Assembly: GCF_000424145.1 (NCBI RefSeq)
Contig: NZ_AUJI01000019.1
Span: 1-64,000, forward strand
Origin: Butyrivibrio sp. AC2005
GTDB lineage: Bacteria; Bacillota; Clostridia; Lachnospirales; Lachnospiraceae
Direction: 5' to 3'
Length of the DNA stretch: 64,000 nucleotides
Part shown: positions 1-64,000 of the stretch, piece by piece
Numbering within the stretch: position 1 is the stretch's first letter
Layout: each line of letters starts with the position of its first letter
Made by a program: the position numbers and the translations under genes
Notes under the pieces: model-generated
Seen by the model: only the letters and a program-made list of their open reading frames with translations
Database searches by the model: none
Told to the model about the DNA's origin: nothing

Positions 1-10
1 TGTTGTCCGG

Positions 11-144
11 CACATTAAATGAGTCCTCAATCTTCACTTTAAATGAGGCTGCATAGGGTGTCAGACAAAGGGTACAGTTAGATTGTTTGACACCTGATTT
101 TCAGATTATATAAATGAAATCATCCCTCACGCACTTTAAATGAG
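11..144. repeat. three direct 13-bp repeats at the transposon left end
   Basis: Copies of CAC(A/T)TTAAATGAG occur at 11-23, 35-47 and 132-144 in the same orientation. The last two are identical over 13 bases. Repeated short sites at an element end are typical of transposases of the TnsB/Mu/TniA type, so these are probable transposase binding sites (inference). TTAAAT-containing sequence also recurs on the right side near 2915 and 2960, but without a clear inverted match. Confidence 0.55.
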
Positions 145-153
145 TGAGGGATG
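121..153 (-). terminator. hairpin just downstream of the transposon ATPase gene
   Basis: A 10-bp perfect stem (CATCCCTCAC at 121-130 with GTGAGGGATG at 144-153) lies immediately past the stop codon of the minus-strand ATPase gene. The third end repeat sits in its loop. There is only a weak T-rich tail on the minus strand, so it may be a terminator, part of the transposon end, or both. Confidence 0.45.
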
Positions 154-158
154 TAATC

Positions 159-962
159 CTAACCAAGTTCGCAGTCATTGACTGCCTGCATGACGATGTC
201 GGTTGTAATGAGATCAGCTTTGGCGCTGTCACCTATAAGGAGGCTGGCGTTACAGTACTTGTTTATGAGACGCGGAGTTCCATCAGCTGCGTTGAGTATT
301 GCTTCTATTGCTGCACCATCAAAGATGGTCTGATTACAGCCAGCACCTTTGAGCTTTTCAGAGATATAGCTGCGGCCTTCTTCCTTTGTCACACCATCAA
401 GGTTGTAGTTCATGACGATTCTCTGCCTGAGGGGTTCATGAATACCAAGCCCGAGTGTGGAATTAAGGTTCGGAAGTCCGGCAAGCAGAATGACTGCTCT
501 GTCCCTGGAATCCATCTCAAAGTTAAAAAGAATCTTGAGATCGTTAAGGATGGTATTGTTGATATAGTTCGCTTCATCAATGATGATCACAGGCGTTTTC
601 CTCTTTTCAACGGACAGGCGTGTGACTTCTTCCTGGATGATCTTGAAATTACTTGGTTTCTTGAATGCAGGCTGGGCGCCAAACTCTGAAACAAGATTTC
701 TGTAGAAATCATTCGGGGTCAGGGTGGAAAGACTTGAATATATAACTTTATACAGCGAGGGATTCAGCGATGATGACCAGTGCCTTATGACAGTTGTCTT
801 GCCTCTACCGGGACTTCCGGTGAGCAGGCCGAATCCTTTGGTCTTGGCCAGGTAGTCAAGGCGGAACAGGGCTTCCCTGTGTTCTGCGGTATCAACGATT
901 ATCTCCCTTGAGTTCTTGATAAATGGGTTAAACTCAAGCCCGTAGCGTGTAAAGTATTCCAT
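159..962 (-). CDS. TniB/ExeA-like AAA ATPase of the transposon
   Basis: A 267-residue AAA-type ATPase. A Walker A motif (GSPGRGKTT, residues 49-57) and a Walker B segment (PVIIIDEAN, about residues 124-132) are visible. In the family, such proteins (TniB, TnsC, MuB and ExeA-like) use ATP to select target DNA and activate the partner transposase. The start codon overlaps the stop of the upstream transposase (ATG at 960-962), indicating translational coupling. The length is normal for the family and the gene looks intact. The role in transposition is inferred from the motif and from adjacency to the DDE enzyme. Confidence 0.85.
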   Translation of the reverse strand: MEYFTRYGLEFNPFIKNSREIIVDTAEHREALFRLDYLAKTKGFGLLTGSPGRGKTTVIRHWSSSLNPSLYKVIYSSLSTLTPNDFYRNLVSEFGAQPAFKKPSNFKIIQEEVTRLSVEKRKTPVIIIDEANYINNTILNDLKILFNFEMDSRDRAVILLAGLPNLNSTLGLGIHEPLRQRIVMNYNLDGVTKEEGRSYISEKLKGAGCNQTIFDGAAIEAILNAADGTPRLINKYCNASLLIGDSAKADLITTDIVMQAVNDCELG

Positions 963-2206
963 CAGTCTTCTCCTCTGCAGATATGTACCTTGTCTCTCTT
1001 AACTTTGGAATTCTCCACTTTGTTTAGGAGACGGATTGGCGTAAGTGTTCCATCGGCTTCAACAATGTAAATTTCGTCAAGCCCTGGAGAATAGCGGAGC
1101 TTGATATGCTGCTTTGAAAAACGGCAGTCCACTTCGTATTCAACCTGGTCTATGGTGATGACATTATCAGCCGAGACTCTTCTCTCGATTTCGAGGAGGA
1201 AGGAGTGGTCTATCTCTTCATCGCTGAGGCGGTGGAAAAGATTTGGTTCTGAGAAGTATCTGTCCTGCGGTGATCTTCCGTTTAAGGAAGAATGTACGGT
1301 CTGATTGTACTTCTGCACATAGGCAAAGAGATTACCTCTGAGTTCATCGAGGGAATGGAAATCCCTGATGTCGAGGCCTGACATCCACTGATCTTTCATG
1401 GTGCGGAACCAGCGCTCGATCTTTGCTTTCTGTGTAGGCGTGTAAGGCTGGTCATAATGGATGACTGAGCCGATGCGGGCGGCAAGGAGTTCCATCTGCT
1501 TGTTCTTGTAGGAACTGCCATTGTCAAAGTTGAACATCTGTGGACGTCCATACTTTGCAACTGCTGATTTTATGACAGACATGAGGTTCACAAAGTTGTC
1601 ATTGAAGAAAACATCTATGCCAACAATGAACCTGCTTGCATCATCGATAAGGGCAATGATATAGACTTTATGCTTCTTACCATCATCGGTCTTGAGATAA
1701 GGGCCAACGCTTGAATCTCCGCACCATACCTCGTTGATGTGTGGGCGCTCGTAACGTCGCATGTCAGGGTTTGTGGTGGTCTTCATTTCAAGTGAGAGCT
1801 GATTGACGTAGCGGTTGACTGTTGATTCTGAAACAGTGCCTACTTTTATGCTTCCGTTATCCTGAAGCTGTCTGTGGATAGATGCTGCGGACATGCGGGG
1901 GTAGTTGGTTTTGAGATATCTGATCTGTTCCTGAAGATCTGCATCCAGCTTTCGGGGCAGACCCTGATCCACACGGCCTGTAGGGATGAGAGCATCAAAA
2001 CCGCCTTTCTTGTAGTTACGGTACCAGCGCTCAATGGTCTGTGGTGCAAAGTGCTTGACCGAGCCATCAGGAGCTAAAACTCCCTTGGCTGAGGCGTCAT
2101 TAAAGAAAGCCGTAAGGGATGAGTAGTCTTCCCAGAGACCTGAAATGATTGGAGAGATAACAGAGTATCTCATAAGAGCAATGTTTTGTTGTTTTTCCTG
2201 ATCCAT
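962..2206 (-). CDS. DDE transposase/integrase with Mu-type C-terminus
   Basis: A 414-residue integrase-core transposase. Residues about 45-140 hold helix-turn-helix DNA-binding segments. The catalytic triad is visible as D164 (WCGDSS), D228 (FNFDNGSS) and E264 (QKAKIERWF), with the D-35-E spacing typical of the rve fold. A beta-rich C-terminal part resembles the Mu transposase C-terminal domain. It would cut and join the element ends. It lies directly upstream of the ATPase, overlapping at the stop/start. A strong GGAGGATCC-type ribosome binding site precedes the ATG at 2206. No frameshift or missing catalytic residue is seen, so the enzyme is probably functional. Confidence 0.9.
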   Translation of the reverse strand: MDQEKQQNIALMRYSVISPIISGLWEDYSSLTAFFNDASAKGVLAPDGSVKHFAPQTIERWYRNYKKGGFDALIPTGRVDQGLPRKLDADLQEQIRYLKTNYPRMSAASIHRQLQDNGSIKVGTVSESTVNRYVNQLSLEMKTTTNPDMRRYERPHINEVWCGDSSVGPYLKTDDGKKHKVYIIALIDDASRFIVGIDVFFNDNFVNLMSVIKSAVAKYGRPQMFNFDNGSSYKNKQMELLAARIGSVIHYDQPYTPTQKAKIERWFRTMKDQWMSGLDIRDFHSLDELRGNLFAYVQKYNQTVHSSLNGRSPQDRYFSEPNLFHRLSDEEIDHSFLLEIERRVSADNVITIDQVEYEVDCRFSKQHIKLRYSPGLDEIYIVEADGTLTPIRLLNKVENSKVKRDKVHICRGED

Positions 2207-2268
2207 GGCGGATCCTCCTTTCGTTTTTTCTTAAGTATATGGAGGATCAGGAGAGAGTTCGTGCCAGG

Positions 2269-2787
2269 TTATGTGGTATTTAGGAAAAGGATATTTGGAG
2301 TACATTTAATCTGCATGAACTGACGCTTGAAGTATTGAAAACAGCTGCTTATAAGGCTTTCGCCATCAACAGAAATACGTTCGGAGATAAGCCGTTGTTT
2401 CCAGTGCTTCAGGTACATCCTGATGATGTATCTAAAGTTGCTCTCGTCAAAAGACAGAGCTGAGGAAAGAGTGATGTTTGAAGGCGTCTCTTTTTCATGA
2501 GCTGTGATTATCTGAAGGTGATCCTGGAATGATATCTGGGAATAAGGAACCATTGATGACAGAAGGAGAGCGTGAGTGCGTCCACACTGATCGCATTTCA
2601 CACGGCAGATCCTGAACATTACTTTTCCATCCTCGGTTTTAACATATCTGTTGTAATAACCATGGACGGATAGGCAGCCTGACTGACCACAAGGGCATTT
2701 GAGCTGATGGAACTGGAGATTGTTTAGGACAGAGTTGTAGAAACCTGGTGTAATCGGATTGTTTTCTTCGACGTAAAGGGTTATCAT
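2269..2787 (-). CDS. DUF6431-like zinc-ribbon protein of the transposon
   Basis: A 172-residue protein. Cysteines in the N-terminal third (CPCGQSGC, then CRVKCDQC) would form a zinc ribbon. A helical part of helix-turn-helix character follows (about residues 100-150). Proteins of this type commonly accompany DDE transposase/ATPase pairs in Lachnospiraceae, which is the basis for the DUF6431 assignment. The exact role is unknown; DNA binding at the element ends is a reasonable guess. The gene is transcribed in the same direction as the transposase, 62 bases upstream of it. The upstream ribosome binding site is weak. Confidence 0.65.
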   Translation of the reverse strand: MITLYVEENNPITPGFYNSVLNNLQFHQLKCPCGQSGCLSVHGYYNRYVKTEDGKVMFRICRVKCDQCGRTHALLLSSMVPYSQISFQDHLQIITAHEKETPSNITLSSALSFDESNFRYIIRMYLKHWKQRLISERISVDGESLISSCFQYFKRQFMQIKCTPNILFLNTT

Positions 2788-2828
2788 TGTCTTGCATGTT
2801 TTCGTACACTTCTGTGTACGGAGTTGCT

Positions 2829-2874
2829 AAGGCAGGATACCAAACTTTGGTCGGGGAGGGATCCTGCCTTTTAT
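2829..2874. terminator. hairpin near the transposon right side
   Basis: Ten-base arms AAGGCAGGAT (2829-2838) and ATCCTGCCTT (2861-2870) are perfectly complementary across a 22-nt loop and are followed by TT on the plus strand. It could block transcription entering the element from outside, or simply be structure within the right end. Confidence 0.4.
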
Positions 2875-3002
2875 TGTCAGTAACTTTCCCATGATAACAC
2901 AAAAGGCATGGCATTAAATAATCTGGTGTATTATGCACCTGAATAAATAAGTCCACACCTTTAAATAAAGTGATTCAAAAACAGAATTTAGAACGCAGGT
3001 AA

Positions 3003-3713
3003 AGTAACAAACAACAATATAGCAATGAGATCTCATTGGCAAAGGCAATTTCTGCTAAAGGTATTTCAAGAGATGATATTTATATTACTGATAAAGTATG
3101 GAATACCAGTAGAGGTTATGAGGCGGTTAAAGAAGCTTGTAAAAAATCATTGAAGAAGCTGAAGACCGATTATATAGATATATACCTTGTCCATTGGCCA
3201 GCTGCAATTAAACATCATAAGGATTGGGAAGAAATAAATGCAGATACATGGAGAGGAATGGAGGCATTATATAAAGATGGTCTTGTAAGAAATATTGGTG
3301 TGTGTAATTTCAAATTACATCATTTAGAGGCATTAGAGAAAACAGCAGAGATAATGCCTTTTATTAATCAGATTGAGATACATCCTGGCTTACCACAGAG
3401 TGAATTAATTGATTATTGTAAAAGCAAGGACATTGTAATTGAGGCATATAGCCCATTAGGAAATGGAAAGATTCTTCAAAATGAAACAATACTAAAAATA
3501 GCAAAGACTAAGAGTGTATCAGCTGCTCAAATATGCTTAAGGTGGGCTATACAAAAAAGTATAATTGTAATTCCCAAAACTGTTAATAAGGAACGATTAC
3601 ATTCCAATATAAATGTCTTTAACTTTGAATTATCTGATAGTGAAATGAAAGCAATTGATAGGATTCCGTATTGTGGGGGAATTGGAATAGATCCTGATGA
3701 GGCTGATTTTTGA
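3003..3713 (+). pseudogene. aldo/keto reductase, N-terminus lost at the transposon boundary
   Basis: The in-frame reading starts after a stop at 3000-3002. Homology to aldo/keto reductases is already running at codon 6 (YSNEISLAK), which corresponds to the catalytic-Tyr YGNE segment. The catalytic Lys (ITDKVWN) and His (VHWP) regions follow, and the C-terminus is intact. A full-length member is about 275 residues, so about 45-50 N-terminal residues, including the first beta-alpha unit and the active-site Asp, are missing. A TTG at 3036 could start a shorter product but would lack the Tyr. The upstream transposon is the obvious cause. Any residual product should be inactive. Confidence 0.8.
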
Positions 3714-3721
3714 TAATAACA

Positions 3722-3751
3722 TTGCGTGAGTGAAGAAAATTATAGTATTAA
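3722..3751 (+). promoter_or_regulatory. candidate promoter for the long glycan operon
   Basis: TTGCGT (3722-3727), an 18-base gap and TATTAA (3746-3751) lie 42 bases before the first gene of the co-directional train. The -10 match is poor, so this is only a candidate. Transcription could instead enter from upstream. Confidence 0.25.
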
Positions 3752-3793
3752 CCGGATAAAGCACGGTAGTTAAGTAGCTTGAGGATACTTTTT

Positions 3794-4222
3794 GTGAATG
3801 AATATAAACTTGATCAAATAGAGATAGGGCTAGAAGCATCATTTAGAAAAACAGTTACGACGGATATGGAAAATGCATTTAGAGAAATATCCGGAGATGA
3901 TAACCCTCTACATAGAGATGATGAATTTACTTTAGCTATAGGAGATGGGAAATTTAGAAAGCATGTAACATTTGGAATGCTAACGGCATCGCTATATTCT
4001 ACGGTGGCAGGTATGTATCTACCAGGGAAATATAGTCTTATTCATAGTATCGATGAATTGTCATTTCTTAGACCGGTATATATTGGTGATGAATTGGAGG
4101 TTACAGGAAAAGTCATAGATAAAAGAGAAGAACTAAAATTGATTGTGCTTAAAGTGGTGATTTGTAATCAATTCAAAGAGGTTGTGTCTAGAGCAAAAAT
4201 GAAAGTGATAGTTTTGAAATAG
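3794..4222 (+). CDS. MaoC-like hotdog-fold dehydratase
   Basis: A 142-residue protein of the MaoC/(R)-specific enoyl-CoA hydratase family. The segment AFREISGDDNPLHRDDEF holds the hydratase signature, with the catalytic Asp and His (D-x-N-P-x-H). Members hydrate or dehydrate acyl-CoA or acyl-ACP thioesters. I chose GTG at 3794 because GAGG at 3781-3784 lies 9 bases upstream; the in-frame TTG at 3779 would overlap that site. It is the first gene of the long glycan train and is followed 22 bases later by an acyl carrier protein. Together they may build a hydroxyacyl or acyl substituent for the glycan (inference). Confidence 0.75.
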   Translation: MNEYKLDQIEIGLEASFRKTVTTDMENAFREISGDDNPLHRDDEFTLAIGDGKFRKHVTFGMLTASLYSTVAGMYLPGKYSLIHSIDELSFLRPVYIGDELEVTGKVIDKREELKLIVLKVVICNQFKEVVSRAKMKVIVLK

Positions 4223-4244
4223 GACACTTCTTGTGGAGGAATTT

Positions 4245-4487
4245 ATGACAAGACAAGATGTATACAAAAGATTAAATAATGTTTTTAGAGAGGTTTTGGA
4301 TGATGAGTCAATCGAGTTGCATGACGAAACTGTTCCGGATGACATAGATGGATGGGATTCGTTCGAACATATAAATCTTATTGTAGGTATAGAAAAAGAA
4401 TTTGCATTTAAAATTCCGGTTGAAAGGGCTGTATTATTAAAAAATGTTGGAGATATGGTTGACGTAATATTGGAAATGGGAAAATAG
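4245..4487 (+). CDS. acyl carrier protein
   Basis: An 80-residue acyl carrier protein. The phosphopantetheine attachment Ser is S39 in GWDSFEHINL, and an acidic helix follows, as in other carrier proteins. ATG at 4245 has a clear GGAGGA site at 4235-4240; an in-frame TTG at 4233 is too close to serve. It is a single-domain carrier outside a fatty-acid operon, next to a MaoC-like enzyme and glycan genes. It therefore probably tethers an acyl group used to modify a sugar or an amino-sugar precursor. It could also serve D-alanylation-like chemistry, but no dlt genes are present. Confidence 0.85.
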   Translation: MTRQDVYKRLNNVFREVLDDESIELHDETVPDDIDGWDSFEHINLIVGIEKEFAFKIPVERAVLLKNVGDMVDVILEMGK

Positions 4488-4521
4488 AAAAAACATTTAG
4501 CACTTATGTTGAGGACGACAG

Positions 4522-5541
4522 ATGACCTTAAAAACTACAAATGATACAGAAATGTTTATTGAAAAAGAAAAGGGGCCATTATACATATATGGAGCGGGTA
4601 AGATTGGTTATAGAGTTGCATGGTTTTTACAAAAATGTGGAATTGAGTTTGAAGGATTTTTAGATATTACCGCAGAAAATTGTGATTATCCACTTAGTGT
4701 CAGGGTTGAAGAGGAGATAATAGATGTATATCCATTAAGTCTTATAAATAAACTGAGTGGAAATGTAAGAGTGATTATTGCTATATCTAAAATTGATTCT
4801 GCAATGAAAAAGCTTTGCGAAATTGGGGGAGAGGCAGAAGTATTATTACTTACTCCATACCACAGAGATGTAATACATGGCGATATTAGAATAAACATAA
4901 ATGCAATGCTGAGCTATTTTCGATCAAAATTAGTAACGGTAGAGATTCCAAGCATTATTTCAAATACGTGCAATGCTGGATTTATATATGAGATGCTAGG
5001 AATAAAGAGTATGGGACGGACATTAGTAAAATCGCCTACTATTGATACGTATATTGAGGCGAATGATTATTTGAAGCTATGTAAAGAGCCAGAAAAATAC
5101 TTACAGACAGAGATGACCTTTTCAAGATACGGAGTATATGAGGGGAGAAAGTGTCCAATAGGAAGAATAAACAATATTGAAGTTATGTTTGTGCATAGCT
5201 TGGATTTTGAAAAATCAATAATTCGTTGGAATTATTTAAGAAAAATAGTTGATTTTAATAATCTGGCATTTGTTATGGAAGAATATTATGGGAGAGAGAC
5301 AATTACTTATAATATAGCAAGTGAACTATGTTCTCTTAAGGAAAAGATAATTCTTCTTATGCGTTCTAAAATGTACAGTGGTCTTCAGGATGCAATGCTT
5401 GTTTCACATTCGAACTTTCATGAGAGAACATTAGTTGTTGAGGATTGGTTTGATTTATTGGGGGTGGATAAATCAGCCTCATGCTTATTAAGTTCATTAT
5501 GTTTAGTGATATATGGCAGAATTCAAACAATGGCGAAATGA
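4522..5541 (+). CDS. Rossmann module fused to DUF1919 exopolysaccharide protein
   Basis: A 339-residue protein. Residues about 19-115 form a Rossmann-like module beginning YIYGAGKIG. From about residue 135 the sequence matches the DUF1919 pattern of exopolysaccharide biosynthesis proteins (PSIISNTCNAGFIYEMLG, then YLKLCKEPEKYL). DUF1919 has no settled biochemical role; it is usually found in surface-polysaccharide loci. Ribosome binding site GAGGAC at 4511-4516. The last 29 bases overlap the next gene in another frame. It is one of 16 proteins here carrying the same kind of module. Confidence 0.7.
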   Translation: MTLKTTNDTEMFIEKEKGPLYIYGAGKIGYRVAWFLQKCGIEFEGFLDITAENCDYPLSVRVEEEIIDVYPLSLINKLSGNVRVIIAISKIDSAMKKLCEIGGEAEVLLLTPYHRDVIHGDIRININAMLSYFRSKLVTVEIPSIISNTCNAGFIYEMLGIKSMGRTLVKSPTIDTYIEANDYLKLCKEPEKYLQTEMTFSRYGVYEGRKCPIGRINNIEVMFVHSLDFEKSIIRWNYLRKIVDFNNLAFVMEEYYGRETITYNIASELCSLKEKIILLMRSKMYSGLQDAMLVSHSNFHERTLVVEDWFDLLGVDKSASCLLSSLCLVIYGRIQTMAK

Positions 5542-6532
5542 AAACAGAACATATTTAAAAGATGTTATTCCACTTGATACACCTTTTAATCTCAAGGTAG
5601 AAGCATCCTCTATATGCAATTTGAAATGTATATACTGTGCTCATTCCAAAAAGGATCATGGAGTGTATGAAGGCAACATGTCTTTGAAACTTATGGATAG
5701 AATTTTAGAGCAATCAAAAGATTTTCCACACAAGTTCAAGGTTATGGAGATGTTCTCATTTGGAGAATCGCTGTGCAATCCTAATCTGGAAAAGATGATA
5801 TGCATGGCTAAAGGGGCGGATGTTGCTGAAAAGATAAATATCACAACAAATGGCTTGCTTATTAATAAGGAACGAGCGGATAAGCTTATTGCTTCCGGAG
5901 TAGACATAATTCGTATATCTTTGCAAGGGATTGATTCGGAAGGATATGAGAAGACTTGTGGAGTTAAGGTTAATTTTGTAAATTTTATCGAAAATCTAAA
6001 GTACCTGTATGATAATCGTGGGAATACTTCAGTCCGCATGAAAATCGCTGATATAGCTATTGCAGATATACCTGATGGACAAAAGAGATTTGAAGAGATA
6101 TTCGGATCTATAGCTGACAGTATTTTTGTAGAAAAGATAATACCAATGTATGCAGATATGGATTATAGTACCATCAACAATAACATATATGATAATGCGA
6201 TCCATGGTCGAGAGAACATAAAGCAAGATGAAATGCATAAGGTATGCAATAGGCCATTTTATAGACTACGTGTTGCAGCAGATGGAAAAGTAACAGCAGC
6301 ATGCTGTGATATCCCTAATGATTTTTATTATGGAAACATTTATGAAGATACCCTGGTAAATATATGGAATGGGGAGAAGAGAAAAGCGCTTCTAATGATG
6401 CAACTTCAGGGGAAGCGATTTGACCATCCTATATGTAAGACTTGCATGATACCAAATGATATAACTACTGAGGCAGATGTACTTGATCCATGGGCGGAAG
6501 AGATACTAATGAAACTATCACCTTCCTATTGA
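5513..6532 (+). CDS. radical SAM protein with SPASM-like C-terminus
   Basis: A 339-residue radical SAM enzyme. The [4Fe-4S] motif is C35-x3-C39-x2-C42 (CNLKCIYC), and TTNG and SLQG segments of the SAM-binding barrel follow. The C-terminus carries further cysteines (VCNRPF, AACCD, CKTC), suggesting a SPASM or twitch auxiliary-cluster domain. Such enzymes perform radical chemistry on sugars, peptides or other substrates. No precursor peptide gene is visible, and the surroundings are glycan genes, so a sugar or nucleotide-sugar substrate is more likely (inference). It starts inside the end of the DUF1919 gene (29-base overlap) with only a weak ribosome binding site. Confidence 0.8.
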   Translation: MAEFKQWRNENRTYLKDVIPLDTPFNLKVEASSICNLKCIYCAHSKKDHGVYEGNMSLKLMDRILEQSKDFPHKFKVMEMFSFGESLCNPNLEKMICMAKGADVAEKINITTNGLLINKERADKLIASGVDIIRISLQGIDSEGYEKTCGVKVNFVNFIENLKYLYDNRGNTSVRMKIADIAIADIPDGQKRFEEIFGSIADSIFVEKIIPMYADMDYSTINNNIYDNAIHGRENIKQDEMHKVCNRPFYRLRVAADGKVTAACCDIPNDFYYGNIYEDTLVNIWNGEKRKALLMMQLQGKRFDHPICKTCMIPNDITTEADVLDPWAEEILMKLSPSY

Positions 6533-6560
6533 TTAGTATATAAGGTATTTGTGAGGAAAT

Positions 6561-7661
6561 ATGAAAAGAATACTGCATATGTTTTTGGGTAATTCCAAGG
6601 GCGGTAGAACACAATATATGTTAAACACATGGCAACACATAGACCATAATAGATTTCATTTTGATTTTTTAACATTGTGTGATGCCTTGGACTATGAACA
6701 AGTGCTATTGAGTACAGGAGCGTATGTCTTTCATATTTCTTGTTATGCAGAAGACAATCCGGAACAATTCAGAAAAGAAATGATGGAGATTTTTCAAAAT
6801 GGATATGATGCTATTCATGTTCATTTTTCATTTTGGAGAGGATTTTTAATTGAGGAGTGTGCAAAAAAAGCACAAATTCCAAAGATTATTTTGCATTCAC
6901 ATAATAATGGAATAAGTATGGTAGCAGATGAACATGAAGTAAAACTATTAGAAAAAGAACATTTTCGTCTTCGCAAACTAATAGATGTTGGTATTGCTAC
7001 CCATTTTCTTGCATGTTCAAAGGTAGCTGCTGAATGGATGTATTCTGATATGATTCCGGTCGACAGAGTCAAAATAGTTAGAAATGGGATTGATATTAAT
7101 AAATTTCGTTATAATGCACAGCTAAGGGATAAAAAGCGTGAGGAATTGGGAGTAAAGGATTATTTTGTTATTGGGTGTATTGCCAAGTTCAATTATCAAA
7201 AGAATCATGATTTTTTGATAGATGTTTTTGCAAAAGTAGAGAAATTAAGGGGGGACATCGTTTTAATTCTTGTAGGAGTTGGAGAATTACAGCCAAAAAT
7301 TGAAGCGAAAGTAAAAGAATTAGGATTGGAAAAGAAAGTTGTTTTTTTAGGAAAAAGAGATGATGTTCCGGAATTGTTGCAGGCTATAGATTTATTTGCA
7401 TTACCGTCAAGATTTGAAGGCTTTGCTCTTGCTTTCATGGAAGCGCAAACTGCTGAATTGCCATGTGTGGTTGGTAATGTACCTGAGGAGAATTGCCTTA
7501 CTGATAGAGCACATAGATTACCGTTGAATGTGGGAACTTGGGTTGATGTTATTGTTGATGAAATTGATAAGAATAGTAGGAATCATGTTTCAAAAGAAAT
7601 TTTAGCATTATATGATATTAAGAAACAAGTTTCTTCATTAGAAGAAATTTATGAAGAGTGA
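6561..7661 (+). CDS. glycosyltransferase family 4 (GT-B)
   Basis: A 366-residue retaining GT4-type glycosyltransferase. The N-terminal domain has a glycine-rich loop (NSKGGRTQYM) and the central part a VRNGID segment. The C-terminal nucleotide-sugar site shows the E-x7-E signature in PSRFEGFALAFMEAQ. The family transfers sugar from NDP-sugars at the cytoplasmic membrane face; the specific donor cannot be read from sequence. ATG at 6561 follows GAGGAA. The gene has no extra Rossmann module, unlike most of its neighbours. Confidence 0.85.
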   Translation: MKRILHMFLGNSKGGRTQYMLNTWQHIDHNRFHFDFLTLCDALDYEQVLLSTGAYVFHISCYAEDNPEQFRKEMMEIFQNGYDAIHVHFSFWRGFLIEECAKKAQIPKIILHSHNNGISMVADEHEVKLLEKEHFRLRKLIDVGIATHFLACSKVAAEWMYSDMIPVDRVKIVRNGIDINKFRYNAQLRDKKREELGVKDYFVIGCIAKFNYQKNHDFLIDVFAKVEKLRGDIVLILVGVGELQPKIEAKVKELGLEKKVVFLGKRDDVPELLQAIDLFALPSRFEGFALAFMEAQTAELPCVVGNVPEENCLTDRAHRLPLNVGTWVDVIVDEIDKNSRNHVSKEILALYDIKKQVSSLEEIYEE

Positions 7662-7744
7662 AAAATTTTTATTTACTATAGTTACACATGGGATTTTCTA
7701 ATAGGTCAGCTAGTGTAATAAGAGATACTTACATTAAGATATGA
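7651..7744 (+). pseudogene. short decayed gene remnant
   Basis: Between the GT4 and DUF115 genes, an ATG at 7651 opens a protein-like reading, MKSEKFLFTIVTHGIF, ending at a stop at 7699. A one-base frame change at 7696/7697 continues as SNRSASVIRDTYIKI before another stop at 7742. The two parts look like one N-terminal region broken by an indel. The original family is not recognised. There is no other candidate gene in this 108-base gap. Confidence 0.4.
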
Positions 7745-7769
7745 AAACATTTGAGATATTGGAAGAAGT

Positions 7770-9134
7770 ATGAAATATGCTGAGTTTGTAATTTTTGGTG
7801 CTGGGGTACGTGCAAAAAGGATAGTGAAGATATTAGGGATAGATAGGGTTATTGCATTTGTCGATAACTATCCTAGTAGTCATGATTTGTTCAATAAACC
7901 AGTTATCAGTATAGAGGATTATCTGAATCATTATAATGATTATATTTTGGTTATTTCGCCTATGATATGCGGTGATATCATTTCACTAGTAGAAGTCAAA
8001 GGTATTAAGCATTATTTAGTATATTCAGAGTGCCCTTCAGAATTCATACATGATATACAACTGGATTCAAATATAAAAAAAATAAAGGACTATGTTATAG
8101 AAAAGGGAAACTCTATGGATAGAATCTTGGTATATGGAGAATCCCTGTTCAGCATAGTTGTTTATGAATGGTTAATTGAAAGCGGTGCAAGAACAGAATT
8201 GAACATATGTGACGAAGACACAGAAAGAAAAGTGGCAATCCAAGAAAGATTGAAGGGGTACGTTTTTGGCGATGGACATGACATAATAGGCAATTATAAT
8301 GTTGCAGTGTTGAATTGCACAAAAAGGCAAATATCGCAATTAGATGGTATAGGTGATAATAATATTTTTGACATACATAACTTGAAAAGCGCGTTAGGGG
8401 AATATATTGATACTAGCATGAGTGTATTCAAAAATATACATAAAAAAGATAAGCGATGTTTTATAGTGGCAACAGGTCCAAGTTTAAAAATATCGGATCT
8501 AAATTTTTTACATAAAAATAGAGTTATTTGTATAAGCATGAATAAAATTTTTTATGCATTTGATGAAACAATGTGGAGACCAGATTATTACTTGGCTAGT
8601 GATCCTCTCGTTACAAAGGCGTGTAGGGAAGAGATATGTCAAATGGAAGCGAAAGCAAAATTCATTGGAGAATTAGATGCTTCTTTTTGGGAGGGGGAGC
8701 AGGACGATAATATTTTTAAAATTCATCAGGAAAAACAAACGAATCATGAATACAGATTTTCTGGTGATTTATCTCGTGCTTTTGAGCAGGCCCATACAAC
8801 GACATTTTTAGCGATTCAACTAGCTGCGTATATGGGGTTTGATGAAATATATCTATTGGGAGTAGATCATACTGGTGGGGCCTATGTAAACTCTCCTGAA
8901 CGGCATTTTTATGGGGGAAAAGATGAAAATGCTATTCCTATGCGTATGGAAGAAGAGTCATTTAAAAGAATTGAAGGTAATTATATTGAAGCAGAGAGAT
9001 ATTCTAGAAATAATGGATTTAGAATATATAATGCAACTCGTGGAGGACGCTTGGAAGTGTTTGAAAGAGTTGATATAGATGAGATATTTGATCAAATAAA
9101 ATATGATGAAAAAAGTGCCGTAACAGACATTTAG
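7770..9134 (+). CDS. tandem Rossmann modules fused to a DUF115 (Maf/MptE-like) domain
   Basis: A 454-residue protein. Residues about 6-95 (FVIFGAGVRAKR, then IAFVDNYPS) and about 116-205 (ILVYGESLFS, then LNICDEDTERK) look like two consecutive Rossmann-like modules. From about residue 225 a DUF115 domain follows, with the signature FIVATGPSL and a later LLGVDHTGG. DUF115 includes the flagellar Maf glycosyltransferases that add nonulosonic acids to flagellin and the MptE-type enzymes. With nonulosonate genes and a flagellin in the same window, a Maf-like transfer role is plausible but unproven. GGAAGAAG precedes ATG 7770. Confidence 0.7.
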   Translation: MKYAEFVIFGAGVRAKRIVKILGIDRVIAFVDNYPSSHDLFNKPVISIEDYLNHYNDYILVISPMICGDIISLVEVKGIKHYLVYSECPSEFIHDIQLDSNIKKIKDYVIEKGNSMDRILVYGESLFSIVVYEWLIESGARTELNICDEDTERKVAIQERLKGYVFGDGHDIIGNYNVAVLNCTKRQISQLDGIGDNNIFDIHNLKSALGEYIDTSMSVFKNIHKKDKRCFIVATGPSLKISDLNFLHKNRVICISMNKIFYAFDETMWRPDYYLASDPLVTKACREEICQMEAKAKFIGELDASFWEGEQDDNIFKIHQEKQTNHEYRFSGDLSRAFEQAHTTTFLAIQLAAYMGFDEIYLLGVDHTGGAYVNSPERHFYGGKDENAIPMRMEEESFKRIEGNYIEAERYSRNNGFRIYNATRGGRLEVFERVDIDEIFDQIKYDEKSAVTDI

Positions 9135-9146
9135 GAAAGGAATTGC

Positions 9147-10046
9147 TTGTGTGAAATGCGTTGTAAAATATGCAATAGTTCAAATGTAAAAGAAGAATAC
9201 AATGGCTTAATAAGGGATGGAGGATTAGGAAGATATACAAAAAAAAATGTTTCTATGTACCGATGTGCCGACTGTGGAGTTATTTGGCATGAGAAGATAT
9301 ATAAAGCGGATGAATACTATCAAACTGATACATATCGTAATTCCCTTGAAGGAACGATTAAGGAAAGTGATTTTTATAAACTTCACGACAAAGAAAGTCT
9401 TGCAAAGTTAACTTATACAGGGACGGAAATATATCGTGATAGTGTTGTTGCAGATATAGGATGTGGATGTGGAGCTTTTCTTGATTATGTAAATGGTGTC
9501 GCTAAAAAAGTTGTTGCTATAGAACCGGCAGAGTTCTATAGAGAAGTTCTGAATCGGAAGGGATTCTATACATATTCGTATGCAAGAGAAGCGAAAGATC
9601 GGTTTGCAAATAACGTGGATGTAGTAACGTCCTTTGATGTTATAGAGCATGTAGAAAGCCCACAAGACTTTTTGTTGGATGTATATGAATTACTAAAAGT
9701 TGGGGGACGTGCATTTATAGGGACTCCTACGGAGACTCCTATAATGAGATCCCTTTTGGGAAAAATGTATGATATGAAATTGTTATTTTCTACCCAGCAT
9801 ATATGGATTTTTTCAAAAGAGAGTTTGAGAATGATGGCAGATAAAGTTGGTTTTTTGCCTCAAAATATAAAATTTAAATACTATCAAAGGTATGGTATTG
9901 GAAATATGTTGGGATGGTTAAAATTTCAGGAGCCAAAGAAAGATATTCAAAATGATTTCATAACCAAGACCCTTGATGATGTTTGGAAGCGTGAAAGTGA
10001 AAAGCAGGAATTAGCAGATTATATTGTTTTAGAAATAGAGAAATAG
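9147..10046 (+). CDS. class I SAM-dependent methyltransferase with N-terminal zinc finger
   Basis: A 299-residue protein. CKIC (about residues 6-9) and CADC (about 36-39) form an N-terminal zinc ribbon. The SAM-binding motif I is VADIGCGCGAF, and an acidic motif-II-like position (AIEPAEF) and FDVIEHV follow. The combination is common in sugar C- or O-methyltransferases of surface-polysaccharide clusters. AGGAAAGG at 9133-9140 best fits TTG at 9147; ATG at 9156 is an alternative. The acceptor is unknown. It sits between the DUF115 gene and a cytidylyltransferase and would methylate a sugar made here (inference). Confidence 0.8.
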   Translation: MCEMRCKICNSSNVKEEYNGLIRDGGLGRYTKKNVSMYRCADCGVIWHEKIYKADEYYQTDTYRNSLEGTIKESDFYKLHDKESLAKLTYTGTEIYRDSVVADIGCGCGAFLDYVNGVAKKVVAIEPAEFYREVLNRKGFYTYSYAREAKDRFANNVDVVTSFDVIEHVESPQDFLLDVYELLKVGGRAFIGTPTETPIMRSLLGKMYDMKLLFSTQHIWIFSKESLRMMADKVGFLPQNIKFKYYQRYGIGNMLGWLKFQEPKKDIQNDFITKTLDDVWKRESEKQELADYIVLEIEK

Positions 10047-10063
10047 GCTAATGAGGATTGTAT

Positions 10064-10741
10064 ATGAAAGTGGTGTTGTGGATACCATTAAAGCTGAATA
10101 ATCAACGACTGCCAGGGAAGAACACAATGGTTTTAAATGGAAGGCCATTGTGTGACTATGTATTTAGTACTGTTTCGGAAATGGATCCTTGCATAGATAA
10201 GTATATATATTGCAGTGATGACGCCATTATTCCTTATATTAAACCCTATTATGATAAGGGGTTGATTTATTTGCAACGTGATAATTGCCTTGATGGTGAT
10301 AAAGTTAAAGGATTGGAGATAGTAGAGCGTTTCGTAGAAGATGTCGATGCGGATATATATATATTGGCGCATGTTACACAGCCATTTATCAAACGAGATT
10401 CAATAGAAAAAGCATTAAATAAGGTTATGAGTGAAGATTATGATTCAGCTTTTTCTGCTATTAGATTACAGGATTATATGTGGCTTGATGGTAAGCCGCT
10501 TAACTATAATCCAACTGATATTATTCGAACCCAAGATATGGAGCCCATCTATATGGAAACAGGGGCTTTTTTTATTTTTGAAAAAAAAGTATTTACTGAA
10601 ATGGGAAGAAGAATAGGGATAAAGCCATATGTTTGTGAGGTAGATCAATTTGAGGCCATTGATATAGATGATATGAATGATTTCAAATTTGCAGAAGCTG
10701 TAGCCAGATATCGTGATGAAAATAAGGATGTGATGATATGA
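10064..10741 (+). CDS. CMP-sugar cytidylyltransferase (NeuA/KdsB-like)
   Basis: A 225-residue nucleotidyltransferase of the acylneuraminate cytidylyltransferase family. WIPLKLNNQRLPGKN near the N-terminus corresponds to the RxxSxRLPGKN-type nucleotide-binding loop, and HVTQPF and METGAFFIF follow the family pattern. It should activate an acidic or nonulosonic-type sugar with CTP. TGAGGA at 10052-10057 sets the start at ATG 10064 rather than TTG 10058. It overlaps the next gene, an HMGL-like aldolase, by four bases (ATGA). The aldolase may therefore make the sugar that this enzyme activates. It is distinct from the larger NeuA fusion at 56228. Confidence 0.8.
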   Translation: MKVVLWIPLKLNNQRLPGKNTMVLNGRPLCDYVFSTVSEMDPCIDKYIYCSDDAIIPYIKPYYDKGLIYLQRDNCLDGDKVKGLEIVERFVEDVDADIYILAHVTQPFIKRDSIEKALNKVMSEDYDSAFSAIRLQDYMWLDGKPLNYNPTDIIRTQDMEPIYMETGAFFIFEKKVFTEMGRRIGIKPYVCEVDQFEAIDIDDMNDFKFAEAVARYRDENKDVMI

Positions 10742-12363
10742 AGCAAGGGAAAGTTATGCTGTTGGATTGCACATTAAGGGATGGTGGAAGAATTATTGAT
10801 TGCAATTTTAAAGATGATATCATTAGCGGAATGATAAAGGATTTTGTCAATGCCGGTATAGATATAGTTGAAGTGGGATTTCTCAGGGGAAAAGAGCTTG
10901 TTAATTATAAAGGTAATTCCACTTTTTTTACTGAGAATAAGCAAATTGAAAAATTTTTACCCCTAAAGCGTGAAAATACTATCTTTACGGCATTTATTGA
11001 TTATGGAATGTACGATTTTTCTTTACTTCAAGATTGCTATGACGCATCAGTCTCAGGAATTCGTATTGGATTTACTCATAAGAACTATATAAACGATAAA
11101 GAAGAAATAAAAAACACATTAAAGTTAATCAAAGATAAAGGTTATAAATTATTTGTTCAAAATGTAAACACGCCTGGTTATTCAGATAGAGAATTACTGG
11201 ATGTTGTAGAAATGATCAATGAGATTCACCCGTATAGCTATGGAATTGTAGATACATATGGGAGCATGTATCTGGAAGATATGATGCATTATTACGAACT
11301 AGTGGATTATAACTTGAGATATGATTGTAGTATTGATATTCACTCCCATAATAATTTGCAGTCATCATTTGCTTTTGCTCAACAGATTATCAGTATGTCA
11401 TTAGGGAAAAGAAATATTATTCTTGATTCCACATTAAATGGAATGGGTAAATGTGCTGGTAATTTGAATACGGAGTTGATTGCGGATTATCTCACGAGAA
11501 AAAAAGGATTTGATTATGATGTTGATCTAATTTTAGATATGATTGATAGATATATAGTTAATTATGTTGGTACGGAAGATTGGGGGTATTCAATACCTGC
11601 ATTTATGGCAGGGATATATAGAGCGCATCCTAATAATGTTATTTATCTTACTCAGAAATATCGTCTCAATAATAAAGATATCAAATATATTCTTTCGGCG
11701 ATAGATGAGGATACTAGACAGAGATATGATTATGATAATATTCAAAATATATATAGTAAGTACAATGATAATCAAATAGATGACAGTACTAATGTTGCTG
11801 GTTTAAAAGAAGTGTTCCAAGGAAAAAGTGTACTAATTTTAGCTCCGGGATCATCGGTTACGGAAAATAAGGAGGAAATACTCAGATATATTTATAATTA
11901 TAAGCCAATTGTTGTGGGGATAAATTATCTATATGGTGATATTAGTACAGACTATTACTTTTTTGCTAATACCATACACTGGGATAGGTGGGAATATAAG
12001 TTACCACATGAAAAATGCATAACAACTTCAAATATAAAAACTAATGTAGGATATACGAATAGAGTTAACTATTCATCGTACTTGGCAGAAGGAAGTTTTT
12101 TGTCTGATAATAGCATGATTATGTGTCTTAATTTGATGAAGAAACTTGGGGTATCTGATATAACAATGGCAGGTTTTGATGGGTTACGAAGCAATCAAAA
12201 TAATTATGTGGATGAAGTTTTTCCGGATAGGCAGGGAGAACATTCATTTAGTGAAATTAATGATGAAATCAAAAGGATATATGCAATTTTTCAAAAGAAG
12301 GTTGAAGGGAAAATTAGTCTTAGCTTTCTTACAGAAAGTCTTTATGATACAGGAAGGGAATAG
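10738..12363 (+). CDS. HMGL-like aldolase fused to a DUF115-like domain
   Basis: A 541-residue fusion. Residues 1-~300 are a DRE-TIM/HMGL-like metal-dependent aldolase or lyase: LLDCTLRDGG (8-17) holds the D-x-R-D motif and IHSHNN (H202, H204) the metal ligands. Relatives cleave or form C-C bonds (4-hydroxy-2-oxovalerate aldolase, HMG-CoA lyase). From about residue 365 a second domain starts with VLILAPGSSV and continues to MAGFDGL, resembling the GPSL-type DUF115 core in the 7770 gene. The four-base overlap with the upstream cytidylyltransferase suggests coupled expression. An aldol step making a keto-acid sugar followed by CMP activation is a reasonable reading, though untested. Confidence 0.7.
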   Translation: MKQGKVMLLDCTLRDGGRIIDCNFKDDIISGMIKDFVNAGIDIVEVGFLRGKELVNYKGNSTFFTENKQIEKFLPLKRENTIFTAFIDYGMYDFSLLQDCYDASVSGIRIGFTHKNYINDKEEIKNTLKLIKDKGYKLFVQNVNTPGYSDRELLDVVEMINEIHPYSYGIVDTYGSMYLEDMMHYYELVDYNLRYDCSIDIHSHNNLQSSFAFAQQIISMSLGKRNIILDSTLNGMGKCAGNLNTELIADYLTRKKGFDYDVDLILDMIDRYIVNYVGTEDWGYSIPAFMAGIYRAHPNNVIYLTQKYRLNNKDIKYILSAIDEDTRQRYDYDNIQNIYSKYNDNQIDDSTNVAGLKEVFQGKSVLILAPGSSVTENKEEILRYIYNYKPIVVGINYLYGDISTDYYFFANTIHWDRWEYKLPHEKCITTSNIKTNVGYTNRVNYSSYLAEGSFLSDNSMIMCLNLMKKLGVSDITMAGFDGLRSNQNNYVDEVFPDRQGEHSFSEINDEIKRIYAIFQKKVEGKISLSFLTESLYDTGRE

Positions 12364-12366
12364 ATT

Positions 12367-13248
12367 ATGAAAAAAAAGGAGGATGTAATCTGTTTTGGTG
12401 CAGGTGGAGGTGGAGAACGATTATTTAATACTATTTCTGATAAATATAATATTATTGCATTTGTTGATAACGATTGCAGAAAATGGGGAACATTTTTAAA
12501 TAATGTCCCAGTATTACCTGTGTCAGATATTAAATCACTGGTGTGCGAAACTATAATTTTAACAAGCGCTCCTGGAAGAGATTCCATAATAAAGCAACTA
12601 GTTGAGGACTACGATATATTAAGGGGGAAAATAATCACTGATTATATCGATGAACCATTAGAAACAAGAAGGATATTTCTAAGAAATTTATCATTGATTC
12701 AAGCAGACCTAAATCCTATTTATCAAGTGGCAGAAGCTGGAGTGTTTCAGGGGGATTTTGCAGCATGTATCAATATGTATTATCCAGAGCGAATGCTGCA
12801 TTTGTTCGATACCTTTAATGGCTTTACTGAGGCGGACATAGCCTATGAAAAAGAAAAGGCTTATTCAAATGCTAGGGAAGGAGATTATGCTAATACCTCT
12901 ATTAGTACAGTTTTGGGGAAAATGAGTAATCCTAATAATGTGATTATACATAAGGGGATATTTCCTGATTCTGCTAGAGATATAGATGCAACATTTTGCT
13001 TTGTGAATTTAGATCTTGATTTATTTATGCCGACATATTTAGGACTATGTTTCTTTGAAAAAAGGATGGCAGAAGGTGGAGTGATTTTAATACACGATTA
13101 TTTTGCGGATAATTTCAAAGGACCAAAAGAAGCGGTAGATAGATTCGTTAGCGAACGAAGAGGAATATATGATTGCGTGCCAATAGGAGATGGTATTAGT
13201 ATTCTCATTATAGGATTTGGAAAAGCTTTAAGAGGTATATATGAATAA
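12367..13248 (+). CDS. Rossmann module fused to a TylF/MycF-type O-methyltransferase
   Basis: A 293-residue protein. Residues about 4-90 form the recurrent Rossmann-like module (CFGAGGGGERLF, then AFVDNDCRKWG). Residues about 100-285 match the TylF/MycF sugar O-methyltransferase family: VAEAGVFQGDFA, LFDTFNGF, NLDLDLFMPT and LIHDYF with the metal-binding acidic positions. TylF-type enzymes methylate hydroxyls of deoxysugars using SAM and Mg2+. It overlaps the next gene by 8 bases and follows the aldolase by 3. The module is at the N-terminus here, whereas in adjacent glycosyltransferases it is C-terminal. Confidence 0.8.
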   Translation: MKKKEDVICFGAGGGGERLFNTISDKYNIIAFVDNDCRKWGTFLNNVPVLPVSDIKSLVCETIILTSAPGRDSIIKQLVEDYDILRGKIITDYIDEPLETRRIFLRNLSLIQADLNPIYQVAEAGVFQGDFAACINMYYPERMLHLFDTFNGFTEADIAYEKEKAYSNAREGDYANTSISTVLGKMSNPNNVIIHKGIFPDSARDIDATFCFVNLDLDLFMPTYLGLCFFEKRMAEGGVILIHDYFADNFKGPKEAVDRFVSERRGIYDCVPIGDGISILIIGFGKALRGIYE

Positions 13249-14374
13249 AGCTATTAGTGTTGTAATTCCAGTTTACAATGAAGAAAGATATATACGTGAA
13301 TGTTTGGACAGCGTGGTTAATCAATCAAAGAAGGATATAGAAATAATTATAGTTGATGATGGATCAACCGATAATAGTGGTGCTATTTGTGATATGTATA
13401 GTGCAAAGGATAGCAGAATTACAGTTGTTCATCAGGATAATAAAGGAAAAATTGCAGCAAGAAGAAAAGGAGTTATGTGTTCCCAGGCAGATTATGTTAC
13501 TTTTGTAGATGCGGATGATTTCATTGATTCTACATCTTTTATATTAGCAGAAGAATTTATTAGAGCTGATATAGATGTTATTTGTTTTAATATATCGAAT
13601 TATTACGATGGCATAATAGCTGATCGTAACATATATTTGCCTGAGGGAAGATACGATAAGATTTATGAGAAAACAGGACAATTTGCCAAGTGGATTTATG
13701 ATGAGAATATTGATGGATTTCAGCTACAACCTTCATTATGTACCAAAATTGTAAAAAGAGAATTATTAAACAATATTTTCAATATAGTAGGAGATTTATC
13801 AATAAATTATGCAGAGGATAGATTAATAACATATATGGTTTTAAAGAATGCGAATACAGTACAAATTATTAGTAATTCTTATTATAGGGCGCGTCATAGA
13901 AAAAACCATTATGCTAAAGAATATACTAGTGACAATCTATTCTTAGAAAAATTATTTGAGTATTATGAATTTCTAAAAGGCCAATTTAGTGGTAGTCCTG
14001 ATATAGAGAGAGCATTAGCTCTTTCATATATTCAAATGGTAAACGATAGAAAAGCATTTTACAATGTCTGGGATAAATCATATAGATATTTGTTTCCTTA
14101 TGAAAAAATAGATAAAGAAGAGAGAATCATTTTATACGGAGCAGGAAAAGTGGGACAGGACTATTATAGACAGATTACGGAGCTATCTTACTGTAAAGTA
14201 GTATTATGGGTTGATGGTAACCCTGATTGGTATGGAACTGAAATTTCACCAGTAGAAAAAATAATGAGTATGGATTTTGATAGAATAGTTATTGCTATAA
14301 AAAGTGATGCAGCAAGGAGAGACATTAAGAGAAAATTGATAAACATTGGGATAGAAGAAAAAAAAATTATCTAA
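13241..14374 (+). CDS. glycosyltransferase family 2 with C-terminal Rossmann module
   Basis: A 377-residue inverting GT-A enzyme. The N-terminal GT2 core shows VVIPVYNEERYI, VDDGSTDNS and the metal-binding DADD (FVDADDFID). The last ~83 residues (about 295-377) are the recurrent module: RIILYGAGKVGQDYY, then LWVDGNPDWYG and DRIVIAIKS. Between them lies a helical linker typical of bacterial polysaccharide GT2s. There are no transmembrane segments, so it acts in the cytoplasm on NDP-sugars. Start ATG 13241 lies inside the end of the previous gene. Donor and acceptor are unknown. Confidence 0.85.
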   Translation: MNKAISVVIPVYNEERYIRECLDSVVNQSKKDIEIIIVDDGSTDNSGAICDMYSAKDSRITVVHQDNKGKIAARRKGVMCSQADYVTFVDADDFIDSTSFILAEEFIRADIDVICFNISNYYDGIIADRNIYLPEGRYDKIYEKTGQFAKWIYDENIDGFQLQPSLCTKIVKRELLNNIFNIVGDLSINYAEDRLITYMVLKNANTVQIISNSYYRARHRKNHYAKEYTSDNLFLEKLFEYYEFLKGQFSGSPDIERALALSYIQMVNDRKAFYNVWDKSYRYLFPYEKIDKEERIILYGAGKVGQDYYRQITELSYCKVVLWVDGNPDWYGTEISPVEKIMSMDFDRIVIAIKSDAARRDIKRKLINIGIEEKKII

Positions 14375-14386
14375 TAATTACTTTAG

Positions 14387-14526
14387 AGATTGAGGATTAG
14401 ACTTGTTAAAAGTGAGCATAAAGGGTCAGGGCATGCAAGGAATATTGGAATTAGTTATTTACAAGAAATATTGAAAATGAATGGATGTTGGATGATTTTA
14501 TGCGTGAAATAGAAAAGGTTTTGTAA
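14387..14526 (+). pseudogene. remnant of a family 2 glycosyltransferase
   Basis: The 153-base gap between two GT2 genes holds coding debris. One frame reads HKGSGHARNIGISYLQ from about 14417, matching the ARNxGI segment that precedes the DxD loop in GT2 enzymes, and stops at 14510. An overlapping frame ends EWMLDDFMREIEKVL with a stop at 14524-14526, like a GT2 C-terminus. The central catalytic region has been deleted. It is evidence of GT gene loss in this locus. Confidence 0.6.
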
Positions 14527-14527
14527 A

Positions 14528-15730
14528 ATGACTAAATTATCTGTGGTAATACCTATATACAATGCTGAAAAATATATAGAAAAGTGCTTGTTGAGTGTGA
14601 TGCATCAAGATGTTACTGATATAGAAATCATTTGTGTTTTAGATGGTGCAACGGATAATTCAGAAAGAATAGTTAGAAATATGCAAACAATGGATGATCG
14701 TATCATTATTATTTCAAACGATATTAATAGAGGACAATCCTATTCACGTAACGTAGGAATAAAAAAGGCAACCGGAAAGTATAGTCTATTTTTGGATGCA
14801 GATGATTTTATTGATAATAAAGCTTTTGGATTATTGATAAAGAATGCTGACGAAAGAGAATTAGATGTGCTTGGCTTTAATTTATATCAGATTTATGAAG
14901 ATAAACCACAGCAGACATTGAAAGCGAAAAGTAAAGAAGAAAAAGTATGTTCAGGAATAGAGTTTTTTCTAGATGGATATAAAACAGGCTATCATATGGT
15001 TACATGTACATACATGTATAGGACGGACTTTTTAATTGGAAATAGTATATATTTCATAAATGGAATTTTTTACGAGGACAATATTTTTTATTTAGATTGC
15101 ATGTTTAAAGCTCAAAAAGTTGGTTATGTTGATAAAGCGTTATATTGTTATAGGCGGCATTTACAGTCAACATCTATGACGAGAGTGGATAGAATAAAGC
15201 ACTTTGAGAGTATGTGTGTTGTTATCGATTATATTTTAAATAAGATAGATAAAGAAAATGATAGAATTATTATTCAAGCACTTCAAAAAATGGCTAGCGG
15301 CAAGATACTATATGCATATAAGTTGTATAGTGAAATAGAGTCCTTTCCAACATCATATATTCCTAAGTTTTCACAAGTGGATAAAGTATTACCATTTATA
15401 CAGACAGCTTTTAGAGATGGATATTACCCATATAAGTTTGATGAACAAACTTTAATGAACCTAAGAAAAGCAGATAAAATTCTGATATATGGTAGAGGGA
15501 AATTGGGAATAGCTATGGAAAAATTGCTAAATGAAGTAGGTATAACTAATTATTCTTTTGTTATAACAAAAAGACAAAATGATAATGATATTGATGAGAT
15601 TACAGATTGGATCGATTCAAAAGATAGAGTATCTGTTATTGTTGCTTCAAGCATATATAGTGAAGAAATGGCTGAAAATGCGAAAAAGCTTGGTTTTGAT
15701 AAAGTGATAGTTCCACGTTTTTATTTTTAG
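14528..15730 (+). CDS. glycosyltransferase family 2 with C-terminal Rossmann-like module
   Basis: A 400-residue GT2. The core has VVIPIYNAEKYI, CVLDGATDNS (the usual DDGSTD loop with Leu-Asp-Gly-Ala) and DADDFID. The C-terminal ~84 residues (about 317-400) hold a divergent copy of the module: KILIYGRGKLG, with no clear D-N-x-K-W-G stretch afterwards. Start ATG 14528 follows the debris of another GT2 within 2 bases, and the ribosome binding site is weak (AAAAGG). It probably adds one residue of the glycan; specificity cannot be predicted. Confidence 0.8.
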   Translation: MTKLSVVIPIYNAEKYIEKCLLSVMHQDVTDIEIICVLDGATDNSERIVRNMQTMDDRIIIISNDINRGQSYSRNVGIKKATGKYSLFLDADDFIDNKAFGLLIKNADERELDVLGFNLYQIYEDKPQQTLKAKSKEEKVCSGIEFFLDGYKTGYHMVTCTYMYRTDFLIGNSIYFINGIFYEDNIFYLDCMFKAQKVGYVDKALYCYRRHLQSTSMTRVDRIKHFESMCVVIDYILNKIDKENDRIIIQALQKMASGKILYAYKLYSEIESFPTSYIPKFSQVDKVLPFIQTAFRDGYYPYKFDEQTLMNLRKADKILIYGRGKLGIAMEKLLNEVGITNYSFVITKRQNDNDIDEITDWIDSKDRVSVIVASSIYSEEMAENAKKLGFDKVIVPRFYF

Positions 15731-15764
15731 TCACTTATGAAAAATTGATTGTGGAGAATTAAGA

Positions 15765-16949
15765 ATGAAATGGACAAATCCAGGTTATGAGGATATTTAT
15801 AACCATTATGATATTGGTAGAGGGATAATACTATTTGGTATTGGTAAGATTGGTCAAAGATATTTGAAATATGCTTCAAAAAGTGGATTATTAAGAGCTT
15901 GTGTAGATAATAAGTCAAAGTTAAAAAGTATAAATGATATTCCGGTATGGAATTTTGATGAATTAATAAAAAAGAGGAAAGATGAAAAAATTATTGTTAC
16001 TGTAGGTAATAAGTATCAAAAAGAAATCGTCGAACAATTAGTAGAGGTTGGGTTAAATGAAGAAATAGATTTTTTTATTAATAATGATGAGTTGCTGATG
16101 CTGCTATACATGAAAAGTTTTGGAGTAAATGATGCAATTTTTATTCCGCTAGTTCAAATATCATTAACCGAAAGATGTACTTTGAGATGTAAAAAATGTG
16201 CTCATGGTTGCAATTATGTATCTAAATCATCTAGTGATCTGATGGTTGATATAGTGTACAAAAGCGCGGACTACTTTTTTAAATATACGGATTTATGTCA
16301 GGAATTTGTTTTAATTGGTGGAGAGCCATTTTTATATAAGGATTTAGATAAAGCTATAGAATATATTGGTAAGAATTATAGAAATAAAATGAGCATTTTT
16401 AGTATTACCACAAACGGAACAATTATTCCCACGGACAATATATTAGAATTGTGCAATAAATATAATATGTTAATACGTATATCTAATTATGAACTAGCAA
16501 TTCCTAAATTAGTAAGGCAACATGAGTTATTGCTAAATAAATTGGAAGAGCATAGAGTGGAATACATTTTAGCTGAAAAAGAACGCGAATGGATGGATTA
16601 TGGATTTGATAGTGCTGATTATGGGGATGATGAAAAAAGGCTAATTTCTCATTTTGATAAATGTAAAACGCCCTGTCGCGAGATACAAGGAAACAAGTAT
16701 TATTATTGTGTAATGGCGCATACTGTAGGGAAAAATATGAATCATAAAGGTAATAACAATGATGACTTTTTGGATTTATCTAAGTTGGAAAACTATCCAA
16801 ACGGTAAACGAGTATTTTTAGAATATAATTTAGGATATTCTAAAAAAGGCTATTTGGATATGTGCAGGTATTGTAACGGGGCATATGCCAAAGAATTACT
16901 AATACCAGCAGCTGAGCAAGATATAGATATTTTGTATGAGGATAAATGA
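15765..16949 (+). CDS. Rossmann module fused to a radical SAM enzyme
   Basis: A 394-residue protein. Residues about 18-105 are the recurrent module (IILFGIGKIGQRY, then ACVDNKSKL, EKIIVTVGNK). A radical SAM domain follows, with C138-x3-C142-x2-C145 (CTLRCKKC), GGEPFLY, and TTNGT. The family splits SAM to start radical chemistry. The C-terminus has further cysteines (YYCVMAH, MCRYC), suggesting an extra cluster. The fusion of a small Rossmann unit to a radical SAM enzyme is shared with the 26954 gene. A glycan-related substrate is inferred from context only. Confidence 0.75.
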   Translation: MKWTNPGYEDIYNHYDIGRGIILFGIGKIGQRYLKYASKSGLLRACVDNKSKLKSINDIPVWNFDELIKKRKDEKIIVTVGNKYQKEIVEQLVEVGLNEEIDFFINNDELLMLLYMKSFGVNDAIFIPLVQISLTERCTLRCKKCAHGCNYVSKSSSDLMVDIVYKSADYFFKYTDLCQEFVLIGGEPFLYKDLDKAIEYIGKNYRNKMSIFSITTNGTIIPTDNILELCNKYNMLIRISNYELAIPKLVRQHELLLNKLEEHRVEYILAEKEREWMDYGFDSADYGDDEKRLISHFDKCKTPCREIQGNKYYYCVMAHTVGKNMNHKGNNNDDFLDLSKLENYPNGKRVFLEYNLGYSKKGYLDMCRYCNGAYAKELLIPAAEQDIDILYEDK

Positions 16950-17096
16950 TTGATAAAGGATATTGATCGTAAAAAATCATATTACTTGGGGCGGGTAGAA
17001 GATATGACAGATTATGTGAAATAATGAATGATTTTGACATAAGAAATGTTACAATCTAGGATTCTGATGCTAAGAAAATGGGGTGGAATAGATCAT
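16950..17096 (+). pseudogene. frameshifted remnant of the Rossmann module
   Basis: From TTG 16950 the frame reads LIKDIDRKK, then a run of six A residues (16971-16976) breaks it. Shifting frame by one base gives KIILLGAGRRYDRLCEIMN, continuing to DSDAKKMGW. This is the same YGAG...D-x-D-x-K-x-x-G pattern as in the neighbouring proteins. One missing A in the homopolymer explains the shift, and a second defect (TAG at about 17056) follows. It is a dead copy of the module, ending where the next gene begins, and that gene carries an intact related module. Confidence 0.6.
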
Positions 17097-18555
17097 GAAT
17101 TGTGACACAGGACGGAATAAGAAGTTTTTAGATGTAGTTATTTATGGTGCTGGAAAACGAGCTCATAGTAGGATAGATTTATTAAATTGCCTTGGAGTAA
17201 GAATAAGAGGAATTGTTGATTCAGATGTCCAAAAGGCAGGGATGGAAATTGGACATTATACAGTGGGATTACCGTCTGCCCTTTATTCTATATATGATGA
17301 TTGTAAGATTTGTATTGAAATTGTGGACGAAGAGGCTAAAGAAACAGTAAGAAATAATTTAACAAATTTGTTAGAAGCATATGATGAAATATCTGATATT
17401 GAGTTGATAATAGAAGCTTTTTCTAATTCTAATATATGTAATGGCATTGTTGGAGATTATTCAAAAAATAATTATAGGTCAATAATATGGGCGAGTGAAG
17501 CGGGACTAGGATTAGGTGGAGTGGAAGAGTATGTAAAAAATGTTAGCATTGCAATGATAAATGCAGGGATAGAACATATACGTATTTTGACAAATTGCAA
17601 TAAGTATATTGTTCCAGAATCCATAACTAGGATAAGATTGTCAGCTGAATATGATGTAAATAAAAAAAATGGATTTGTTGATGGTATTTATCCATATTTT
17701 ATAAAAATTATTCAAAATTTGCCATGTGTCATAATAACGAGTGGGATAGATAGTATTTTCTGTGCAGCAGCAATAGCAAAGAATTTGTTTCCACAAGATG
17801 TAAAAATAATATCGATGATTCATTTGGGAACAGTAAATATTTGCAAGTTACAAAGTAATGTATCAGATTATGTTGATGAATATGTAGCTGTAAGCAAATG
17901 GATTGATAATCAAATGAGAAAGAATGGGCATACTAACATATCGGTTGTTACATGCCCATATATTTGTTTACCCCAAATTGAGAGAGAATATACAGAAGAT
18001 GAGAGATTGCCTATAAGAATTGGATATGCAGGAAGACTTGATGGGTATGCTAAGAGTCAAAAAAGAATGGATTTATTGATCCTTTTGTTTAAGGAATTAA
18101 GGAGAAGAAAAATTTTTTTTATAGCCGAAATTGCAGGGGACGGACCTGCACGTATACAGATGGAGAAGGAAATTAGTCATAATGATGAAATTGATAATAT
18201 TCATTTTCTTGGAGTATTAGACCGTTCAGATATTCCTGCGTTTTGGGCTAAACAGGATATAGCAGTTAATGTGTCGGATTGTGAAGGTCATAGTATTTCA
18301 CAAATGGAAGCTATGGCAAATGGGGCTGTTCCTGTGATGACACGTACATCTGGAACAGAGGATGATATTATTGATGGAAAAAATGGTTTTTTGGTAGAAA
18401 TAGGAGATTATCTAGCTATGGCAGACAAGATTGAGTATCTGTTTAATAATAGATTGCTGCTAAGTGTTATGGGGACTCTTGCGCATGAGGCAGTATATTC
18501 TAAAAGTTTAATGAGTGATCATCTAAATTTTTGGAAAAATCTGTTGCAAGTATAG
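17095..18555 (+). CDS. N-terminal Rossmann module fused to a GT4 glycosyltransferase
   Basis: A 486-residue protein. Residues about 13-105 are the module (VVIYGAGKRAHSRI, then GIVDSDVQKAGMEI). Residues about 125-485 are a GT-B glycosyltransferase of family 4: LGLGGVEEYV near the start, RIGYAGRLDG, and the E-x7-E signature in CEGHSISQMEAM. It would transfer sugar from an NDP-sugar in the cytoplasm. Start ATG 17095 follows a GGGGTGG stretch and overlaps the end of the decayed module copy. Among the GT4s here it differs from 18646 in having the module at the N-terminus. Confidence 0.8.
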   Translation: MNCDTGRNKKFLDVVIYGAGKRAHSRIDLLNCLGVRIRGIVDSDVQKAGMEIGHYTVGLPSALYSIYDDCKICIEIVDEEAKETVRNNLTNLLEAYDEISDIELIIEAFSNSNICNGIVGDYSKNNYRSIIWASEAGLGLGGVEEYVKNVSIAMINAGIEHIRILTNCNKYIVPESITRIRLSAEYDVNKKNGFVDGIYPYFIKIIQNLPCVIITSGIDSIFCAAAIAKNLFPQDVKIISMIHLGTVNICKLQSNVSDYVDEYVAVSKWIDNQMRKNGHTNISVVTCPYICLPQIEREYTEDERLPIRIGYAGRLDGYAKSQKRMDLLILLFKELRRRKIFFIAEIAGDGPARIQMEKEISHNDEIDNIHFLGVLDRSDIPAFWAKQDIAVNVSDCEGHSISQMEAMANGAVPVMTRTSGTEDDIIDGKNGFLVEIGDYLAMADKIEYLFNNRLLLSVMGTLAHEAVYSKSLMSDHLNFWKNLLQV

Positions 18556-18645
18556 AGAGGAATGGTAATGGAGAACTATATTATTGGGATTAGATAATGA
18601 TGATGGTATGGATGATAGGAGTTTCTATTTATAGAGGATTTTAAT

Positions 18646-20301
18646 ATGGGAATCAGTAGACAGCATATTATAAATACATTTTCGGATGACTTTGGAGATG
18701 AGAATATCGCTTGTGAATTGTTGGAAGAGACAGATCCTATTCCTCCACATGAGATTAGAAGCATAGCTATTCAGTATTTCTTTTCAGGAGTGGGAGGAAC
18801 AGAGAGAGTAATAGCAGAACTAGCAAAAATGTTATTGAATCATGGCTACGACGTTTGCTTGATATTTGATGATACAGAAAATTCATTTTTCTATGACTTT
18901 CACGGAGATTATGAAGTTTATTATATTCCGAATGAAGAGGATGCATTTAAAACAAACAATTATGAAGAAAGAGCGAATGCACTAGAATCAATCATTAAAG
19001 ATAATAGTATTGATTTAATAATTAATAATTCATATTATTCACGCATTTTACCATATGATTTACTTATATATAAACTTTGTTCTACTTATTCTGTGATAAT
19101 ACAACATGGACTTATTTCTCAATCTATGACCAAACTGTTAGATAGCATCTATTTACAATGGAAAGTTTTTCCATTTTTTGATGGTGTGGTCACACTGAAC
19201 AAAATGGAGAACGAAGTTTGGAAGTGTTTTTGTAAAAATGTTGCACATATTCCAGATCCAGTCAGTTATGTTGATGAATTAAATAAAATAGTTATAGATA
19301 AGAAATGGAATCAGATTATTTGGGTTGGGAGATTGGATAATACACAAAAGCAAGTAATGGAATTGATTCCTATAATGAAATATGTATGTGAGAGAATTCC
19401 TGAAGCATATGTAGTGATATATGGTCCTGAGGAAGAATTTGGGTTGCTTGAAAGAATGATGCTAGAGATAAAGAGGAATCATTTGGAGAATAATATTATA
19501 TACGGTGGTGTTTTAGGTAATGAAATACATAACGTATATGAAACTTCTTCAGTACAATTAGTAACGTCAGCATATGAATCATTTGGTATGGCTATATATG
19601 AGGGAAAGTGGCATAGTCTTCCACTAGTAACATATGATATGCCATACTTGGATTTGCTTCAAACAGGAGGATATATAGCTGTTCGTCAGGGAGACAAGAA
19701 AGCTGCGGCAAATGCATTAGTGAAAATAATGTTAGATGAAGCATTAAAGGAAAAGCTATCTAAAGAAGCACGAGAAAGTGCTGAAATGTATTCTGGAATT
19801 GATATATTCCAAAAGTGGAGTGATTTTTTTTCAATTTTGAAAAGTAATACCAACGTTGAGAGACATTATAATAATGAAAAGGATATGCTGAAAACACTAC
19901 TTGAAACTATTTTTTTTCATTATCATATTGGGGTAGGCAAGAAGAATGTTTTGGCTTCTAAAGTTGTTGAATTGGATAGAAATTTAAAAATACATAAATG
20001 TTTATTACATGAATTAAAAAATATAGGTAGGGAGTATATCATATATCCTTATGGGAAAATTGGGAAAATGACAAAAACTATCTTGAATAATGATTTTGGA
20101 GTATTAGAGGAGGCTGTGTTAGATAATAATTCTAACGAAAAAAGCGTCAAAACTACTGATTATTTGAATGAATTGGATGTAGGCAATATATATATTTTGT
20201 TTGCATGCGGAAATGACACCATACGTGAAGAATTATTTATGGAGATTACAAAATATATCGCAGCTGAGAAGGTTATTGATGTTTTGCTTAATAATAGTTG
20301 A
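18646..20301 (+). CDS. GT4 glycosyltransferase with C-terminal Rossmann-like module
   Basis: A 551-residue protein. The GT-B part shows FSGVGGTERVI (the glycine-rich acceptor-side loop), WVGRLDNTQKQ and, in SAYESFGMAIYEGK, the E-x7-E type donor-site signature. The C-terminal ~88 residues hold a divergent module (YIIYPYGKIGKMTKT, then AVLDNNSNEK). Donor is unknown. The 90-base gap upstream contains only short broken reading frames, and GAGGATTTT precedes the ATG at 18646. Confidence 0.75.
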   Translation: MGISRQHIINTFSDDFGDENIACELLEETDPIPPHEIRSIAIQYFFSGVGGTERVIAELAKMLLNHGYDVCLIFDDTENSFFYDFHGDYEVYYIPNEEDAFKTNNYEERANALESIIKDNSIDLIINNSYYSRILPYDLLIYKLCSTYSVIIQHGLISQSMTKLLDSIYLQWKVFPFFDGVVTLNKMENEVWKCFCKNVAHIPDPVSYVDELNKIVIDKKWNQIIWVGRLDNTQKQVMELIPIMKYVCERIPEAYVVIYGPEEEFGLLERMMLEIKRNHLENNIIYGGVLGNEIHNVYETSSVQLVTSAYESFGMAIYEGKWHSLPLVTYDMPYLDLLQTGGYIAVRQGDKKAAANALVKIMLDEALKEKLSKEARESAEMYSGIDIFQKWSDFFSILKSNTNVERHYNNEKDMLKTLLETIFFHYHIGVGKKNVLASKVVELDRNLKIHKCLLHELKNIGREYIIYPYGKIGKMTKTILNNDFGVLEEAVLDNNSNEKSVKTTDYLNELDVGNIYILFACGNDTIREELFMEITKYIAAEKVIDVLLNNS

Positions 20302-20339
20302 GGTTAAGTTGATATGAAGAGTGATTTTGAGATGAGTCT

Positions 20340-21650
20340 ATGAAAAACGAGAAACTAGTGTCAATCATAACTCCATGCTATAATTCTATGCAATTTATAT
20401 CGCAGTATATTGAAAGTGTTAAAGCTCAAGCATACCCATGGTTTGAGCTTATTTTAGTAGACGATGGTTCTACAGACGACACATATAGCATTGCATATAA
20501 TTATTCAAAAGACGATGAGCGAATAAATGTATATCATAATACTGGAAAGTATGCTGGGACAGCAAGAAATTATGGACTCAGTCTATCCAAAGGAGAATAT
20601 GTATTATTTCTTGATAGTGATGATTGGATTGCTCCCGATATGCTTGAAAAAATGGTATCTAAAGCTGAGGAAAGCAATTCAGATATAGTTTTATGTAATG
20701 CAGCTTATTATGATAACGATTCTGGTATCTTATACTATCCCGGCTTTGTATTACGTACGGAATTAATTAAATGTTTTAGTACATTCAATGCATATGATGT
20801 ACCTGATCATATTTTTGAGATAACCACGCCTGCCCCATGGAATAAATTGTTTAGGAAAGACTTTATAGTTAAAAATGGGATTGAGTTTCAATCATTACAT
20901 AGGTGTAATGATGAATATTTTTCAAATATGTCTTTAGTTCTTGCAGAAACTATTTCATGGATACCAGAGGCGTATGTTTTCTATAGAACTAATAATACAA
21001 ATAGCTTGCAAGGATATTCAAATAGCGTAGATTCAAAAGATTTCTTTTATGCATTGTTGGAAATAAAAAATCAGCTATTAAAGAGAAATTTATTAAAAGA
21101 GTTTGGAAATAGCTTTAATAAAAAAGTACTACTCACCGCATTAGGAGCGCTTAATAGACAAGCTGATTATAGTGATTTTAGTATGCTTTATAAGTTTATA
21201 CATGATGAAGTACTCTCTAGTTTTGAACTGAAGGGCTATAAAGACAGTGATTATATATGTAGTCTTATTTTGTCTGTAACAGATCCAGGCGAATTTTGCT
21301 TTTACAGTTCAAAAAATAGGCTGGACTACAATAGATATGGATATCCGTTTCGATATCTAGATTCAACAGACAAAAGAATAGTTATTTATGGAGCTGGTAA
21401 GGTGGGTAAAAGAGTATATACATCATTACGAAGCAACGGTTTAGTGCAAATTGTTGGATGGTTTGATGAGAACTATGAGGAGTGCATAAAAGATGGACTA
21501 GGAGTTAGTTCACCGGATGAAATAGGGAATGTGGATTTTGATAAGTTAATAATTGCAATTAAAAATTGTAATGTTAGTGAAAAAGTTAGAAAGATGATTA
21601 TTAGTAAAGGTATTCCTGAGCATAAAATAATATGTTTTATTGACAACTAA
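20340..21650 (+). CDS. glycosyltransferase family 2 with C-terminal Rossmann module
   Basis: A 436-residue GT2. The core has IITPCYNSMQFI, VDDGSTDDT, ARNYGLSLSKGEY and LDSDDWI (DxD-type metal site). Residues about 346-436 form the module: RIVIYGAGKVGKRVY, then GWFDENYEECI and DKLIIAIKN, closely resembling the modules in the 13241 and 25587 proteins. It is cytoplasmic by sequence, without membrane helices. It lies just upstream of the UDP-galactopyranose mutase gene, so galactofuranose transfer is one possibility, not established. Confidence 0.85.
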   Translation: MKNEKLVSIITPCYNSMQFISQYIESVKAQAYPWFELILVDDGSTDDTYSIAYNYSKDDERINVYHNTGKYAGTARNYGLSLSKGEYVLFLDSDDWIAPDMLEKMVSKAEESNSDIVLCNAAYYDNDSGILYYPGFVLRTELIKCFSTFNAYDVPDHIFEITTPAPWNKLFRKDFIVKNGIEFQSLHRCNDEYFSNMSLVLAETISWIPEAYVFYRTNNTNSLQGYSNSVDSKDFFYALLEIKNQLLKRNLLKEFGNSFNKKVLLTALGALNRQADYSDFSMLYKFIHDEVLSSFELKGYKDSDYICSLILSVTDPGEFCFYSSKNRLDYNRYGYPFRYLDSTDKRIVIYGAGKVGKRVYTSLRSNGLVQIVGWFDENYEECIKDGLGVSSPDEIGNVDFDKLIIAIKNCNVSEKVRKMIISKGIPEHKIICFIDN

Positions 21651-21686
21651 AGCACAGCAAAGTGAATAAGAAGAGGATTCTGTAAT

Positions 21687-22787
21687 ATGTATGATTATTT
21701 ATTAGTTGGATCGGGATTATTTAATGCAGTAGTTGCAAATGAATTAAATAAAACAGGAGCAAAGTGTCTAGTTGTTGAAAGGCGAAATCATATTGGTGGT
21801 AATTGTTACACCTATAATCAGGAGGGAATAATTGTTCATGCATATGGGGCACATATTTTTCGTACTTCTGACAAAAGAATTTGGGATTATCTATGTAGAT
21901 TTGCCGAATTTAATCATTTTATTAATTCTCCTATAGCTAGATATAATGAAGAGATATTTAATCTTCCGTTCAATATGAATACTTTTTCAAGAATGTGGGG
22001 AGTTTTTTCTCCAGAAGAAGCAAAAAAAATAATAAGCAATCAAGGAAAAGAAATAGATTATGAACCCAGTAATTTAGAGGAACATGCAATAAAAATGGTT
22101 GGAAGAGATATTTATGAAAAGTTAATAAAAGGGTATACAGAGAAACAATGGGGAAAAAAATGTAGTGAACTTCCAATCTCGATAATGCGTAGAATTCCAC
22201 TTAGATTTACTTATGACAATAATTATTATAATGACTATTATCAAGGAATTCCTATTGGTGGATATACACCAATTATAGAAAAAATGTTTAAAGGTAGTAA
22301 GATTGTTTTTCGACGGGACTACTGCAAAGAAAAGACATATTGGAATGCAAAGGCAAATAAGATTATATATACAGGAGCAATAGATGAGTTTTATGATTAT
22401 AAACTTGGTAGATTAGATTACCGTAGTCTTCGTTTTGAAACAGAGCGCATAAATATAGATAACTATCAAGGGGTTGCTGTTGTAAATTATACATCTAGAG
22501 ATATTCCGTATACTAGGATAATAGAGCATAAACATTTTGAATATGGAAAACAAACACACACAATTATTACTAGAGAATATCCGGAACTCTTTGGAGATGG
22601 TATGGAGCCGTTTTATCCCATCAACGATGAAAAAAATACGATACTATATAGAAAATATGTAGAATTATCAAAATCTGAACCAAAAGTAATTTTGGGAGGG
22701 AGATTAGGAACATATCAATATACAGATATGCAGGATACAATAAAAATGGCATTGGATTTATCTGAAAAGGAGATAAGGAATAACTGA
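21687..22787 (+). CDS. glf: UDP-galactopyranose mutase
   Basis: A 366-residue FAD-dependent mutase that interconverts UDP-galactopyranose and UDP-galactofuranose. An N-terminal dinucleotide-binding motif (LLVGSGLFNAVV) is followed by ERRNHIGGNCYTY. HAYGAHIFRTS, FNLPFN and YTEKQWGK are family hallmarks. The C-terminal GRLGTYQYTDM contains the conserved Arg and Tyr near the flavin. Length matches the bacterial family. It implies that the glycan contains galactofuranose and that one or more of the neighbouring glycosyltransferases use UDP-Galf. It ends 2 bases before the next GT2 start. Confidence 0.93.
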   Translation: MYDYLLVGSGLFNAVVANELNKTGAKCLVVERRNHIGGNCYTYNQEGIIVHAYGAHIFRTSDKRIWDYLCRFAEFNHFINSPIARYNEEIFNLPFNMNTFSRMWGVFSPEEAKKIISNQGKEIDYEPSNLEEHAIKMVGRDIYEKLIKGYTEKQWGKKCSELPISIMRRIPLRFTYDNNYYNDYYQGIPIGGYTPIIEKMFKGSKIVFRRDYCKEKTYWNAKANKIIYTGAIDEFYDYKLGRLDYRSLRFETERINIDNYQGVAVVNYTSRDIPYTRIIEHKHFEYGKQTHTIITREYPELFGDGMEPFYPINDEKNTILYRKYVELSKSEPKVILGGRLGTYQYTDMQDTIKMALDLSEKEIRNN

Positions 22788-22789
22788 AT

Positions 22790-24190
22790 ATGGCTGAAAC
22801 GTTAGAAAAAAAAGAACTATTTGGAATAAAAGTTTCTGTTGTTATGCCATCATATAACGTCTGTCAATATATTGATGAATGCATGAAAAGTGTGCTAGAA
22901 CAGACTCTATATGATATAGAAATAATATGTGTTGATGCTGAATCTACTGATGGAACACTTGATATTTTGAAAAAATATTCAGAATCAGATAAGAGAGTTA
23001 CAGTTATTACTACGAACGTTAAGAGTTATGGATATCAAATGAATCTAGGAATAAGTATGGCTTCCGGAGATTATATCGCTCTTATTGATACAGATGATTA
23101 TATTGAGCCTAATATGTTGGAAATACTTTATGATGAAGCTCGAAATTGTGATGTTGATTATGTTAAAGGTGGAGTTAGAAATATCTATGAATCAATGGAA
23201 AGTGGTGGTGTTTATTGCAATATAGATTGGCCATATGGCGATTTCTATCGTGGATTAGCAATAGAAAAGATAATGGTTTCTCCACGCAATGTGCCATATA
23301 TTATTTTTCAAGATACATATTTATGTAATGGAATATACAAATCATCTTTTCTTAAAGAAAAATTATATAATGAGTCACAAGGTGCAGCAATGCAAGATTT
23401 GGGGATGTTATTTAAAACGATAAGTAGCGCTAATAAATCCATTTATATAAGAAAAGTTGTGTATAATTATCGTAGAACTAATCCATATTCATCTGGATAT
23501 AATAGAAAAGGTGTAAACTTTATAGTTTCCGAATATGAAAATATCAAAGAATACTTGGAATTGCAATCAAATGAATTACAATCGACTTTTTATCATAAAA
23601 TGATTCAAATGACTAATACAATGTTCAATAAAATGGGGGCAATTGAAGAATATTGGAATGAATCAAAAGAAGGAATAGAACTAATTCGAAGAGTATTAAA
23701 AGAAAAAGAACAACTGTTTATTAACGAATTAAATAGTAATGAACTAGTAAGATACAATTACTTAATGACAAATGATTATATGTTATTAGCTCATTATATA
23801 AAAATAAATAGGACAAGATATGATTTGTTCACAAAAATATATAGAATGTGTCAAGGGAAAAAAGTATGCGTTTTTGGGGCAGGCAAATATGGAAAATATA
23901 TAAATTTCATATTACGAGGATATATGCATGTTATTGATATATGTTTTTGTGATAATAATGAAGAATTGGTCGGGAAAACCATTGATGGAAGTGAAGTGTA
24001 TCATTTAGATGATGTTTTACAAAATAAGGATACTTATGCATTTGTAATTGCAAATAAAAAGTATGGTTTAGAAATGATGATGCAGCTTCTAATAGGAGGG
24101 ATTGAGAGTGAGCAAATAGTTATATATGATGCTGCTCCCAATCCTGTTTTTGATGTTCTGATATTGAGTAGGACATTTGATAATTGTTGA
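22790..24190 (+). CDS. glycosyltransferase family 2, VDAxSTDGT subfamily, with C-terminal Rossmann module
   Basis: A 466-residue GT2. The core shows VVMPSYNVCQYIDEC, CVDAESTDGT, SYGYQMNLGI and TDDYIEPNM. These motifs recur nearly unchanged in the 24209, 29001 and 30006 proteins, so the four are recent paralogues. Residues about 358-466 are the module (KVCVFGAGKYGKYI, then CFCDNNEELVG, AFVIANKK). It starts 2 bases after glf, suggesting co-translation. Sugar specificity is unknown. Confidence 0.85.
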   Translation: MAETLEKKELFGIKVSVVMPSYNVCQYIDECMKSVLEQTLYDIEIICVDAESTDGTLDILKKYSESDKRVTVITTNVKSYGYQMNLGISMASGDYIALIDTDDYIEPNMLEILYDEARNCDVDYVKGGVRNIYESMESGGVYCNIDWPYGDFYRGLAIEKIMVSPRNVPYIIFQDTYLCNGIYKSSFLKEKLYNESQGAAMQDLGMLFKTISSANKSIYIRKVVYNYRRTNPYSSGYNRKGVNFIVSEYENIKEYLELQSNELQSTFYHKMIQMTNTMFNKMGAIEEYWNESKEGIELIRRVLKEKEQLFINELNSNELVRYNYLMTNDYMLLAHYIKINRTRYDLFTKIYRMCQGKKVCVFGAGKYGKYINFILRGYMHVIDICFCDNNEELVGKTIDGSEVYHLDDVLQNKDTYAFVIANKKYGLEMMMQLLIGGIESEQIVIYDAAPNPVFDVLILSRTFDNC

Positions 24191-24208
24191 TCAAGAAAAG
24201 AGGATCGT

Positions 24209-25573
24209 ATGAGTAAAATATTAGATAGACCGTTGATAACAGTAATTATGCCTTCATATAATGTTTCGAATTATATAGAGGAATGCTTATTAAGTGTAAT
24301 TGGGCAAACTTTACATGAAATTGAGATTTTGTGTATTGATGCGGGATCTACAGATGGAACGAGAGAGATAATTAAAAAGTATGAAAAGATTGATAATAGA
24401 ATAAAACTAATTGATTCAGAAAAAAAAAGTGTTGGATATCAAGAAAACATAGGTATTGCTTCTGCAAAGGGAGAATATATAGGATTTGTTGAAACAGATG
24501 ATTATATTTGCGAAGATATGTATGAAAAACTATATAAACATGCAAAAGCTCTTGATGTAGAGTTTGTTAAGTGCGATTATTTTGAATTTGTTACAACAGA
24601 TTATGGTAAGTGTTGTTTTGGGCATCGTATTAGTAAATCAATAGGAGCTGGAGAGATTATAAATCCAAGTGTATCACCAGAAAAAAGGGTAGTCGATTCT
24701 ACTATGTGGAACGGAATTTATAATACTGCATTTCTTCGGCGTAAGAACATCAAATTAAATGAAACGCCAGGAGCTGCGTATCAAGACATAGGCTTTGTAT
24801 TACAAGTTTATTTAAATTCAGAAAGAGCGTCATATATTAATGAAAGCCTATATTTTTATAGAAAGGATAGCGAAAATGCGAGTGTAATCAATCCTCATGG
24901 ATTATTGATGATCTATAGAGAACTCCAGTATTGTAAGGAGTATTTAAAAAATTATGTAAGTGAAGACTCATGGTGGTGGATAGTATATTATGAAAGACTT
25001 TTAGGGGGGAGTGTTTCAAGTCGAATAATAAGATATTTAGATAATGATGATGGTAAATGTGATGAACTCTATTCAACGCTTGAATTAGTACGGGATGAGT
25101 ATATAGAGGGTATTGAAAGAGGGTTTATTTCAGCAACTTATACCTCGTTGAACAACGTATTTATTGCTAATTTATTAAAAGATAGTATAGAGATATATTT
25201 GAGATATTACGATAGAATACGAATAGGTAAAAAGAACTATATTAAAGATTTGGTGGAGAAAGTCATAAATAGCGAGAATACTATTATATTTGGGGCTGGA
25301 AATTGGGGCAAATTATTATATCTATTATTAAAAAAGAACGATGCTGATTCAAAGGTGACAATGTATCTTGATAATGACGAAAAAAAATGGGGGAGGGAAC
25401 TTTTTGATAAACCCATTTATTCACTAGAAAGCAAAAAAAATGAATCGAGAAAATCACTCATTATTATAGCAAATGGCCCAAGTAGATTTTGCATTTATCG
25501 ACAACTTATTAGTGAAGGAGTATCAGAAAAGAGTATTATCTTATTTCAACCTACTGGATTGGAAATAAGATAG
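24209..25573 (+). CDS. glycosyltransferase family 2, VDAxSTDGT subfamily, with C-terminal Rossmann module
   Basis: A 454-residue GT2 with VIMPSYNVSNYIEEC, CIDAGSTDGT, SVGYQENIGI and ETDDYIC, and the subfamily segment NETPGAAYQDIG. The module occupies about residues 357-454 (TIIFGAGNWGKLLY, then MYLDNDEKKWGREL, LIIIANGPS). The KKWG form of the nucleotide-loop segment matches the modules of the TylF and LicD fusions. It is preceded by AAAGAGGA. It probably adds a glycan residue; it lies in a tandem array of paralogues. Confidence 0.85.
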   Translation: MSKILDRPLITVIMPSYNVSNYIEECLLSVIGQTLHEIEILCIDAGSTDGTREIIKKYEKIDNRIKLIDSEKKSVGYQENIGIASAKGEYIGFVETDDYICEDMYEKLYKHAKALDVEFVKCDYFEFVTTDYGKCCFGHRISKSIGAGEIINPSVSPEKRVVDSTMWNGIYNTAFLRRKNIKLNETPGAAYQDIGFVLQVYLNSERASYINESLYFYRKDSENASVINPHGLLMIYRELQYCKEYLKNYVSEDSWWWIVYYERLLGGSVSSRIIRYLDNDDGKCDELYSTLELVRDEYIEGIERGFISATYTSLNNVFIANLLKDSIEIYLRYYDRIRIGKKNYIKDLVEKVINSENTIIFGAGNWGKLLYLLLKKNDADSKVTMYLDNDEKKWGRELFDKPIYSLESKKNESRKSLIIIANGPSRFCIYRQLISEGVSEKSIILFQPTGLEIR

Positions 25574-25586
25574 TAGCGAGGTTAAT

Positions 25587-26921
25587 ATGAATAATTATCC
25601 CAAAGTAAGTATTGTTATGCCTGTATATAATGCTGAGCGTTATATAGCAAGTACGATAGAAAATTTGCTTGCGCAATCGCTGAAAGAAATAGAAATAATA
25701 TGTGTGAATGATGGTTCAACAGATTCGACGTGTGATATTTTGAAGAAGTATGCAGATTTAGGTAAAATTATGCTTATGTCTCAGTTACATTCAAATGCCG
25801 GAGAAGCACGAAATTTAGGACTTGCATATGCAAAGGGGGAATATGTGTCTTTTTTGGATGCGGATGATTATTTCGAAAATGAAATGCTATTATTGGCATA
25901 TAATGAAGCGATTATGACGGATGCTGACGTTGTGATATTTAGGAGTGACCAATATGACGAAAAAAAAGGTGATATTCGTTCTGCAACATGGACGATAGAT
26001 GCTAGAAATATACCTATTAGAAAAGTTTTTAATGGATCAACAGTTAAGGATCTTTTTTTGAGTTTTGCTGATTGGCCATGGGATAAATTGTTTAAGCGTA
26101 CGACTATTGAGAAATTGAATTTGTCTTTTCAAAGCCAACCATGTGTAAACGATTCGTACTTTGTTAAAAGTTTTTTGGCTGGGGCAGAAAGAATAATTTG
26201 TTTAGATGATGTTTTAGTACATAAAAGGGTAAATAATAAAAATTCAATTACCCATAGATACATTGATGTGGGTGGATGGAAATACTCATTTAATGCTATG
26301 TATGGACTAAGACAGAGTCTTTATGCATGGAATAAATTTGAAGTTTTTGAGCAAGACTATATTAGATTTGTTATGCATTTTATAGTATGGAATGTTAAAC
26401 GCTTTATGGAGTCTGATTTTTATGAGGAAATGTTTAATGCTGTAAAAGGTGAATGGCTGAATAAACTGGGAATTAGTCAAAACACAATAAAAACATGTGA
26501 TTTAAATGATGATGTTAGAGAGATTTGCGAAATTATAAGATATGATTCGAAAATGTATAAATTTATGAAATTGATACAAGCATCTGGAAATAAGGATGAA
26601 TATGTGTTCCCATTTGAATTGATAGAAAAGGGTGCAAATATAGTGTTATATGGAGCGGGCAAGGTTGGCAGAAGTTTTTATAGACAGATTACTTATACTA
26701 GATATGTATCAATGGTTGCGTGGGTGGATGAGAATTATTCTAAATATGGGGGAATTGTAGAATCACCCCAAAGTTTAGATAAATTAGAATTTGATTATAT
26801 TGTTATAGCGTTAAGTAGTAGAGATACGGCTGAATTTGTTAAGGATAAAATAGAGAAAAGATTAGGCAAAAAAAATAAAATAGTTTGGAGACAACCGCGA
26901 GTGGTTTTTACATGTTTATAG
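25587..26921 (+). CDS. glycosyltransferase family 2 with C-terminal Rossmann module
   Basis: A 444-residue GT2 with IVMPVYNAERYI, CVNDGSTDST, NAGEARNLGL and LDADDYF, which is the more usual DDGSTD-type core rather than the VDAxS subfamily around it. Residues about 351-444 form the module (NIVLYGAGKVGRSFY, then AWVDENYSKYGG, DYIVIALSS). The module is close to that of the 13241 protein (both have YYRQI or FYRQI after the glycine loop), indicating that the two genes are paralogous as wholes. Confidence 0.85.
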   Translation: MNNYPKVSIVMPVYNAERYIASTIENLLAQSLKEIEIICVNDGSTDSTCDILKKYADLGKIMLMSQLHSNAGEARNLGLAYAKGEYVSFLDADDYFENEMLLLAYNEAIMTDADVVIFRSDQYDEKKGDIRSATWTIDARNIPIRKVFNGSTVKDLFLSFADWPWDKLFKRTTIEKLNLSFQSQPCVNDSYFVKSFLAGAERIICLDDVLVHKRVNNKNSITHRYIDVGGWKYSFNAMYGLRQSLYAWNKFEVFEQDYIRFVMHFIVWNVKRFMESDFYEEMFNAVKGEWLNKLGISQNTIKTCDLNDDVREICEIIRYDSKMYKFMKLIQASGNKDEYVFPFELIEKGANIVLYGAGKVGRSFYRQITYTRYVSMVAWVDENYSKYGGIVESPQSLDKLEFDYIVIALSSRDTAEFVKDKIEKRLGKKNKIVWRQPRVVFTCL

Positions 26922-26953
26922 AAGTTTAAAGAGGGCGATGAAAGGAGCGGTAT

Positions 26954-28957
26954 ATGCTTGAATCAATGTCAGATTTGTTAGAAATTGTTGCAAAAAATGA
27001 AGGCTTTTATTTATATGGAGCAGGATTAGTTGGACGTGCGGTAGCCTCTGCTTTAGCAGAATACGGTGCGTCAAATAAAATGATAGTAGCTATTGATGCG
27101 AGGGGGGAAAAATTGAGCCCAATTGAAGGACATATAGTGCAAACTGTTTCAGAAGTAATATTTGAAGATGAGTATCCTATAATCGTAGCAACTAGAGCTA
27201 AATTTCATTTGGATATTGGGAAAGTACTGCAGGAAAAAAATGCTAAAAATGTATACTATGTGGCTGAAGACCTAAGTCGACTTCTTTTAGATAAAGTGCA
27301 ACCAGATCATGTAAATGTTATGGAATGTTTAAGGCGGATTATGCCACAGCCTAGACTTTCATATCTTGTTATTGATATTTTGACTCATTGTAATCTTAAT
27401 TGTGCAGGATGTGATCATTTTGCTTCTATTTCTAAGAAAAATATTATTTCAGCTGAATCAATAATAAGTGACGTTAACAGATTTGCTGAAATTATGACAT
27501 CTGGTATTGATAGAATAGGAATAATGGGGGGAGAACCATTACTCCATCCGGAATTGAAAGAAATTGTTAGGGCTGTAAGAAATGCTTTTCCTAAAGCTAG
27601 AATTCAATTAGATACGAATGGAATAACATTGCTAAAGCAAGAAGACGAATTTTGGGAGGTGTGTCGGGAATCACATATTGTTATTACTAATACGAAATAT
27701 CCTATTGATTTAGATTTTAGTGCGATGGAAAAGAAATGCTATGATGAGAATGTTGAGTTTGAATATTATGGCAATTCTGGTGAAGTTCAAAAGACTTTAT
27801 ATAAAGTGCCACTCGATATAACAGGTGGGCAAGATCCTAGAAAATCATTTATGAAGTGCTTTCATGCTAACTACTGCGTTACATTGATGAATGGAAAGCT
27901 TTATCCATGTACTATAGCTCCTAACTCATATATATATTGTGAGAAATATGGAAGGAGCCTTGAATTATCGGAGAATGATTATATAGATATATACAACAAA
28001 AATATTTCCGAAAAGGAAGTATTAAGATTTCTTGCTGAGCCTATACCTTTCTGCAGATATTGCGACATAGCGCATAGAATGAGTGGATTAAAGTGGAGGG
28101 TCAGTTCTGGGGAAGAAAGGGAATGGCGGTTTACGGATAGAGAGAAGAACCCGAAAGAGGAGTTTCGTATTAGAACACCCAGAAAAGAACTGAAATTTGA
28201 AGTTCATTTAACAGAGCATTGTAATTTAAATTGTAAGGGGTGTTTTCATTTCTCTTCTATTGCTGATCAGGAATTTTTGGATTATGAAGATTATAAACGC
28301 GATTGCGAGAGACTTTCAGAATTATATAATGGCAAAGCATCTCAAATTCTTCTATTAGGAGGAGAGCCACTCCTTCATCCAAATATAGAAATGTTTATAG
28401 AATTAACAAGAAATTGTTTCAGAAATTGTAAACTTACAATTGTTACGAACGGAATTTTGCTTCCAGATATGCCTGATAGTTTTTGGGAATGTTGTGCTAA
28501 GAATAAAGTATCTATTGAGCCTACTAAATATCCGATAAAGGTTGACTATGATGCAATTGAAAAAAAAGCAAATGAGATGGGCGTTGATATAAGTTATTTT
28601 AATAATGGAAACATTGAAAAAACACTTGTATTTCAACCTTTGGATGTAATGGGAAGGCAAAATAAAGAGGACAATTTTTATGGATGTTATAGAGCAAATA
28701 ATTGCATTACTTTAAAACATGGAAGATTATACACGTGCATTATGCCTGCGCACGTAATACATTTTTCAAAACGATTTAACGAAGATCTTCCATGTTTTGA
28801 AAATGATGGGATAGATATATATGCCGCTAATTCAGCAGAAGAAATCAGTGAATTTCTGACGAGACCCATAGAAATGTGTAGATACTGTGATCTTTTGAAT
28901 GTAAAGAAGGGGTTGAAGTGGGAAGTATCTAGACATGAACGCTCAGAGTGGGCTTGA
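26954..28957 (+). CDS. Rossmann module plus two tandem radical SAM domains
   Basis: A 667-residue protein. Residues about 17-115 form the module (FYLYGAGLVGRAVAS). Two complete radical SAM/SPASM-like units follow. The first starts with C146-x3-C150-x2-C153 (CNLNCAGC), the second with C423-x3-C427-x2-C430 (CNLNCKGC). Each is followed by GGEPLLHP, then a TNG segment, a TKYPI segment, and a cysteine cluster ending CRYCD and a KGLKW- or SGLKW-type tail. The units are clearly homologous and arose by internal duplication. Function is unknown; the context suggests glycan or nucleotide-sugar chemistry. Radical SAM proteins with two full active sites are uncommon. Confidence 0.8.
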   Translation: MLESMSDLLEIVAKNEGFYLYGAGLVGRAVASALAEYGASNKMIVAIDARGEKLSPIEGHIVQTVSEVIFEDEYPIIVATRAKFHLDIGKVLQEKNAKNVYYVAEDLSRLLLDKVQPDHVNVMECLRRIMPQPRLSYLVIDILTHCNLNCAGCDHFASISKKNIISAESIISDVNRFAEIMTSGIDRIGIMGGEPLLHPELKEIVRAVRNAFPKARIQLDTNGITLLKQEDEFWEVCRESHIVITNTKYPIDLDFSAMEKKCYDENVEFEYYGNSGEVQKTLYKVPLDITGGQDPRKSFMKCFHANYCVTLMNGKLYPCTIAPNSYIYCEKYGRSLELSENDYIDIYNKNISEKEVLRFLAEPIPFCRYCDIAHRMSGLKWRVSSGEEREWRFTDREKNPKEEFRIRTPRKELKFEVHLTEHCNLNCKGCFHFSSIADQEFLDYEDYKRDCERLSELYNGKASQILLLGGEPLLHPNIEMFIELTRNCFRNCKLTIVTNGILLPDMPDSFWECCAKNKVSIEPTKYPIKVDYDAIEKKANEMGVDISYFNNGNIEKTLVFQPLDVMGRQNKEDNFYGCYRANNCITLKHGRLYTCIMPAHVIHFSKRFNEDLPCFENDGIDIYAANSAEEISEFLTRPIEMCRYCDLLNVKKGLKWEVSRHERSEWA

Positions 28958-29000
28958 ATGTCGAGATATAGATTTATATAACAAAAAAGGAAATATTTAC

Positions 29001-30002
29001 ATGTGTAAAGTTTCGGTTATAATGCCATCATTAAATGTTTTCAGGTACATTGATGAGTGTATTTTAAGTGTTCTTAATCAAACACTATCTGATATAGAAA
29101 TACTATGTGTGGATGCGGGATCTGATGATGGTACATTAGAAAAGTTAAAGTTATATGAAAAGAAAGACAACAGAATAAGGATAATAGAAAGTAAAAAAAA
29201 GAGTTATGGATATCAAGTTAATATCGGGATTGCCGCTGCGAATGGCGATTATATTGGTATAGTTGAAACAGACGATTTTATAGAACCTAATATGTATTAT
29301 GAATTATATGATGCTGCCATAAAATATGATTTGGATTGTGTTAAAGGTGATTATTGGTACACCATTGGTGAAAAGGATAATTATATAAGAGAGCGAAAGT
29401 ATGCATTAAGAGAGCAAGCACAGTACTATGGAAAGGTAATAGGGAATGATGTGCGTGATAAATTTCGTGGATACATGTATACATGGGCGGGAATTTATAA
29501 GAAGGATTTTTTGACATCAAAACATATAATGCATAATGAGACGCCGGGAGCTTCGTATCAGGATAATGGTTTTTGGTTTCAAACTATGATGTATGCAAAC
29601 AGAATTATGTATATCAATAAGGCATATTATAATTTGAGGAGAGATAACCCAGAATCGTCTTTTTTTTCAAAATCAAAGTTGAGGGCTATACATGATGAAT
29701 ACGACTTTATACGCAAAAAAATAGTAGAAGGAGAATTTGAAGATAAGCAAATACTATTGCAATACTGTTTTTATTATCGTTTTATTCATCAAATTGGACG
29801 TTTGGATAAAGTAGATAATGAAAGTGTATCAAAATGTTACAATCTTTTGAAAAGTGATGTAAGACTAGCTGCTCTATCAAATGAAATTGATGAAGGACTA
29901 TTTAATGAATGTTTGAAAGCCTTTTTTAGTTATGTAAAAAATAATAGTCTTCCTATTAGATATTCGGAATTTTTAGTGGATTATTTGAATAGTCAGGAAT
30001 GA
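29001..30002 (+). CDS. glycosyltransferase family 2, VDAxSxDGT subfamily, without Rossmann module
   Basis: A 333-residue GT2. ATG 29001 is chosen because AAAGGA lies 9 bases upstream; an in-frame ATG at 28935 lies inside the preceding gene and lacks such a site. The core has VIMPSLNVFRYIDEC, CVDAGSDDGT, SYGYQVNIGI and ETDDFIEPNM, plus NETPGASYQDNG. Unlike its paralogues at 22790, 24209 and 30006, it ends after the helical C-terminal region and has no YGAG module. That shows the module is dispensable for the family fold. Confidence 0.85.
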   Translation: MCKVSVIMPSLNVFRYIDECILSVLNQTLSDIEILCVDAGSDDGTLEKLKLYEKKDNRIRIIESKKKSYGYQVNIGIAAANGDYIGIVETDDFIEPNMYYELYDAAIKYDLDCVKGDYWYTIGEKDNYIRERKYALREQAQYYGKVIGNDVRDKFRGYMYTWAGIYKKDFLTSKHIMHNETPGASYQDNGFWFQTMMYANRIMYINKAYYNLRRDNPESSFFSKSKLRAIHDEYDFIRKKIVEGEFEDKQILLQYCFYYRFIHQIGRLDKVDNESVSKCYNLLKSDVRLAALSNEIDEGLFNECLKAFFSYVKNNSLPIRYSEFLVDYLNSQE

Positions 30003-30005
30003 GAT

Positions 30006-31367
30006 ATGATAAGATTATCGATTATTTTGCCATCATATAATGTCGCAGATTATATAGAAGAGTGTTTAAATAGTGTTCTTGCTCAAGAGATTGGACCCAT
30101 TGAAATAATATGTGTAGATGCATGGTCTGATGATGGAACATTGGAAATAATAAATAACTATGCTGTTAATGATGGGAGAATTAGGCTGTTTTGTAGTGAC
30201 ATTAAGAGTTATGGGAAACAAGTTAATATTGGTATAGAGGCTGCAAGAGGAGAATATATTAGTATTATTGAAACCGATGACTATATAGAACCCAATATGC
30301 TAAAACATTTATACTGGAATGCAAAGAAGAATAAGGCTCAAGTGGTTAAGACGGAATATAAGATGCTTTATGGAAAGGGTGACGAAGAATTATGTGAAAA
30401 TGCTTTTTATATTCCTAAAAATATAAGGACACAGTATGCTTTTGATACTGATGTTGAAGCTGTAGTTCATAATTGGGATAGTTATATTTGGAATGGGATA
30501 TATCAAAAGGATTTTTTAAATGCATATAAAATTAGAATGAATGAAAGTCCTGGAGCAGCATATCAAGATATAGGATTTCAGCATAAGGTATTAAATTATG
30601 CTGATAGAATAATGTATATAAGGGGAAATTACTACAATTATAGGGTGGCGCGTGAAGGAGCTTCTTCGCTTAATCGTAATTGTCTTAGGTATGTTTATCA
30701 GGAGTATAAGAATATTATTGAAAGCACATGGTTGAAAAAAGGACATTTTCCGTTTGTGCTTTTGAGAATGCATACGGCATTCACACGTGAAATAGGGAAA
30801 GCATTAATGTTTGAAGAAGCAGAAAGAGATCCTGATATTGATGAAGAATTTGAGTGGTTTATCAAAACTATTGTTGACAACAATGAAAAATTGCTGTTTT
30901 CGAGAAACATTCTATCTGACGAACAGATAGAATGTTATAAAAAGATTTTTGATAATTATAAAGAATATAAGGCAAAACAGGAAGAGGAGATTTTATTTAT
31001 TAAAAGATGGTATCGAGAATTTACTACCAGATTAGGGGACTTTGATCTGGTTCTATTTGGTTGTGGAAAACGTGGGATAGCGTTATGTCATTTTTTTCTG
31101 CGTAATAAGTGCAAGCTGGTAGATGTAGTAGATAATGATTGTAATAAATTGGGGAAGGCATATGGCCCATTTATAGTTTCGAATCCTAAAGATGCAATAA
31201 GAAAGCATCCAGATGCAGTGTTTTGTATCAGTAATAAAAATAATACACAGGAAATATGTAGCCAGCTAAAAGAAGCTGGAATTAAAGATAATCAAATAGA
31301 ATTACTTGTAGGAGATTTTGAAAGTATTCCATCTATTGCACAGCGACATCCTGAAATTATTACTTAA
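30006..31367 (+). CDS. glycosyltransferase family 2, VDAxSxDGT subfamily, with C-terminal Rossmann module
   Basis: A 453-residue GT2 with IILPSYNVADYIEEC, CVDAWSDDGT, SYGKQVNIGI, ETDDYIEPNM and NESPGAAYQDIG. The module lies at about residues 348-453 (LVLFGCGKRGIALC, then DVVDNDCNKLGKAY, AVFCISNKN). The first glycine motif reads FGCGKRG, a variant of YGAGKVG. It starts 3 bases after the previous gene stops. It is the last gene of the tightly packed AT-rich train. Confidence 0.85.
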   Translation: MIRLSIILPSYNVADYIEECLNSVLAQEIGPIEIICVDAWSDDGTLEIINNYAVNDGRIRLFCSDIKSYGKQVNIGIEAARGEYISIIETDDYIEPNMLKHLYWNAKKNKAQVVKTEYKMLYGKGDEELCENAFYIPKNIRTQYAFDTDVEAVVHNWDSYIWNGIYQKDFLNAYKIRMNESPGAAYQDIGFQHKVLNYADRIMYIRGNYYNYRVAREGASSLNRNCLRYVYQEYKNIIESTWLKKGHFPFVLLRMHTAFTREIGKALMFEEAERDPDIDEEFEWFIKTIVDNNEKLLFSRNILSDEQIECYKKIFDNYKEYKAKQEEEILFIKRWYREFTTRLGDFDLVLFGCGKRGIALCHFFLRNKCKLVDVVDNDCNKLGKAYGPFIVSNPKDAIRKHPDAVFCISNKNNTQEICSQLKEAGIKDNQIELLVGDFESIPSIAQRHPEIIT

Positions 31368-31517
31368 TATGGCAGGATTGTGTGATGATTAATAATTTGC
31401 AATGGAAGATTAAGTTGTCTCGTATATTATGATATATGAATATCAGCAACTACACCTATACAAAATAAGCAGTGCTTTATGGAGTATATGAGAATATAGG
31501 AAAGTATAATAGCATTT

Positions 31518-33173
31518 ATGGCAGGAGGACAGAAAAAAGGTGAAGAAATAATCATAATAGACTCAGAGTTACTTAAGCAAGTAAATATAAGTACGAATGG
31601 ATATGCCGTACTGGCAAGTGGAGTTTTTGACAAACATAATGCAAATGGCGTATCAGAGCATGAGTTGTATGGCCCCGGATCTTATTTACATATTTTTAGT
31701 CAGAATAATAAGCTAGTAATAGCCCAAGATTTTCTCGGTTCCTGGGGCTTATATCTCTACAAGAAAGACAATTACTTTGCAATTAGCAATTCTATTCTTG
31801 ATCTAATATCCTATTTAAGCAATAAAGTAGAACTCACCTTGAACTATGATTATGCAAATGAGCTTATCTTAAGCCCATTATCCAGCCGGGCATATAAGGA
31901 GACGATAGTTAATGAGATTGAACTTCTTGATAAAGATGTACGGGTTATTATTGACATAGACAAGAAGCGCCTCGAACTTGAGCATATTGACTATGGTGAG
32001 ACGTCACTTGGAATCGACACTTTTGAAGGAATGCAACAGCTTGATAAGTGGGCTTTGAAATGGGGACGAATAGTCAATGGGCTTACTAAGAAGACAGATC
32101 AGATACAGTTCGATTTAAGTGGTGGCTTTGATACGCGAATGGTTTTAGCACTCCTTCTTGGAAATGGGGTGGATATAAACCGGATTCGCGTAAACTCTAT
32201 GGAGGATGGATTACATACTCATTCTGAGGATTATGTTATTGCGAAGAAGATAGCAGATGACTTTGGTTTCAAGCTTAATTCCAGGAAGCTTAGAATGGAT
32301 TCAAGGCCATATACTGCAGAGGAGAGTCTGGCCATATCGACCAGAGTAAAGATGACTACACATAAGGAATTTTGCTATCCGGTTCGTAAATATAAGTATA
32401 AAAGATATAATATTAGCGGTGGAGGAGGTGAGATGATCCGTGGTCAGTACGGATGCACAGAAGCTCAATTTATTGAAAAAGAAACAAGGGCAGCAGATAG
32501 ATTTTCAGAGCCACTATGTAGTAATCTAAAGGAATCATGTAAGAGGCTGTATCATAGAAGCTTTAAGGCACTAAGAGAAAAATATGGTAGCTCAAAATGG
32601 TCCTCTGATGGAATCATGTATTATGTAAATACCAGATGCAGAACACATTTTGGGAGAGTAAATGCGGAGGGCTTTTTTGCTAACAGATATACACTGGCTC
32701 CACTTATGGATCCGGATCTCTTGAAGCTTCGCATATCAACTGATGAATGTAAGGATCCTAATCTACTGATGGCTATTATATTCACTAGGTATTGTGATAA
32801 ACTGCTAAACTATGAATTTGAAGGTGGTAGAAGTATTGACGCAGGGACAATCGAATATGCCAGAAGTTTAAATAATAGGTTTCCTTTTCATAGAGATACT
32901 TCTGATGATGTAGAAATAGATGTTGTTACTATGGATGAGAGTGTCATTCCTGAGCCTGATACATCAGCGTCGTGGAAAGAGATAGATGATATATTACTGA
33001 AGCGATTTAAATCAGATGAAGTTAAGGAAATATTCAGTAAGTATTTTGATATGGAAATATACGAATATGCCTTAAAGAATGCAAGAGAAAAGGAGTACTT
33101 CCCACTACGAGAGGTGTACGCGGTGATGGGGATAGTAGAAGTGCTCAAACTGATAAATACTAGTAGGGAATAA
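31518..33173 (+). CDS. asparagine-synthetase-like protein
   Basis: A 551-residue protein with an N-terminal part reminiscent of a class II glutamine amidotransferase fold (QDFLGSWGLYLY) but without an N-terminal catalytic Cys. A PP-loop ATP pyrophosphatase domain with the motif FDLSGGFDTRMV follows. AsnB-type enzymes adenylate a carboxylate and transfer ammonia; a protein without the Cys could use free ammonia or form an amide or lactam on another substrate. In a glycan locus it may amidate an acidic sugar (inference). The start is uncertain: AGGAAAG lies 13 bases before ATG 31518. The 150 bases upstream hold short broken frames that may be a decayed N-terminus. Confidence 0.7.
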   Translation: MAGGQKKGEEIIIIDSELLKQVNISTNGYAVLASGVFDKHNANGVSEHELYGPGSYLHIFSQNNKLVIAQDFLGSWGLYLYKKDNYFAISNSILDLISYLSNKVELTLNYDYANELILSPLSSRAYKETIVNEIELLDKDVRVIIDIDKKRLELEHIDYGETSLGIDTFEGMQQLDKWALKWGRIVNGLTKKTDQIQFDLSGGFDTRMVLALLLGNGVDINRIRVNSMEDGLHTHSEDYVIAKKIADDFGFKLNSRKLRMDSRPYTAEESLAISTRVKMTTHKEFCYPVRKYKYKRYNISGGGGEMIRGQYGCTEAQFIEKETRAADRFSEPLCSNLKESCKRLYHRSFKALREKYGSSKWSSDGIMYYVNTRCRTHFGRVNAEGFFANRYTLAPLMDPDLLKLRISTDECKDPNLLMAIIFTRYCDKLLNYEFEGGRSIDAGTIEYARSLNNRFPFHRDTSDDVEIDVVTMDESVIPEPDTSASWKEIDDILLKRFKSDEVKEIFSKYFDMEIYEYALKNAREKEYFPLREVYAVMGIVEVLKLINTSRE

Positions 33174-33186
33174 GATGGTTGAACCG

Positions 33187-33225
33187 CTCGTCGCAATTGC
33201 GGCGAGATTTTTCATTTAGTATAAT
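33187..33225 (+). promoter_or_regulatory. hairpin with embedded -35 and strong -10, upstream of an AAA/nuclease gene
   Basis: Arms CTCGTCGC (33187-33194) and GCGGCGAG (33199-33206) form a hairpin with an AATT loop and one G-U pair, followed by ATTTTT, so it can terminate the upstream gene. TTGCGG (33197-33202), a 17-base gap and TATAAT (33220-33225) form a near-consensus sigma-A promoter whose -35 sits inside the hairpin's loop and right arm. The same block, nearly identical over about 47 bases, occurs at 40381-40419 before another AAA/nuclease gene. Confidence 0.75.
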
Positions 33226-33279
33226 ATTTTTATCGATAAATTGTAGGGGATGGCTCCAAGTAGCCATTAAGGAGTAGCG

Positions 33280-34929
33280 TTGGGTACATATATAAATCCT
33301 GGAAAATTTCAATTTGAAATAACACTTAATTCTGAAATATATGTTGATAAGACAGATATGATTCTATATCTGAATACTCTTGTAAATACAGAGCAGAGAT
33401 ATGTTTGCGTATCTAGGCCCAGACGCTTTGGTAAATCTGTTACTGCAAATATGTTATGTGCATATTATGGTGAGGACGAGGGTAATTTTGAGCTGTTTAA
33501 TGATAGGAAGATTGCCGAAGCAGAGTCTTGGGACAAGTATCTGGGGGAATTCCAGGTTGTGAGGTTGGTTATTACTGACTTTATGAAGAAAAAGTCAAAA
33601 AGACTTTCTATTGCTGATATGATAGATAATATCAACGAGAAGGTAGCAGGGGAAATATCGAAGGCTTATACAGATGTGGATTTTTCTGATAAAGAAGATT
33701 TGATTCAGACAATGGAAGATCTTTATCAGGCTAAAAAGAAGCAGTTCGTAATTGTTATAGATGAGTGGGATGCTGTTTTCAGAGAATACAAAGAGGACTT
33801 AGAGGGGCATAAGCTCTATCTGGATTTCTTAAGGGACTGGCTTAAAGGGAAGAGTTATGTAGCACTTGCTTATATGACAGGAATTCTTCCTATAAAGAAG
33901 TATGGGAAACATTCAGCATTAAATATGTTTGATGAGTATTCAATGATTGCACCGATGCAGCTTGCAAGATATACGGGATTCACTGATAAGGAGATGACCG
34001 ATCTTTGTAAAACTTATAATATGAGCATTAGTGACATGAAGGAATGGTACGATGGGTATTTGATCTCTGATGAGATTCCGGTTGAATTTAGAAAGGCCTA
34101 TAGATCGGGTGATTATCATGGGAATAATTATCATGAGTATAGTCCGTTATCTGTTGTAAATGCTCTTCGAAGCGGAATTATCCGAAATTATTGGAATCAG
34201 ACTGAAACGTATGAGGCATTGGCCGAGTATATCAATAAGGATTTTGACGGCCTGCGGGAAGTTGTTGCTATGCTCATGGAAGGTGGAAGAGAGAAAGTTT
34301 CTATTGGCAATTACCAAAATGACATGACCACCTTCAATAGCAAGGATGATATTCTGACACTTCTTATTCATCTTGGATATCTTGGGTATGATTTTGATAA
34401 TAAGGAAGTCTTCATTCCAAATAATGAGATTTTGGATGAATTTAAAAACTCTACCAAAGCGCAGAGTTGGGATTATTTGTTTGCGATATTGCAAAAGTCA
34501 CAGGATATTCTGGAAGCTACTTGGAATCTTGATGAACAAAGGGTTGCTGCGCTTTTAGAGGAAGCACATAATAAAGCGGATAATAAAACATATAATAGCG
34601 AAGCTGCGCTTAGTTATGCAATTCAGCTGGCATATTATAGTGCTCAGAATTACTATACGTCAGTACGCGAATTGGATAGTGGGAAAGGCTATGCTGATCT
34701 TGTATATATTCCGGCACCTGAGTATTCAGATAGACCCGTGTTACTTATTGAACTTAAATATAATGAGCGAGCTGAAACAGCGATAGATCAGATTCTAAGA
34801 AATGATTATCCACAGGTGCTTGAGCACTATAAAGGGAATATATTGCTTGTGGGGATAAATTATGATAAAGATACCTCGCCTAAAAGCGAAGGTTATAAGC
34901 GCCATGAATGTAGGATATTGAAGGCTTAG
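33280..34929 (+). CDS. AAA-ATPase-like/PD-(D/E)XK nuclease-like protein
   Basis: A 549-residue protein of the AAA-ATPase_like (PF09820-type) plus PDDEXK_9 architecture. The N-terminus has the family YVDKT segment and a P-loop variant SRPRRFGKS; IVIDEWDAV is the Walker B region. The C-terminal part (YADLVYIP, then LLIELKYN) has the D...E-x-K nuclease pattern. TTG at 33280 is preceded by AAGGAG. The family is very abundant in gut Firmicutes and Bacteroidetes, and its function is unknown. It has its own hairpin-promoter, so it is probably an independent unit rather than a glycan gene. Confidence 0.85.
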   Translation: MGTYINPGKFQFEITLNSEIYVDKTDMILYLNTLVNTEQRYVCVSRPRRFGKSVTANMLCAYYGEDEGNFELFNDRKIAEAESWDKYLGEFQVVRLVITDFMKKKSKRLSIADMIDNINEKVAGEISKAYTDVDFSDKEDLIQTMEDLYQAKKKQFVIVIDEWDAVFREYKEDLEGHKLYLDFLRDWLKGKSYVALAYMTGILPIKKYGKHSALNMFDEYSMIAPMQLARYTGFTDKEMTDLCKTYNMSISDMKEWYDGYLISDEIPVEFRKAYRSGDYHGNNYHEYSPLSVVNALRSGIIRNYWNQTETYEALAEYINKDFDGLREVVAMLMEGGREKVSIGNYQNDMTTFNSKDDILTLLIHLGYLGYDFDNKEVFIPNNEILDEFKNSTKAQSWDYLFAILQKSQDILEATWNLDEQRVAALLEEAHNKADNKTYNSEAALSYAIQLAYYSAQNYYTSVRELDSGKGYADLVYIPAPEYSDRPVLLIELKYNERAETAIDQILRNDYPQVLEHYKGNILLVGINYDKDTSPKSEGYKRHECRILKA

Positions 34930-34946
34930 CTAAAGTAAAGAAAAGT

Positions 34947-37277
34947 ATGAACGAAACTCATATTTTAAAAGAACTAAAGAAGGGTCTTATAGCCTGGTAT
35001 GATTTCAGACCGGGTTCTAAGGTGCTGTATATAGGTGATGCGTCAGATGCTATTGCAGAGTATCTGACTGCGAAAATGGGAGAGGTTTTTGATTCTGATG
35101 GAAATCAGATTGGTCAGAACCTCTCTGTTGTTATAGCACCCATTACAAGGGTGGTTACTAAAGAGTTTTGTAATGCTTACGCAGGTGCTTTTGACTATGT
35201 GATCTGTGTGGCCGGTGCTGAACTTGTACCTGACTTAGAGGGTACTTTTAATGCTATCAGAATGATTTGCAGCGAAGGTGCTGTATGCCTATTTGGTATG
35301 AATAACCGCATGGGAGTAAGGTATTTCTGCGGTGACAGGGATATCTATACTGATAGGAATTTTGATGGTGTTGAAGGTTACAAGAATGTCTCTCTTACAA
35401 GAAACGAGCCTTTTGCAGGCAGGATGTATGATAAGGCTGAGATAAGGGATAGCCTTGTTCGGAGCGAAGCAAAGCATATAAAGTTTTATTCGTTATTATC
35501 TGATTTGGATAATCCTATTTTGATGTTTGCAGAAGGATTTGTTCCAAAGGAAGATCTGACTACCAGGCTTTATCCTGTCTACAATTATCCGAAGTCTGTT
35601 TTCCTGGAAGAAGAAGTGTTATATAAGTCACTTGTTGAGAATGACATGTTCCATCAGATGGCAAACGCATATCTTGTGGAGTTTTCATTTGATGATGAAG
35701 TTGTTTTATCGGATGCGCTCCAGATTACCAGCTCAATGGTTAGGAGTGCAGCTGATGCTATGATTACTATTATCCATAGTGATGATACTGTAGAGAAGAT
35801 AAATGTATATCCTGAGGGTAAGGATCGCTTTTCACGAATGCTGACTTATGCTGAAGATTTGAAGGCACATGGGCTTAAAGTGGTTCCAATTGAGCTTACT
35901 GATAGAGGTGTGAAAATGCCTTATATTGATGCACCTGTGGGGCAGCTTTATTTAAAGAATCTTTTCTTAAGTGATATGGAGAAATTCTTTAAGGAGATGG
36001 ATCATTTCAGGGATCTGATTTTATTGTCCTCGGATCATGTGGGTGAGAAGATGAGCGATGAGCTTGGGGTTACCCTTAAGCGCGGATACATCGATCTTGT
36101 TCCGCTTAATTCTTTTTATATTGATGGAGATTTTGTTTTCTTTGATCAGGAGTTCAGAGAAGATAAGTATCCGGCAAATGCCATTATAGCAAGAATGGTT
36201 TCTACTTTCTATGCGGGAGGTTTTGGCTTTAAAGGTTGCATGACCAGGGATGAGCTTTATGCAAGGTATGGACTTGCTCCTAAGATTACTGAATGGAGAA
36301 AGTATGAGATCAGATTCCTTAATGAACTTAGGAATGATGGTGAACTTGGTAGTTATTATAAAAAGCATAGAAAGAATGGTGGAGTTGTAAGTGCTAACAG
36401 GTTCAGACTCAATTTTTCCACAGATGATTATTACAGATTTTTTATAAATATATTTGATAAGGCAGATACAAGGAAGCTGATTCTGTTTGGCTCAGGGAAG
36501 TATGCGACAGCCTTTATGGAGATGTATGGCCGTGATTACCCGGTATATGCCATTGTTGATAATGATGAGGAGAAATGGGGAACGGAGCTAGAAGGAGTTA
36601 AGATTTATTCTTCGGAATATTTGAAAGAGCTGGATGGCGGCGAATATAAGGTGATGATCTGCATTAAGAATTATATGTCTATAATGCACCAGCTTGATGA
36701 GATGGGAGTTGTTGAATACAGTGTGTATGATGCCACAAAGCTGTATCCGAAGAAGAGATATCCGGTTGTGGAGGAATCTGGGGATGGAGTTACAAGTAAA
36801 GTCCAAAATGAGGGGGATGGATTAGCAAAAGATAATAGTGCTAAGAAGTATCACGTCGGTTACATAGCTGGTGTGTTTGATCTTATCCATGTCGGTCACC
36901 TTAATATGTTCAAGAAAGCAAAGGAATACTGCGATTATCTGATTGTGGGAGTAGTTACGGATGAAGGTGCAGCTAAGCATAATCATAAGAAGACTTTTGT
37001 ACCTTTTGAAGAGCGTATAGAGATGGTTCGCGCATGCAGGTATGTTGATGAGGCGGTTAGGATTCCTGTGGATCAGAACGATACTCAGCATGCTTTTGAA
37101 ATGTATCATTTTGATGTGCAGTTTTCAGGAAGTGATTATGTATTTAACCAGAGCTGGCTTAATAAACAGAAGTGGTTGAGGGAGCATGGTGCGGATCTGG
37201 TGTTCTTCCAATATACGCAGAGTACAAACTCCAGTAGTATTAAGGCTTTGATTGAAAAGGAATTGATAGGACAATAA
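34947..37277 (+). CDS. methyltransferase-like / Rossmann module / glycerol-3-phosphate-type cytidylyltransferase fusion
   Basis: A 776-residue three-part protein. Residues 1-~500 resemble a SAM-methyltransferase-like fold at the start (PGSKVLYIGDASD) followed by an unassigned region. Residues about 509-600 are the recurrent module (LILFGSGKYATAF, then AIVDNDEEKWGTEL). Residues about 634-770 form a TagD/CTP:phosphoglycerol-type nucleotidyltransferase with GVFDLIHVGHLNMF (HxGH) and a late STNSSSIKALI segment. It should make a CDP-alcohol such as CDP-glycerol or similar. With two LicD proteins and a GDPD downstream, it suggests phosphodiester decoration of the glycan. Confidence 0.75.
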   Translation: MNETHILKELKKGLIAWYDFRPGSKVLYIGDASDAIAEYLTAKMGEVFDSDGNQIGQNLSVVIAPITRVVTKEFCNAYAGAFDYVICVAGAELVPDLEGTFNAIRMICSEGAVCLFGMNNRMGVRYFCGDRDIYTDRNFDGVEGYKNVSLTRNEPFAGRMYDKAEIRDSLVRSEAKHIKFYSLLSDLDNPILMFAEGFVPKEDLTTRLYPVYNYPKSVFLEEEVLYKSLVENDMFHQMANAYLVEFSFDDEVVLSDALQITSSMVRSAADAMITIIHSDDTVEKINVYPEGKDRFSRMLTYAEDLKAHGLKVVPIELTDRGVKMPYIDAPVGQLYLKNLFLSDMEKFFKEMDHFRDLILLSSDHVGEKMSDELGVTLKRGYIDLVPLNSFYIDGDFVFFDQEFREDKYPANAIIARMVSTFYAGGFGFKGCMTRDELYARYGLAPKITEWRKYEIRFLNELRNDGELGSYYKKHRKNGGVVSANRFRLNFSTDDYYRFFINIFDKADTRKLILFGSGKYATAFMEMYGRDYPVYAIVDNDEEKWGTELEGVKIYSSEYLKELDGGEYKVMICIKNYMSIMHQLDEMGVVEYSVYDATKLYPKKRYPVVEESGDGVTSKVQNEGDGLAKDNSAKKYHVGYIAGVFDLIHVGHLNMFKKAKEYCDYLIVGVVTDEGAAKHNHKKTFVPFEERIEMVRACRYVDEAVRIPVDQNDTQHAFEMYHFDVQFSGSDYVFNQSWLNKQKWLREHGADLVFFQYTQSTNSSSIKALIEKELIGQ

Positions 37278-37307
37278 TCCGTAAATTTTAGCGCTGAATA
37301 ATAATTA

Positions 37308-37336
37308 TTGCATGTCGAACAAATGTGCGATAAAAT
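37308..37336 (+). promoter_or_regulatory. promoter of a par/fst-like toxin RNA
   Basis: TTGCAT (37308-37313), exactly 17 bases, and TAAAAT (37331-37336) form a good sigma-A promoter. The predicted transcript start is at about 37343, the first base of the inverted repeat GGTGCTGCC. It would drive the small membrane-peptide message at 37453-37548, about 110 bases downstream of the start. Confidence 0.7.
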
Positions 37337-37452
37337 AATCAAGGTGCTGCCATTTACGGTAGGCGGTTGGCTCTTTGCCGGATAATCAACAATCCGAGAA
37401 CTCTCAGTATTGGGAGGGATGCGTATGAGAAATCTTGACAGGAGCAAACTTG

Positions 37453-37548
37453 GTGATAGAAATTGCGATTACTCTTGTGAGTATTGTAGTTACGGTTATC
37501 AGTATCATCGTAACAATCATCAGTATTTACAAAGAATCAAAAAAGTAA
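37453..37548 (+). CDS. small hydrophobic toxin-like membrane peptide (par/Fst or holin-like type I toxin)
   Basis: A 31-codon reading starting at GTG 37453 (GGAG 8 bases upstream; TTG 37450 is an alternative). It encodes a single continuous hydrophobic stretch, including ITLVSIVVTVISIIVTIISI, ending with a charged tail YKESKK. This is the layout of Fst/TxpA/holin-like toxins of type I toxin-antitoxin systems: one membrane helix plus a short polar C-terminus. It lies in a 450-base gap, is flanked by inverted repeats, and is followed 3 bases later by a bidirectional terminator. A longer reading in another frame at 37410-37610 is cysteine-rich nonsense and runs through the terminator. Confidence 0.7.
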   Translation: MIEIAITLVSIVVTVISIIVTIISIYKESKK

Positions 37549-37551
37549 GCA

Positions 37552-37596
37552 TCAAAAAAGACCGCCAGTACTCTGCAAAAGCTGCGGTCTTTTTGA
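37552..37596. terminator. bidirectional terminator shared by toxin and antisense RNA
   Basis: AAAAAAGACCGC (37554-37565) pairs with GCGGTCTTTTT (37584-37594). There is a T-run on the plus side and a run of A (T on the minus strand) on the other, so RNA from either direction can end here. Convergent RNAs sharing such a terminator are a feature of par/fst loci. Confidence 0.8.
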
Positions 37597-37637
37597 TTTG
37601 TAGTAATTAACAGGGTCAACCGTCTATCGGCAGCACC
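37552..37637 (-). ncRNA. putative antitoxin RNA
   Basis: A minus-strand RNA starting near 37637 with GGTGCTGCC and ending at the shared terminator would be about 85 nt. It would pair with the 5-prime region (through the inverted repeat) and the terminator of the toxin message. The sequence upstream on the minus strand is AT-rich with several TATA-like boxes, but I see no clear -35. The RNA is inferred from symmetry with known par loci. Confidence 0.5.
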
Positions 37638-37736
37638 TTTTATATGTATATATTAACATATTATATCTGTTTTTCAAGATGGCTATATTAGTTTTTGATT
37701 AAAAAGGATTAATGGAATAATTGTGAGGGGATGACT

Positions 37737-38753
37737 ATGATTGATAACATAACAAAGTTACGAGAGATACAACTGGAATTATTAAGGGAATTTGCAAAGG
37801 TCTGCAAGGAGCATAACCTTAAATGGTATGCATTTTTTGGAACACTTCTTGGTGCAGTGCGATATGAAGGATATCTTCCCTGGGATGATGATGTGGATGT
37901 AGCAATGCCTGAGGCAGATTATTTTGAATTGTGCAGGCATAAGGAGTGGTTTGGGGCTGCGTATTTCCTGCAGACACCTATAGATCAGGGGTTCCCTAGC
38001 TTCGTGAAACTCAGAAAAAATGGGACTACCGCTTTTAAGGGCAATTTTTTAGAAGTATTAAGAATGGGTGGACATCTAGGCATAGCAATAGATGTTATTC
38101 CGCTGTCGGAGGTCACCGGAACCGGTTGCTATAAGACACCTACTCTGGGGGCGGCTAAGAGGAAAGCGGTTTATTTAAAGGAGTGGTTCGAGCCTGCAGG
38201 GACAGTGATGTTTGAAGGTTTGGAGCTACGGGCGCCGGCTAAGCCAAGGAAGATTCTTACAGAAGTATATGATACATGGAACTGGCCAAGTGGTGCTCAG
38301 AGGTGTATGCCCTGTACCTGGTTTTTTGATACGGAAGTGGGTTATGAGATTTATTTTAAAAGATATACGGGAATGCTGGATGATATAGAGGGCAAGAATC
38401 TTTATATTTTCGGGGCTGCTGATAGTCTCCGTGTATGGCTGGAAAGGTTTGGCCTTAAGAAGCAGGTTATATGTACCTATGATAATGATAAGAATAAATG
38501 GGGCAAAAAGACCTACGATGTAGAAGTAAGGAACCCTGCTGAGATTCCGGATACGCTTGCAAAGGATGAAAACAGTCGTCTTATTATAGTTAGTCTGTGG
38601 CATCAGGAGATTGGCAGACAGCTGGAGAAGATGGGTGTTAAGGATTATTATGTTTTCCTGGATAAGCTATATGATGAGAAGGTAGGAAATAAAGTGGTTT
38701 ATCGTGAGGACCTGCCTAAGGGTGATCAGTCAATACCTATGTGGAACGGCTGA
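37737..38753 (+). CDS. LicD-family phosphotransferase with C-terminal Rossmann module
   Basis: A 338-residue protein. Residues 1-~215 match LicD: WYAFFGTLLGAVRYEG, then LPWDDDVDVAMP, the nucleotidyltransferase-like acidic core. LicD proteins move phosphocholine or similar groups from CDP-alcohols to sugars. Residues about 221-315 are the recurrent module (LYIFGAADSLRVW, then CTYDNDKNKWGKK). ATG 37737 is preferred over 37731 because GAGGGG at 37725-37730 leaves proper spacing. It follows the toxin locus and precedes a DUF6270 gene. Confidence 0.85.
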   Translation: MIDNITKLREIQLELLREFAKVCKEHNLKWYAFFGTLLGAVRYEGYLPWDDDVDVAMPEADYFELCRHKEWFGAAYFLQTPIDQGFPSFVKLRKNGTTAFKGNFLEVLRMGGHLGIAIDVIPLSEVTGTGCYKTPTLGAAKRKAVYLKEWFEPAGTVMFEGLELRAPAKPRKILTEVYDTWNWPSGAQRCMPCTWFFDTEVGYEIYFKRYTGMLDDIEGKNLYIFGAADSLRVWLERFGLKKQVICTYDNDKNKWGKKTYDVEVRNPAEIPDTLAKDENSRLIIVSLWHQEIGRQLEKMGVKDYYVFLDKLYDEKVGNKVVYREDLPKGDQSIPMWNG

Positions 38754-38784
38754 GTTAAACTGTGGATTATTAGGTAGAAATGAC

Positions 38785-39570
38785 ATGAGCGAGTATAAAG
38801 CATCTTTGAATTTGCTTGGCTGCTGCGTTATAAGGGATATATTTGGTCTTCATGAAAATGACGGGGGATATCAAATTAAGCGATATGTTCAGCTTCCAAG
38901 CCCTGTTTCCATCGTTAACAAATCGCCGCTCTTACGAGAAATTAAAATTGATGATGTTGTTTTTTTAGGTCAAAATTCCTTTGTTTCGAGATGCCAGTTT
39001 TTGGAACTGAACAAGCAGGTGGAGCATTATATAGCGGAAGATCCGGCTGATTTTTTCGTAGTAGATGTGGCTGAGTTCAGGCGTAAGCTCTTATATTTTC
39101 CGGAGACAGACGGGTGGTTATCTGAGAATTACAGATTGAAGGGCATGCTGGATAAGTATATTATGGCAGGTATTGTACCAGGTACTTATGAGACTTATGA
39201 TCCACTGGAGCTTAATGAGAGTGAGTTGACACGTTATCTGACAGCGTATTGTGAAATGTTGGATAGGCTTTATGAACGTGAGAAGATAATTCTGGTGGAG
39301 GTAAAGACCGGCAGGATTCCAACAGGATGTGAGGGTGATGAGCTTGCTAAAGCAGAGGCAGTGACATCCCGGATTTTTGATAAGAGAATGGAATATGCAT
39401 ATGAATTTGTCAAAAACAGAATGGCAGGTGTTAATGTAATAGAGTTCCCTGATAATGTTATTCTGAATTATAAGCATAAATGGGGAAGAAACCTTCTCCA
39501 TTATGAGAACGATTACTATGATTATGCACTGACTGCCATAGATAACATTATTTGTGGCAAGGTAAAATGA
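38785..39570 (+). CDS. DUF6270-like protein
   Basis: A 261-residue protein of the type annotated DUF6270 in polysaccharide clusters. It begins LNLLGCCVIRDIFG, where the G-x-C-V-x-R-D motif near the N-terminus is characteristic. It continues with ILVEVKTGRIP and ends NDYYDYALTAIDNI. Some features recall SGNH-type hydrolase or acyltransferase folds, but function is unknown. I chose ATG 38785; the upstream in-frame ATG at 38704 lies within the LicD gene and its extension has no family similarity. It lies between two LicD genes. Confidence 0.6.
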   Translation: MSEYKASLNLLGCCVIRDIFGLHENDGGYQIKRYVQLPSPVSIVNKSPLLREIKIDDVVFLGQNSFVSRCQFLELNKQVEHYIAEDPADFFVVDVAEFRRKLLYFPETDGWLSENYRLKGMLDKYIMAGIVPGTYETYDPLELNESELTRYLTAYCEMLDRLYEREKIILVEVKTGRIPTGCEGDELAKAEAVTSRIFDKRMEYAYEFVKNRMAGVNVIEFPDNVILNYKHKWGRNLLHYENDYYDYALTAIDNIICGKVK

Positions 39571-39585
39571 AGGTGGATAAATCTT

Positions 39586-40353
39586 ATGAGTAGTGATACT
39601 AAAAGGGTTCAGGAAAAATTGCTATCTATGGCAGTGATAATAAGTGGGATTTTGGATAAGCACCATATTCCGCATTCTATGGTGTACGGAACATTCCTTG
39701 GTGCTATCAGACATCAGGGATTTATTCCATGGGATGACGATTTTGATTTCTGCATATTTGATGATGTATATGATGAGGCGATACAGTGGCTTAGAGAAGA
39801 ACTTCCTAAAGATTTATTTGTTGAGGACGGAAAAACTGAACCACTGTATTTTCATTCGTGGGCGCATGTGAAGGACTTATATTCTGAAGCCATAAGCAAA
39901 GCTTTCCCACAGGATAACGCATATTTGCACAAAGGACTGTCAATAGATTTATATCGAATGAAGAAACTTAGAATGGCAGATGTTTCAACTGAGTTTGTGA
40001 AGCAGATTCATAAGTATATAGACAGGCGGAGGGAACTGGGGCTTATTGATGATGCGGAATATAATCGCAGACTTTCTTATTCCAAGATGGTTCCGGAATA
40101 TTTTAAGAAAAGGTTCCCTAATGAGACGGAAGAATCACTGCAGAGAGAGGTATATGCAAATATTTATACTTCTCAATTTTGTGTTGATGTAGATGATTTT
40201 TTACCGCTTAAGAAATATAAGTTTGAGGATACGGAATTCTGGGGATTAAATAATGTTGATAAAGTGCTTAAACACTGGTACGGAGATTATATGGCGCTCC
40301 CTCCGGAGGAGAAGAGAAGAAGCCATTATGATGTGGTGAAGTTTTTGAAATAA
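39586..40353 (+). CDS. LicD-family phosphotransferase
   Basis: A 255-residue LicD protein with the core HSMVYGTFLGAIRHQG, IPWDDDFDFCIF, followed by a helical C-terminal half. It has no Rossmann module, in contrast to the LicD gene at 37737. It would transfer a phospho-alcohol from a CDP-linked donor to a glycan. The CDP donor could come from the 34947 fusion enzyme. Start ATG 39586 is 15 bases after the previous gene and preceded by AAGGTGG. A terminator/promoter block follows within 30 bases. Confidence 0.85.
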   Translation: MSSDTKRVQEKLLSMAVIISGILDKHHIPHSMVYGTFLGAIRHQGFIPWDDDFDFCIFDDVYDEAIQWLREELPKDLFVEDGKTEPLYFHSWAHVKDLYSEAISKAFPQDNAYLHKGLSIDLYRMKKLRMADVSTEFVKQIHKYIDRRRELGLIDDAEYNRRLSYSKMVPEYFKKRFPNETEESLQREVYANIYTSQFCVDVDDFLPLKKYKFEDTEFWGLNNVDKVLKHWYGDYMALPPEEKRRSHYDVVKFLK

Positions 40354-40380
40354 CAGATAGTTATTGTAAGTAGTCAACGT

Positions 40381-40419
40381 CTCGCTGCAATTGCGGCGAG
40401 ATTTTTCATTTAGTATAAT
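40381..40419 (+). promoter_or_regulatory. hairpin with embedded -35 and strong -10, second copy
   Basis: CTCGCTGC-AATT-GCGGCGAG (40381-40400) forms a hairpin followed by ATTTTT. TTGCGG (40391-40396), 17 bases and TATAAT (40414-40419) form the promoter. The block from the loop to past the -10 (about 47 bases) is nearly identical to that at 33187. It probably ends the LicD transcript and starts the AAA/nuclease transcript. Confidence 0.75.
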
Positions 40420-40461
40420 ATTTTTATCGATAAACTGATACATGGGGAAGTAAATAATTAA

Positions 40462-42033
40462 ATGAGATTTTTTGCTACAACTGGGATATGTAATCCCGAA
40501 AAGCATTATATGGTTGATATAACAAGTCGCCTCTATCAGATGGAAACAATGATTGATAAAGGCGAGTATTTTACTATTAATCGCTCCAGGCAATTTGGGA
40601 AAACAACCACTATAGTTCAGCTTAAGAAGTACCTTGAGGATAAATATGAGGTTATAAGTCTTGATTTTCAAAAGCTAAGTGCCGGTAGCTTTAAATCGGA
40701 GGAGACTTTTGTAAAGGATTTCTGCAAACTGATTATTGGAAAAACAGAACTTGGTCTTAAATTGCCGGATTCAATAAACGAACAGATTAGAAGCTTTTCG
40801 GAGCAGGAAAAAGCTGAAAAACGTCTTATTGATTTGTTTGGTGTAATTACTAAATGGTGCGCTGATTCTGATAAGGAGTTGGTCCTTATTATAGATGAGG
40901 TGGATAGTGCTACTAATAATCAGGTATTTCTTGATTTTCTTGCACAGCTTCGAGATGGTTATATCGCACGTGAATCAGAAGGTGCTCATGCATTTAAGTC
41001 TGTAATTCTGGCAGGAGTAACGGATGTAAAACATATAAAGAGCAAGATCAGGGATGAGGATCAACATAAGGTTAATAGTCCATGGAATATCGCGGTAGCT
41101 TTTAATATTGATATGAGTTTCTCAGCTGTGGATATTTGTGGGATGCTTAAGGACTATGAAGATGATCATCACACAGGTATGCAGGTAGATGAAGTGGCTC
41201 AGTACATTCGCGATTACACTAGTGGATATCCATTTCTTGTGAGTAAGCTTTGTAGCATAATTGATAATTCTAATGGCAAATTGCAGTGGTCCATATATGG
41301 AATTGATGAAGCGGTTAAGCTCCTTTTGAAGGAAGAGAATGTTACATTATTTGATTCGCTCATGGGAAAGTTGACGAATTATCCTGTATTGAAAGAAAAG
41401 CTGTATAGGATTTTGATGAATGGTGAGGTACTGGAATACCTTCCTTATGATGAAGCTCAGAAGCAGCTACGAATGTATGGATTTATAAAGGAACAGGATG
41501 GAGTAGTTGTTATTTCCAACAGGATTTTCGAAACGCTTCTTTATAATCATTTTTTGGGAGAAAATAATGATTACAACGATATCAAGCAGACCGCAAGCTA
41601 TGAGAAGAATTTGTTTGTAAAGGATGGCATGCTTGATGTTAAGCTTATTCTGGAACGCTTTATTGTGGCATATAATCAGATTTTTGGGGAGCTTGAAGAT
41701 AGATTTAAGGAGAAGGATGGAAGAGAGATATTTCTGTTGTTTTTAAAGCCTATCATAAATGGAACCGGAAATTATTACATAGAAGCCCAGACAAGAGATC
41801 AAAGAAGGACGGATATTATCATAGATTATCTTGGTAAGCAGTATATTATCGAGATGAAAATATGGAGAGGTGAAAGATATAATTCGGAAGGCGAAAAGCA
41901 GATATCGGATTATCTTGAATACTTTGGCTTAGAGACCGGATATATGCTTAGCTTCAATTTCAACAAGAAGAAAGAGCAGGGGGTAAAAGAGGTTATTATA
42001 GGTAAAAAGAAGTTGATAGAAGGAATGGTATAG
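40462..42033 (+). CDS. AAA-like ATPase with C-terminal PD-(D/E)XK domain
   Basis: A 523-residue protein. The P-loop reads INRSRQFGKTT and the Walker B region LVLIIDEVDSA. The C-terminus has RRTDIIIDYLGKQYIIEMKIW, the D...E-x-K nuclease signature, near residues 450-475. It belongs to the broad group of AAA-like domain proteins common in gut anaerobes. It is only distantly related to the 33280 and 44099 proteins, yet shares an almost identical promoter block with 33280. Function is unknown; proposed roles include mobile-element maintenance or defence. Confidence 0.85.
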   Translation: MRFFATTGICNPEKHYMVDITSRLYQMETMIDKGEYFTINRSRQFGKTTTIVQLKKYLEDKYEVISLDFQKLSAGSFKSEETFVKDFCKLIIGKTELGLKLPDSINEQIRSFSEQEKAEKRLIDLFGVITKWCADSDKELVLIIDEVDSATNNQVFLDFLAQLRDGYIARESEGAHAFKSVILAGVTDVKHIKSKIRDEDQHKVNSPWNIAVAFNIDMSFSAVDICGMLKDYEDDHHTGMQVDEVAQYIRDYTSGYPFLVSKLCSIIDNSNGKLQWSIYGIDEAVKLLLKEENVTLFDSLMGKLTNYPVLKEKLYRILMNGEVLEYLPYDEAQKQLRMYGFIKEQDGVVVISNRIFETLLYNHFLGENNDYNDIKQTASYEKNLFVKDGMLDVKLILERFIVAYNQIFGELEDRFKEKDGREIFLLFLKPIINGTGNYYIEAQTRDQRRTDIIIDYLGKQYIIEMKIWRGERYNSEGEKQISDYLEYFGLETGYMLSFNFNKKKEQGVKEVIIGKKKLIEGMV

Positions 42034-42037
42034 CAAA

Positions 42038-43075
42038 ATGGGAATTATCATTTCTGAAAATAATTATAAATGGATATATACCTACGACTACGCACCTGAT
42101 TCCATATGGGATGAGTGGCGCTTAGATAGTGGTGTGCCAAAATGGATATATGAGGAAGCTTCTGATGTTGCAGCTCGTGTGCACACAGAGCTTCCTTGTT
42201 TTGTTTTGCTTACAGATTCGCATTTTGCGTATAACGGAACGTGGGAGGATACGATCAGGAGTATAGGCGCTGTTGTGGATCTGGTAAAAAGAGAGCATTC
42301 TCTGTTCACGTTAGAGGATTCAGAAAGCAATAATATGGATCATTCTACACAGGGGCTTTGCGGCATCGTTCATCTGGGAGATCTTTCGGACGGACTTCTT
42401 CCTTTGGATAAGACAAGGGCGATTGAAGACAGATGCATTAACGATATGCAATCTGTAGGAGTGCCGCTTTATCTGACTCCGGGAAACCATGATTACAACT
42501 ATTTTCGAGGAAATCCGGAGGTTACCTATCCTGCTACTCCGCAGTACTATGTGGATTTTGATACTATTAAGCTTCGCATGATATTTATTGATTCTTTTGA
42601 TCCGAAAGAACAGGTTCGCTATGGTTTTACGGATTACTGCATTCATTGGCTTGATGCAGCGCTGAGGTCTATGCCGGAAGGCTTTGTTTCAATCATTTTT
42701 TCTCATGTGCCGCCACTGGTGAGATTGCAGGCATGGACTAAGGATATTCGAAATCGCAACAAGCTTATGGATGTTTTGAATGTCTATGCAGATAGAATTT
42801 TGGCATTTATAAATGGGCATAATCATTGTGATCTTCTGTATAACGAGTTGTATAATGGAAAGTTCCCTGTCATTTCTATAAATTGTGCTAAGTGCGAATA
42901 TTTCCTTGAGCATAAGCCGGAGGGAGCACATGTACCGGAGAGAGCACTTGGAGACAGGACGCAGGAGAGCTTTGATATTTTGCAGATTGATACGGAGAAT
43001 CGCAAGTTGTATCTTACCCGTTTCGGAGCAGGTGAGGACAGGGTAGTAGAAGACGGCAAAGCAAGGTTTATATAA
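42038..43075 (+). CDS. calcineurin-like metallophosphoesterase
   Basis: A 345-residue phosphoesterase. The metal-binding motifs appear in order: LLTDSHF (D60, H62), HLGDLSD (D115), PGNHDY (N150, H151), FSHVPP and INGHNH. The family hydrolyses phosphomonoesters or diesters with two metal ions. There is no signal peptide. It starts 4 bases after the AAA gene and is followed by a GDPD-type phosphodiesterase, so the pair may process phospho-alcohol groups used or removed by the LicD system (inference). Confidence 0.85.
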   Translation: MGIIISENNYKWIYTYDYAPDSIWDEWRLDSGVPKWIYEEASDVAARVHTELPCFVLLTDSHFAYNGTWEDTIRSIGAVVDLVKREHSLFTLEDSESNNMDHSTQGLCGIVHLGDLSDGLLPLDKTRAIEDRCINDMQSVGVPLYLTPGNHDYNYFRGNPEVTYPATPQYYVDFDTIKLRMIFIDSFDPKEQVRYGFTDYCIHWLDAALRSMPEGFVSIIFSHVPPLVRLQAWTKDIRNRNKLMDVLNVYADRILAFINGHNHCDLLYNELYNGKFPVISINCAKCEYFLEHKPEGAHVPERALGDRTQESFDILQIDTENRKLYLTRFGAGEDRVVEDGKARFI

Positions 43076-43091
43076 TTGATAAATGAAAAAG

Positions 43092-43197
43092 AGATACCTT
43101 CCCCTTGGGGGCGCTCTACGTCCGGGGGGGACGTTGGTTTAGCGTGGACCGAAGCGGAGCGAAGGCAGATGACAGCGAAGCAGATGGATGAGGGGAA
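43092..43197 (+). repeat. degenerate interspersed repeat ending in a ribosome-binding-like GATGAGGGG
   Basis: The sequence starts with CCTTCCCCTTGGGGG and ends with GACAGCGAAGCAGATGGATG then AGGGG. It is a longer, degraded relative of the repeat at 57648-57697 (CCTTTCCCCTAGGGGGAAGG, then GTCAGCGAAGCTGAC, GGATGAGGGG). It fills the space between the metallophosphoesterase and GDPD genes. Similar elements are known as dispersed repeats in Lachnospiraceae genomes (from memory). Confidence 0.6.
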
Positions 43198-43213
43198 TGC
43201 AAAGGAGGCAGCC

Positions 43214-43966
43214 ATGAGAATATGGGCACACAGAGGATGCAGTCAAAGGTATCCTGAAAACACACTTACATCTTTTGAGAAAGCGATGAATGTTCCAGGG
43301 GTAACCGGAATTGAGCTGGATATTCAGCTTACAAAGGATGGTGAACTTGTTGTCATTCACGATGAGAAGGTGGACAGAACAACTGATGGAATAGGCTATG
43401 TGAGGGATTTTTCATTAAAAGAATTAAAGACTTTGCATATCCGCACCGGTAATGAGACACCGGAATTTATTCCGACGATGCGAGAGGTTCTGGAATTATT
43501 ACGCCCTGCCATGCTGAAAGATGACAATCCTTTATGTCTTAACATAGAGCTAAAAAACGGTGTATATCAGTACGAGGGTATTGAGGAGAAAATAGTGAGT
43601 CTTGTAGCTGAGTTCGGGGTAATGGATACGGTCGTTTTCTCGACTTTTTATCCCCACTCACTTATGAAGATCAGGGAGCTGGCTCCGCTGGCTGAGATAG
43701 GGGTGCTGAATACCTGGTTGTCTAACTGTCTGTTTATGGCAAAGGGAATGGAACAGATACTGGGACTTCCGCAGGGGAGTATAGCGCTTCATCCCTGTGG
43801 CAATAATCTTGATATTCCTTCGGAATATCTGGAAAATAGAACAGTACGAGCCTGGTTTGGAGGGCATCTTTTCCCGTCTGAACCCACCGGTGGAAGGATG
43901 GATTTCGAAAGGTTTGAAAAGGCCGGTGTTACCGATGTTTTCATAAATGAGCCTGAGGTATACTGA
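43214..43966 (+). CDS. glycerophosphodiester phosphodiesterase family protein
   Basis: A 250-residue GDPD. From ATG 43214: RIWAHRGCSQRYPENT (H6, R7, E15), IELDIQLTKDG (E34, D36) and VVIHDEKVDRTTDG (H49), the canonical metal and catalytic residues. It hydrolyses glycerophosphodiesters or related phosphodiesters. AAAGGAGG at 43201-43208 fixes the start at 43214; a longer reading from TTG 43076 would translate the repeat. There is no signal peptide, so it is cytoplasmic. Next to LicD and CDP-alcohol genes it may recycle or edit phosphodiester donors. Confidence 0.87.
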   Translation: MRIWAHRGCSQRYPENTLTSFEKAMNVPGVTGIELDIQLTKDGELVVIHDEKVDRTTDGIGYVRDFSLKELKTLHIRTGNETPEFIPTMREVLELLRPAMLKDDNPLCLNIELKNGVYQYEGIEEKIVSLVAEFGVMDTVVFSTFYPHSLMKIRELAPLAEIGVLNTWLSNCLFMAKGMEQILGLPQGSIALHPCGNNLDIPSEYLENRTVRAWFGGHLFPSEPTGGRMDFERFEKAGVTDVFINEPEVY

Positions 43967-44030
43967 CATAAGGTTAATGAGGAAGGTGGGATTATTAAAG
44001 TAAGTTGTAAGTACCTTTGTCTTACCACAA

Positions 44031-44060
44031 TTGCGGGCTAGGTGATTTATTCATTATAAT
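44031..44060 (+). promoter_or_regulatory. promoter upstream of the third AAA/nuclease gene
   Basis: TTGCGG (44031-44036), an 18-base gap and TATAAT (44055-44060). The surrounding CAATTGCGGGCTAGG and later ATTGATAAA are diverged relatives of the 33187 and 40381 blocks, but here the hairpin has decayed. It lies about 40 bases before ATG 44099. Confidence 0.65.
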
Positions 44061-44098
44061 TGTTTTATTGATAAACAAATGTCTTAGGGGCTCGGATA

Positions 44099-45853
44099 AT
44101 GCAAAAAATTGGCATAGGATATGAAAACTATAAAAAAATAATTGATGAAGGTTGCTATTACGTAGACAAGACTCTTTTGATAAGAGATGTTATGGAAAAA
44201 GGCGGAATGGTAACTCTTTTTACGCGCCCCAGACGTTTCGGTAAAACGTTGGCATTATCAATGTTACAGACATTTTTCGAAGAGGAACATGATTCAGAGG
44301 GGAATGTCGTAGATAATAAAAAATACTTTAAGGATAAGTTGATAATGTCTGCAGGCGAGGATGTTCTTTCAAAAATGGGAAAGTATCCTGTTATTCATTT
44401 ATCTCTTAAGTCTGCAAAGCAGCCTGACTTTGAAACCGCCTTTTTGAAGCTTCGTGAAGAGATAGTGAGTGAGTTTATAAGGCATAGCTATGCTATCTTA
44501 TCATCTGATGTAGATGAGGAAATGAAAAAGAACTTTGCCTTAATAAAGAGTGGAATAAGCGACTGGGATGAGAAGACTGCGAATATTACAGATTTTCATG
44601 AAAGAAAAAGATTATTAAATGGAGAGGTTGGAAAATATTTGACTTCACTTTTAACACTTTCGAAAGTCCTTCGAGCATATCATAAACAGGAGGCTATTAT
44701 TCTTATTGATGAGTATGATGTTCCTCTTGAAAACGCCTATCGTCTTGGATTTTATGATGAAATGGTGGGATTTATCAGGTCGTTGTTTGAATCTGCTCTA
44801 AAGACTAATGATGCACTTGAATTCGGAGTTGTTACCGGCTGCCTAAGGATTAGTAAGGAGAGCATTTTTACAGGTCTTAATAATTTGGAGGTTGATTCTG
44901 TAAGGGGATATGCTTTTTGGAATTATTTTGGATTTACGGAAGAAGAGACAAGGCAATTTCTGGCTGAATATAACCTGGCAGATCATATGGATACTGTCAG
45001 GGAATGGTATGACGGGTATATTTTCGGGGAAAACAAGATATATAATCCCTGGAGTGTTATAAAATACGCAAAGGATCATATAGAAGCTCCACAAAAATTT
45101 CCAGAAAGCTATTGGAGCAATACTTCAGCCAATTCGATAATTAAGGATATGGTTGAAAGGGCAGATGCTTCTGTGAAGGACGAACTCGATATTCTCATTT
45201 CTGGTGGCACGATAGAAAAGAGAGCTCATGAGGATATTACTTATGATGATATAGATAAAAACGATGATAATTTATGGAACTTCCTGTTCTTTACCGGCTA
45301 TATGAAAAAAGTTTCCGAGAGAATGGAAGGCGATGATATCTATATGAAAATGATGGTTCCTAATAGGGAGATAATGTCTATATATAGGAATCAGATAAAG
45401 GCCTGGTTTGATGAGACGGTAAAAGCGGTGGATTTTTCTGATCTTTACAAAGCTATTAAGGAAAAAGATACAACGAAAATAGAAGAGTTTGTCAGTAATC
45501 TGCTGGCAAAGAGCATAAGCTATTTTGATAGTGATGAAACATTTTATCATGGATTTTTCTTATCTCTTATGTATGGATTTTCAGGGTATACGCCTAAATC
45601 AAACAGAGAAGAGGAAAATGGCAGACCGGATGTGGTTCTTTATCCTGAACGTCCCAAAGATCCGGTATATTTATTCGAATTGAAGATCCGGAAGAAATTT
45701 AATGAGATGGAAGAGGGAATTCAGGAAGCTTTTGAACAGATTAAGGAAAAGAAGTATGAGGAAGGTGTTCTTGATGATGGATATGCAGGTGTAGTTTCCT
45801 TTGGAGTTTGCTTCTGCAAAAAGAGTTGTATTGTTGAACTATATCGGAAGTGA
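44099..45853 (+). CDS. AAA-ATPase-like/PDDEXK_9 nuclease-like protein
   Basis: A 584-residue protein of the AAA-ATPase_like plus PDDEXK_9 family. It begins IGIGYENYKKIIDEG, with YYVDKTLLI, the P-loop variant TRPRRFGKT and IILIDEYDV. The C-terminus has NGRPDVVLYPE and YLFELKIRK (D...E-x-K). Length and motif order match the family. It is closer to the 33280 protein than to that at 40462. Function is unknown. It converges on the minus-strand glycosyltransferase gene, with a shared terminator between. Confidence 0.87.
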   Translation: MQKIGIGYENYKKIIDEGCYYVDKTLLIRDVMEKGGMVTLFTRPRRFGKTLALSMLQTFFEEEHDSEGNVVDNKKYFKDKLIMSAGEDVLSKMGKYPVIHLSLKSAKQPDFETAFLKLREEIVSEFIRHSYAILSSDVDEEMKKNFALIKSGISDWDEKTANITDFHERKRLLNGEVGKYLTSLLTLSKVLRAYHKQEAIILIDEYDVPLENAYRLGFYDEMVGFIRSLFESALKTNDALEFGVVTGCLRISKESIFTGLNNLEVDSVRGYAFWNYFGFTEEETRQFLAEYNLADHMDTVREWYDGYIFGENKIYNPWSVIKYAKDHIEAPQKFPESYWSNTSANSIIKDMVERADASVKDELDILISGGTIEKRAHEDITYDDIDKNDDNLWNFLFFTGYMKKVSERMEGDDIYMKMMVPNREIMSIYRNQIKAWFDETVKAVDFSDLYKAIKEKDTTKIEEFVSNLLAKSISYFDSDETFYHGFFLSLMYGFSGYTPKSNREEENGRPDVVLYPERPKDPVYLFELKIRKKFNEMEEGIQEAFEQIKEKKYEEGVLDDGYAGVVSFGVCFCKKSCIVELYRK

Positions 45854-45894
45854 TTAGTTTTGTTTTCGATGTCGGTTATTATGTTTAAGGTATG

Positions 45895-45923
45895 AAAGAC
45901 GCAGCAGTAATCACTGCGTCTTT
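45895..45923. terminator. bidirectional terminator between convergent genes
   Basis: AAAGACGCAG (45895-45904) pairs perfectly with CTGCGTCTTT (45914-45923) over a 9-base loop, with T-rich flanks in both directions. The stop codon of the minus-strand gene (45911-45913) lies inside the loop. It ends both the AAA/nuclease and the glycosyltransferase transcripts. Confidence 0.8.
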
Positions 45924-47455
45924 GCTATTTCAAGGATTTTATCTATGACAGTTTGCATATCGCTTTTAATGTCTTTTGAAAACAGGGTTCCAAATTTTGC
46001 CTTGGCTTTATCGGATTGTTGTTTGTAATATTCTTTATCTGTGATGTAGTGAAGTGTATCGGCTATCATCTCATTATAATCTTTACATATAAAATCTTCA
46101 CCCGCAAAGCCTGCTACATCACTATCCGGCAGTGTGGTAACAGGAATACCTGCGCGCATTGCTCTTGTGGCACCGCCGGCACCTCCGGATCGCTTGGGGT
46201 TTATAAAAAGGTCGATTATTTTTAATACGCTGAGGAAGTCTTTTCTGTATCCGAGGCGTAAAGATCTCTTTTCAAGTATTTCTGGCAGTTCCTGCTCAAA
46301 ATCCCCTATGAAAACAAAATATGCTTTGTCATTCTGCTCAGCAATGGAGGTCATGACATTTCTGAATTCTTCTGTGACTTCCCTTTGGATTCGGTTTCCG
46401 ATGATACCGAGGGTAAATGTGTCCTCAGGGATTCCGAACGCTTTTTTGGAATATTCGTCTTCCTTCTTTTCCTCTGTATAACCAAAGCCTGTCATATGAA
46501 AGAAAATGGACTCCTGGCCCTGTGCTTTTACATAGGCATCAGCTTCCGGTGAGATATCACCTGTCTGGTATCTTGCAAGGAGATGGGCGTCTGAAACCTC
46601 GTGGCCATGGGTTACAGGCATTGCAATATAGGTTGTGATGGAGCGCCATATCTGATCCATGCGGGGGAGGCCGTTTATCTGCCAGATAAACTCCGGTCGC
46701 AGGTTATATATTTCGCCGATAAATGAAATCATGTCGTCCCTTGATGCTTTGTTTATATCGATCTGATGGCAGTGAATTATCTGGTCATGATAGTTGAAAG
46801 CAGTGGTTCCCCAGTCGTCTGTGTAGTTGGGAAGCATTATATCTCCGGTCCAGATTTTTGAAAATTCATTTACATCAATAGGTTCGCCGATGACGATGAG
46901 TAAGACTTCATAACCAAAGTGGTTTTGCAGGTGGTGACATACGGAAAGAACCATGTTTGTCGGGGCGTGTCTTACGCCAAGAAGTTGATATGTGGTGACT
47001 ATGGCAAATTTGTGGTCTCTCTTTTCATAAGGAATCATCTCGATATTGCAGTCGAGTTCCTTTAAATATCTCTGGGAAATATATCGGTGTAGTGTTCTGC
47101 GAATTGCATAGTCATCAAGCGCACCGTTTAAGAAGCGCTGGTGGTAGGTCTGAAAATGAGCAGCGCAGGTGAGATTCATGTTGAAGGCGCCGGTCATGAG
47201 GATTTCCTCGACCTTATACATGTATTTCATGTCGGGAGCAGCCCAGTAAACTGCGGACAAGACCATCATGTAGAGCTGCGGATCCGATGCGAAATTCTGA
47301 TCGAAAAGAGGCAGCAGTTCATCTGCAGTCCAAGAGTCCTTTTTTATTTGCTCCGACAGCTTTTTTAACTGGGGCTCGTAGGCCTCGGTTCTGTATGGAT
47401 AATCTGCTTCTATTACAGTAGATATTTGTTCGCATAAGGCTTCAAAGTTTTTCAT
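45911..47455 (-). CDS. GT-B glycosyltransferase next to flagellin
   Basis: A 514-residue protein with an N-terminal helical region (1-~145) and a GT-B-like fold. FAIVTTYQLLGVRHAPT starts the acceptor domain. The second domain has LGIIGNRIQREV, YFVFIGDF and RSGGAGGATRAMRAGIPVTTLPD, which resembles the donor-binding loop of GT4/GT41-type enzymes. It follows flagellin on the same strand and has a strong GGAGGGGG site. Position suggests it glycosylates flagellin or acts on its glycan (inference). The donor is unknown. A strong hairpin lies between the two genes, so expression may be partly separate. Confidence 0.75.
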   Translation of the reverse strand: MKNFEALCEQISTVIEADYPYRTEAYEPQLKKLSEQIKKDSWTADELLPLFDQNFASDPQLYMMVLSAVYWAAPDMKYMYKVEEILMTGAFNMNLTCAAHFQTYHQRFLNGALDDYAIRRTLHRYISQRYLKELDCNIEMIPYEKRDHKFAIVTTYQLLGVRHAPTNMVLSVCHHLQNHFGYEVLLIVIGEPIDVNEFSKIWTGDIMLPNYTDDWGTTAFNYHDQIIHCHQIDINKASRDDMISFIGEIYNLRPEFIWQINGLPRMDQIWRSITTYIAMPVTHGHEVSDAHLLARYQTGDISPEADAYVKAQGQESIFFHMTGFGYTEEKKEDEYSKKAFGIPEDTFTLGIIGNRIQREVTEEFRNVMTSIAEQNDKAYFVFIGDFEQELPEILEKRSLRLGYRKDFLSVLKIIDLFINPKRSGGAGGATRAMRAGIPVTTLPDSDVAGFAGEDFICKDYNEMIADTLHYITDKEYYKQQSDKAKAKFGTLFSKDIKSDMQTVIDKILEIAKTQ

Positions 47456-47477
47456 ATCCCCCTCCGATAATGAAACG

Positions 47478-47523
47478 TTAAAAAGTCTATACCGTCATTA
47501 TAACATAGTTATAGTGACGGTAT
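47478..47523 (-). terminator. flagellin terminator
   Basis: Sixteen-base arms (about 47489-47504 and 47508-47523, containing ATACCGTCA and TGACGGTAT) pair almost perfectly across a 3-base loop. A run of five T follows on the minus strand. It lies directly after the flagellin stop codon and is a classical intrinsic terminator. Confidence 0.85.
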
Positions 47524-47528
47524 ATCGG

Positions 47529-49385
47529 TTAGGACAAAAGTCCTAATACACCTTGTGGCGTCTGGTTTGCCTGGGTAAGCATTGCCTGACCTGCCTGTTG
47601 TAGCAGATTGTGTTTGTGGTAATTGGCGATTTCTTCAGCCATGTCTGTATCTCTTAGTCTTGATTCTGCAGAAGTTGTATTTTCAATAACATTATTAAGG
47701 TTCATGATAGTGTGCTCTATTCGGTTCTGAATGGCACCATAGTAGCTGCGGACGCTGCTTACCATCATTATTGCATCGCCGAATTCATCGATGGCAGAGG
47801 TAGCTTTGTCCATGGTTAGAACGTTAGTGTCGGTGAGCTTAAGCGCATCGCAATCCATTTTGAAAAGATTTACCTGAATCTTGTTTGGCATATCTGCATC
47901 GGTACCAAGGTGTAGACTGACAGTGTTGTAGCCACCGCGTTCGCGGGTATCTTCAAATTGTAGATAGGATTCTTTGACACTAAAAATCTTCATGGGCTGA
48001 GCGTCAGGATCTGCAGTATCATGTAGGACAGCTTCGCCACCTGTAGTTAAAGAATCTGCTATAAAAGAAGCTCTGCCATCTTTGCTGTTGTATATAAATC
48101 GTCTCACAAACTCTACAACACTAACTTTTTCAGGTGTCGTGGAGAATGAATCTGTTGATCCATTGCTAAAAGCATCTTTTAATTCATCTGGTGTTATTCC
48201 GGTCAATTGTTTGAATGTATCTTCAAAGGTTGAGTCTGTATCAATAAGTGACTGAAATATTTTATTTGCCCCATTTAATATATTTTCACGTGTGACATCA
48301 TTACCGTCGGCAGCGAGATAACTGGAGTAGGCAGCAGCTAAAAAACCGGTACCATATACATTTTCGTCAATGGCTTTTTCAGGTAATTTTAAGTAATTTG
48401 CAATACCTTCATCTGCCTGGTTGCTATCTGCATTAGAAAGATTCCTTACCATATATTGGATGGAGTAGACTTTATCCATTCCGCCACCCGCAAGTTGGGC
48501 AGTACCCTCTACAAACCAATCAGGGAATTGTGACCACATATTATTATCGTTTGCTGCATAATATGTTAATTGCATGAAACCGTGCATGGTCTCATGTCCC
48601 AGAGCAACCTCCAGGTAGTCCTTTTGACGCTGGGTAAGATTTCCGGGAGGAAAATCGTAATCATCTACATATAGTTCCAGTTTATAATTGTACTTGCCAT
48701 TTTTCATGGGATCATGGGTTATTCCCATCATGGCTGCTATTTTGTTGGTTCCATCCAGACCATCTATATAATCCAGGAATAATGTGGTATTAACAACACC
48801 ATTTTCTTCTGCATATTTCTTTACAGCATCTCCCAAAGAAGGAAAAGCATTAGCTATCTGTTCAACGGCATTTGGGTAATATTCGTTTGCGATTCTCCAT
48901 GACAGAAGTGTGTAATCATCAGGAATTAACTTTTCTTTAGCTTGAGTCGGTAATGGTGGCAGAACACCATCCTTAACAAACACATTTAATTCATTAAATT
49001 TGGTTCTGCTTGTAATTGAATCAATTTCTTTTTTTAATTGTGTTATCTCATTATTTACTGCTACGCGGTCTGAGTCTGATAGTGTTCCGTTTGCAGCCTG
49101 AATGGCAAGTTCATTTCCACGTTGAAGCATATCGTGAACTTCTGCGAGGGCACCATCTGCTATCTGAGAAAGACCGATGCCGTCTTCGCCGTTTTTAACA
49201 GCTCTGCCAAGGCCACGTATCTGCCTTCTCATTTTTTCGGAAATGGAGAGACCTGCAGCGTTATCTGCAGCACGATTAATCTTCAAACCGGAGGAGAGTT
49301 TTTCCTGGGATTTGGAGACATTGGAAAGAGTATTCTTATTTTGGATAGCAGAATTCATAGCTGCTATGTTGTGCTGTATCCGCAT
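47529..49385 (-). CDS. flagellin with inserted zinc metallopeptidase domain (flagellinolysin)
   Basis: A 618-residue flagellin. Residues 1-~140 (MRIQHNIAAMNSAIQNKNTL, then LSSGLKINRAADNAAGL) and about 525-618 (ending ANQTPQGVLGLLS) are the conserved D0/D1 domains. The hypervariable region between them holds a gluzincin-like peptidase: H264-E265-x2-H268 in ALGHETMHGF, with E293 in WFVEGTAQ as probable third ligand. This is the organisation of flagellinolysins, flagellins that assemble into proteolytic filaments. The key residues are all present, so activity is expected. A sigma-28 type promoter lies upstream and AGGAATGG precedes the ATG. Substrate is unknown. Confidence 0.92.
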   Translation of the reverse strand: MRIQHNIAAMNSAIQNKNTLSNVSKSQEKLSSGLKINRAADNAAGLSISEKMRRQIRGLGRAVKNGEDGIGLSQIADGALAEVHDMLQRGNELAIQAANGTLSDSDRVAVNNEITQLKKEIDSITSRTKFNELNVFVKDGVLPPLPTQAKEKLIPDDYTLLSWRIANEYYPNAVEQIANAFPSLGDAVKKYAEENGVVNTTLFLDYIDGLDGTNKIAAMMGITHDPMKNGKYNYKLELYVDDYDFPPGNLTQRQKDYLEVALGHETMHGFMQLTYYAANDNNMWSQFPDWFVEGTAQLAGGGMDKVYSIQYMVRNLSNADSNQADEGIANYLKLPEKAIDENVYGTGFLAAAYSSYLAADGNDVTRENILNGANKIFQSLIDTDSTFEDTFKQLTGITPDELKDAFSNGSTDSFSTTPEKVSVVEFVRRFIYNSKDGRASFIADSLTTGGEAVLHDTADPDAQPMKIFSVKESYLQFEDTRERGGYNTVSLHLGTDADMPNKIQVNLFKMDCDALKLTDTNVLTMDKATSAIDEFGDAIMMVSSVRSYYGAIQNRIEHTIMNLNNVIENTTSAESRLRDTDMAEEIANYHKHNLLQQAGQAMLTQANQTPQGVLGLLS

Positions 49386-49471
49386 AAGGCATCCATTCCT
49401 ATCTTGTTGAGATAACCGATATTTTTAAAATATCACGCTATAGTCCAACTGGTTAGTTCCTTGTATATCGT

Positions 49472-49499
49472 ATATCGGCAGAATGGGTGTGGGAGTTTA
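49472..49499 (-). promoter_or_regulatory. sigma-28 (FliA/SigD)-type flagellin promoter
   Basis: On the minus strand, TAAA (49499-49496), a 16-base gap and GCCGATAT (49479-49472) match the flagellar sigma-factor consensus TAAA-N15-GCCGATAA. It lies 87 bases before the flagellin ATG, a normal distance for late flagellar genes. Confidence 0.85.
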
Positions 49500-49651
49500 G
49501 TGGAGTCTTTATCACATATTTTTCATTACATCACCTTTTGAAAAAAGGTTGCCCTTAACATTATTTCTTACCGGATTGAGTTGTTCCTTTTTTATCATGT
49601 AGGTCAAATTCTGTCTGGAGCAGTCCAGAGTGCTGCAGCATTGTGCTGTAT

Positions 49652-49978
49652 CTAATTGTTGCAGAGGATGTCGCTTAATGGATCAAAAGCTGCAGCGTCA
49701 GCATCTGTCATACATGGGTAAATAAGTGACAAACCATGATCAAACAGTGACGCAATTCTAAGGGCGTGCATTCTTGAATTGCGTAGAATTTCTATGTTTG
49801 CACCATGCCTGTCTCTGTTCAGTATTATGTAATCGATTGCGATCATGCGGTCAATATATTCTTCGAAGCCATTACGCACGCAAAAATCATAGTGGGTTTC
49901 CCTGGGATCAGCGTTAACTGTGTAATAATTATTTTGGAGCGCCTGATTTTGTTTTGGAGATATTGTCTCCATCAACAA
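49652..49978 (-). pseudogene. fragment of a HipA/CtkA-like kinase
   Basis: A 108-codon reading with DYIILNRDRHGANIEI and ASLFDHGLSL, which resemble the catalytic and metal-binding loops of HipA/CtkA-type kinases (N-x-D-R-H-x-x-N and F-D-x-G). The N-terminal half of the kinase and the C-terminus after FDPLSDILCNN are missing. It meets the opposite-strand Uma2 fragment at 49951-49978. I regard it as rearrangement debris; a short expressed protein is not excluded. Confidence 0.5.
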
Positions 49979-50205
49979 GACGAAAGGATATGTTCATTAA
50001 GAGTAAGAAATATTGTTATGCTGGCGTAAAAGAGTATTGGATGGTTGACCCTAAAAAGAAGGTTCTGATTGTATATGATTTCCTTGACGAGGATGTGACG
50101 CCGGTTATTGTGCCGCTTAAAGGTGAGTATGCATTATCGCTTTATGATGGTAAGCTGAAAATCAATCTGGATGAACTATCTGAAGCAATTGAGCAGTTTG
50201 GTTGA
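49951..50205 (+). pseudogene. C-terminal fragment of a Uma2-family PD-(D/E)XK protein
   Basis: It reads EILSPSTRRKDMFIKSKKY, then GVKEYWMVDP and an intact C-terminus. This is the second half of Uma2-like restriction-endonuclease-fold proteins (about 185 residues). The first ~100 residues, including the first catalytic acidic residue, are absent. It adjoins the kinase fragment head to head, marking a recombination point. Confidence 0.65.
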
Positions 50206-50239
50206 TATAGACTTAACTATTAAGCAGTCCAAAAACCCT

Positions 50240-50299
50240 AAAAGCAACCCTAAAAGCAACCTCACATAGTTGCTTTTAGGGTTGCTTTTGATATATAAT
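50240..50299 (+). promoter_or_regulatory. 21-bp perfect hairpin overlapping a promoter
   Basis: Arms 50240-50260 and 50269-50289 are perfectly complementary over 21 bases (built from a repeated AAAAGCAAC unit) with an 8-base loop. TTGCTT (50270-50275) in the right arm, an 18-base gap and TATAAT (50294-50299) form a promoter. The arrangement matches those at 33187 and 40381 though the sequence differs. Transcription would start near 50306, so an ATG at 50304 cannot be the gene start. Confidence 0.7.
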
Positions 50300-50330
50300 A
50301 TTAATGCAATTAGGCTTGGAGGCACTTTTT

Positions 50331-52217
50331 ATGGAGAAAAAATTTACTTCTGCAGAAGAAATAGAAAGCGAAATAGCAGGATTTCCCAAGGGGCATATTA
50401 CATATAAAACAATTCGCGGTAAAAAGCGGATGTATCTGCAGTGGTATGAGAATGGAGAGAAGAAGAGTAAATATATACGTGCCAAGGAAGAACAGGAAGT
50501 TCTCATGCAAGTGGCTAAGAGGAAGGCACTTGAGCGTATGCTTGAAAGCTATAGCCATTCTGTATATGGTTATTCGGATATACAACAGGCAGGTGAACAA
50601 CTTACTGAAGGAAAGTACATAAGTGAAGATGAGCCTGCTTATGGGAAAGCTGTTTATGGAAAGAGAAGCAATCTCGTTATTAAGTATGAGACCAGTGTGG
50701 TTTTGGGCGATCAACTGACAGAAATGTGTAGCTACGTAGGGGGATTTGCTAAGCGGGAATGTTTTTCGGATTTACAGAGATATCTTGATAAGGCACCTGA
50801 TGGTAGGGTTTGCATTATATATGGACTCAGACGCACGGGGAAGACAGTGATGGTTTTGCAGGCTATTTCTGATTTGCCGGTAAATGAGGTGGCATACATT
50901 AAGGTGACATCTGATGATACGATGGCGGAGTTGAACCGGGATTTGCAGAAATTGTATAAAACAGGAATCAGATATGTTTTCATAGATGAAGTTACACTTA
51001 TGGAGGATTTTATTGATTCGGCATCGCTGCTATCTGATATATATGCTGTTACAGGAATAAAAATTGTTCTTTCAGGTACGGATTCGTTGGGGTTTGCGTT
51101 GTCTGTTGATGATGAACTGTACGATAGGGCATACATGATACATACTACATTTATTCCGTTTAGAGAGTATTCAAGACTGTTGGGAATTCATGATGTAGAT
51201 GAGTTTATAAGATACGGTGGTACTTTTCTGGTAGGTGAAACAGATTTTTCAAATATAAATGAATATGGGAGTGGGGTTGCTTTTAGGGATGAAAAATCTG
51301 CAAGGAAATATATTGATACTGCTATTGCGAGAAATATACAGCATAGTCTTGCATGTTACCAGGGCGGGGGTCACTTCAGACATTTGATTGCGTTGTACGA
51401 GGCCGGAGAACTGACAAGTGCGATAAACAGGATTATTGAGGATATGAACCACAGGTTCCTGATGGAGGTGCTTACGAAGAAATTCAAATCTCATGATTTG
51501 GGTTCTGCGAGGCAGATAGAGAGAAAAAAGGCAGCAAGGAACCGTTCTGAAAGTATACTGGACAAAGTTGATACAAAAGAGATAACTGAGCGACTAAGGG
51601 GCATATTAGATATCAAAAATGCTGAGGAAAGACAGATTCAAATTTTGCCTGAACATGTTATGGAGATAAAGCAGTACTTGTTTTTGCTTGATCTAATTAT
51701 AGATTGCCCCAGCGAAACAATAGGTTCAGGAAAAGCGGTGGAACATATCATTTTTACTCAACCCGGGATGAGGTATTGCCAGGCACAGGCACTAGTTCAT
51801 TCACTTATGCAGGATGAAATATTTAAGCAATATCCAATTGTCCAGAGGCGTGCTATATGCGATAGTATCCTCAAAGAAGTCAGAGGAAGAATGCTTGAGG
51901 AGATTGTTTTGGAGGAAACTGTGAAGGCTCTGCCAAAAGGAATGAAAGCTTTTAAGCTTGAATTTGAGGTGGGCGAATTTGATATGGTTATATGGGATGA
52001 GAATAAGCTGACATGCGAATTGTTTGAGATAAAGCATAGCGATATAGCTACAGAGGAACAATGTAAGCATCTTAAGGATTCCCATAAATGTGAGCAGGTG
52101 GAATTCCAGTACGGCGAGATCGTAGGCAAGACTGTATTGTATAGAGGAGAAGACGAGGAGATTGATGGAGTGTCATATAAAAATGTTGTGAAGTATCTGG
52201 AAAATCTTAGGAATTGA
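50331..52217 (+). CDS. AAA-type ATPase with C-terminal PD-(D/E)XK domain (DUF4143-like group)
   Basis: A 628-residue protein. An N-terminal region with basic helices (1-~110) precedes a P-loop ATPase: CIIYGLRRTGKTVM (Walker A) and YVFIDEVTLM (Walker B), with a KIVLSGTDS sensor-like strand. The C-terminal part, EVGEFDMVIWDENKLTCELF followed by EIKHS, gives the D...E-x-K nuclease pattern. ATG 50331 is chosen for GGAGG at 50318-50322. It is the fourth ATPase/nuclease gene in the window and, like the others, has its own promoter. Function is unknown. Confidence 0.8.
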   Translation: MEKKFTSAEEIESEIAGFPKGHITYKTIRGKKRMYLQWYENGEKKSKYIRAKEEQEVLMQVAKRKALERMLESYSHSVYGYSDIQQAGEQLTEGKYISEDEPAYGKAVYGKRSNLVIKYETSVVLGDQLTEMCSYVGGFAKRECFSDLQRYLDKAPDGRVCIIYGLRRTGKTVMVLQAISDLPVNEVAYIKVTSDDTMAELNRDLQKLYKTGIRYVFIDEVTLMEDFIDSASLLSDIYAVTGIKIVLSGTDSLGFALSVDDELYDRAYMIHTTFIPFREYSRLLGIHDVDEFIRYGGTFLVGETDFSNINEYGSGVAFRDEKSARKYIDTAIARNIQHSLACYQGGGHFRHLIALYEAGELTSAINRIIEDMNHRFLMEVLTKKFKSHDLGSARQIERKKAARNRSESILDKVDTKEITERLRGILDIKNAEERQIQILPEHVMEIKQYLFLLDLIIDCPSETIGSGKAVEHIIFTQPGMRYCQAQALVHSLMQDEIFKQYPIVQRRAICDSILKEVRGRMLEEIVLEETVKALPKGMKAFKLEFEVGEFDMVIWDENKLTCELFEIKHSDIATEEQCKHLKDSHKCEQVEFQYGEIVGKTVLYRGEDEEIDGVSYKNVVKYLENLRN

Positions 52218-52308
52218 TCACTGTTAGATGCCATGTAATCTATATAATTGGCATAGGATATTTTTCTAAACGGTTGTGATCAGTTTGGTTGATGATATGC
52301 CGCTAATG

Positions 52309-52322
52309 TACTAAAATTAGTA
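52309..52322. promoter_or_regulatory. palindrome TACTAAAATTAGTA, copy 1
   Basis: A perfect 14-base palindrome, followed by TATG, lies 51 bases before the ATP-grasp/HAD gene. TTGATG (52289-52294), 17 bases and TAAAAT (52312-52317) make a possible promoter overlapping it. The same palindrome occurs at 56175 upstream of neuA, suggesting a shared regulator or shared ancestry. Confidence 0.5.
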
Positions 52323-52373
52323 TATGTATTAGTGTAATAGTATTTATGCATTGTGTTTTACGAGGGGGACATT

Positions 52374-53750
52374 TTGCAGAAAAATATACTGATATTCCCT
52401 GCGGGGACAGAAATAGCATTTGAAATACAGAATTCTCTAAAGTATTCGAAGTTCGTAAGACTCTATGGTGGGACGAGCGCGTCTGATCATGCGGAGTTTA
52501 CTTACGAGCGTCTTATTGACGGTTTTCCTTACGTGGACGATGATGGTTTCCTTGATTATCTCAATAAAGTAATTGATGAAAATAAGATAGAATGTGTGTA
52601 TCCTGCCCATGACAGTGTGTGTCTTTTCTTTAGTGAGCATGCGGATGAGATACATGCACAGGTGATAATTACTGATGCACATACAACCGGGATTTGTAGG
52701 TCTAAGCAGAAGACCTATGAGTTTTTTTCAGGGGAGAGTTTTGTACCTAAGAATTTTGAATCACCAGATGAAGTTACTGAATATCCTGTTTTCGTAAAGC
52801 CTGCCGTGGGACAGGGCTCTGTTGGCGCGAGGAAGGTTGATGACCGGGAGGAACTGCTCAGGGTTTTGAGGGAAAATGGTTGTGTAGATGAAGATAGGAT
52901 AAAAACATCTGAAAAGGATACTAATTCTAAGAAGGAAGATAATTCTGAGAAGACAAATTCGATTAATAGTAAAAACATGGTAATATGTGAGTACCTTCCG
53001 GGGATGGAGTATACAGTCGATTGCTTCACAGATGGTGATGGTAAGTTACTGTTTTGCAGACAACGAAACAGAGAACGCATTAAAACCGGAATCAGTGTGC
53101 GCACGCGGAGTATGAATACTGATGATGCCGTGAGGACTATTGCTGAGACGCTGAATGATAAGCTATCCTTTAAAGGGGCATGGTTTTTTCAGGTAAAAAA
53201 GAAATCTAATGGCGAGTACAGACTCATGGAGGTTTCGCCCAGGATTCCGGGAACCGCAGGACTATACAGAAACTGTGGGATAAACCTTCCTATGCTGACG
53301 CTTTTTACATTCTGGGGATATCCTGTTTCGATAATTGAGAATGATTATGACATTGTTCTGGACAGGGCCTTTTACAGTGCATTCAGGATAGACTTTGAAT
53401 ATGATTACGTTTACCTTGATTACGACGATACGCTGACACTGGGAGATAAGGTGAATGCGGATGCGATGAGATTCTTGTACCAGGCAAAAAATGCGGGGAA
53501 GAAGATTGTTCTTTTAAGTAAGCATGCGACAGATCTTCACGTGGATCTTAAGAAGGCGGGGATTTCAGAAGAGCTTTTTGACAAGATTATTGTTCTTCGC
53601 AAGGACGAGGATAAGAGTGACTACATTACTGAGAAAAAGGCAATTTTCATTGATGATTCTTTTGCTGAGAGGAAAAGAATTAAAGAAAAATGCGGAATTC
53701 CGGTTTTTGATGTGGATATGATAGAGAGTTTGATTGATTGGAGAATGTGA
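52374..53750 (+). CDS. ATP-grasp ligase fused to a HAD-like hydrolase domain
   Basis: A 458-residue fusion. Residues 1-~330 are an ATP-grasp enzyme of the carbamoyl-phosphate-synthase-like group: ILIFPAGTE start, YPVFVKPAVGQGSVG (ATP loop), MVICEYLPGMEYTVD and LMEVSPRIPG. Residues about 345-458 are a HAD-like domain with VYLDYDDTLT (nucleophile D-x-D) and AIFIDDS. TTG 52374 follows GAGGGGGAC; the upstream ATG at 52353 lies before that site. ATP-grasp enzymes join a carboxylate to an amine or thiol, so it may add an amino acid or acyl group to a sugar. The substrate is not known. Confidence 0.8.
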   Translation: MQKNILIFPAGTEIAFEIQNSLKYSKFVRLYGGTSASDHAEFTYERLIDGFPYVDDDGFLDYLNKVIDENKIECVYPAHDSVCLFFSEHADEIHAQVIITDAHTTGICRSKQKTYEFFSGESFVPKNFESPDEVTEYPVFVKPAVGQGSVGARKVDDREELLRVLRENGCVDEDRIKTSEKDTNSKKEDNSEKTNSINSKNMVICEYLPGMEYTVDCFTDGDGKLLFCRQRNRERIKTGISVRTRSMNTDDAVRTIAETLNDKLSFKGAWFFQVKKKSNGEYRLMEVSPRIPGTAGLYRNCGINLPMLTLFTFWGYPVSIIENDYDIVLDRAFYSAFRIDFEYDYVYLDYDDTLTLGDKVNADAMRFLYQAKNAGKKIVLLSKHATDLHVDLKKAGISEELFDKIIVLRKDEDKSDYITEKKAIFIDDSFAERKRIKEKCGIPVFDVDMIESLIDWRM

Positions 53751-53757
53751 ATAGGGA

Positions 53758-53802
53758 TCCCTAAGCAACATTTATTACAGTGAGGTTGCTTGGGGATTTT
53801 TT
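53758..53802 (+). terminator. terminator after the ATP-grasp/HAD gene
   Basis: TCCCTAAGCAAC (53758-53769) pairs with GTTGCTTGGGGA (53785-53796), followed by TTTTTT. It is a standard intrinsic terminator 8 bases past the stop codon. Confidence 0.85.
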
Positions 53803-53898
53803 ATATGGCGAAAAAGAATAAAACGCATACAATGATATAAGACAAGGGTATGATGGATGAATATGAGTGTTTATGGTAGAGAATGATTCACGAAATAT

Positions 53899-53915
53899 CA
53901 ATATATGATATATTG
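53899..53915. promoter_or_regulatory. 17-base palindrome upstream of the Xre-ImmA-PIN cassette
   Basis: CAATATATGATATATTG is a perfect palindrome around a central G, 125 bases before the Xre-type regulator gene. It may be the regulator's operator. The rest of the 53803-54040 gap shows no gene, only AT-rich sequence. Confidence 0.4.
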
Positions 53916-54039
53916 GCTTAACAAAACCATAGCAAGGTGATACTATAAATATGGAAAGCATAAATATAAAAGCATAGAAAAAAACGGCTAAATATAGAAG
54001 AAAATCCTAATTAGTTATTATTTTTGGAGGAATGAAGGA

Positions 54040-54405
54040 ATGACTCTTTTTATAGAAAATGTAAATAGATATATAGATCATATGAAAATTAAACAGGTTT
54101 ATTTGAGTAAAATAACCGGTATAGAAAAAAATAAACTGTCTCGTATCCTGAAGGGAACTCAGGATGAAACAGGCGCTGATATGGAAAAGATTTCAGAAGC
54201 ATTAGGATATACAGTTGACTATTTTGTATCAGATGTATTTTGTTTGCCAAAGGTAACAGATTTTCAGTCTGAGAAGGTAGCTTTTTATGCGGGAGAGCCA
54301 TCTGAAAAGCAGGAAAAAATTGCTAATGATCTGATAGAAATGCTGAAAAATATAGATTTGGTTCTGGGGGCTAAGAACCGATTTGACAATGTAGGTAGGA
54401 TTTGA
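54040..54405 (+). CDS. Xre-family helix-turn-helix regulator
   Basis: A 121-residue protein. Residues about 5-60 are an Xre/Cro-type HTH (IKQVYLSKITGIEKNKLSRI, then MEKISEALGYTVDYF). A short C-terminal tail has no recognised domain. It is probably a DNA-binding repressor of its own operon. ATG 54040 has GGAGG and AAGGA upstream. It is the first of three contiguous genes (gap of 3 bases to the next), a layout typical of regulator-plus-ImmA/IrrE pairs in mobile elements. Confidence 0.85.
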   Translation: MTLFIENVNRYIDHMKIKQVYLSKITGIEKNKLSRILKGTQDETGADMEKISEALGYTVDYFVSDVFCLPKVTDFQSEKVAFYAGEPSEKQEKIANDLIEMLKNIDLVLGAKNRFDNVGRI

Positions 54406-54408
54406 GGA

Positions 54409-55212
54409 ATGAATGCGGATAGATTAAAAAGGATAATCAGTTATAGCAGAGAATACAGGAAAGACATAGCGGCTGATGTGAAGAAATTTTGTGCTTACGC
54501 AGGAATTGACAGCGAGAGTGAGGTCCTTAATTTTAAACAGATAGTACGAGATATCTTTTTTCGAAGAGGATATTTTTTGTTTGATATGCCTTTTGAAGAT
54601 GACGAGATTGGCGGAATCTGCTACAAAGACGATGGGTTGGGATATGTTGTGATGAATACATCTCTTCCTGAAGTTAATTATACCTTTGCTCTTGCTCATG
54701 AAACATACCATGTGCTGTTTCAGGAAAGTCAGTATATATCTACTGCGGATCTGGCAGCTGATAGCTATTTTGAACATGAAGACGAGTATGTGGCAAATTT
54801 GTTTGCAAGTATGTTACTCATGCCCGAAAACAGTTTTATCAGGATGTATTCGAAATTTATACAGGAAGATAACAATTTAACAACGGCTATTATTAAGCTT
54901 ATGGCATATTATAAAGTACCATATATGGCGGTTTTGATCAGGTGTCTGGAACTTGATCTTTGTGATAAGAGTGATATATCTCCTGAAGTTATTACGCTTT
55001 CACAGCTTAGGGTAAGAGAAATTATGGAAGACCTATGGCTTGATGTTGCAATTCTTGATGCATCGGCAAAAGACGATTGTAGACGAATAGAGCGTATTCT
55101 TAATGAGCATGGACAGGAAGGTGTACGGGAAGGGTATATAACGGAAAGTATATTAAAAAAAGCGCTGGCTAATGTTCAAACTCTTAGCAAAAGGATTAAG
55201 GAGGGAGTTTGA
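54409..55212 (+). CDS. ImmA/IrrE-family metallopeptidase
   Basis: A 267-residue protein with the zinc-protease motif HETYH in FALAHETYHVLF and a downstream acidic ligand region EDEYVANLFASMLLMPE. ImmA/IrrE proteins cleave a partner Xre repressor and so derepress the operon, as in ICEBs1. The partner here would be the 54040 protein. The stop overlaps the next start by one base (TGATG). The trigger and the real cleavage target are unknown. The catalytic Glu and both His residues are present. Confidence 0.88.
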   Translation: MNADRLKRIISYSREYRKDIAADVKKFCAYAGIDSESEVLNFKQIVRDIFFRRGYFLFDMPFEDDEIGGICYKDDGLGYVVMNTSLPEVNYTFALAHETYHVLFQESQYISTADLAADSYFEHEDEYVANLFASMLLMPENSFIRMYSKFIQEDNNLTTAIIKLMAYYKVPYMAVLIRCLELDLCDKSDISPEVITLSQLRVREIMEDLWLDVAILDASAKDDCRRIERILNEHGQEGVREGYITESILKKALANVQTLSKRIKEGV

Positions 55213-56150
55213 TGCGGACGGTGTATACCGAAGTTCCGAAGAACTGGGAAGATATAGAGGACTATGTTCTCTGTGAAAAAGATGATTTTGTGAATAGAAT
55301 TATTGGCTCAAAAAAGGTGATTTTCTATGATACCTGCTCGTTTAGATTTCACTCACATATAAAAAAGCAAGAGAGAAAATTTTTGGCGAATTATTATAAA
55401 GATGAAGGTGCACTTCTCATTATCACCAGATCTATTCTTATGGAGCTCTCTTCACACAGTGGGATTTTGAATAGGGAGTATATTGAATTTTTTAAGTTTC
55501 TTGCAGATGAGAAAATAGATGTACTGGTGCTGTATGAGGAAAGTCTTTTTGATATTCTTGCAGAATGTTTTTCAACAAATAAAAGCATTAACAGCTTTCT
55601 TACCTGGTCGGTGAGGATGATGAATTTGTCCGTCAGTTCTATTAAGAAAGCTTTTGAAGAAAATATGGTTATATACCAGACGGTAATAAATGGGAAAAGC
55701 TGTGATAAAGGAAGTGTATACAAGGAGTTTTTCTCCCTCGTGAGGTCATACAAAGAGTCCGGAGATAATCTTGGTGAAGAGTTGCTTGCTATTTGTATTC
55801 ATATTTTATCGCATATACCTATGACGCCTGATGGGAAATACTGTGTCATAACTGATGATAAGGGTGGTGCCGGAATTATAGCGACTCTCATAAGGAAGAC
55901 TAATAAACAATATGCCGGGGCGAAAATAATTATTTATAGTACGCCCAGAATAGTTCAGACTTTATATAACCTGAATTACGGATTAAAGAAAGGAAATATG
56001 GTTTCCATTCTTAATTGTCTGGGTGATGGCAGACTAATTATAAAAGGTGCAACAGAGTATGACTTGGATGTAAATCAGAATATAAGTGTTTCTGCTCTGG
56101 AATTGGCAGAAATGATTGAAACACCAAATGGCATAACTATATTGTTTTGA
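55212..56150 (+). CDS. PIN-like nuclease domain protein (putative)
   Basis: A 312-residue protein with acidic segments in the spacing of a PIN-like fold: VIFYDTCSF near the N-terminus, ITRSILMELS, then a late VITDDKGGAGI. This is similar to PIN/VapC-type toxins but larger, with a ~100-residue C-terminal extension. The assignment is by motif only. ATG 55212 overlaps the upstream stop and has GAGGGAG. As the last gene of an Xre/ImmA/PIN operon it is a good candidate for a toxin or effector. It is followed after 24 bases by the palindrome before neuA, with no terminator. Confidence 0.55.
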   Translation: MRTVYTEVPKNWEDIEDYVLCEKDDFVNRIIGSKKVIFYDTCSFRFHSHIKKQERKFLANYYKDEGALLIITRSILMELSSHSGILNREYIEFFKFLADEKIDVLVLYEESLFDILAECFSTNKSINSFLTWSVRMMNLSVSSIKKAFEENMVIYQTVINGKSCDKGSVYKEFFSLVRSYKESGDNLGEELLAICIHILSHIPMTPDGKYCVITDDKGGAGIIATLIRKTNKQYAGAKIIIYSTPRIVQTLYNLNYGLKKGNMVSILNCLGDGRLIIKGATEYDLDVNQNISVSALELAEMIETPNGITILF

Positions 56151-56174
56151 AGACTAGTCATTTGCATGGCTATA

Positions 56175-56188
56175 TACTAAAATTAGTA
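56175..56188. promoter_or_regulatory. palindrome TACTAAAATTAGTA, copy 2
   Basis: An exact second copy of the 14-base palindrome (also followed by TATG), 40 bases before the neuA fusion. The ribosome-binding leader here (GGAGACATTTTTT) also resembles that of the 52374 gene (GGGGGACATTTT). TTGCAT at 56162-56167 could act as a -35. Confidence 0.5.
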
Positions 56189-56227
56189 TATGAGTAGGCG
56201 TCTTATTGAATAAAGGAGACATTTTTT

Positions 56228-57568
56228 ATGAATGTTGCATTTATCCCTGTGAGAGGTGGCAGTAAGTCCATACCGTTAAAAAATATAAAGCCAATTTGTG
56301 GTAAACCGCTTGTTTACTGGACAGTTAAGGCTGCCTGCGAATGTGATTATATCGATAAGGTGTATGTTGCAACGGATAGTGATGAGATCCGTGCTGCGAT
56401 CAAGACGTGCTGCGATGCAGAGGGAAATGACTTTGGGCAAAGTGAATATGATGCAGATACTACAAATGTAGAAGTGTGCTCGAATGATTTGGATAAAGTG
56501 GGTAATAGGAATGCTTTTCGTAAGCTGGAGATAATTGATCGTTCTGCTGAATCCGCATCAGATACTGCATCGACTGAATTTGCGATGCTTGAGTTTGCAT
56601 CAAAATATGACTTTGACAATATTGTGTTGATCCAGGCGACATCTCCGCTCTTGGCGGCAGATGATTTGAACAGGGGATTTGAAGCATTTGAAGAAGCCGG
56701 CGTGGATAGCATTCTTTCTGTTGTTAGACAGAAGCGCTTTAACTGGAGTGTGGATGAAGAAGGCTTCGCACATCCTTCCAATTATGATGTTTTCAAAAGA
56801 CCGAGACGTCAGGAATTTGATGGTTACTTAGTTGAGAACGGTGCTTTTTATATCACAGAAAAAAAGTATTTGATGGAATCTAAAAACCGAGTATCCGGAA
56901 ATATTAAGGCTGTTGAGATGCCCGAGGATACATTTTTTGAGATAGATGAGCCATCAGATTGGGAGATTATTGAAAGACTGATGAGGAAGCGTCTTGGCAT
57001 AGCATCTGAGCATGTTGCTAATAAGCTTGCATCAGATGAATCTACATTAAAAGGTGGGAATAATATAGGACAGAATAATGATGATACTGTCCCTGAGATT
57101 AAAATGTTCCTCACCGACTGTGATGGCTGCCTCACCGATGCAGGTATGTATTATTCGCCTGAGGGTGATCTTCTGAAAAAGTACAACACGAAAGATGGTA
57201 TGGGAATCAGACTTCTCCGTGAGCACGGAATTCTCGTAGGTATAGTTACGGGAGAAAATACCGATATAAATAAGAGAAGAGTCGAAAAGCTAAAAATGGA
57301 TATCTACGAACCGGGTTGCAGGGATAAGCTAAGTACTGTACAGCGGCTCTGCAAGGAGCGTGGGATTGATATGCAAAATGTTGCTTTTGTTGGTGATGAT
57401 GTAAATGATCTCGAGGCTATGAAAAATGTCGGTTATCCCTGCACAGTTGCTGATGGACATAAGAGTGTTAAGGCTATAGCAAAATTTATTGCAAATGAAC
57501 CCGGCGGCCACGGAGCGGTGAGAGAAATTATAGACCATATACTTGGGAAGCAATTCGGAACATCATGA
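56228..57568 (+). CDS. neuA: N-acylneuraminate cytidylyltransferase fused to KdsC-like HAD phosphatase
   Basis: A 446-residue fusion resembling eukaryotic-type CMAS. Residues 1-~260 are the cytidylyltransferase: FIPVRGGSKSIPLKNI (nucleotide loop), LIQATSPLL, ENGAFYIT. Residues about 290-446 are a KDO-8-phosphate-phosphatase-like HAD domain with FLTDCDGCLTDAG and VGDDVNDLEAM. The enzyme activates a nonulosonic acid (neuraminic, legionaminic or pseudaminic type) with CTP; the HAD part may dephosphorylate the 9-phosphate sugar. AAAGGAGAC precedes ATG 56228. neuB follows after 131 bases. Which nonulosonate is made cannot be read here. Confidence 0.88.
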   Translation: MNVAFIPVRGGSKSIPLKNIKPICGKPLVYWTVKAACECDYIDKVYVATDSDEIRAAIKTCCDAEGNDFGQSEYDADTTNVEVCSNDLDKVGNRNAFRKLEIIDRSAESASDTASTEFAMLEFASKYDFDNIVLIQATSPLLAADDLNRGFEAFEEAGVDSILSVVRQKRFNWSVDEEGFAHPSNYDVFKRPRRQEFDGYLVENGAFYITEKKYLMESKNRVSGNIKAVEMPEDTFFEIDEPSDWEIIERLMRKRLGIASEHVANKLASDESTLKGGNNIGQNNDDTVPEIKMFLTDCDGCLTDAGMYYSPEGDLLKKYNTKDGMGIRLLREHGILVGIVTGENTDINKRRVEKLKMDIYEPGCRDKLSTVQRLCKERGIDMQNVAFVGDDVNDLEAMKNVGYPCTVADGHKSVKAIAKFIANEPGGHGAVREIIDHILGKQFGTS

Positions 57569-57647
57569 GTCGTATACTAGATATTCGGTATTGATTATCA
57601 GAAATCATGTTATGAAAAGAATTAGAAGATGTAGATGATTATAATAG

Positions 57648-57697
57648 AGCCTTTCCCCTAGGGGGAAGGTGTCAGCGAAGCTGACGGATGAGGGGAA
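57648..57697 (+). repeat. interspersed double-hairpin repeat supplying the neuB ribosome binding site
   Basis: CCTTTCCCCTAGGGGGAAGG forms one hairpin, GTCAGC-GAA-GCTGAC a second, and the element ends GGATGAGGGG. The final GAGGGG lies 3 bases before ATG 57700 and is the only visible Shine-Dalgarno site for neuB. A degenerate relative sits at 43092-43197 in the equivalent position before the GDPD gene. Confidence 0.65.
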
Positions 57698-57699
57698 AT

Positions 57700-58572
57700 A
57701 TGGAATACAGAAAACCAATCGTAATTGCAGAAGCCGGTTGCAACCACATGGGACAGATGGACATCGCCCATGAACTCATTAACGTTGCCGCATATTTTTG
57801 TAAAGCAGATGCCATAAAATTTCAGAAACGTTGTCCTAAGGAACTTTTGACTGAGGAGCAGTACAATGCACCTCATCCGAATCCGTATAATTCCTATGGT
57901 AAAACCTACGGCGAACACAGAGAGTTCCTGGAATTTGACGTGGATCAGCATGCACAGTTAAAAAAGTGGTGTGAGGAGGTTGGAATTATATACTCGACTT
58001 CTGTCTGGGATATGACAAGTGCCAGAGAGATTACAAGCCTTAATCCCAGATTTATAAAGATACCATCAGCCTGCAATACGCATTATGAAATGCTTGAGTG
58101 GCTCTGCGATAATTATGAGGGCGAGATGCAACTCTCTTTTGGCATGACAAAGCGTGAGGAGGAGGAGCAGATAGTTTCTCTTTTTGAAAAGAAGGGGCGC
58201 GCAAAGGACCTGATACTATATAACTGTACTTCAGGTTATCCCGTACCCTTTAAGGATGTATGTCTTCTTGAAATTACCCGTATGCGCGAGCAGTACGAGG
58301 GCAGAGTAAAGGCTATCGGTTTTTCCGGTCATCATCTTGGAATCGCTGTGGATGTAGCAGCATATACTCTTGGGGCAAGCTACATAGAAAGACATTATAC
58401 GCTTGATCGTACCTGGAAGGGTACGGATCATGCGGCTTCACTAGAGCCTGATGGTATCCGTAAGCTTAAGAGAAATCTTGACGCCGTGTATGAGGCGCTT
58501 AGATACAAAGATTCTGAGATACTTCCGATTGAGGAAGAGCAGAGAAAAAAACTGAAATATAGGAAGCACTAA
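57700..58572 (+). CDS. neuB: NeuB-family nonulosonate synthase, short form
   Basis: A 290-residue TIM-barrel synthase that condenses phosphoenolpyruvate with an N-acetyl-hexosamine to make a nonulosonic acid. IVIAEAGCNHMG, AIKFQKR and FSGHHLGIAVDVAA, then YIERHYTLDR, follow the family pattern. Typical NeuB proteins are about 340 residues with a C-terminal SAF/antifreeze-like domain; this one stops after the barrel, so that domain is absent. ATG 57700 is preferred over the in-frame ATG 57688, which lies inside the repeat. It lies downstream of neuA, and a terminator follows. Activity without the SAF domain is uncertain. Confidence 0.85.
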   Translation: MEYRKPIVIAEAGCNHMGQMDIAHELINVAAYFCKADAIKFQKRCPKELLTEEQYNAPHPNPYNSYGKTYGEHREFLEFDVDQHAQLKKWCEEVGIIYSTSVWDMTSAREITSLNPRFIKIPSACNTHYEMLEWLCDNYEGEMQLSFGMTKREEEEQIVSLFEKKGRAKDLILYNCTSGYPVPFKDVCLLEITRMREQYEGRVKAIGFSGHHLGIAVDVAAYTLGASYIERHYTLDRTWKGTDHAASLEPDGIRKLKRNLDAVYEALRYKDSEILPIEEEQRKKLKYRKH

Positions 58573-58589
58573 TGATGCATATAATAATA

Positions 58590-58630
58590 ACGGCAGGTAA
58601 TGAAATAATCATTAACCTGTCGCTATTTTT
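58590..58630. terminator. bidirectional terminator between neuB and an Xre regulator
   Basis: ACGGCAGGTAATG (from 58590) pairs with CATTAACCTGTCG (58609-58622), with small irregularities, followed by TATTTTTATT. The genes on either side converge, so it probably serves both. Confidence 0.75.
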
Positions 58631-58636
58631 ATTTGA

Positions 58637-58984
58637 TTATTTGTTTGAACTCAATTTCTTTACGTATTTATACAAACGTTCTTTTGTGTCTTCCGGGTAT
58701 GATTTGTATTGCTCTATTATGAAACTTAACCTGGAATCAGAGCAGTCTACTATGTATTCTACAGGACGATCGTCATTGGTTTTTCCGGTAAGATATTCTA
58801 CGGAGGTTCCCAGTGTTAAAGCCATGTTTTTTATGGCAGAGTATGAAGGGAGGCTTTCGCCGCTTTCATATCTAAAATAGACACTTTGTGAAAGATTCAT
58901 TTCTTCAGCTGCATAGTTTTTACTCCAGCCTTTTTCTAATCGTTTTTCTTTCAAACGTTCTGCATTCATAATAGGTTTTCGCAT
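58637..58984 (-). CDS. Xre-family regulator
   Basis: A 115-residue protein with an N-terminal Xre HTH (about residues 10-65: LKEKRLEKGWSKNYAAEEMN, then VYFRYESGES) and a short C-terminal helical part. ATG 58984 has GGAGG 8 bases upstream; the longer reading from 58999 would start inside that site. It is transcribed away from the unknown 59264 gene, and the shared upstream region holds repeated ATAACATATG motifs that may be its operators. Target genes are not known. Confidence 0.8.
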   Translation of the reverse strand: MRKPIMNAERLKEKRLEKGWSKNYAAEEMNLSQSVYFRYESGESLPSYSAIKNMALTLGTSVEYLTGKTNDDRPVEYIVDCSDSRLSFIIEQYKSYPEDTKERLYKYVKKLSSNK

Positions 58985-59018
58985 CAGATTATCCTCCAAG
59001 ATTATATATATTTATTAT

Positions 59019-59071
59019 ATATGTTATTGACATAGGAAATCAAATCGCATAACATATGCATATAACATATG
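59019..59071. promoter_or_regulatory. repeated ATAACATATG sites between divergent genes
   Basis: ATAACATATG occurs at 59049-59058 and 59062-59071 (13 bases apart), with an inverted ATATGTTAT at 59019-59027. They lie 35-87 bases upstream of the minus-strand Xre gene, where autoregulatory operators are usual. The rest of the 264-base gap (to 59264) is AT-rich, with no gene seen. Confidence 0.45.
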
Positions 59072-59263
59072 TGATAAATATATATACATAACAAATAGTA
59101 TATATATTTGAGAATTAAGGGAGGTTGATATTGGTGGTGAGCATTGTGCTGTCAGGATTTTGGGGTTTGACATGCCTTTGACATCAATGATTATGCCTGA
59201 AATTAGCATTGATCTATCATCATGGAATATGGATTATTTAATAAAGTGAGGTTGCGGTAAATC

Positions 59264-60400
59264 ATGTTGCAATTAACGATAATAGCACCCTGGGATTTTG
59301 CTGATAAATACTGCGGAACAGAAGGCGGTCATATACTTACGGATTCCCGGGAGATAAAAGATTATTTCAGATGCACATTTATGCATGATAGTTTTGACGA
59401 TATGGAGAGTACTTCAATCTATGATTTAAGAAGGGAGGTTTATAGGGATTATCTACGGCGCTTTCATGGATCAGAATTATATACTGAACCATTTGTGGTG
59501 GAAAATAAATGGATTATCAAAAGCGGAGTGATGCATTGTTTGGCGGATTCAATATATAGCGATATACTATTAGGATTGATTATTATGGCTGAGTCGGAAA
59601 CTAATAAACCTCTGTTAATAAGTGATATAAATAATGTGGCACTTCGATTTCTTATAGAAAGTAAAAATGTATACGTGGCATATTATTCATGCATGGCTGA
59701 TTTTGGGAGACTATGGGATATCGATGCAGATGTAGGGCGTTCTTATAAGACATCAGAAAAAGCGTTTTTGATAAATGGAAATACTGTAAGTTATGAATAC
59801 ATTAATGAATTAGCGAACCGTTATAAAGGATTAACAGATACAATTCTCAGTGGCTTTAAAAGATATGATAGTCGCTACATATATAAGAAAAAAGAAATAC
59901 CACCACATTGTTTTATACTGTCTCTTACTAATTTTCAGAGGTATATGGATTGGGCACCTGATAATGATTATGCTGCAGGCCCGGATTGGGTTGTTAGAAT
60001 ATACTCCGAGGCGTTGGAAAATAGTACCATTGCTAAATATGTATCTGCAATTGTGGTCTCTAAAAGTTCGAATGGGGAGTATGGCTATAACAATGAAAGC
60101 ATTTATACAAACTATGGAGGAGTTTGCAATGCTATAAATAAATTTAGAATAATGATGGATGAAAAGAAACTTGATTCATTAGCAGTAGCTATTTTTTCAA
60201 GCGATAAGATGCTGGATGATGCAGGAACATTAGATATATTAAAAGATGTTTCGTGGTATATCTTTATGGATGGTAATATGCGGTCAGTGAAAATCTGGGA
60301 CGGACATAGTAGAGAAGGAAGGAGCCTTTTTTATGAAGCATTTTTATCGTATGAAATAAATAAAATGCATAATGAATTATCGACTCTGAATAATCTGTGA
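59264..60400 (+). CDS. hypothetical protein, unrecognised
   Basis: A 378-residue protein that I do not recognise. It has no signal peptide, no membrane helices and no nucleotide-binding loop. It begins LQLTIIAPWDFADKYCGTEG, is rich in Tyr, Asp and Ser, and ends in a helical segment. The start at ATG 59264 is preceded by GAGGTTGCGG at moderate distance. It lies divergently from an Xre regulator and converges on the DegT aminotransferase gene. Codon use and AT content resemble the surrounding accessory genes. It is a genuine-looking single open frame, but no function is proposed. Confidence 0.6.
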   Translation: MLQLTIIAPWDFADKYCGTEGGHILTDSREIKDYFRCTFMHDSFDDMESTSIYDLRREVYRDYLRRFHGSELYTEPFVVENKWIIKSGVMHCLADSIYSDILLGLIIMAESETNKPLLISDINNVALRFLIESKNVYVAYYSCMADFGRLWDIDADVGRSYKTSEKAFLINGNTVSYEYINELANRYKGLTDTILSGFKRYDSRYIYKKKEIPPHCFILSLTNFQRYMDWAPDNDYAAGPDWVVRIYSEALENSTIAKYVSAIVVSKSSNGEYGYNNESIYTNYGGVCNAINKFRIMMDEKKLDSLAVAIFSSDKMLDDAGTLDILKDVSWYIFMDGNMRSVKIWDGHSREGRSLFYEAFLSYEINKMHNELSTLNNL

Positions 60401-60427
60401 GGAGATCAAAGATTAAGCAGAGTCGAT
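60379..60427. terminator. bidirectional terminator between convergent genes
   Basis: ATCGACTCTGAATAATCT (60379-60396) pairs with AGATTAAGCAGAGTCGAT (60410-60427) with one small irregularity, around a 13-base loop. It overlaps the end of the 59264 gene and lies 8 bases past the DegT stop codon. A T-rich stretch follows on the plus strand. Confidence 0.7.
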
Positions 60428-60434
60428 TACTCTT

Positions 60435-61571
60435 TTATTTATTCGGATTAATAACTATATCCAATATCCTATCCTGATCCTCCGGTGTCAAATCCTCAAA
60501 TATAGGAAGCATAAGTACATGGTTCGCCATATCTCTTGCATTCCCCAGATCACAGTGTTTGTATTTGTTCTTAAAGCATGCCTGATCGGAGGTTATTGGA
60601 TAGAAGTATTTCCTTGGATAAATATTGTGCTCCCTTAGCTTGGTGTAGAGCTCATCGCGAGTGCACTTATATCCATCCCCGATTATGATGGGGTAGTATG
60701 CATAGTTCCTGGTGGCGTCTTCGCGGGGAGTGAGGAGCCTTATTTTGGGAACACGGATAAGTGTGTTTGTATATCTTTCGTGGCACTTTTCGCGGGCACT
60801 TATTGCCTCTCCGATGTGCCTTAAATTGCACAGACCCATAATAGCGCAGAGTTCGTTCATCTTTGCATTTGCTCCGACTTCAACGACCAGCTCCTCACCT
60901 CGGATTCCGAAGTTTTTGAGGTTGTAGAGCTTTTCATATAATTCGGGATTGCTGAAAACCGCAGCACCGCCTTCCACGGTGTTGAATACCTTTGTTGCAT
61001 GAAAACTGAAAACGGAAGCATGTCCCAGATTGCCGACACCGCGCAGTACTTCTTTACCATGCGAATCGGTAGAAATCATTTTTTCACCAAAAGCATGGCA
61101 TGCATCGTAGATGACTTTCAGATTATATTTGTGCGCTATTTTTGAGATCGCCTCATCATTGCAGATGTTTCCGTAGACATGTACTGGCATGATTGCAACA
61201 GTTTTTTCTGTAATAAGATCTTCGATTTTTGTCTCATCTATTGTTCCGTCTTCAGGTTTGATATCACAAAAGACAGGATTGAGTTTGTTTCTGACAATCG
61301 CATGAGTTGTGGATATGAATGTGTATGGTGTGGTGATGACCTCAGAGCCTGCGGGGAATCCGAAGGACTGGAGTGTCAATTCCAGGGACATGTGACCGTT
61401 TACCATGAGGGAGACATAGGGGACATCCAAATATTGCTGGAGCTTTTTTTCCAGCTCCTTATGATATTTGCCCATGTTTGTAAGCCAGTGTGAATCCCAC
61501 AATGGCTTGATGGCTTCAATATATTCTTCATATGAAGGCATTGACGACTTTGTTACAAAAATTGTTTCCAT
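60435..61571 (-). CDS. DegT/DnrJ/EryC1/StrS-family sugar aminotransferase
   Basis: A 378-residue PLP enzyme. The cofactor Lys is K194 (SFHATKVFNT), D156 (YDACHAFG) binds the pyridine nitrogen, and GGAAVF and NFGIRG follow. The family transaminates keto-sugars linked to nucleotides, giving amino-deoxysugars such as Qui4N, Fuc3N or pseudaminic and legionaminic precursors. It is on the strand opposite to neuA/neuB. It may provide the amino-sugar that NeuB uses, or a separate sugar of the glycan. GGGGAC lies upstream of the ATG, preceded by a candidate promoter. Confidence 0.88.
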   Translation of the reverse strand: METIFVTKSSMPSYEEYIEAIKPLWDSHWLTNMGKYHKELEKKLQQYLDVPYVSLMVNGHMSLELTLQSFGFPAGSEVITTPYTFISTTHAIVRNKLNPVFCDIKPEDGTIDETKIEDLITEKTVAIMPVHVYGNICNDEAISKIAHKYNLKVIYDACHAFGEKMISTDSHGKEVLRGVGNLGHASVFSFHATKVFNTVEGGAAVFSNPELYEKLYNLKNFGIRGEELVVEVGANAKMNELCAIMGLCNLRHIGEAISAREKCHERYTNTLIRVPKIRLLTPREDATRNYAYYPIIIGDGYKCTRDELYTKLREHNIYPRKYFYPITSDQACFKNKYKHCDLGNARDMANHVLMLPIFEDLTPEDQDRILDIVINPNK

Positions 61572-61624
61572 ATGAAAATTGTCCCCTTGGTTTATATTTG
61601 ATTTGGTTAAAAAATATACGGTTA

Positions 61625-61654
61625 TTTATATTATATAGCCTGAATACCGTTCAA
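61625..61654 (-). promoter_or_regulatory. candidate promoter for the aminotransferase gene
   Basis: On the minus strand, TTGAAC (61654-61649), an 18-base gap and TATAAA (61630-61625) lie 54 bases before the ATG at 61571. The leader ends with AAGGGGACAATTTTC, similar to the GGAGACATTTTT leaders of the neuA and ATP-grasp genes. Confidence 0.5.
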
Positions 61655-61712
61655 ATTATTATAAAAGAATAAAAAAAATATGATTTTCTAAAGAATTTTT
61701 CACAAAATGTTA

Positions 61713-61741
61713 TTGCGCAAAATCATTTGATGGTGTATAAA
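61713..61741 (+). promoter_or_regulatory. promoter of the thiamine operon
   Basis: TTGCGC (61713-61718), exactly 17 bases and TATAAA (61736-61741), placed about 20 bases before the first conserved base of the TPP riboswitch. Confidence 0.65.
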
Positions 61742-61760
61742 AAACTAAGAAAATTTAACA

Positions 61761-61843
61761 GACGGGAGCTTGTATTACAGGCTGAGAGGAAGGTGCGACC
61801 TTCGACCGAGAACCTGATTTGGATAATGCCAACGTAGGGATGC
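61761..61843 (+). ncRNA. TPP riboswitch (THI box)
   Basis: The conserved core is present in order: ACGGGAGCTTG, CAGGCTGAGAGG, ACCGAGAACCTGATTTGGAT and AATGCCAACGTAGGGA. It binds thiamine pyrophosphate in the leader RNA. A terminator hairpin 25 bases downstream indicates control by transcription attenuation. It governs thiW, thiM and thiE. Confidence 0.95.
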
Positions 61844-61867
61844 CTAGTATTGTATTAGGAGAATTCG

Positions 61868-61901
61868 CGGAAGCAACCGGATTGGGGGCTTCCGATTTTT
61901 T
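61868..61901 (+). terminator. riboswitch-controlled terminator
   Basis: CGGAAGC (61868-61874) pairs with GCTTCCG (61888-61894), followed by ATTTTTT. Placed between the TPP aptamer and thiW, it is the expected off-switch when TPP is bound. Confidence 0.85.
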
Positions 61902-61980
61902 GCGTGAAATGCAGAGCCATTTAACGCAAAAATCAAGATGCAGAGCTATCTCCCTCACCGTCTGGGATTGGAGAAGAGGT

Positions 61981-62526
61981 ATGAAAAAAAGTAACTATCT
62001 GCTTAGGATGGTGATGCTTGCCATGTTTGTGGCGTTGGGAGTTGTCATATCACCAATACTAAGAGTTGAGGGCATGTGTCCGATGGCACATCTCATCAAC
62101 ATCACCTGCGCGGTTTTCATGGGACCCGCATATGCGCTTCTTTGCGCACTTCTGATTGGCATTATCAGGATGCTTGTCATGGGAATTCCGCCCCTTGCTC
62201 TTACAGGGGCAGTTTTCGGAGCAACTCTTTCGGGAGTTTTCTACAAATTATCCAAAGGAAAAATAATTGCAGCTGTTCTGGGAGAAGTCATAGGAACCGG
62301 TCTTATCGGTTCTATCGTATCTTATCCAGTGATGACGTACCTTTGGGGGAAAGAAGGACTTACCTGGTTTTTCTATGTCCCTTCATTCATTATGGGTACG
62401 CTCATAGGTGGAAGTATTGCGTTTTTGCTGCTGATAAGACTTCAGGCAGCAGGTGTGTTATCTAAGATCCAAAACGCACTTAAGGACATTGATACTACAA
62501 AAGATGATAAGGAAACGGTGGCATAA
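61981..62526 (+). CDS. thiW: ThiW, energy-coupling-factor S component for thiamine precursor uptake
   Basis: A 181-residue integral membrane protein with about five or six hydrophobic helices and the ThiW-type segments GVVISPILRVEGMCPMAHLI, VFMGPAYALL and MGIPPLALTG. It is the substrate-binding subunit of an ECF transporter, thought to import the thiazole precursor hydroxyethylthiazole. ATG 61981 follows AGAAGAGG. An in-frame reading from 61819 would begin inside the riboswitch and terminator and is rejected. It lies directly upstream of thiM with a stop-start gap of zero bases. Confidence 0.9.
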   Translation: MKKSNYLLRMVMLAMFVALGVVISPILRVEGMCPMAHLINITCAVFMGPAYALLCALLIGIIRMLVMGIPPLALTGAVFGATLSGVFYKLSKGKIIAAVLGEVIGTGLIGSIVSYPVMTYLWGKEGLTWFFYVPSFIMGTLIGGSIAFLLLIRLQAAGVLSKIQNALKDIDTTKDDKETVA

Positions 62527-63462
62527 ATGGCAGAGCTGATCCATTGTATTACAAATCCGATTTCAATGATGCAATGTGCAAATTCAGTACTGGCACTTGG
62601 AGCAAAGCCAATTATGGCAGAGCATCCTTTGGAGGTGGGTGAAATAACATCGACAGCGTCGGCCCTTGTGTTAAATGTGGGTAATATATCGGACAGCAGA
62701 ATGGAAGCCATGAGAATTTCTTTTGAAGTGGCTATGAAAAAAGGGATTCCGGTGGTGATAGATGCTGTTGGCGTAGCGTGCTCAAAGCTAAGGAGAGATT
62801 TTGTAATTGATTTACTAAGACTCCATGTAGAGACTGAAGAAAAAACATTTGATAAGTTGTTGGACAGTAAATGCAGATACCTTTCTGAAAGCATAAAGAA
62901 TAAGGCCTTTTATGAGAAGCAAAGAGTCCGCCCACAGGTAAGGTTACTTCTTCTTAAAGGCAATTATTCGGAGATAAAGGCACTTGCAGAATCTTCCTAC
63001 AAGGGAAAGGGTGTTGACGCTGATGTAAGTCTTGATGTGAGGGAGATAGATGATATAGCCCTTACGCTCTCTAAGCGCTATAAATCCGTGATTCTTGCGA
63101 CCGGTGCAAAGGACATCATTGTAGATAGAGAGCGGACATTTTTCATAAGTAATGGTAATCCCATGATGGGACAGATTACCGGAACAGGATGCATGCTTGG
63201 AGCAATCTGCGCGACATTTTTATCAAAGGTACCCTGTGTAGGATCAGTGATTAAGGCTTGCGGGTTCTTCGGAATTGCCGGTGAGATTGCTTATGAAAAG
63301 CTCTCGGGAAAAGAAGAAATTGCAGGCGAAATTGCTTATGAAAGTCTTCCGGAAAAAGAAGGAAAAGTCGGAAGCGGAAGCTTTCTGGTGGAGCTTTTAA
63401 ATGAAATCTCTCTCATGGACGAGGAGAAGACGGTGGCGATGATAAAGGTTGAAACAGCTTAG
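62527..63462 (+). CDS. thiM: hydroxyethylthiazole kinase
   Basis: A 311-residue kinase that phosphorylates hydroxyethylthiazole in thiamine salvage. HCITNPISMMQCAN at the N-terminus, ALVLNVGN, IDAVGVACSKLRR, LLLLKGNYSEI and QITGTGCMLGA (the anion hole and catalytic Cys region) are family motifs. It is about 40 residues longer than usual: an insertion after LLRL (about residues 100-138) separates the VDAVGV and KGN segments. Near the C-terminus, GEIAYE occurs twice (GEIAYEKLSGKEE, GEIAYESLPEKEG), a short tandem duplication. Activity is probable because catalytic segments are intact. Confidence 0.88.
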   Translation: MAELIHCITNPISMMQCANSVLALGAKPIMAEHPLEVGEITSTASALVLNVGNISDSRMEAMRISFEVAMKKGIPVVIDAVGVACSKLRRDFVIDLLRLHVETEEKTFDKLLDSKCRYLSESIKNKAFYEKQRVRPQVRLLLLKGNYSEIKALAESSYKGKGVDADVSLDVREIDDIALTLSKRYKSVILATGAKDIIVDRERTFFISNGNPMMGQITGTGCMLGAICATFLSKVPCVGSVIKACGFFGIAGEIAYEKLSGKEEIAGEIAYESLPEKEGKVGSGSFLVELLNEISLMDEEKTVAMIKVETA

Positions 63463-63474
63463 TTGGAGGAATAG

Positions 63475-64000
63475 GTGAAGAATTTAGAAGAAAAATTGAG
63501 ATTATACCTTGTTACTAACAGCGATGGTTTGGAGGAGTCTGTTTTCCTAAGAAAAATAGAAGAGGCTATAAAAGGTGGTGTCACCATCGTGCAGATACGT
63601 GAAAAAGACAGAAGTACCAGGGAGTATATCGAACTCGCGACAAAGGTTCATGAGATAACAAGGCGTTATGATGTTCCACTTATTGTGGATGACAGAATTG
63701 ATGTTGCGATGGCGGTTGGTGCTGAGGGCGTGCATCTTGGACAGAGTGATATGCCTGTGAAAATGGCAAGGGATATTCTCGGTGAAAATGTGATAATCGG
63801 CGCTACTACAAAGACTGTGGAACAGGCGAGAGAAGCCTATGAGAGCGGAGCAGATTACCTCGGAGTTGGTGCGATTTATCCTACGACGACCAAGGTGAAA
63901 ACAGTGCTTACTTCAGTGGATACCTTAAAGGATATTTGTGCTTCGGCTCCTATTCCGGCTAACGCAATCGGAGGGCTTGCGAAGGACAATCTGCAGATTT
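63475..64000 (+). CDS. thiE: thiamine-phosphate synthase, cut by the window end
   Basis: From GTG 63475 (TGGAGGA just upstream) 175 codons are readable without a stop to the window edge. The sequence LRLYLVTNSD, then VTIVQIREKD, GVHLGQSDMP, IIGATTKT and YLGVGAIYPTTTK is diagnostic of ThiE, which joins the pyrimidine and thiazole phosphates. A few dozen residues should lie beyond 64000. It is the third gene of the TPP-controlled operon, 12 bases after thiM. Confidence 0.93.
   Translation, partial: MKNLEEKLRLYLVTNSDGLEESVFLRKIEEAIKGGVTIVQIREKDRSTREYIELATKVHEITRRYDVPLIVDDRIDVAMAVGAEGVHLGQSDMPVKMARDILGENVIIGATTKTVEQAREAYESGADYLGVGAIYPTTTKVKTVLTSVDTLKDICASAPIPANAIGGLAKDNLQI

Follow-up and report, generated by a model that had tools for sequence, protein, structure and literature searches.

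A divergent second flagellinolysin gene beside a glycosyltransferase in a glycan island of Butyrivibrio sp. AC2005

The genome of Butyrivibrio sp. AC2005 carries two genes for flagellinolysins, and the second copy, which lies in a glycan island, is the subject of this report. The window, that is the whole stretch of DNA that was analysed, comprises 64,000 nucleotides (positions 1 to 64,000 of contig NZ_AUJI01000019.1, assembly GCF_000424145.1), and the flagellinolysin gene occupies positions 47529-49385 on the minus strand, encoding a proteolytic flagellin of 618 amino acids from an ATG start codon. The gene product is predicted to be a flagellin whose surface-exposed middle is a zinc peptidase of the gluzincin type. 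Taken as a whole, the evidence makes it likely that this is an active, surface-displayed flagellinolysin, the second copy in its genome, which moved as a unit into the glycan island and has been evolving fast. The window copy would have arisen from the main flagellinolysin of the lineage (C3:324976-326856 in the same genome, hereafter the C3 copy) or from that of a close relative, and would have landed upstream of a glycosyltransferase gene in a glycan island that includes nonulosonic-type sugar genes, bringing with it its own sigma-D-type promoter and a hairpin. It would then have diverged quickly while its active-site residues were retained. Once expressed, the protein would presumably be exported by the flagellar apparatus and co-assemble with other flagellins, contributing some share of the filament and displaying the peptidase on its outside, where it could cut extracellular peptides. 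The genes described here indicate that a rumen Butyrivibrio is equipped for proteolytic flagella, and in duplicate.

Domain layout, active-site motif and predicted fold

The window copy begins and ends as a flagellin. Residues 3-136 (positions 48978-49379, minus strand) match Flagellin_N, the N-terminal D0/D1 helices, at 129.1 bits (Pfam cut-off 26.6), and residues 533-617 (47535-47789, minus) match Flagellin_C, the C-terminal D1/D0 helices, at 88.7 bits (cut-off 23); the normal D0/D1 domains that an earlier, sequence-only reading had described around the insert are therefore both recognized above cut-off. No Pfam match was found between these two domains. Here residues 137-487 (47925-48977, minus) form the peptidase insert, which contains HETMH at residues 264-268 (48582-48596, minus) and, 28 residues past E265, a glutamate, E293, within WFVEGTA (48507-48509, minus). 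By the roles given in PMC5595980, H264 and H268 are putative zinc ligands, E265 the putative general base and E293 the putative third zinc ligand, and A296 would be the 'basement' alanine. The sequence-only reading had listed HETMH (H264-E265-H268) and E293 in WFVEGT within the flagellin, and these residues lie exactly there. Its assignment of the protein to the flagellinolysin family also holds, as the NCBIfam model NF033876 'flagellinolysin' is matched at 207.1 bits (208.6 in the genome search), a narrow pass over the cut-off of 205, and the motif spacing is that of the Clostridium haemolyticum enzyme. Judged by its sequence, the open reading frame is a correctly spotted member of an already known family, published in 2017.

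Conservation was assessed in 102 of 104 aligned flagellar rows, those with a domain longer than 270 amino acids. H264, H268, E293 and A296 are kept in all 102 members and E265 in 101, so the HExxH of the window copy is not a chance occurrence. The family has a putative calcium site, and D208, D241 and D244, which may contribute to one, are likewise conserved among the 102 members and retained in the window copy. With this set of residues the protein would be expected to bind zinc and to act as a peptidase.

The insert, residues 137-487, was modelled with AlphaFold2 from an alignment with 23 related sequences of its kind (pLDDT 82.1, pTM 0.85). Foldseek alone returned nothing for this model from the PDB at E <= 0.001, and searching PDB sequences with a profile built from 23 inserts gave no peptidase. 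Upon re-alignment of 996 candidate chains to the model, gluzincin peptidases rank first; the best structural match is lugdulysin of family M30 (Z 11.1, 4.6 Å over 227 residues), and aminopeptidase N (Z 9.4) and the clostridial collagenases T, H and G (Z 9.4, 9.3 and 9.0) are also matched. Structural modelling of the insert had been proposed as a check, and, as run against PDB chains, it places gluzincins on top at Z 9-11; the fold of the insert is accordingly given as gluzincin-like at the level of a model prediction.

Insertion site, transcription signals and the glycan island

One relative, G025, shares both flanks of the flagellinolysin with the window, and its site is empty. Two genes (L079:5869-6678 and L079:6665-7462) lie there upstream of the homologous transferase, the second ending 74 bp before it. 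Remnants of both are present in the window: positions 49655-49951 (minus) correspond to residues 108-206 of the 269 encoded by the first, unnamed gene, and positions 49515-49655 (minus) to residues 218-264 of the 265 encoded by the second, and the flagellinolysin unit is bordered on its left by the end of this remnant. Past the flagellinolysin, likeness to G025 returns at the transferase's ribosome-binding site. Since the flanks match on both sides, the flagellinolysin unit fills the 74-bp gap of G025. A further remnant, of an HTH-Uma2 gene (49933-50202, plus), has intact counterparts adjoining the homologous glycosyltransferase in G015 and G034. In three relatives (G015, G018 and G034) other genes occupy the corresponding spot, which marks it as variable. 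From these comparisons the flagellinolysin appears to have been inserted as a self-contained unit beside the glycosyltransferase with the GT-B fold.

The unit has candidate transcription signals at both ends. A sigma-D (sigma-28)-type site, TAAA-N16-GCCGATAT (49472-49499, minus), lies 87-114 bases upstream of the start codon and agrees at 12 of 12 positions with the sigma-D consensus used for scoring, which may be stricter than that of the host. A score of 12 was reached by none of 300 shuffles and a score of 11 by three of 300; in the window the exact pattern is found once, where 0.04 occurrences would be expected, and a slightly looser pattern occurs 16 times in the whole genome against 2 for a reversed control. 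The other five flagellins reach 8-10 of 12 in the same scan, within the range of the shuffles, which points either to promoters at other places or to a host consensus that is looser than the one used. On the other side, 3′ of the flagellinolysin stop codon and before the glycosyltransferase, is a hairpin with a five-T run (47480-47523, minus). The fold of the 80-nt stretch 47456-47535 gives a z of -3.6, the terminator pattern scan did not list the hairpin, and from the fold alone it is a plausible terminator between the two genes. A single operon of flagellinolysin and transferase was considered and is not supported, on account of this hairpin and of four relatives in which the transferase occurs with no adjoining flagellinolysin.

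The glycosyltransferase (45911-47455, minus; 514 amino acids) has a helical N-terminal part followed by a GT-B fold, and its gene is the single match of its kind in the genome. That a GT-B enzyme adjoins the flagellin had been read from the sequence, and the fold is supported by the model (pLDDT 75.0, pTM 0.66). Nearest to this model are O-GlcNAc transferases (OGT), with a Foldseek value of 6.5e-13 to XcOGT and, for VIA, Z 19.8 over 351 residues. GT4 enzymes (BshA) come next, aligning to the catalytic part at Z 18.6 and 15-18% identity, and with values of 18.6 and 19.8 the catalytic half by itself cannot settle an OGT assignment. The only Pfam match is Glyco_trans_1_4 at 21.4 bits, below its cut-off of 27; NCBIfam gave no match at 0.01, and no curated OGT model was matched by sequence.

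The neighbourhood is the glycan-modification island that the first inspection had pointed out, with GT2 enzymes, a UDP-galactopyranose mutase, NeuB, a cytidylyltransferase, DegT and LicD all found. Ten island proteins that were selected comprise eight of GT2, one of GT1/GT4 type and the mutase. The island also encodes an ATP-grasp protein (52353-53750, plus); a protein that joins a cytidylyltransferase to a KdsC-family phosphatase domain (56228-57568, plus; TIGR01670 at 132.5 bits, above cut-off), which falls below the cut-offs of the KDN-9-phosphatase and PseF equivalog models and is predicted from its sequence to activate a nonulosonic- or ulosonic-type sugar; a NeuB-family synthase (57688-58572, plus), which scores under the equivalog cut-offs of NeuB and PseI; a DegT/DnrJ/EryC1/StrS aminotransferase (60435-61571, minus); and two LicD proteins, a GDPD and a glycerol-3-phosphate cytidylyltransferase-like domain, the last below cut-off. 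In the transferase islands of four related genomes the ATP-grasp, cytidylyltransferase and DegT genes are kept in all four, and NeuB and LicD in three each.

There is about an even chance that this island makes a surface polysaccharide or a teichoic-acid-like polymer and that the flagellinolysin merely landed in it. The many GT2 enzymes with the mutase, the two LicD proteins, the GDPD and the sub-threshold glycerol-3-phosphate cytidylyltransferase-like domain suit such a product, and the site is empty in G025 while flagellinolysins elsewhere in the genus stand in varied contexts. One of 23 genus flagellinolysins lies within 8 kb of this transferase and three of 23 within 8 kb of a Maf-like gene (some of the stretches end at contig ends); ten of 23 lie within 8 kb of an IleRS-like or a glycogen-phosphorylase-like gene (names by inspection). 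Glycan neighbours are not typical of genus flagellinolysins. The polysaccharide reading fits less well with a transferase whose nearest fold is a protein-modifying one and some of whose homologues have flagellin and Maf-like genes as neighbours.

These same features speak for the stronger form of the glycosylation idea, that the filament combines proteolysis with glycosylation and that the window flagellin is modified by the OGT-like transferase and the products of the nonulosonic-type sugar genes. We regard it as a tentative proposal with less in its favour. In G014 (L081) the transferase has homologous sequence surrounded by Maf-like and flagellin genes, a homologue in G015 (L076) is some 6 kb away from a flagellin, the NeuB, cytidylyltransferase and DegT genes are close by, and flagellin glycosylation in Butyrivibrio has been on record since 2000, for B. 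fibrisolvens OR77 (as cited in PMC13317340). However, the transferase's four nearest relatives (76-81% identity, in G015, G018, G034 and G025) have no flagellin adjoining in any of the four genomes, which argues that the transferase did not evolve for the window flagellinolysin; the hairpin parts the two genes; few flagellinolysins of the genus lie by a transferase or Maf-like gene, as counted above; and GT4 enzymes such as BshA, which act on sugars only, are close behind in the structural ranking. Co-occurrence across the 79 genus genomes is not significant either. Flagellinolysins are present in 6 of 13 genomes with the OGT-like transferase vs 16 of 66 without it (p 0.17), and in 7 of 17 genomes with Maf vs 15 of 62 without it (p 0.22), both values being uncorrected for relatedness and genome incompleteness. 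Transferase presence was here defined as E <= 2.4e-23, which retains 13 of 16 matching genomes and drops, among others, the flagellinolysin carrier G040; Maf presence was defined as E <= 3.2e-33, which retains 17 of 24 and drops, among others, the carrier G012.

From gene content it is plausible that one filament is proteolytic and glycosylated, and that island genes modify the flagellin. The sequence-only reading held that such a combination would be notable. It is not clearly new, given the record for Butyrivibrio and that for C. novyi, which is a flagellinolysin carrier according to PMC5595980 and is predicted to glycosylate its flagella according to PMC13317340, the strain not necessarily being that of the flagellinolysin carrier. 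In the available text of the flagellinolysin literature, the term 'glycosyl' has one mention in the main text of PMC5595980, in connection with artificial fusions, and none in PMC7643111.

Duplication, divergence and distribution

The source genome, G000, encodes at least six flagellins, namely the window copy, the C3 copy and at least four without a peptidase, of which two were located on C3, one on C2 and one on C9. This count leaves out two further Flagellin_N matches, C3:89581 and C1:635035, the first of which looks like FlgL by sequence and place. Genes for FlgK, FliD, FliS and FliW are present. The sequence-only reading had treated the window gene as the flagellin of the organism, a view that another flagellinolysin and at least four peptidase-free flagellins do not bear out; it is possible that a major flagellin is encoded elsewhere and the window copy is not expressed, the outcome which that reading had itself set against its proposal.

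The C3 copy (C3:324976-326856, equal to L017:12977-14857) encodes 626 amino acids, scores 286 bits with NF033876 and is 53% identical to the window copy across the whole protein. A plain flagellin lies on either side of it and a Maf-like gene follows downstream, an order common to G015 and G018 (three of three genomes). The Maf-like gene, outside the window at C3:327938-329803, matches PF01973 at 114.1 bits (cut-off 34.6), a family which we take to cover the Maf proteins, and scores 112.3 bits with NF050051 (PseD), far below the cut-off of 670. Directly before it is a short open reading frame (L017:15665-15967) with no match to any family, which by position alone corresponds to GlfM, a partner of Maf reported in PMC13317340.

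Flagellinolysins were found in 22 of the 79 genus genomes, 23 genes in all, and only G000 has two. Of the carriers, 11 score above the NCBIfam cut-off and 11 below it yet are full-length or nearly so, and HExxH and WFxEG are kept in all 21 flagellinolysins from other genus genomes. Of 397 genomes sampled from across the family (G000 included), 22 matched the insert profile, some of the matches being secreted proteins. These secreted, non-flagellar members of the peptidase family are recognizable by sequence, which is not so for any solved peptidase. Profile searches for a secreted relative in the source genome itself returned flagellinolysins alone. The Discussion of PMC5595980 states that it has yet to be determined which protease was ancestrally inserted. 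The 2017 survey counted 86 flagellinolysin sequences from 74 species, which means that a species with more than one copy is no novelty as such.

When 27 insert domains, drawn from the 116 rows of a larger tree, were placed in a careful tree, the window copy clusters with the C3 copy and the flagellinolysins of G018 and G015 (support 95/91), and its end branch of 1.74 is about nine times longer than that of the C3 copy (0.19). A quick tree of 116 inserts, which excludes duplicates and candidates with fewer than 180 domain residues or less than 55 bits, gives it an end branch of 1.32 against a median of 0.25, three rows being longer, and sets it inside an 11-row clade with Pseudobutyrivibrio in which its placement is unresolved. 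The D0/D1 tree pairs it with the flagellinolysin of G018 (support 81) instead of the C3 copy, and here its acceleration is milder than in the insert (0.42 vs 0.12 for the C3 copy). Because of the long branches, the placement of the window copy in these trees is unsure. Two other origins were rejected: horizontal transfer from another genus is unneeded, as the window copy clusters with Butyrivibrio relatives (95/91), and a chimera of an unrelated flagellin and peptidase is at odds with the D0/D1 tree, which also puts it among Butyrivibrio flagellinolysins (G018, 81).

A set of 46 columns is shared by 85% or more of the 102 members, and the window copy departs from it at ten, W307Y, A215K, M279N and G439A included, against one for the C3 copy and a median of one; two members differ at more columns and one at an equal number. 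No close orthologue of the window copy was found among the 79 genus genomes, that is in none of the 78 besides its own, and its best insert identity among the 22 other genus flagellinolysins is 43.7%, to the C3 copy. On these comparisons the window copy is a fast-diverging paralogue of the C3 flagellinolysin. With ten of 46 conserved columns altered, its activity may be reduced or lost; it may have a new substrate or be weakening, and sequence cannot choose between the two. The eight columns counted as functional (H264, E265, H268, E293, A296, D208, D241 and D244) are unchanged, and the probability of all eight escaping ten random changes is 0.12, so that active-site retention lends weak support to the preferred reading.

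The long end branches, the ten altered columns and the lack of an orthologue in the other genomes are also what would be seen if a redundant second copy were losing constraint, its flagellin part still assembling or barely expressed and its peptidase already impaired. We think this unlikely, since the 618-codon frame is open, the catalytic and the conserved Asp residues are intact, both flagellin ends score above cut-off and the sigma-D site is exact. Least probable of all is a relocated duplicate that is gaining a new specificity while O-linked sugars from the adjacent OGT-like enzyme shield the filament from its own peptidase, although the Hylemonella gracilis enzyme cleaves the flagellin of another species and its recombinant insert cleaves itself (PMC7643111), which would give a sugar shield a purpose.

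Comparison with known flagellinolysins and related enzymes

An active flagellinolysin that was copied into the island and has diverged there thus remains the preferred reading. The family itself is known, and the added details of a duplicate, an acceleration and an insertion into a glycan island make the locus a useful test case. The short-branched and the long-branched copy in one genome offer a natural pair for questions of how flagellinolysin specificity changes and of filament glycosylation.

Within the genome, the C3 flagellinolysin and its kin in G015 and G018 share a clade with the window copy (95/91). The window copy differs from the C3 copy, which lies between plain flagellins and upstream of a Maf-like gene, scores higher with the family model and sits on a short branch. 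Among glycosyltransferases, the adjacent enzyme resembles GT41 (XcOGT, human OGT) in the helical N-terminal part and GT-B fold of its model, yet identity to these is about 10% and GT4 BshA is closer by that measure. The M9 clostridial collagenase peptidase domains, M30 lugdulysin and the M1 aminopeptidases share the predicted gluzincin-like fold of the insert at Z 9-11 but have no profile-level sequence match to it.

The closest known systems are the flagellinolysins (FlaMP) C. haemolyticum FliA(H) and H. gracilis HgrFlaMP, which have in common with the window copy the flagellin ends, a gluzincin insert, HExxH, a Glu 28 residues past the catalytic Glu and an Ala three residues further on. The C. 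haemolyticum residues are H233, E234, H237, E262 and A265 (PMC5595980), and residues 264, 265, 268, 293 and 296 of the window copy reproduce the spacing of 233, 234, 237, 262 and 265 identically. Activity has been demonstrated for filaments and for the recombinant insert in C. haemolyticum and for the recombinant insert in H. gracilis (PMC5595980, PMC7643111). Presence in the filament is also proven for the former, whereas the window copy is known from its gene alone. Unlike these two, it is a strongly diverged second copy that lies in a glycan island under a sigma-D-type site of its own.

Flagellinolysin-type peptidases outside flagellin

Flagellinolysin-type peptidase domains (HExxH ... WFxEG) are also found in proteins that lack flagellin domains, encoded at loci L105-L109 and L047-L053 of other genomes, and these proteins possess what by eye resembles a signal-peptide start; an example is the 843-aa protein at L108:6268-8799 (-). 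A profile built from seven of them finds matches in 18 of the 79 genomes of the genus (E <= 3.6e-26; the matches were inspected individually in part) and none in the window's own genome. When five of these proteins were scanned, no Pfam family exceeded its cut-off, and the NCBIfam flagellinolysin model NF033876 matched two of the five, far under the model cut-off. These proteins are candidates for the nearest non-flagellar relatives of flagellinolysin, and transfer may have run either way.

A further protein, at L203:250-2412 (+) in genome G170, has a signal-like start and, besides a type I dockerin and a Thr-Pro linker, contains a flagellinolysin-type peptidase that a quick tree nests within a flagellar clade (SH-aLRT 98). 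In this case the flagellar protease appears to have left flagellin for a cellulosome-type protein. No paper was found by a literature search combining dockerin, flagellin and metallopeptidase.

Very long flagellinolysins and a divergent flagellin

The flagellinolysins at L204:112-2997 (-; 961 aa), L205:934-3990 (+; at least 1019 aa) and L209:904-3870 (+; 988 aa) carry several hundred extra residues C-terminal to the peptidase, in which no Pfam family exceeds its cut-off. In the window's own genome, a plain flagellin of 571 aa on contig C9 (L019:9730-11445, -) is located away from the other flagellins and has very divergent D0/D1 domains (end branch 1.85).

Repeated block and the glycan island

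A block of three ORFs (267, 414 and 172 aa) at the start of the window (159-2787, -) recurs in the neighbourhood of the flagellin cluster, towards the end of contig C3 (L018:11479-14107, -), and looks like a repeated mobile element. The glycan island seems to be undergoing rearrangement, since pieces of it occur at two places in genome G018 (C5:203601-204119, locus L083, and C32, locus L077), one of which holds a C-terminal transferase fragment (residues 342-514, 82% identity) alongside short LicD-type pieces. Within the island in the window, at 54040-55212 (+), a small ORF judged by eye to be HTH-protein-like is followed by a Peptidase_M78 (IrrE-like) protein, and together these ORFs form a regulator-type pair.
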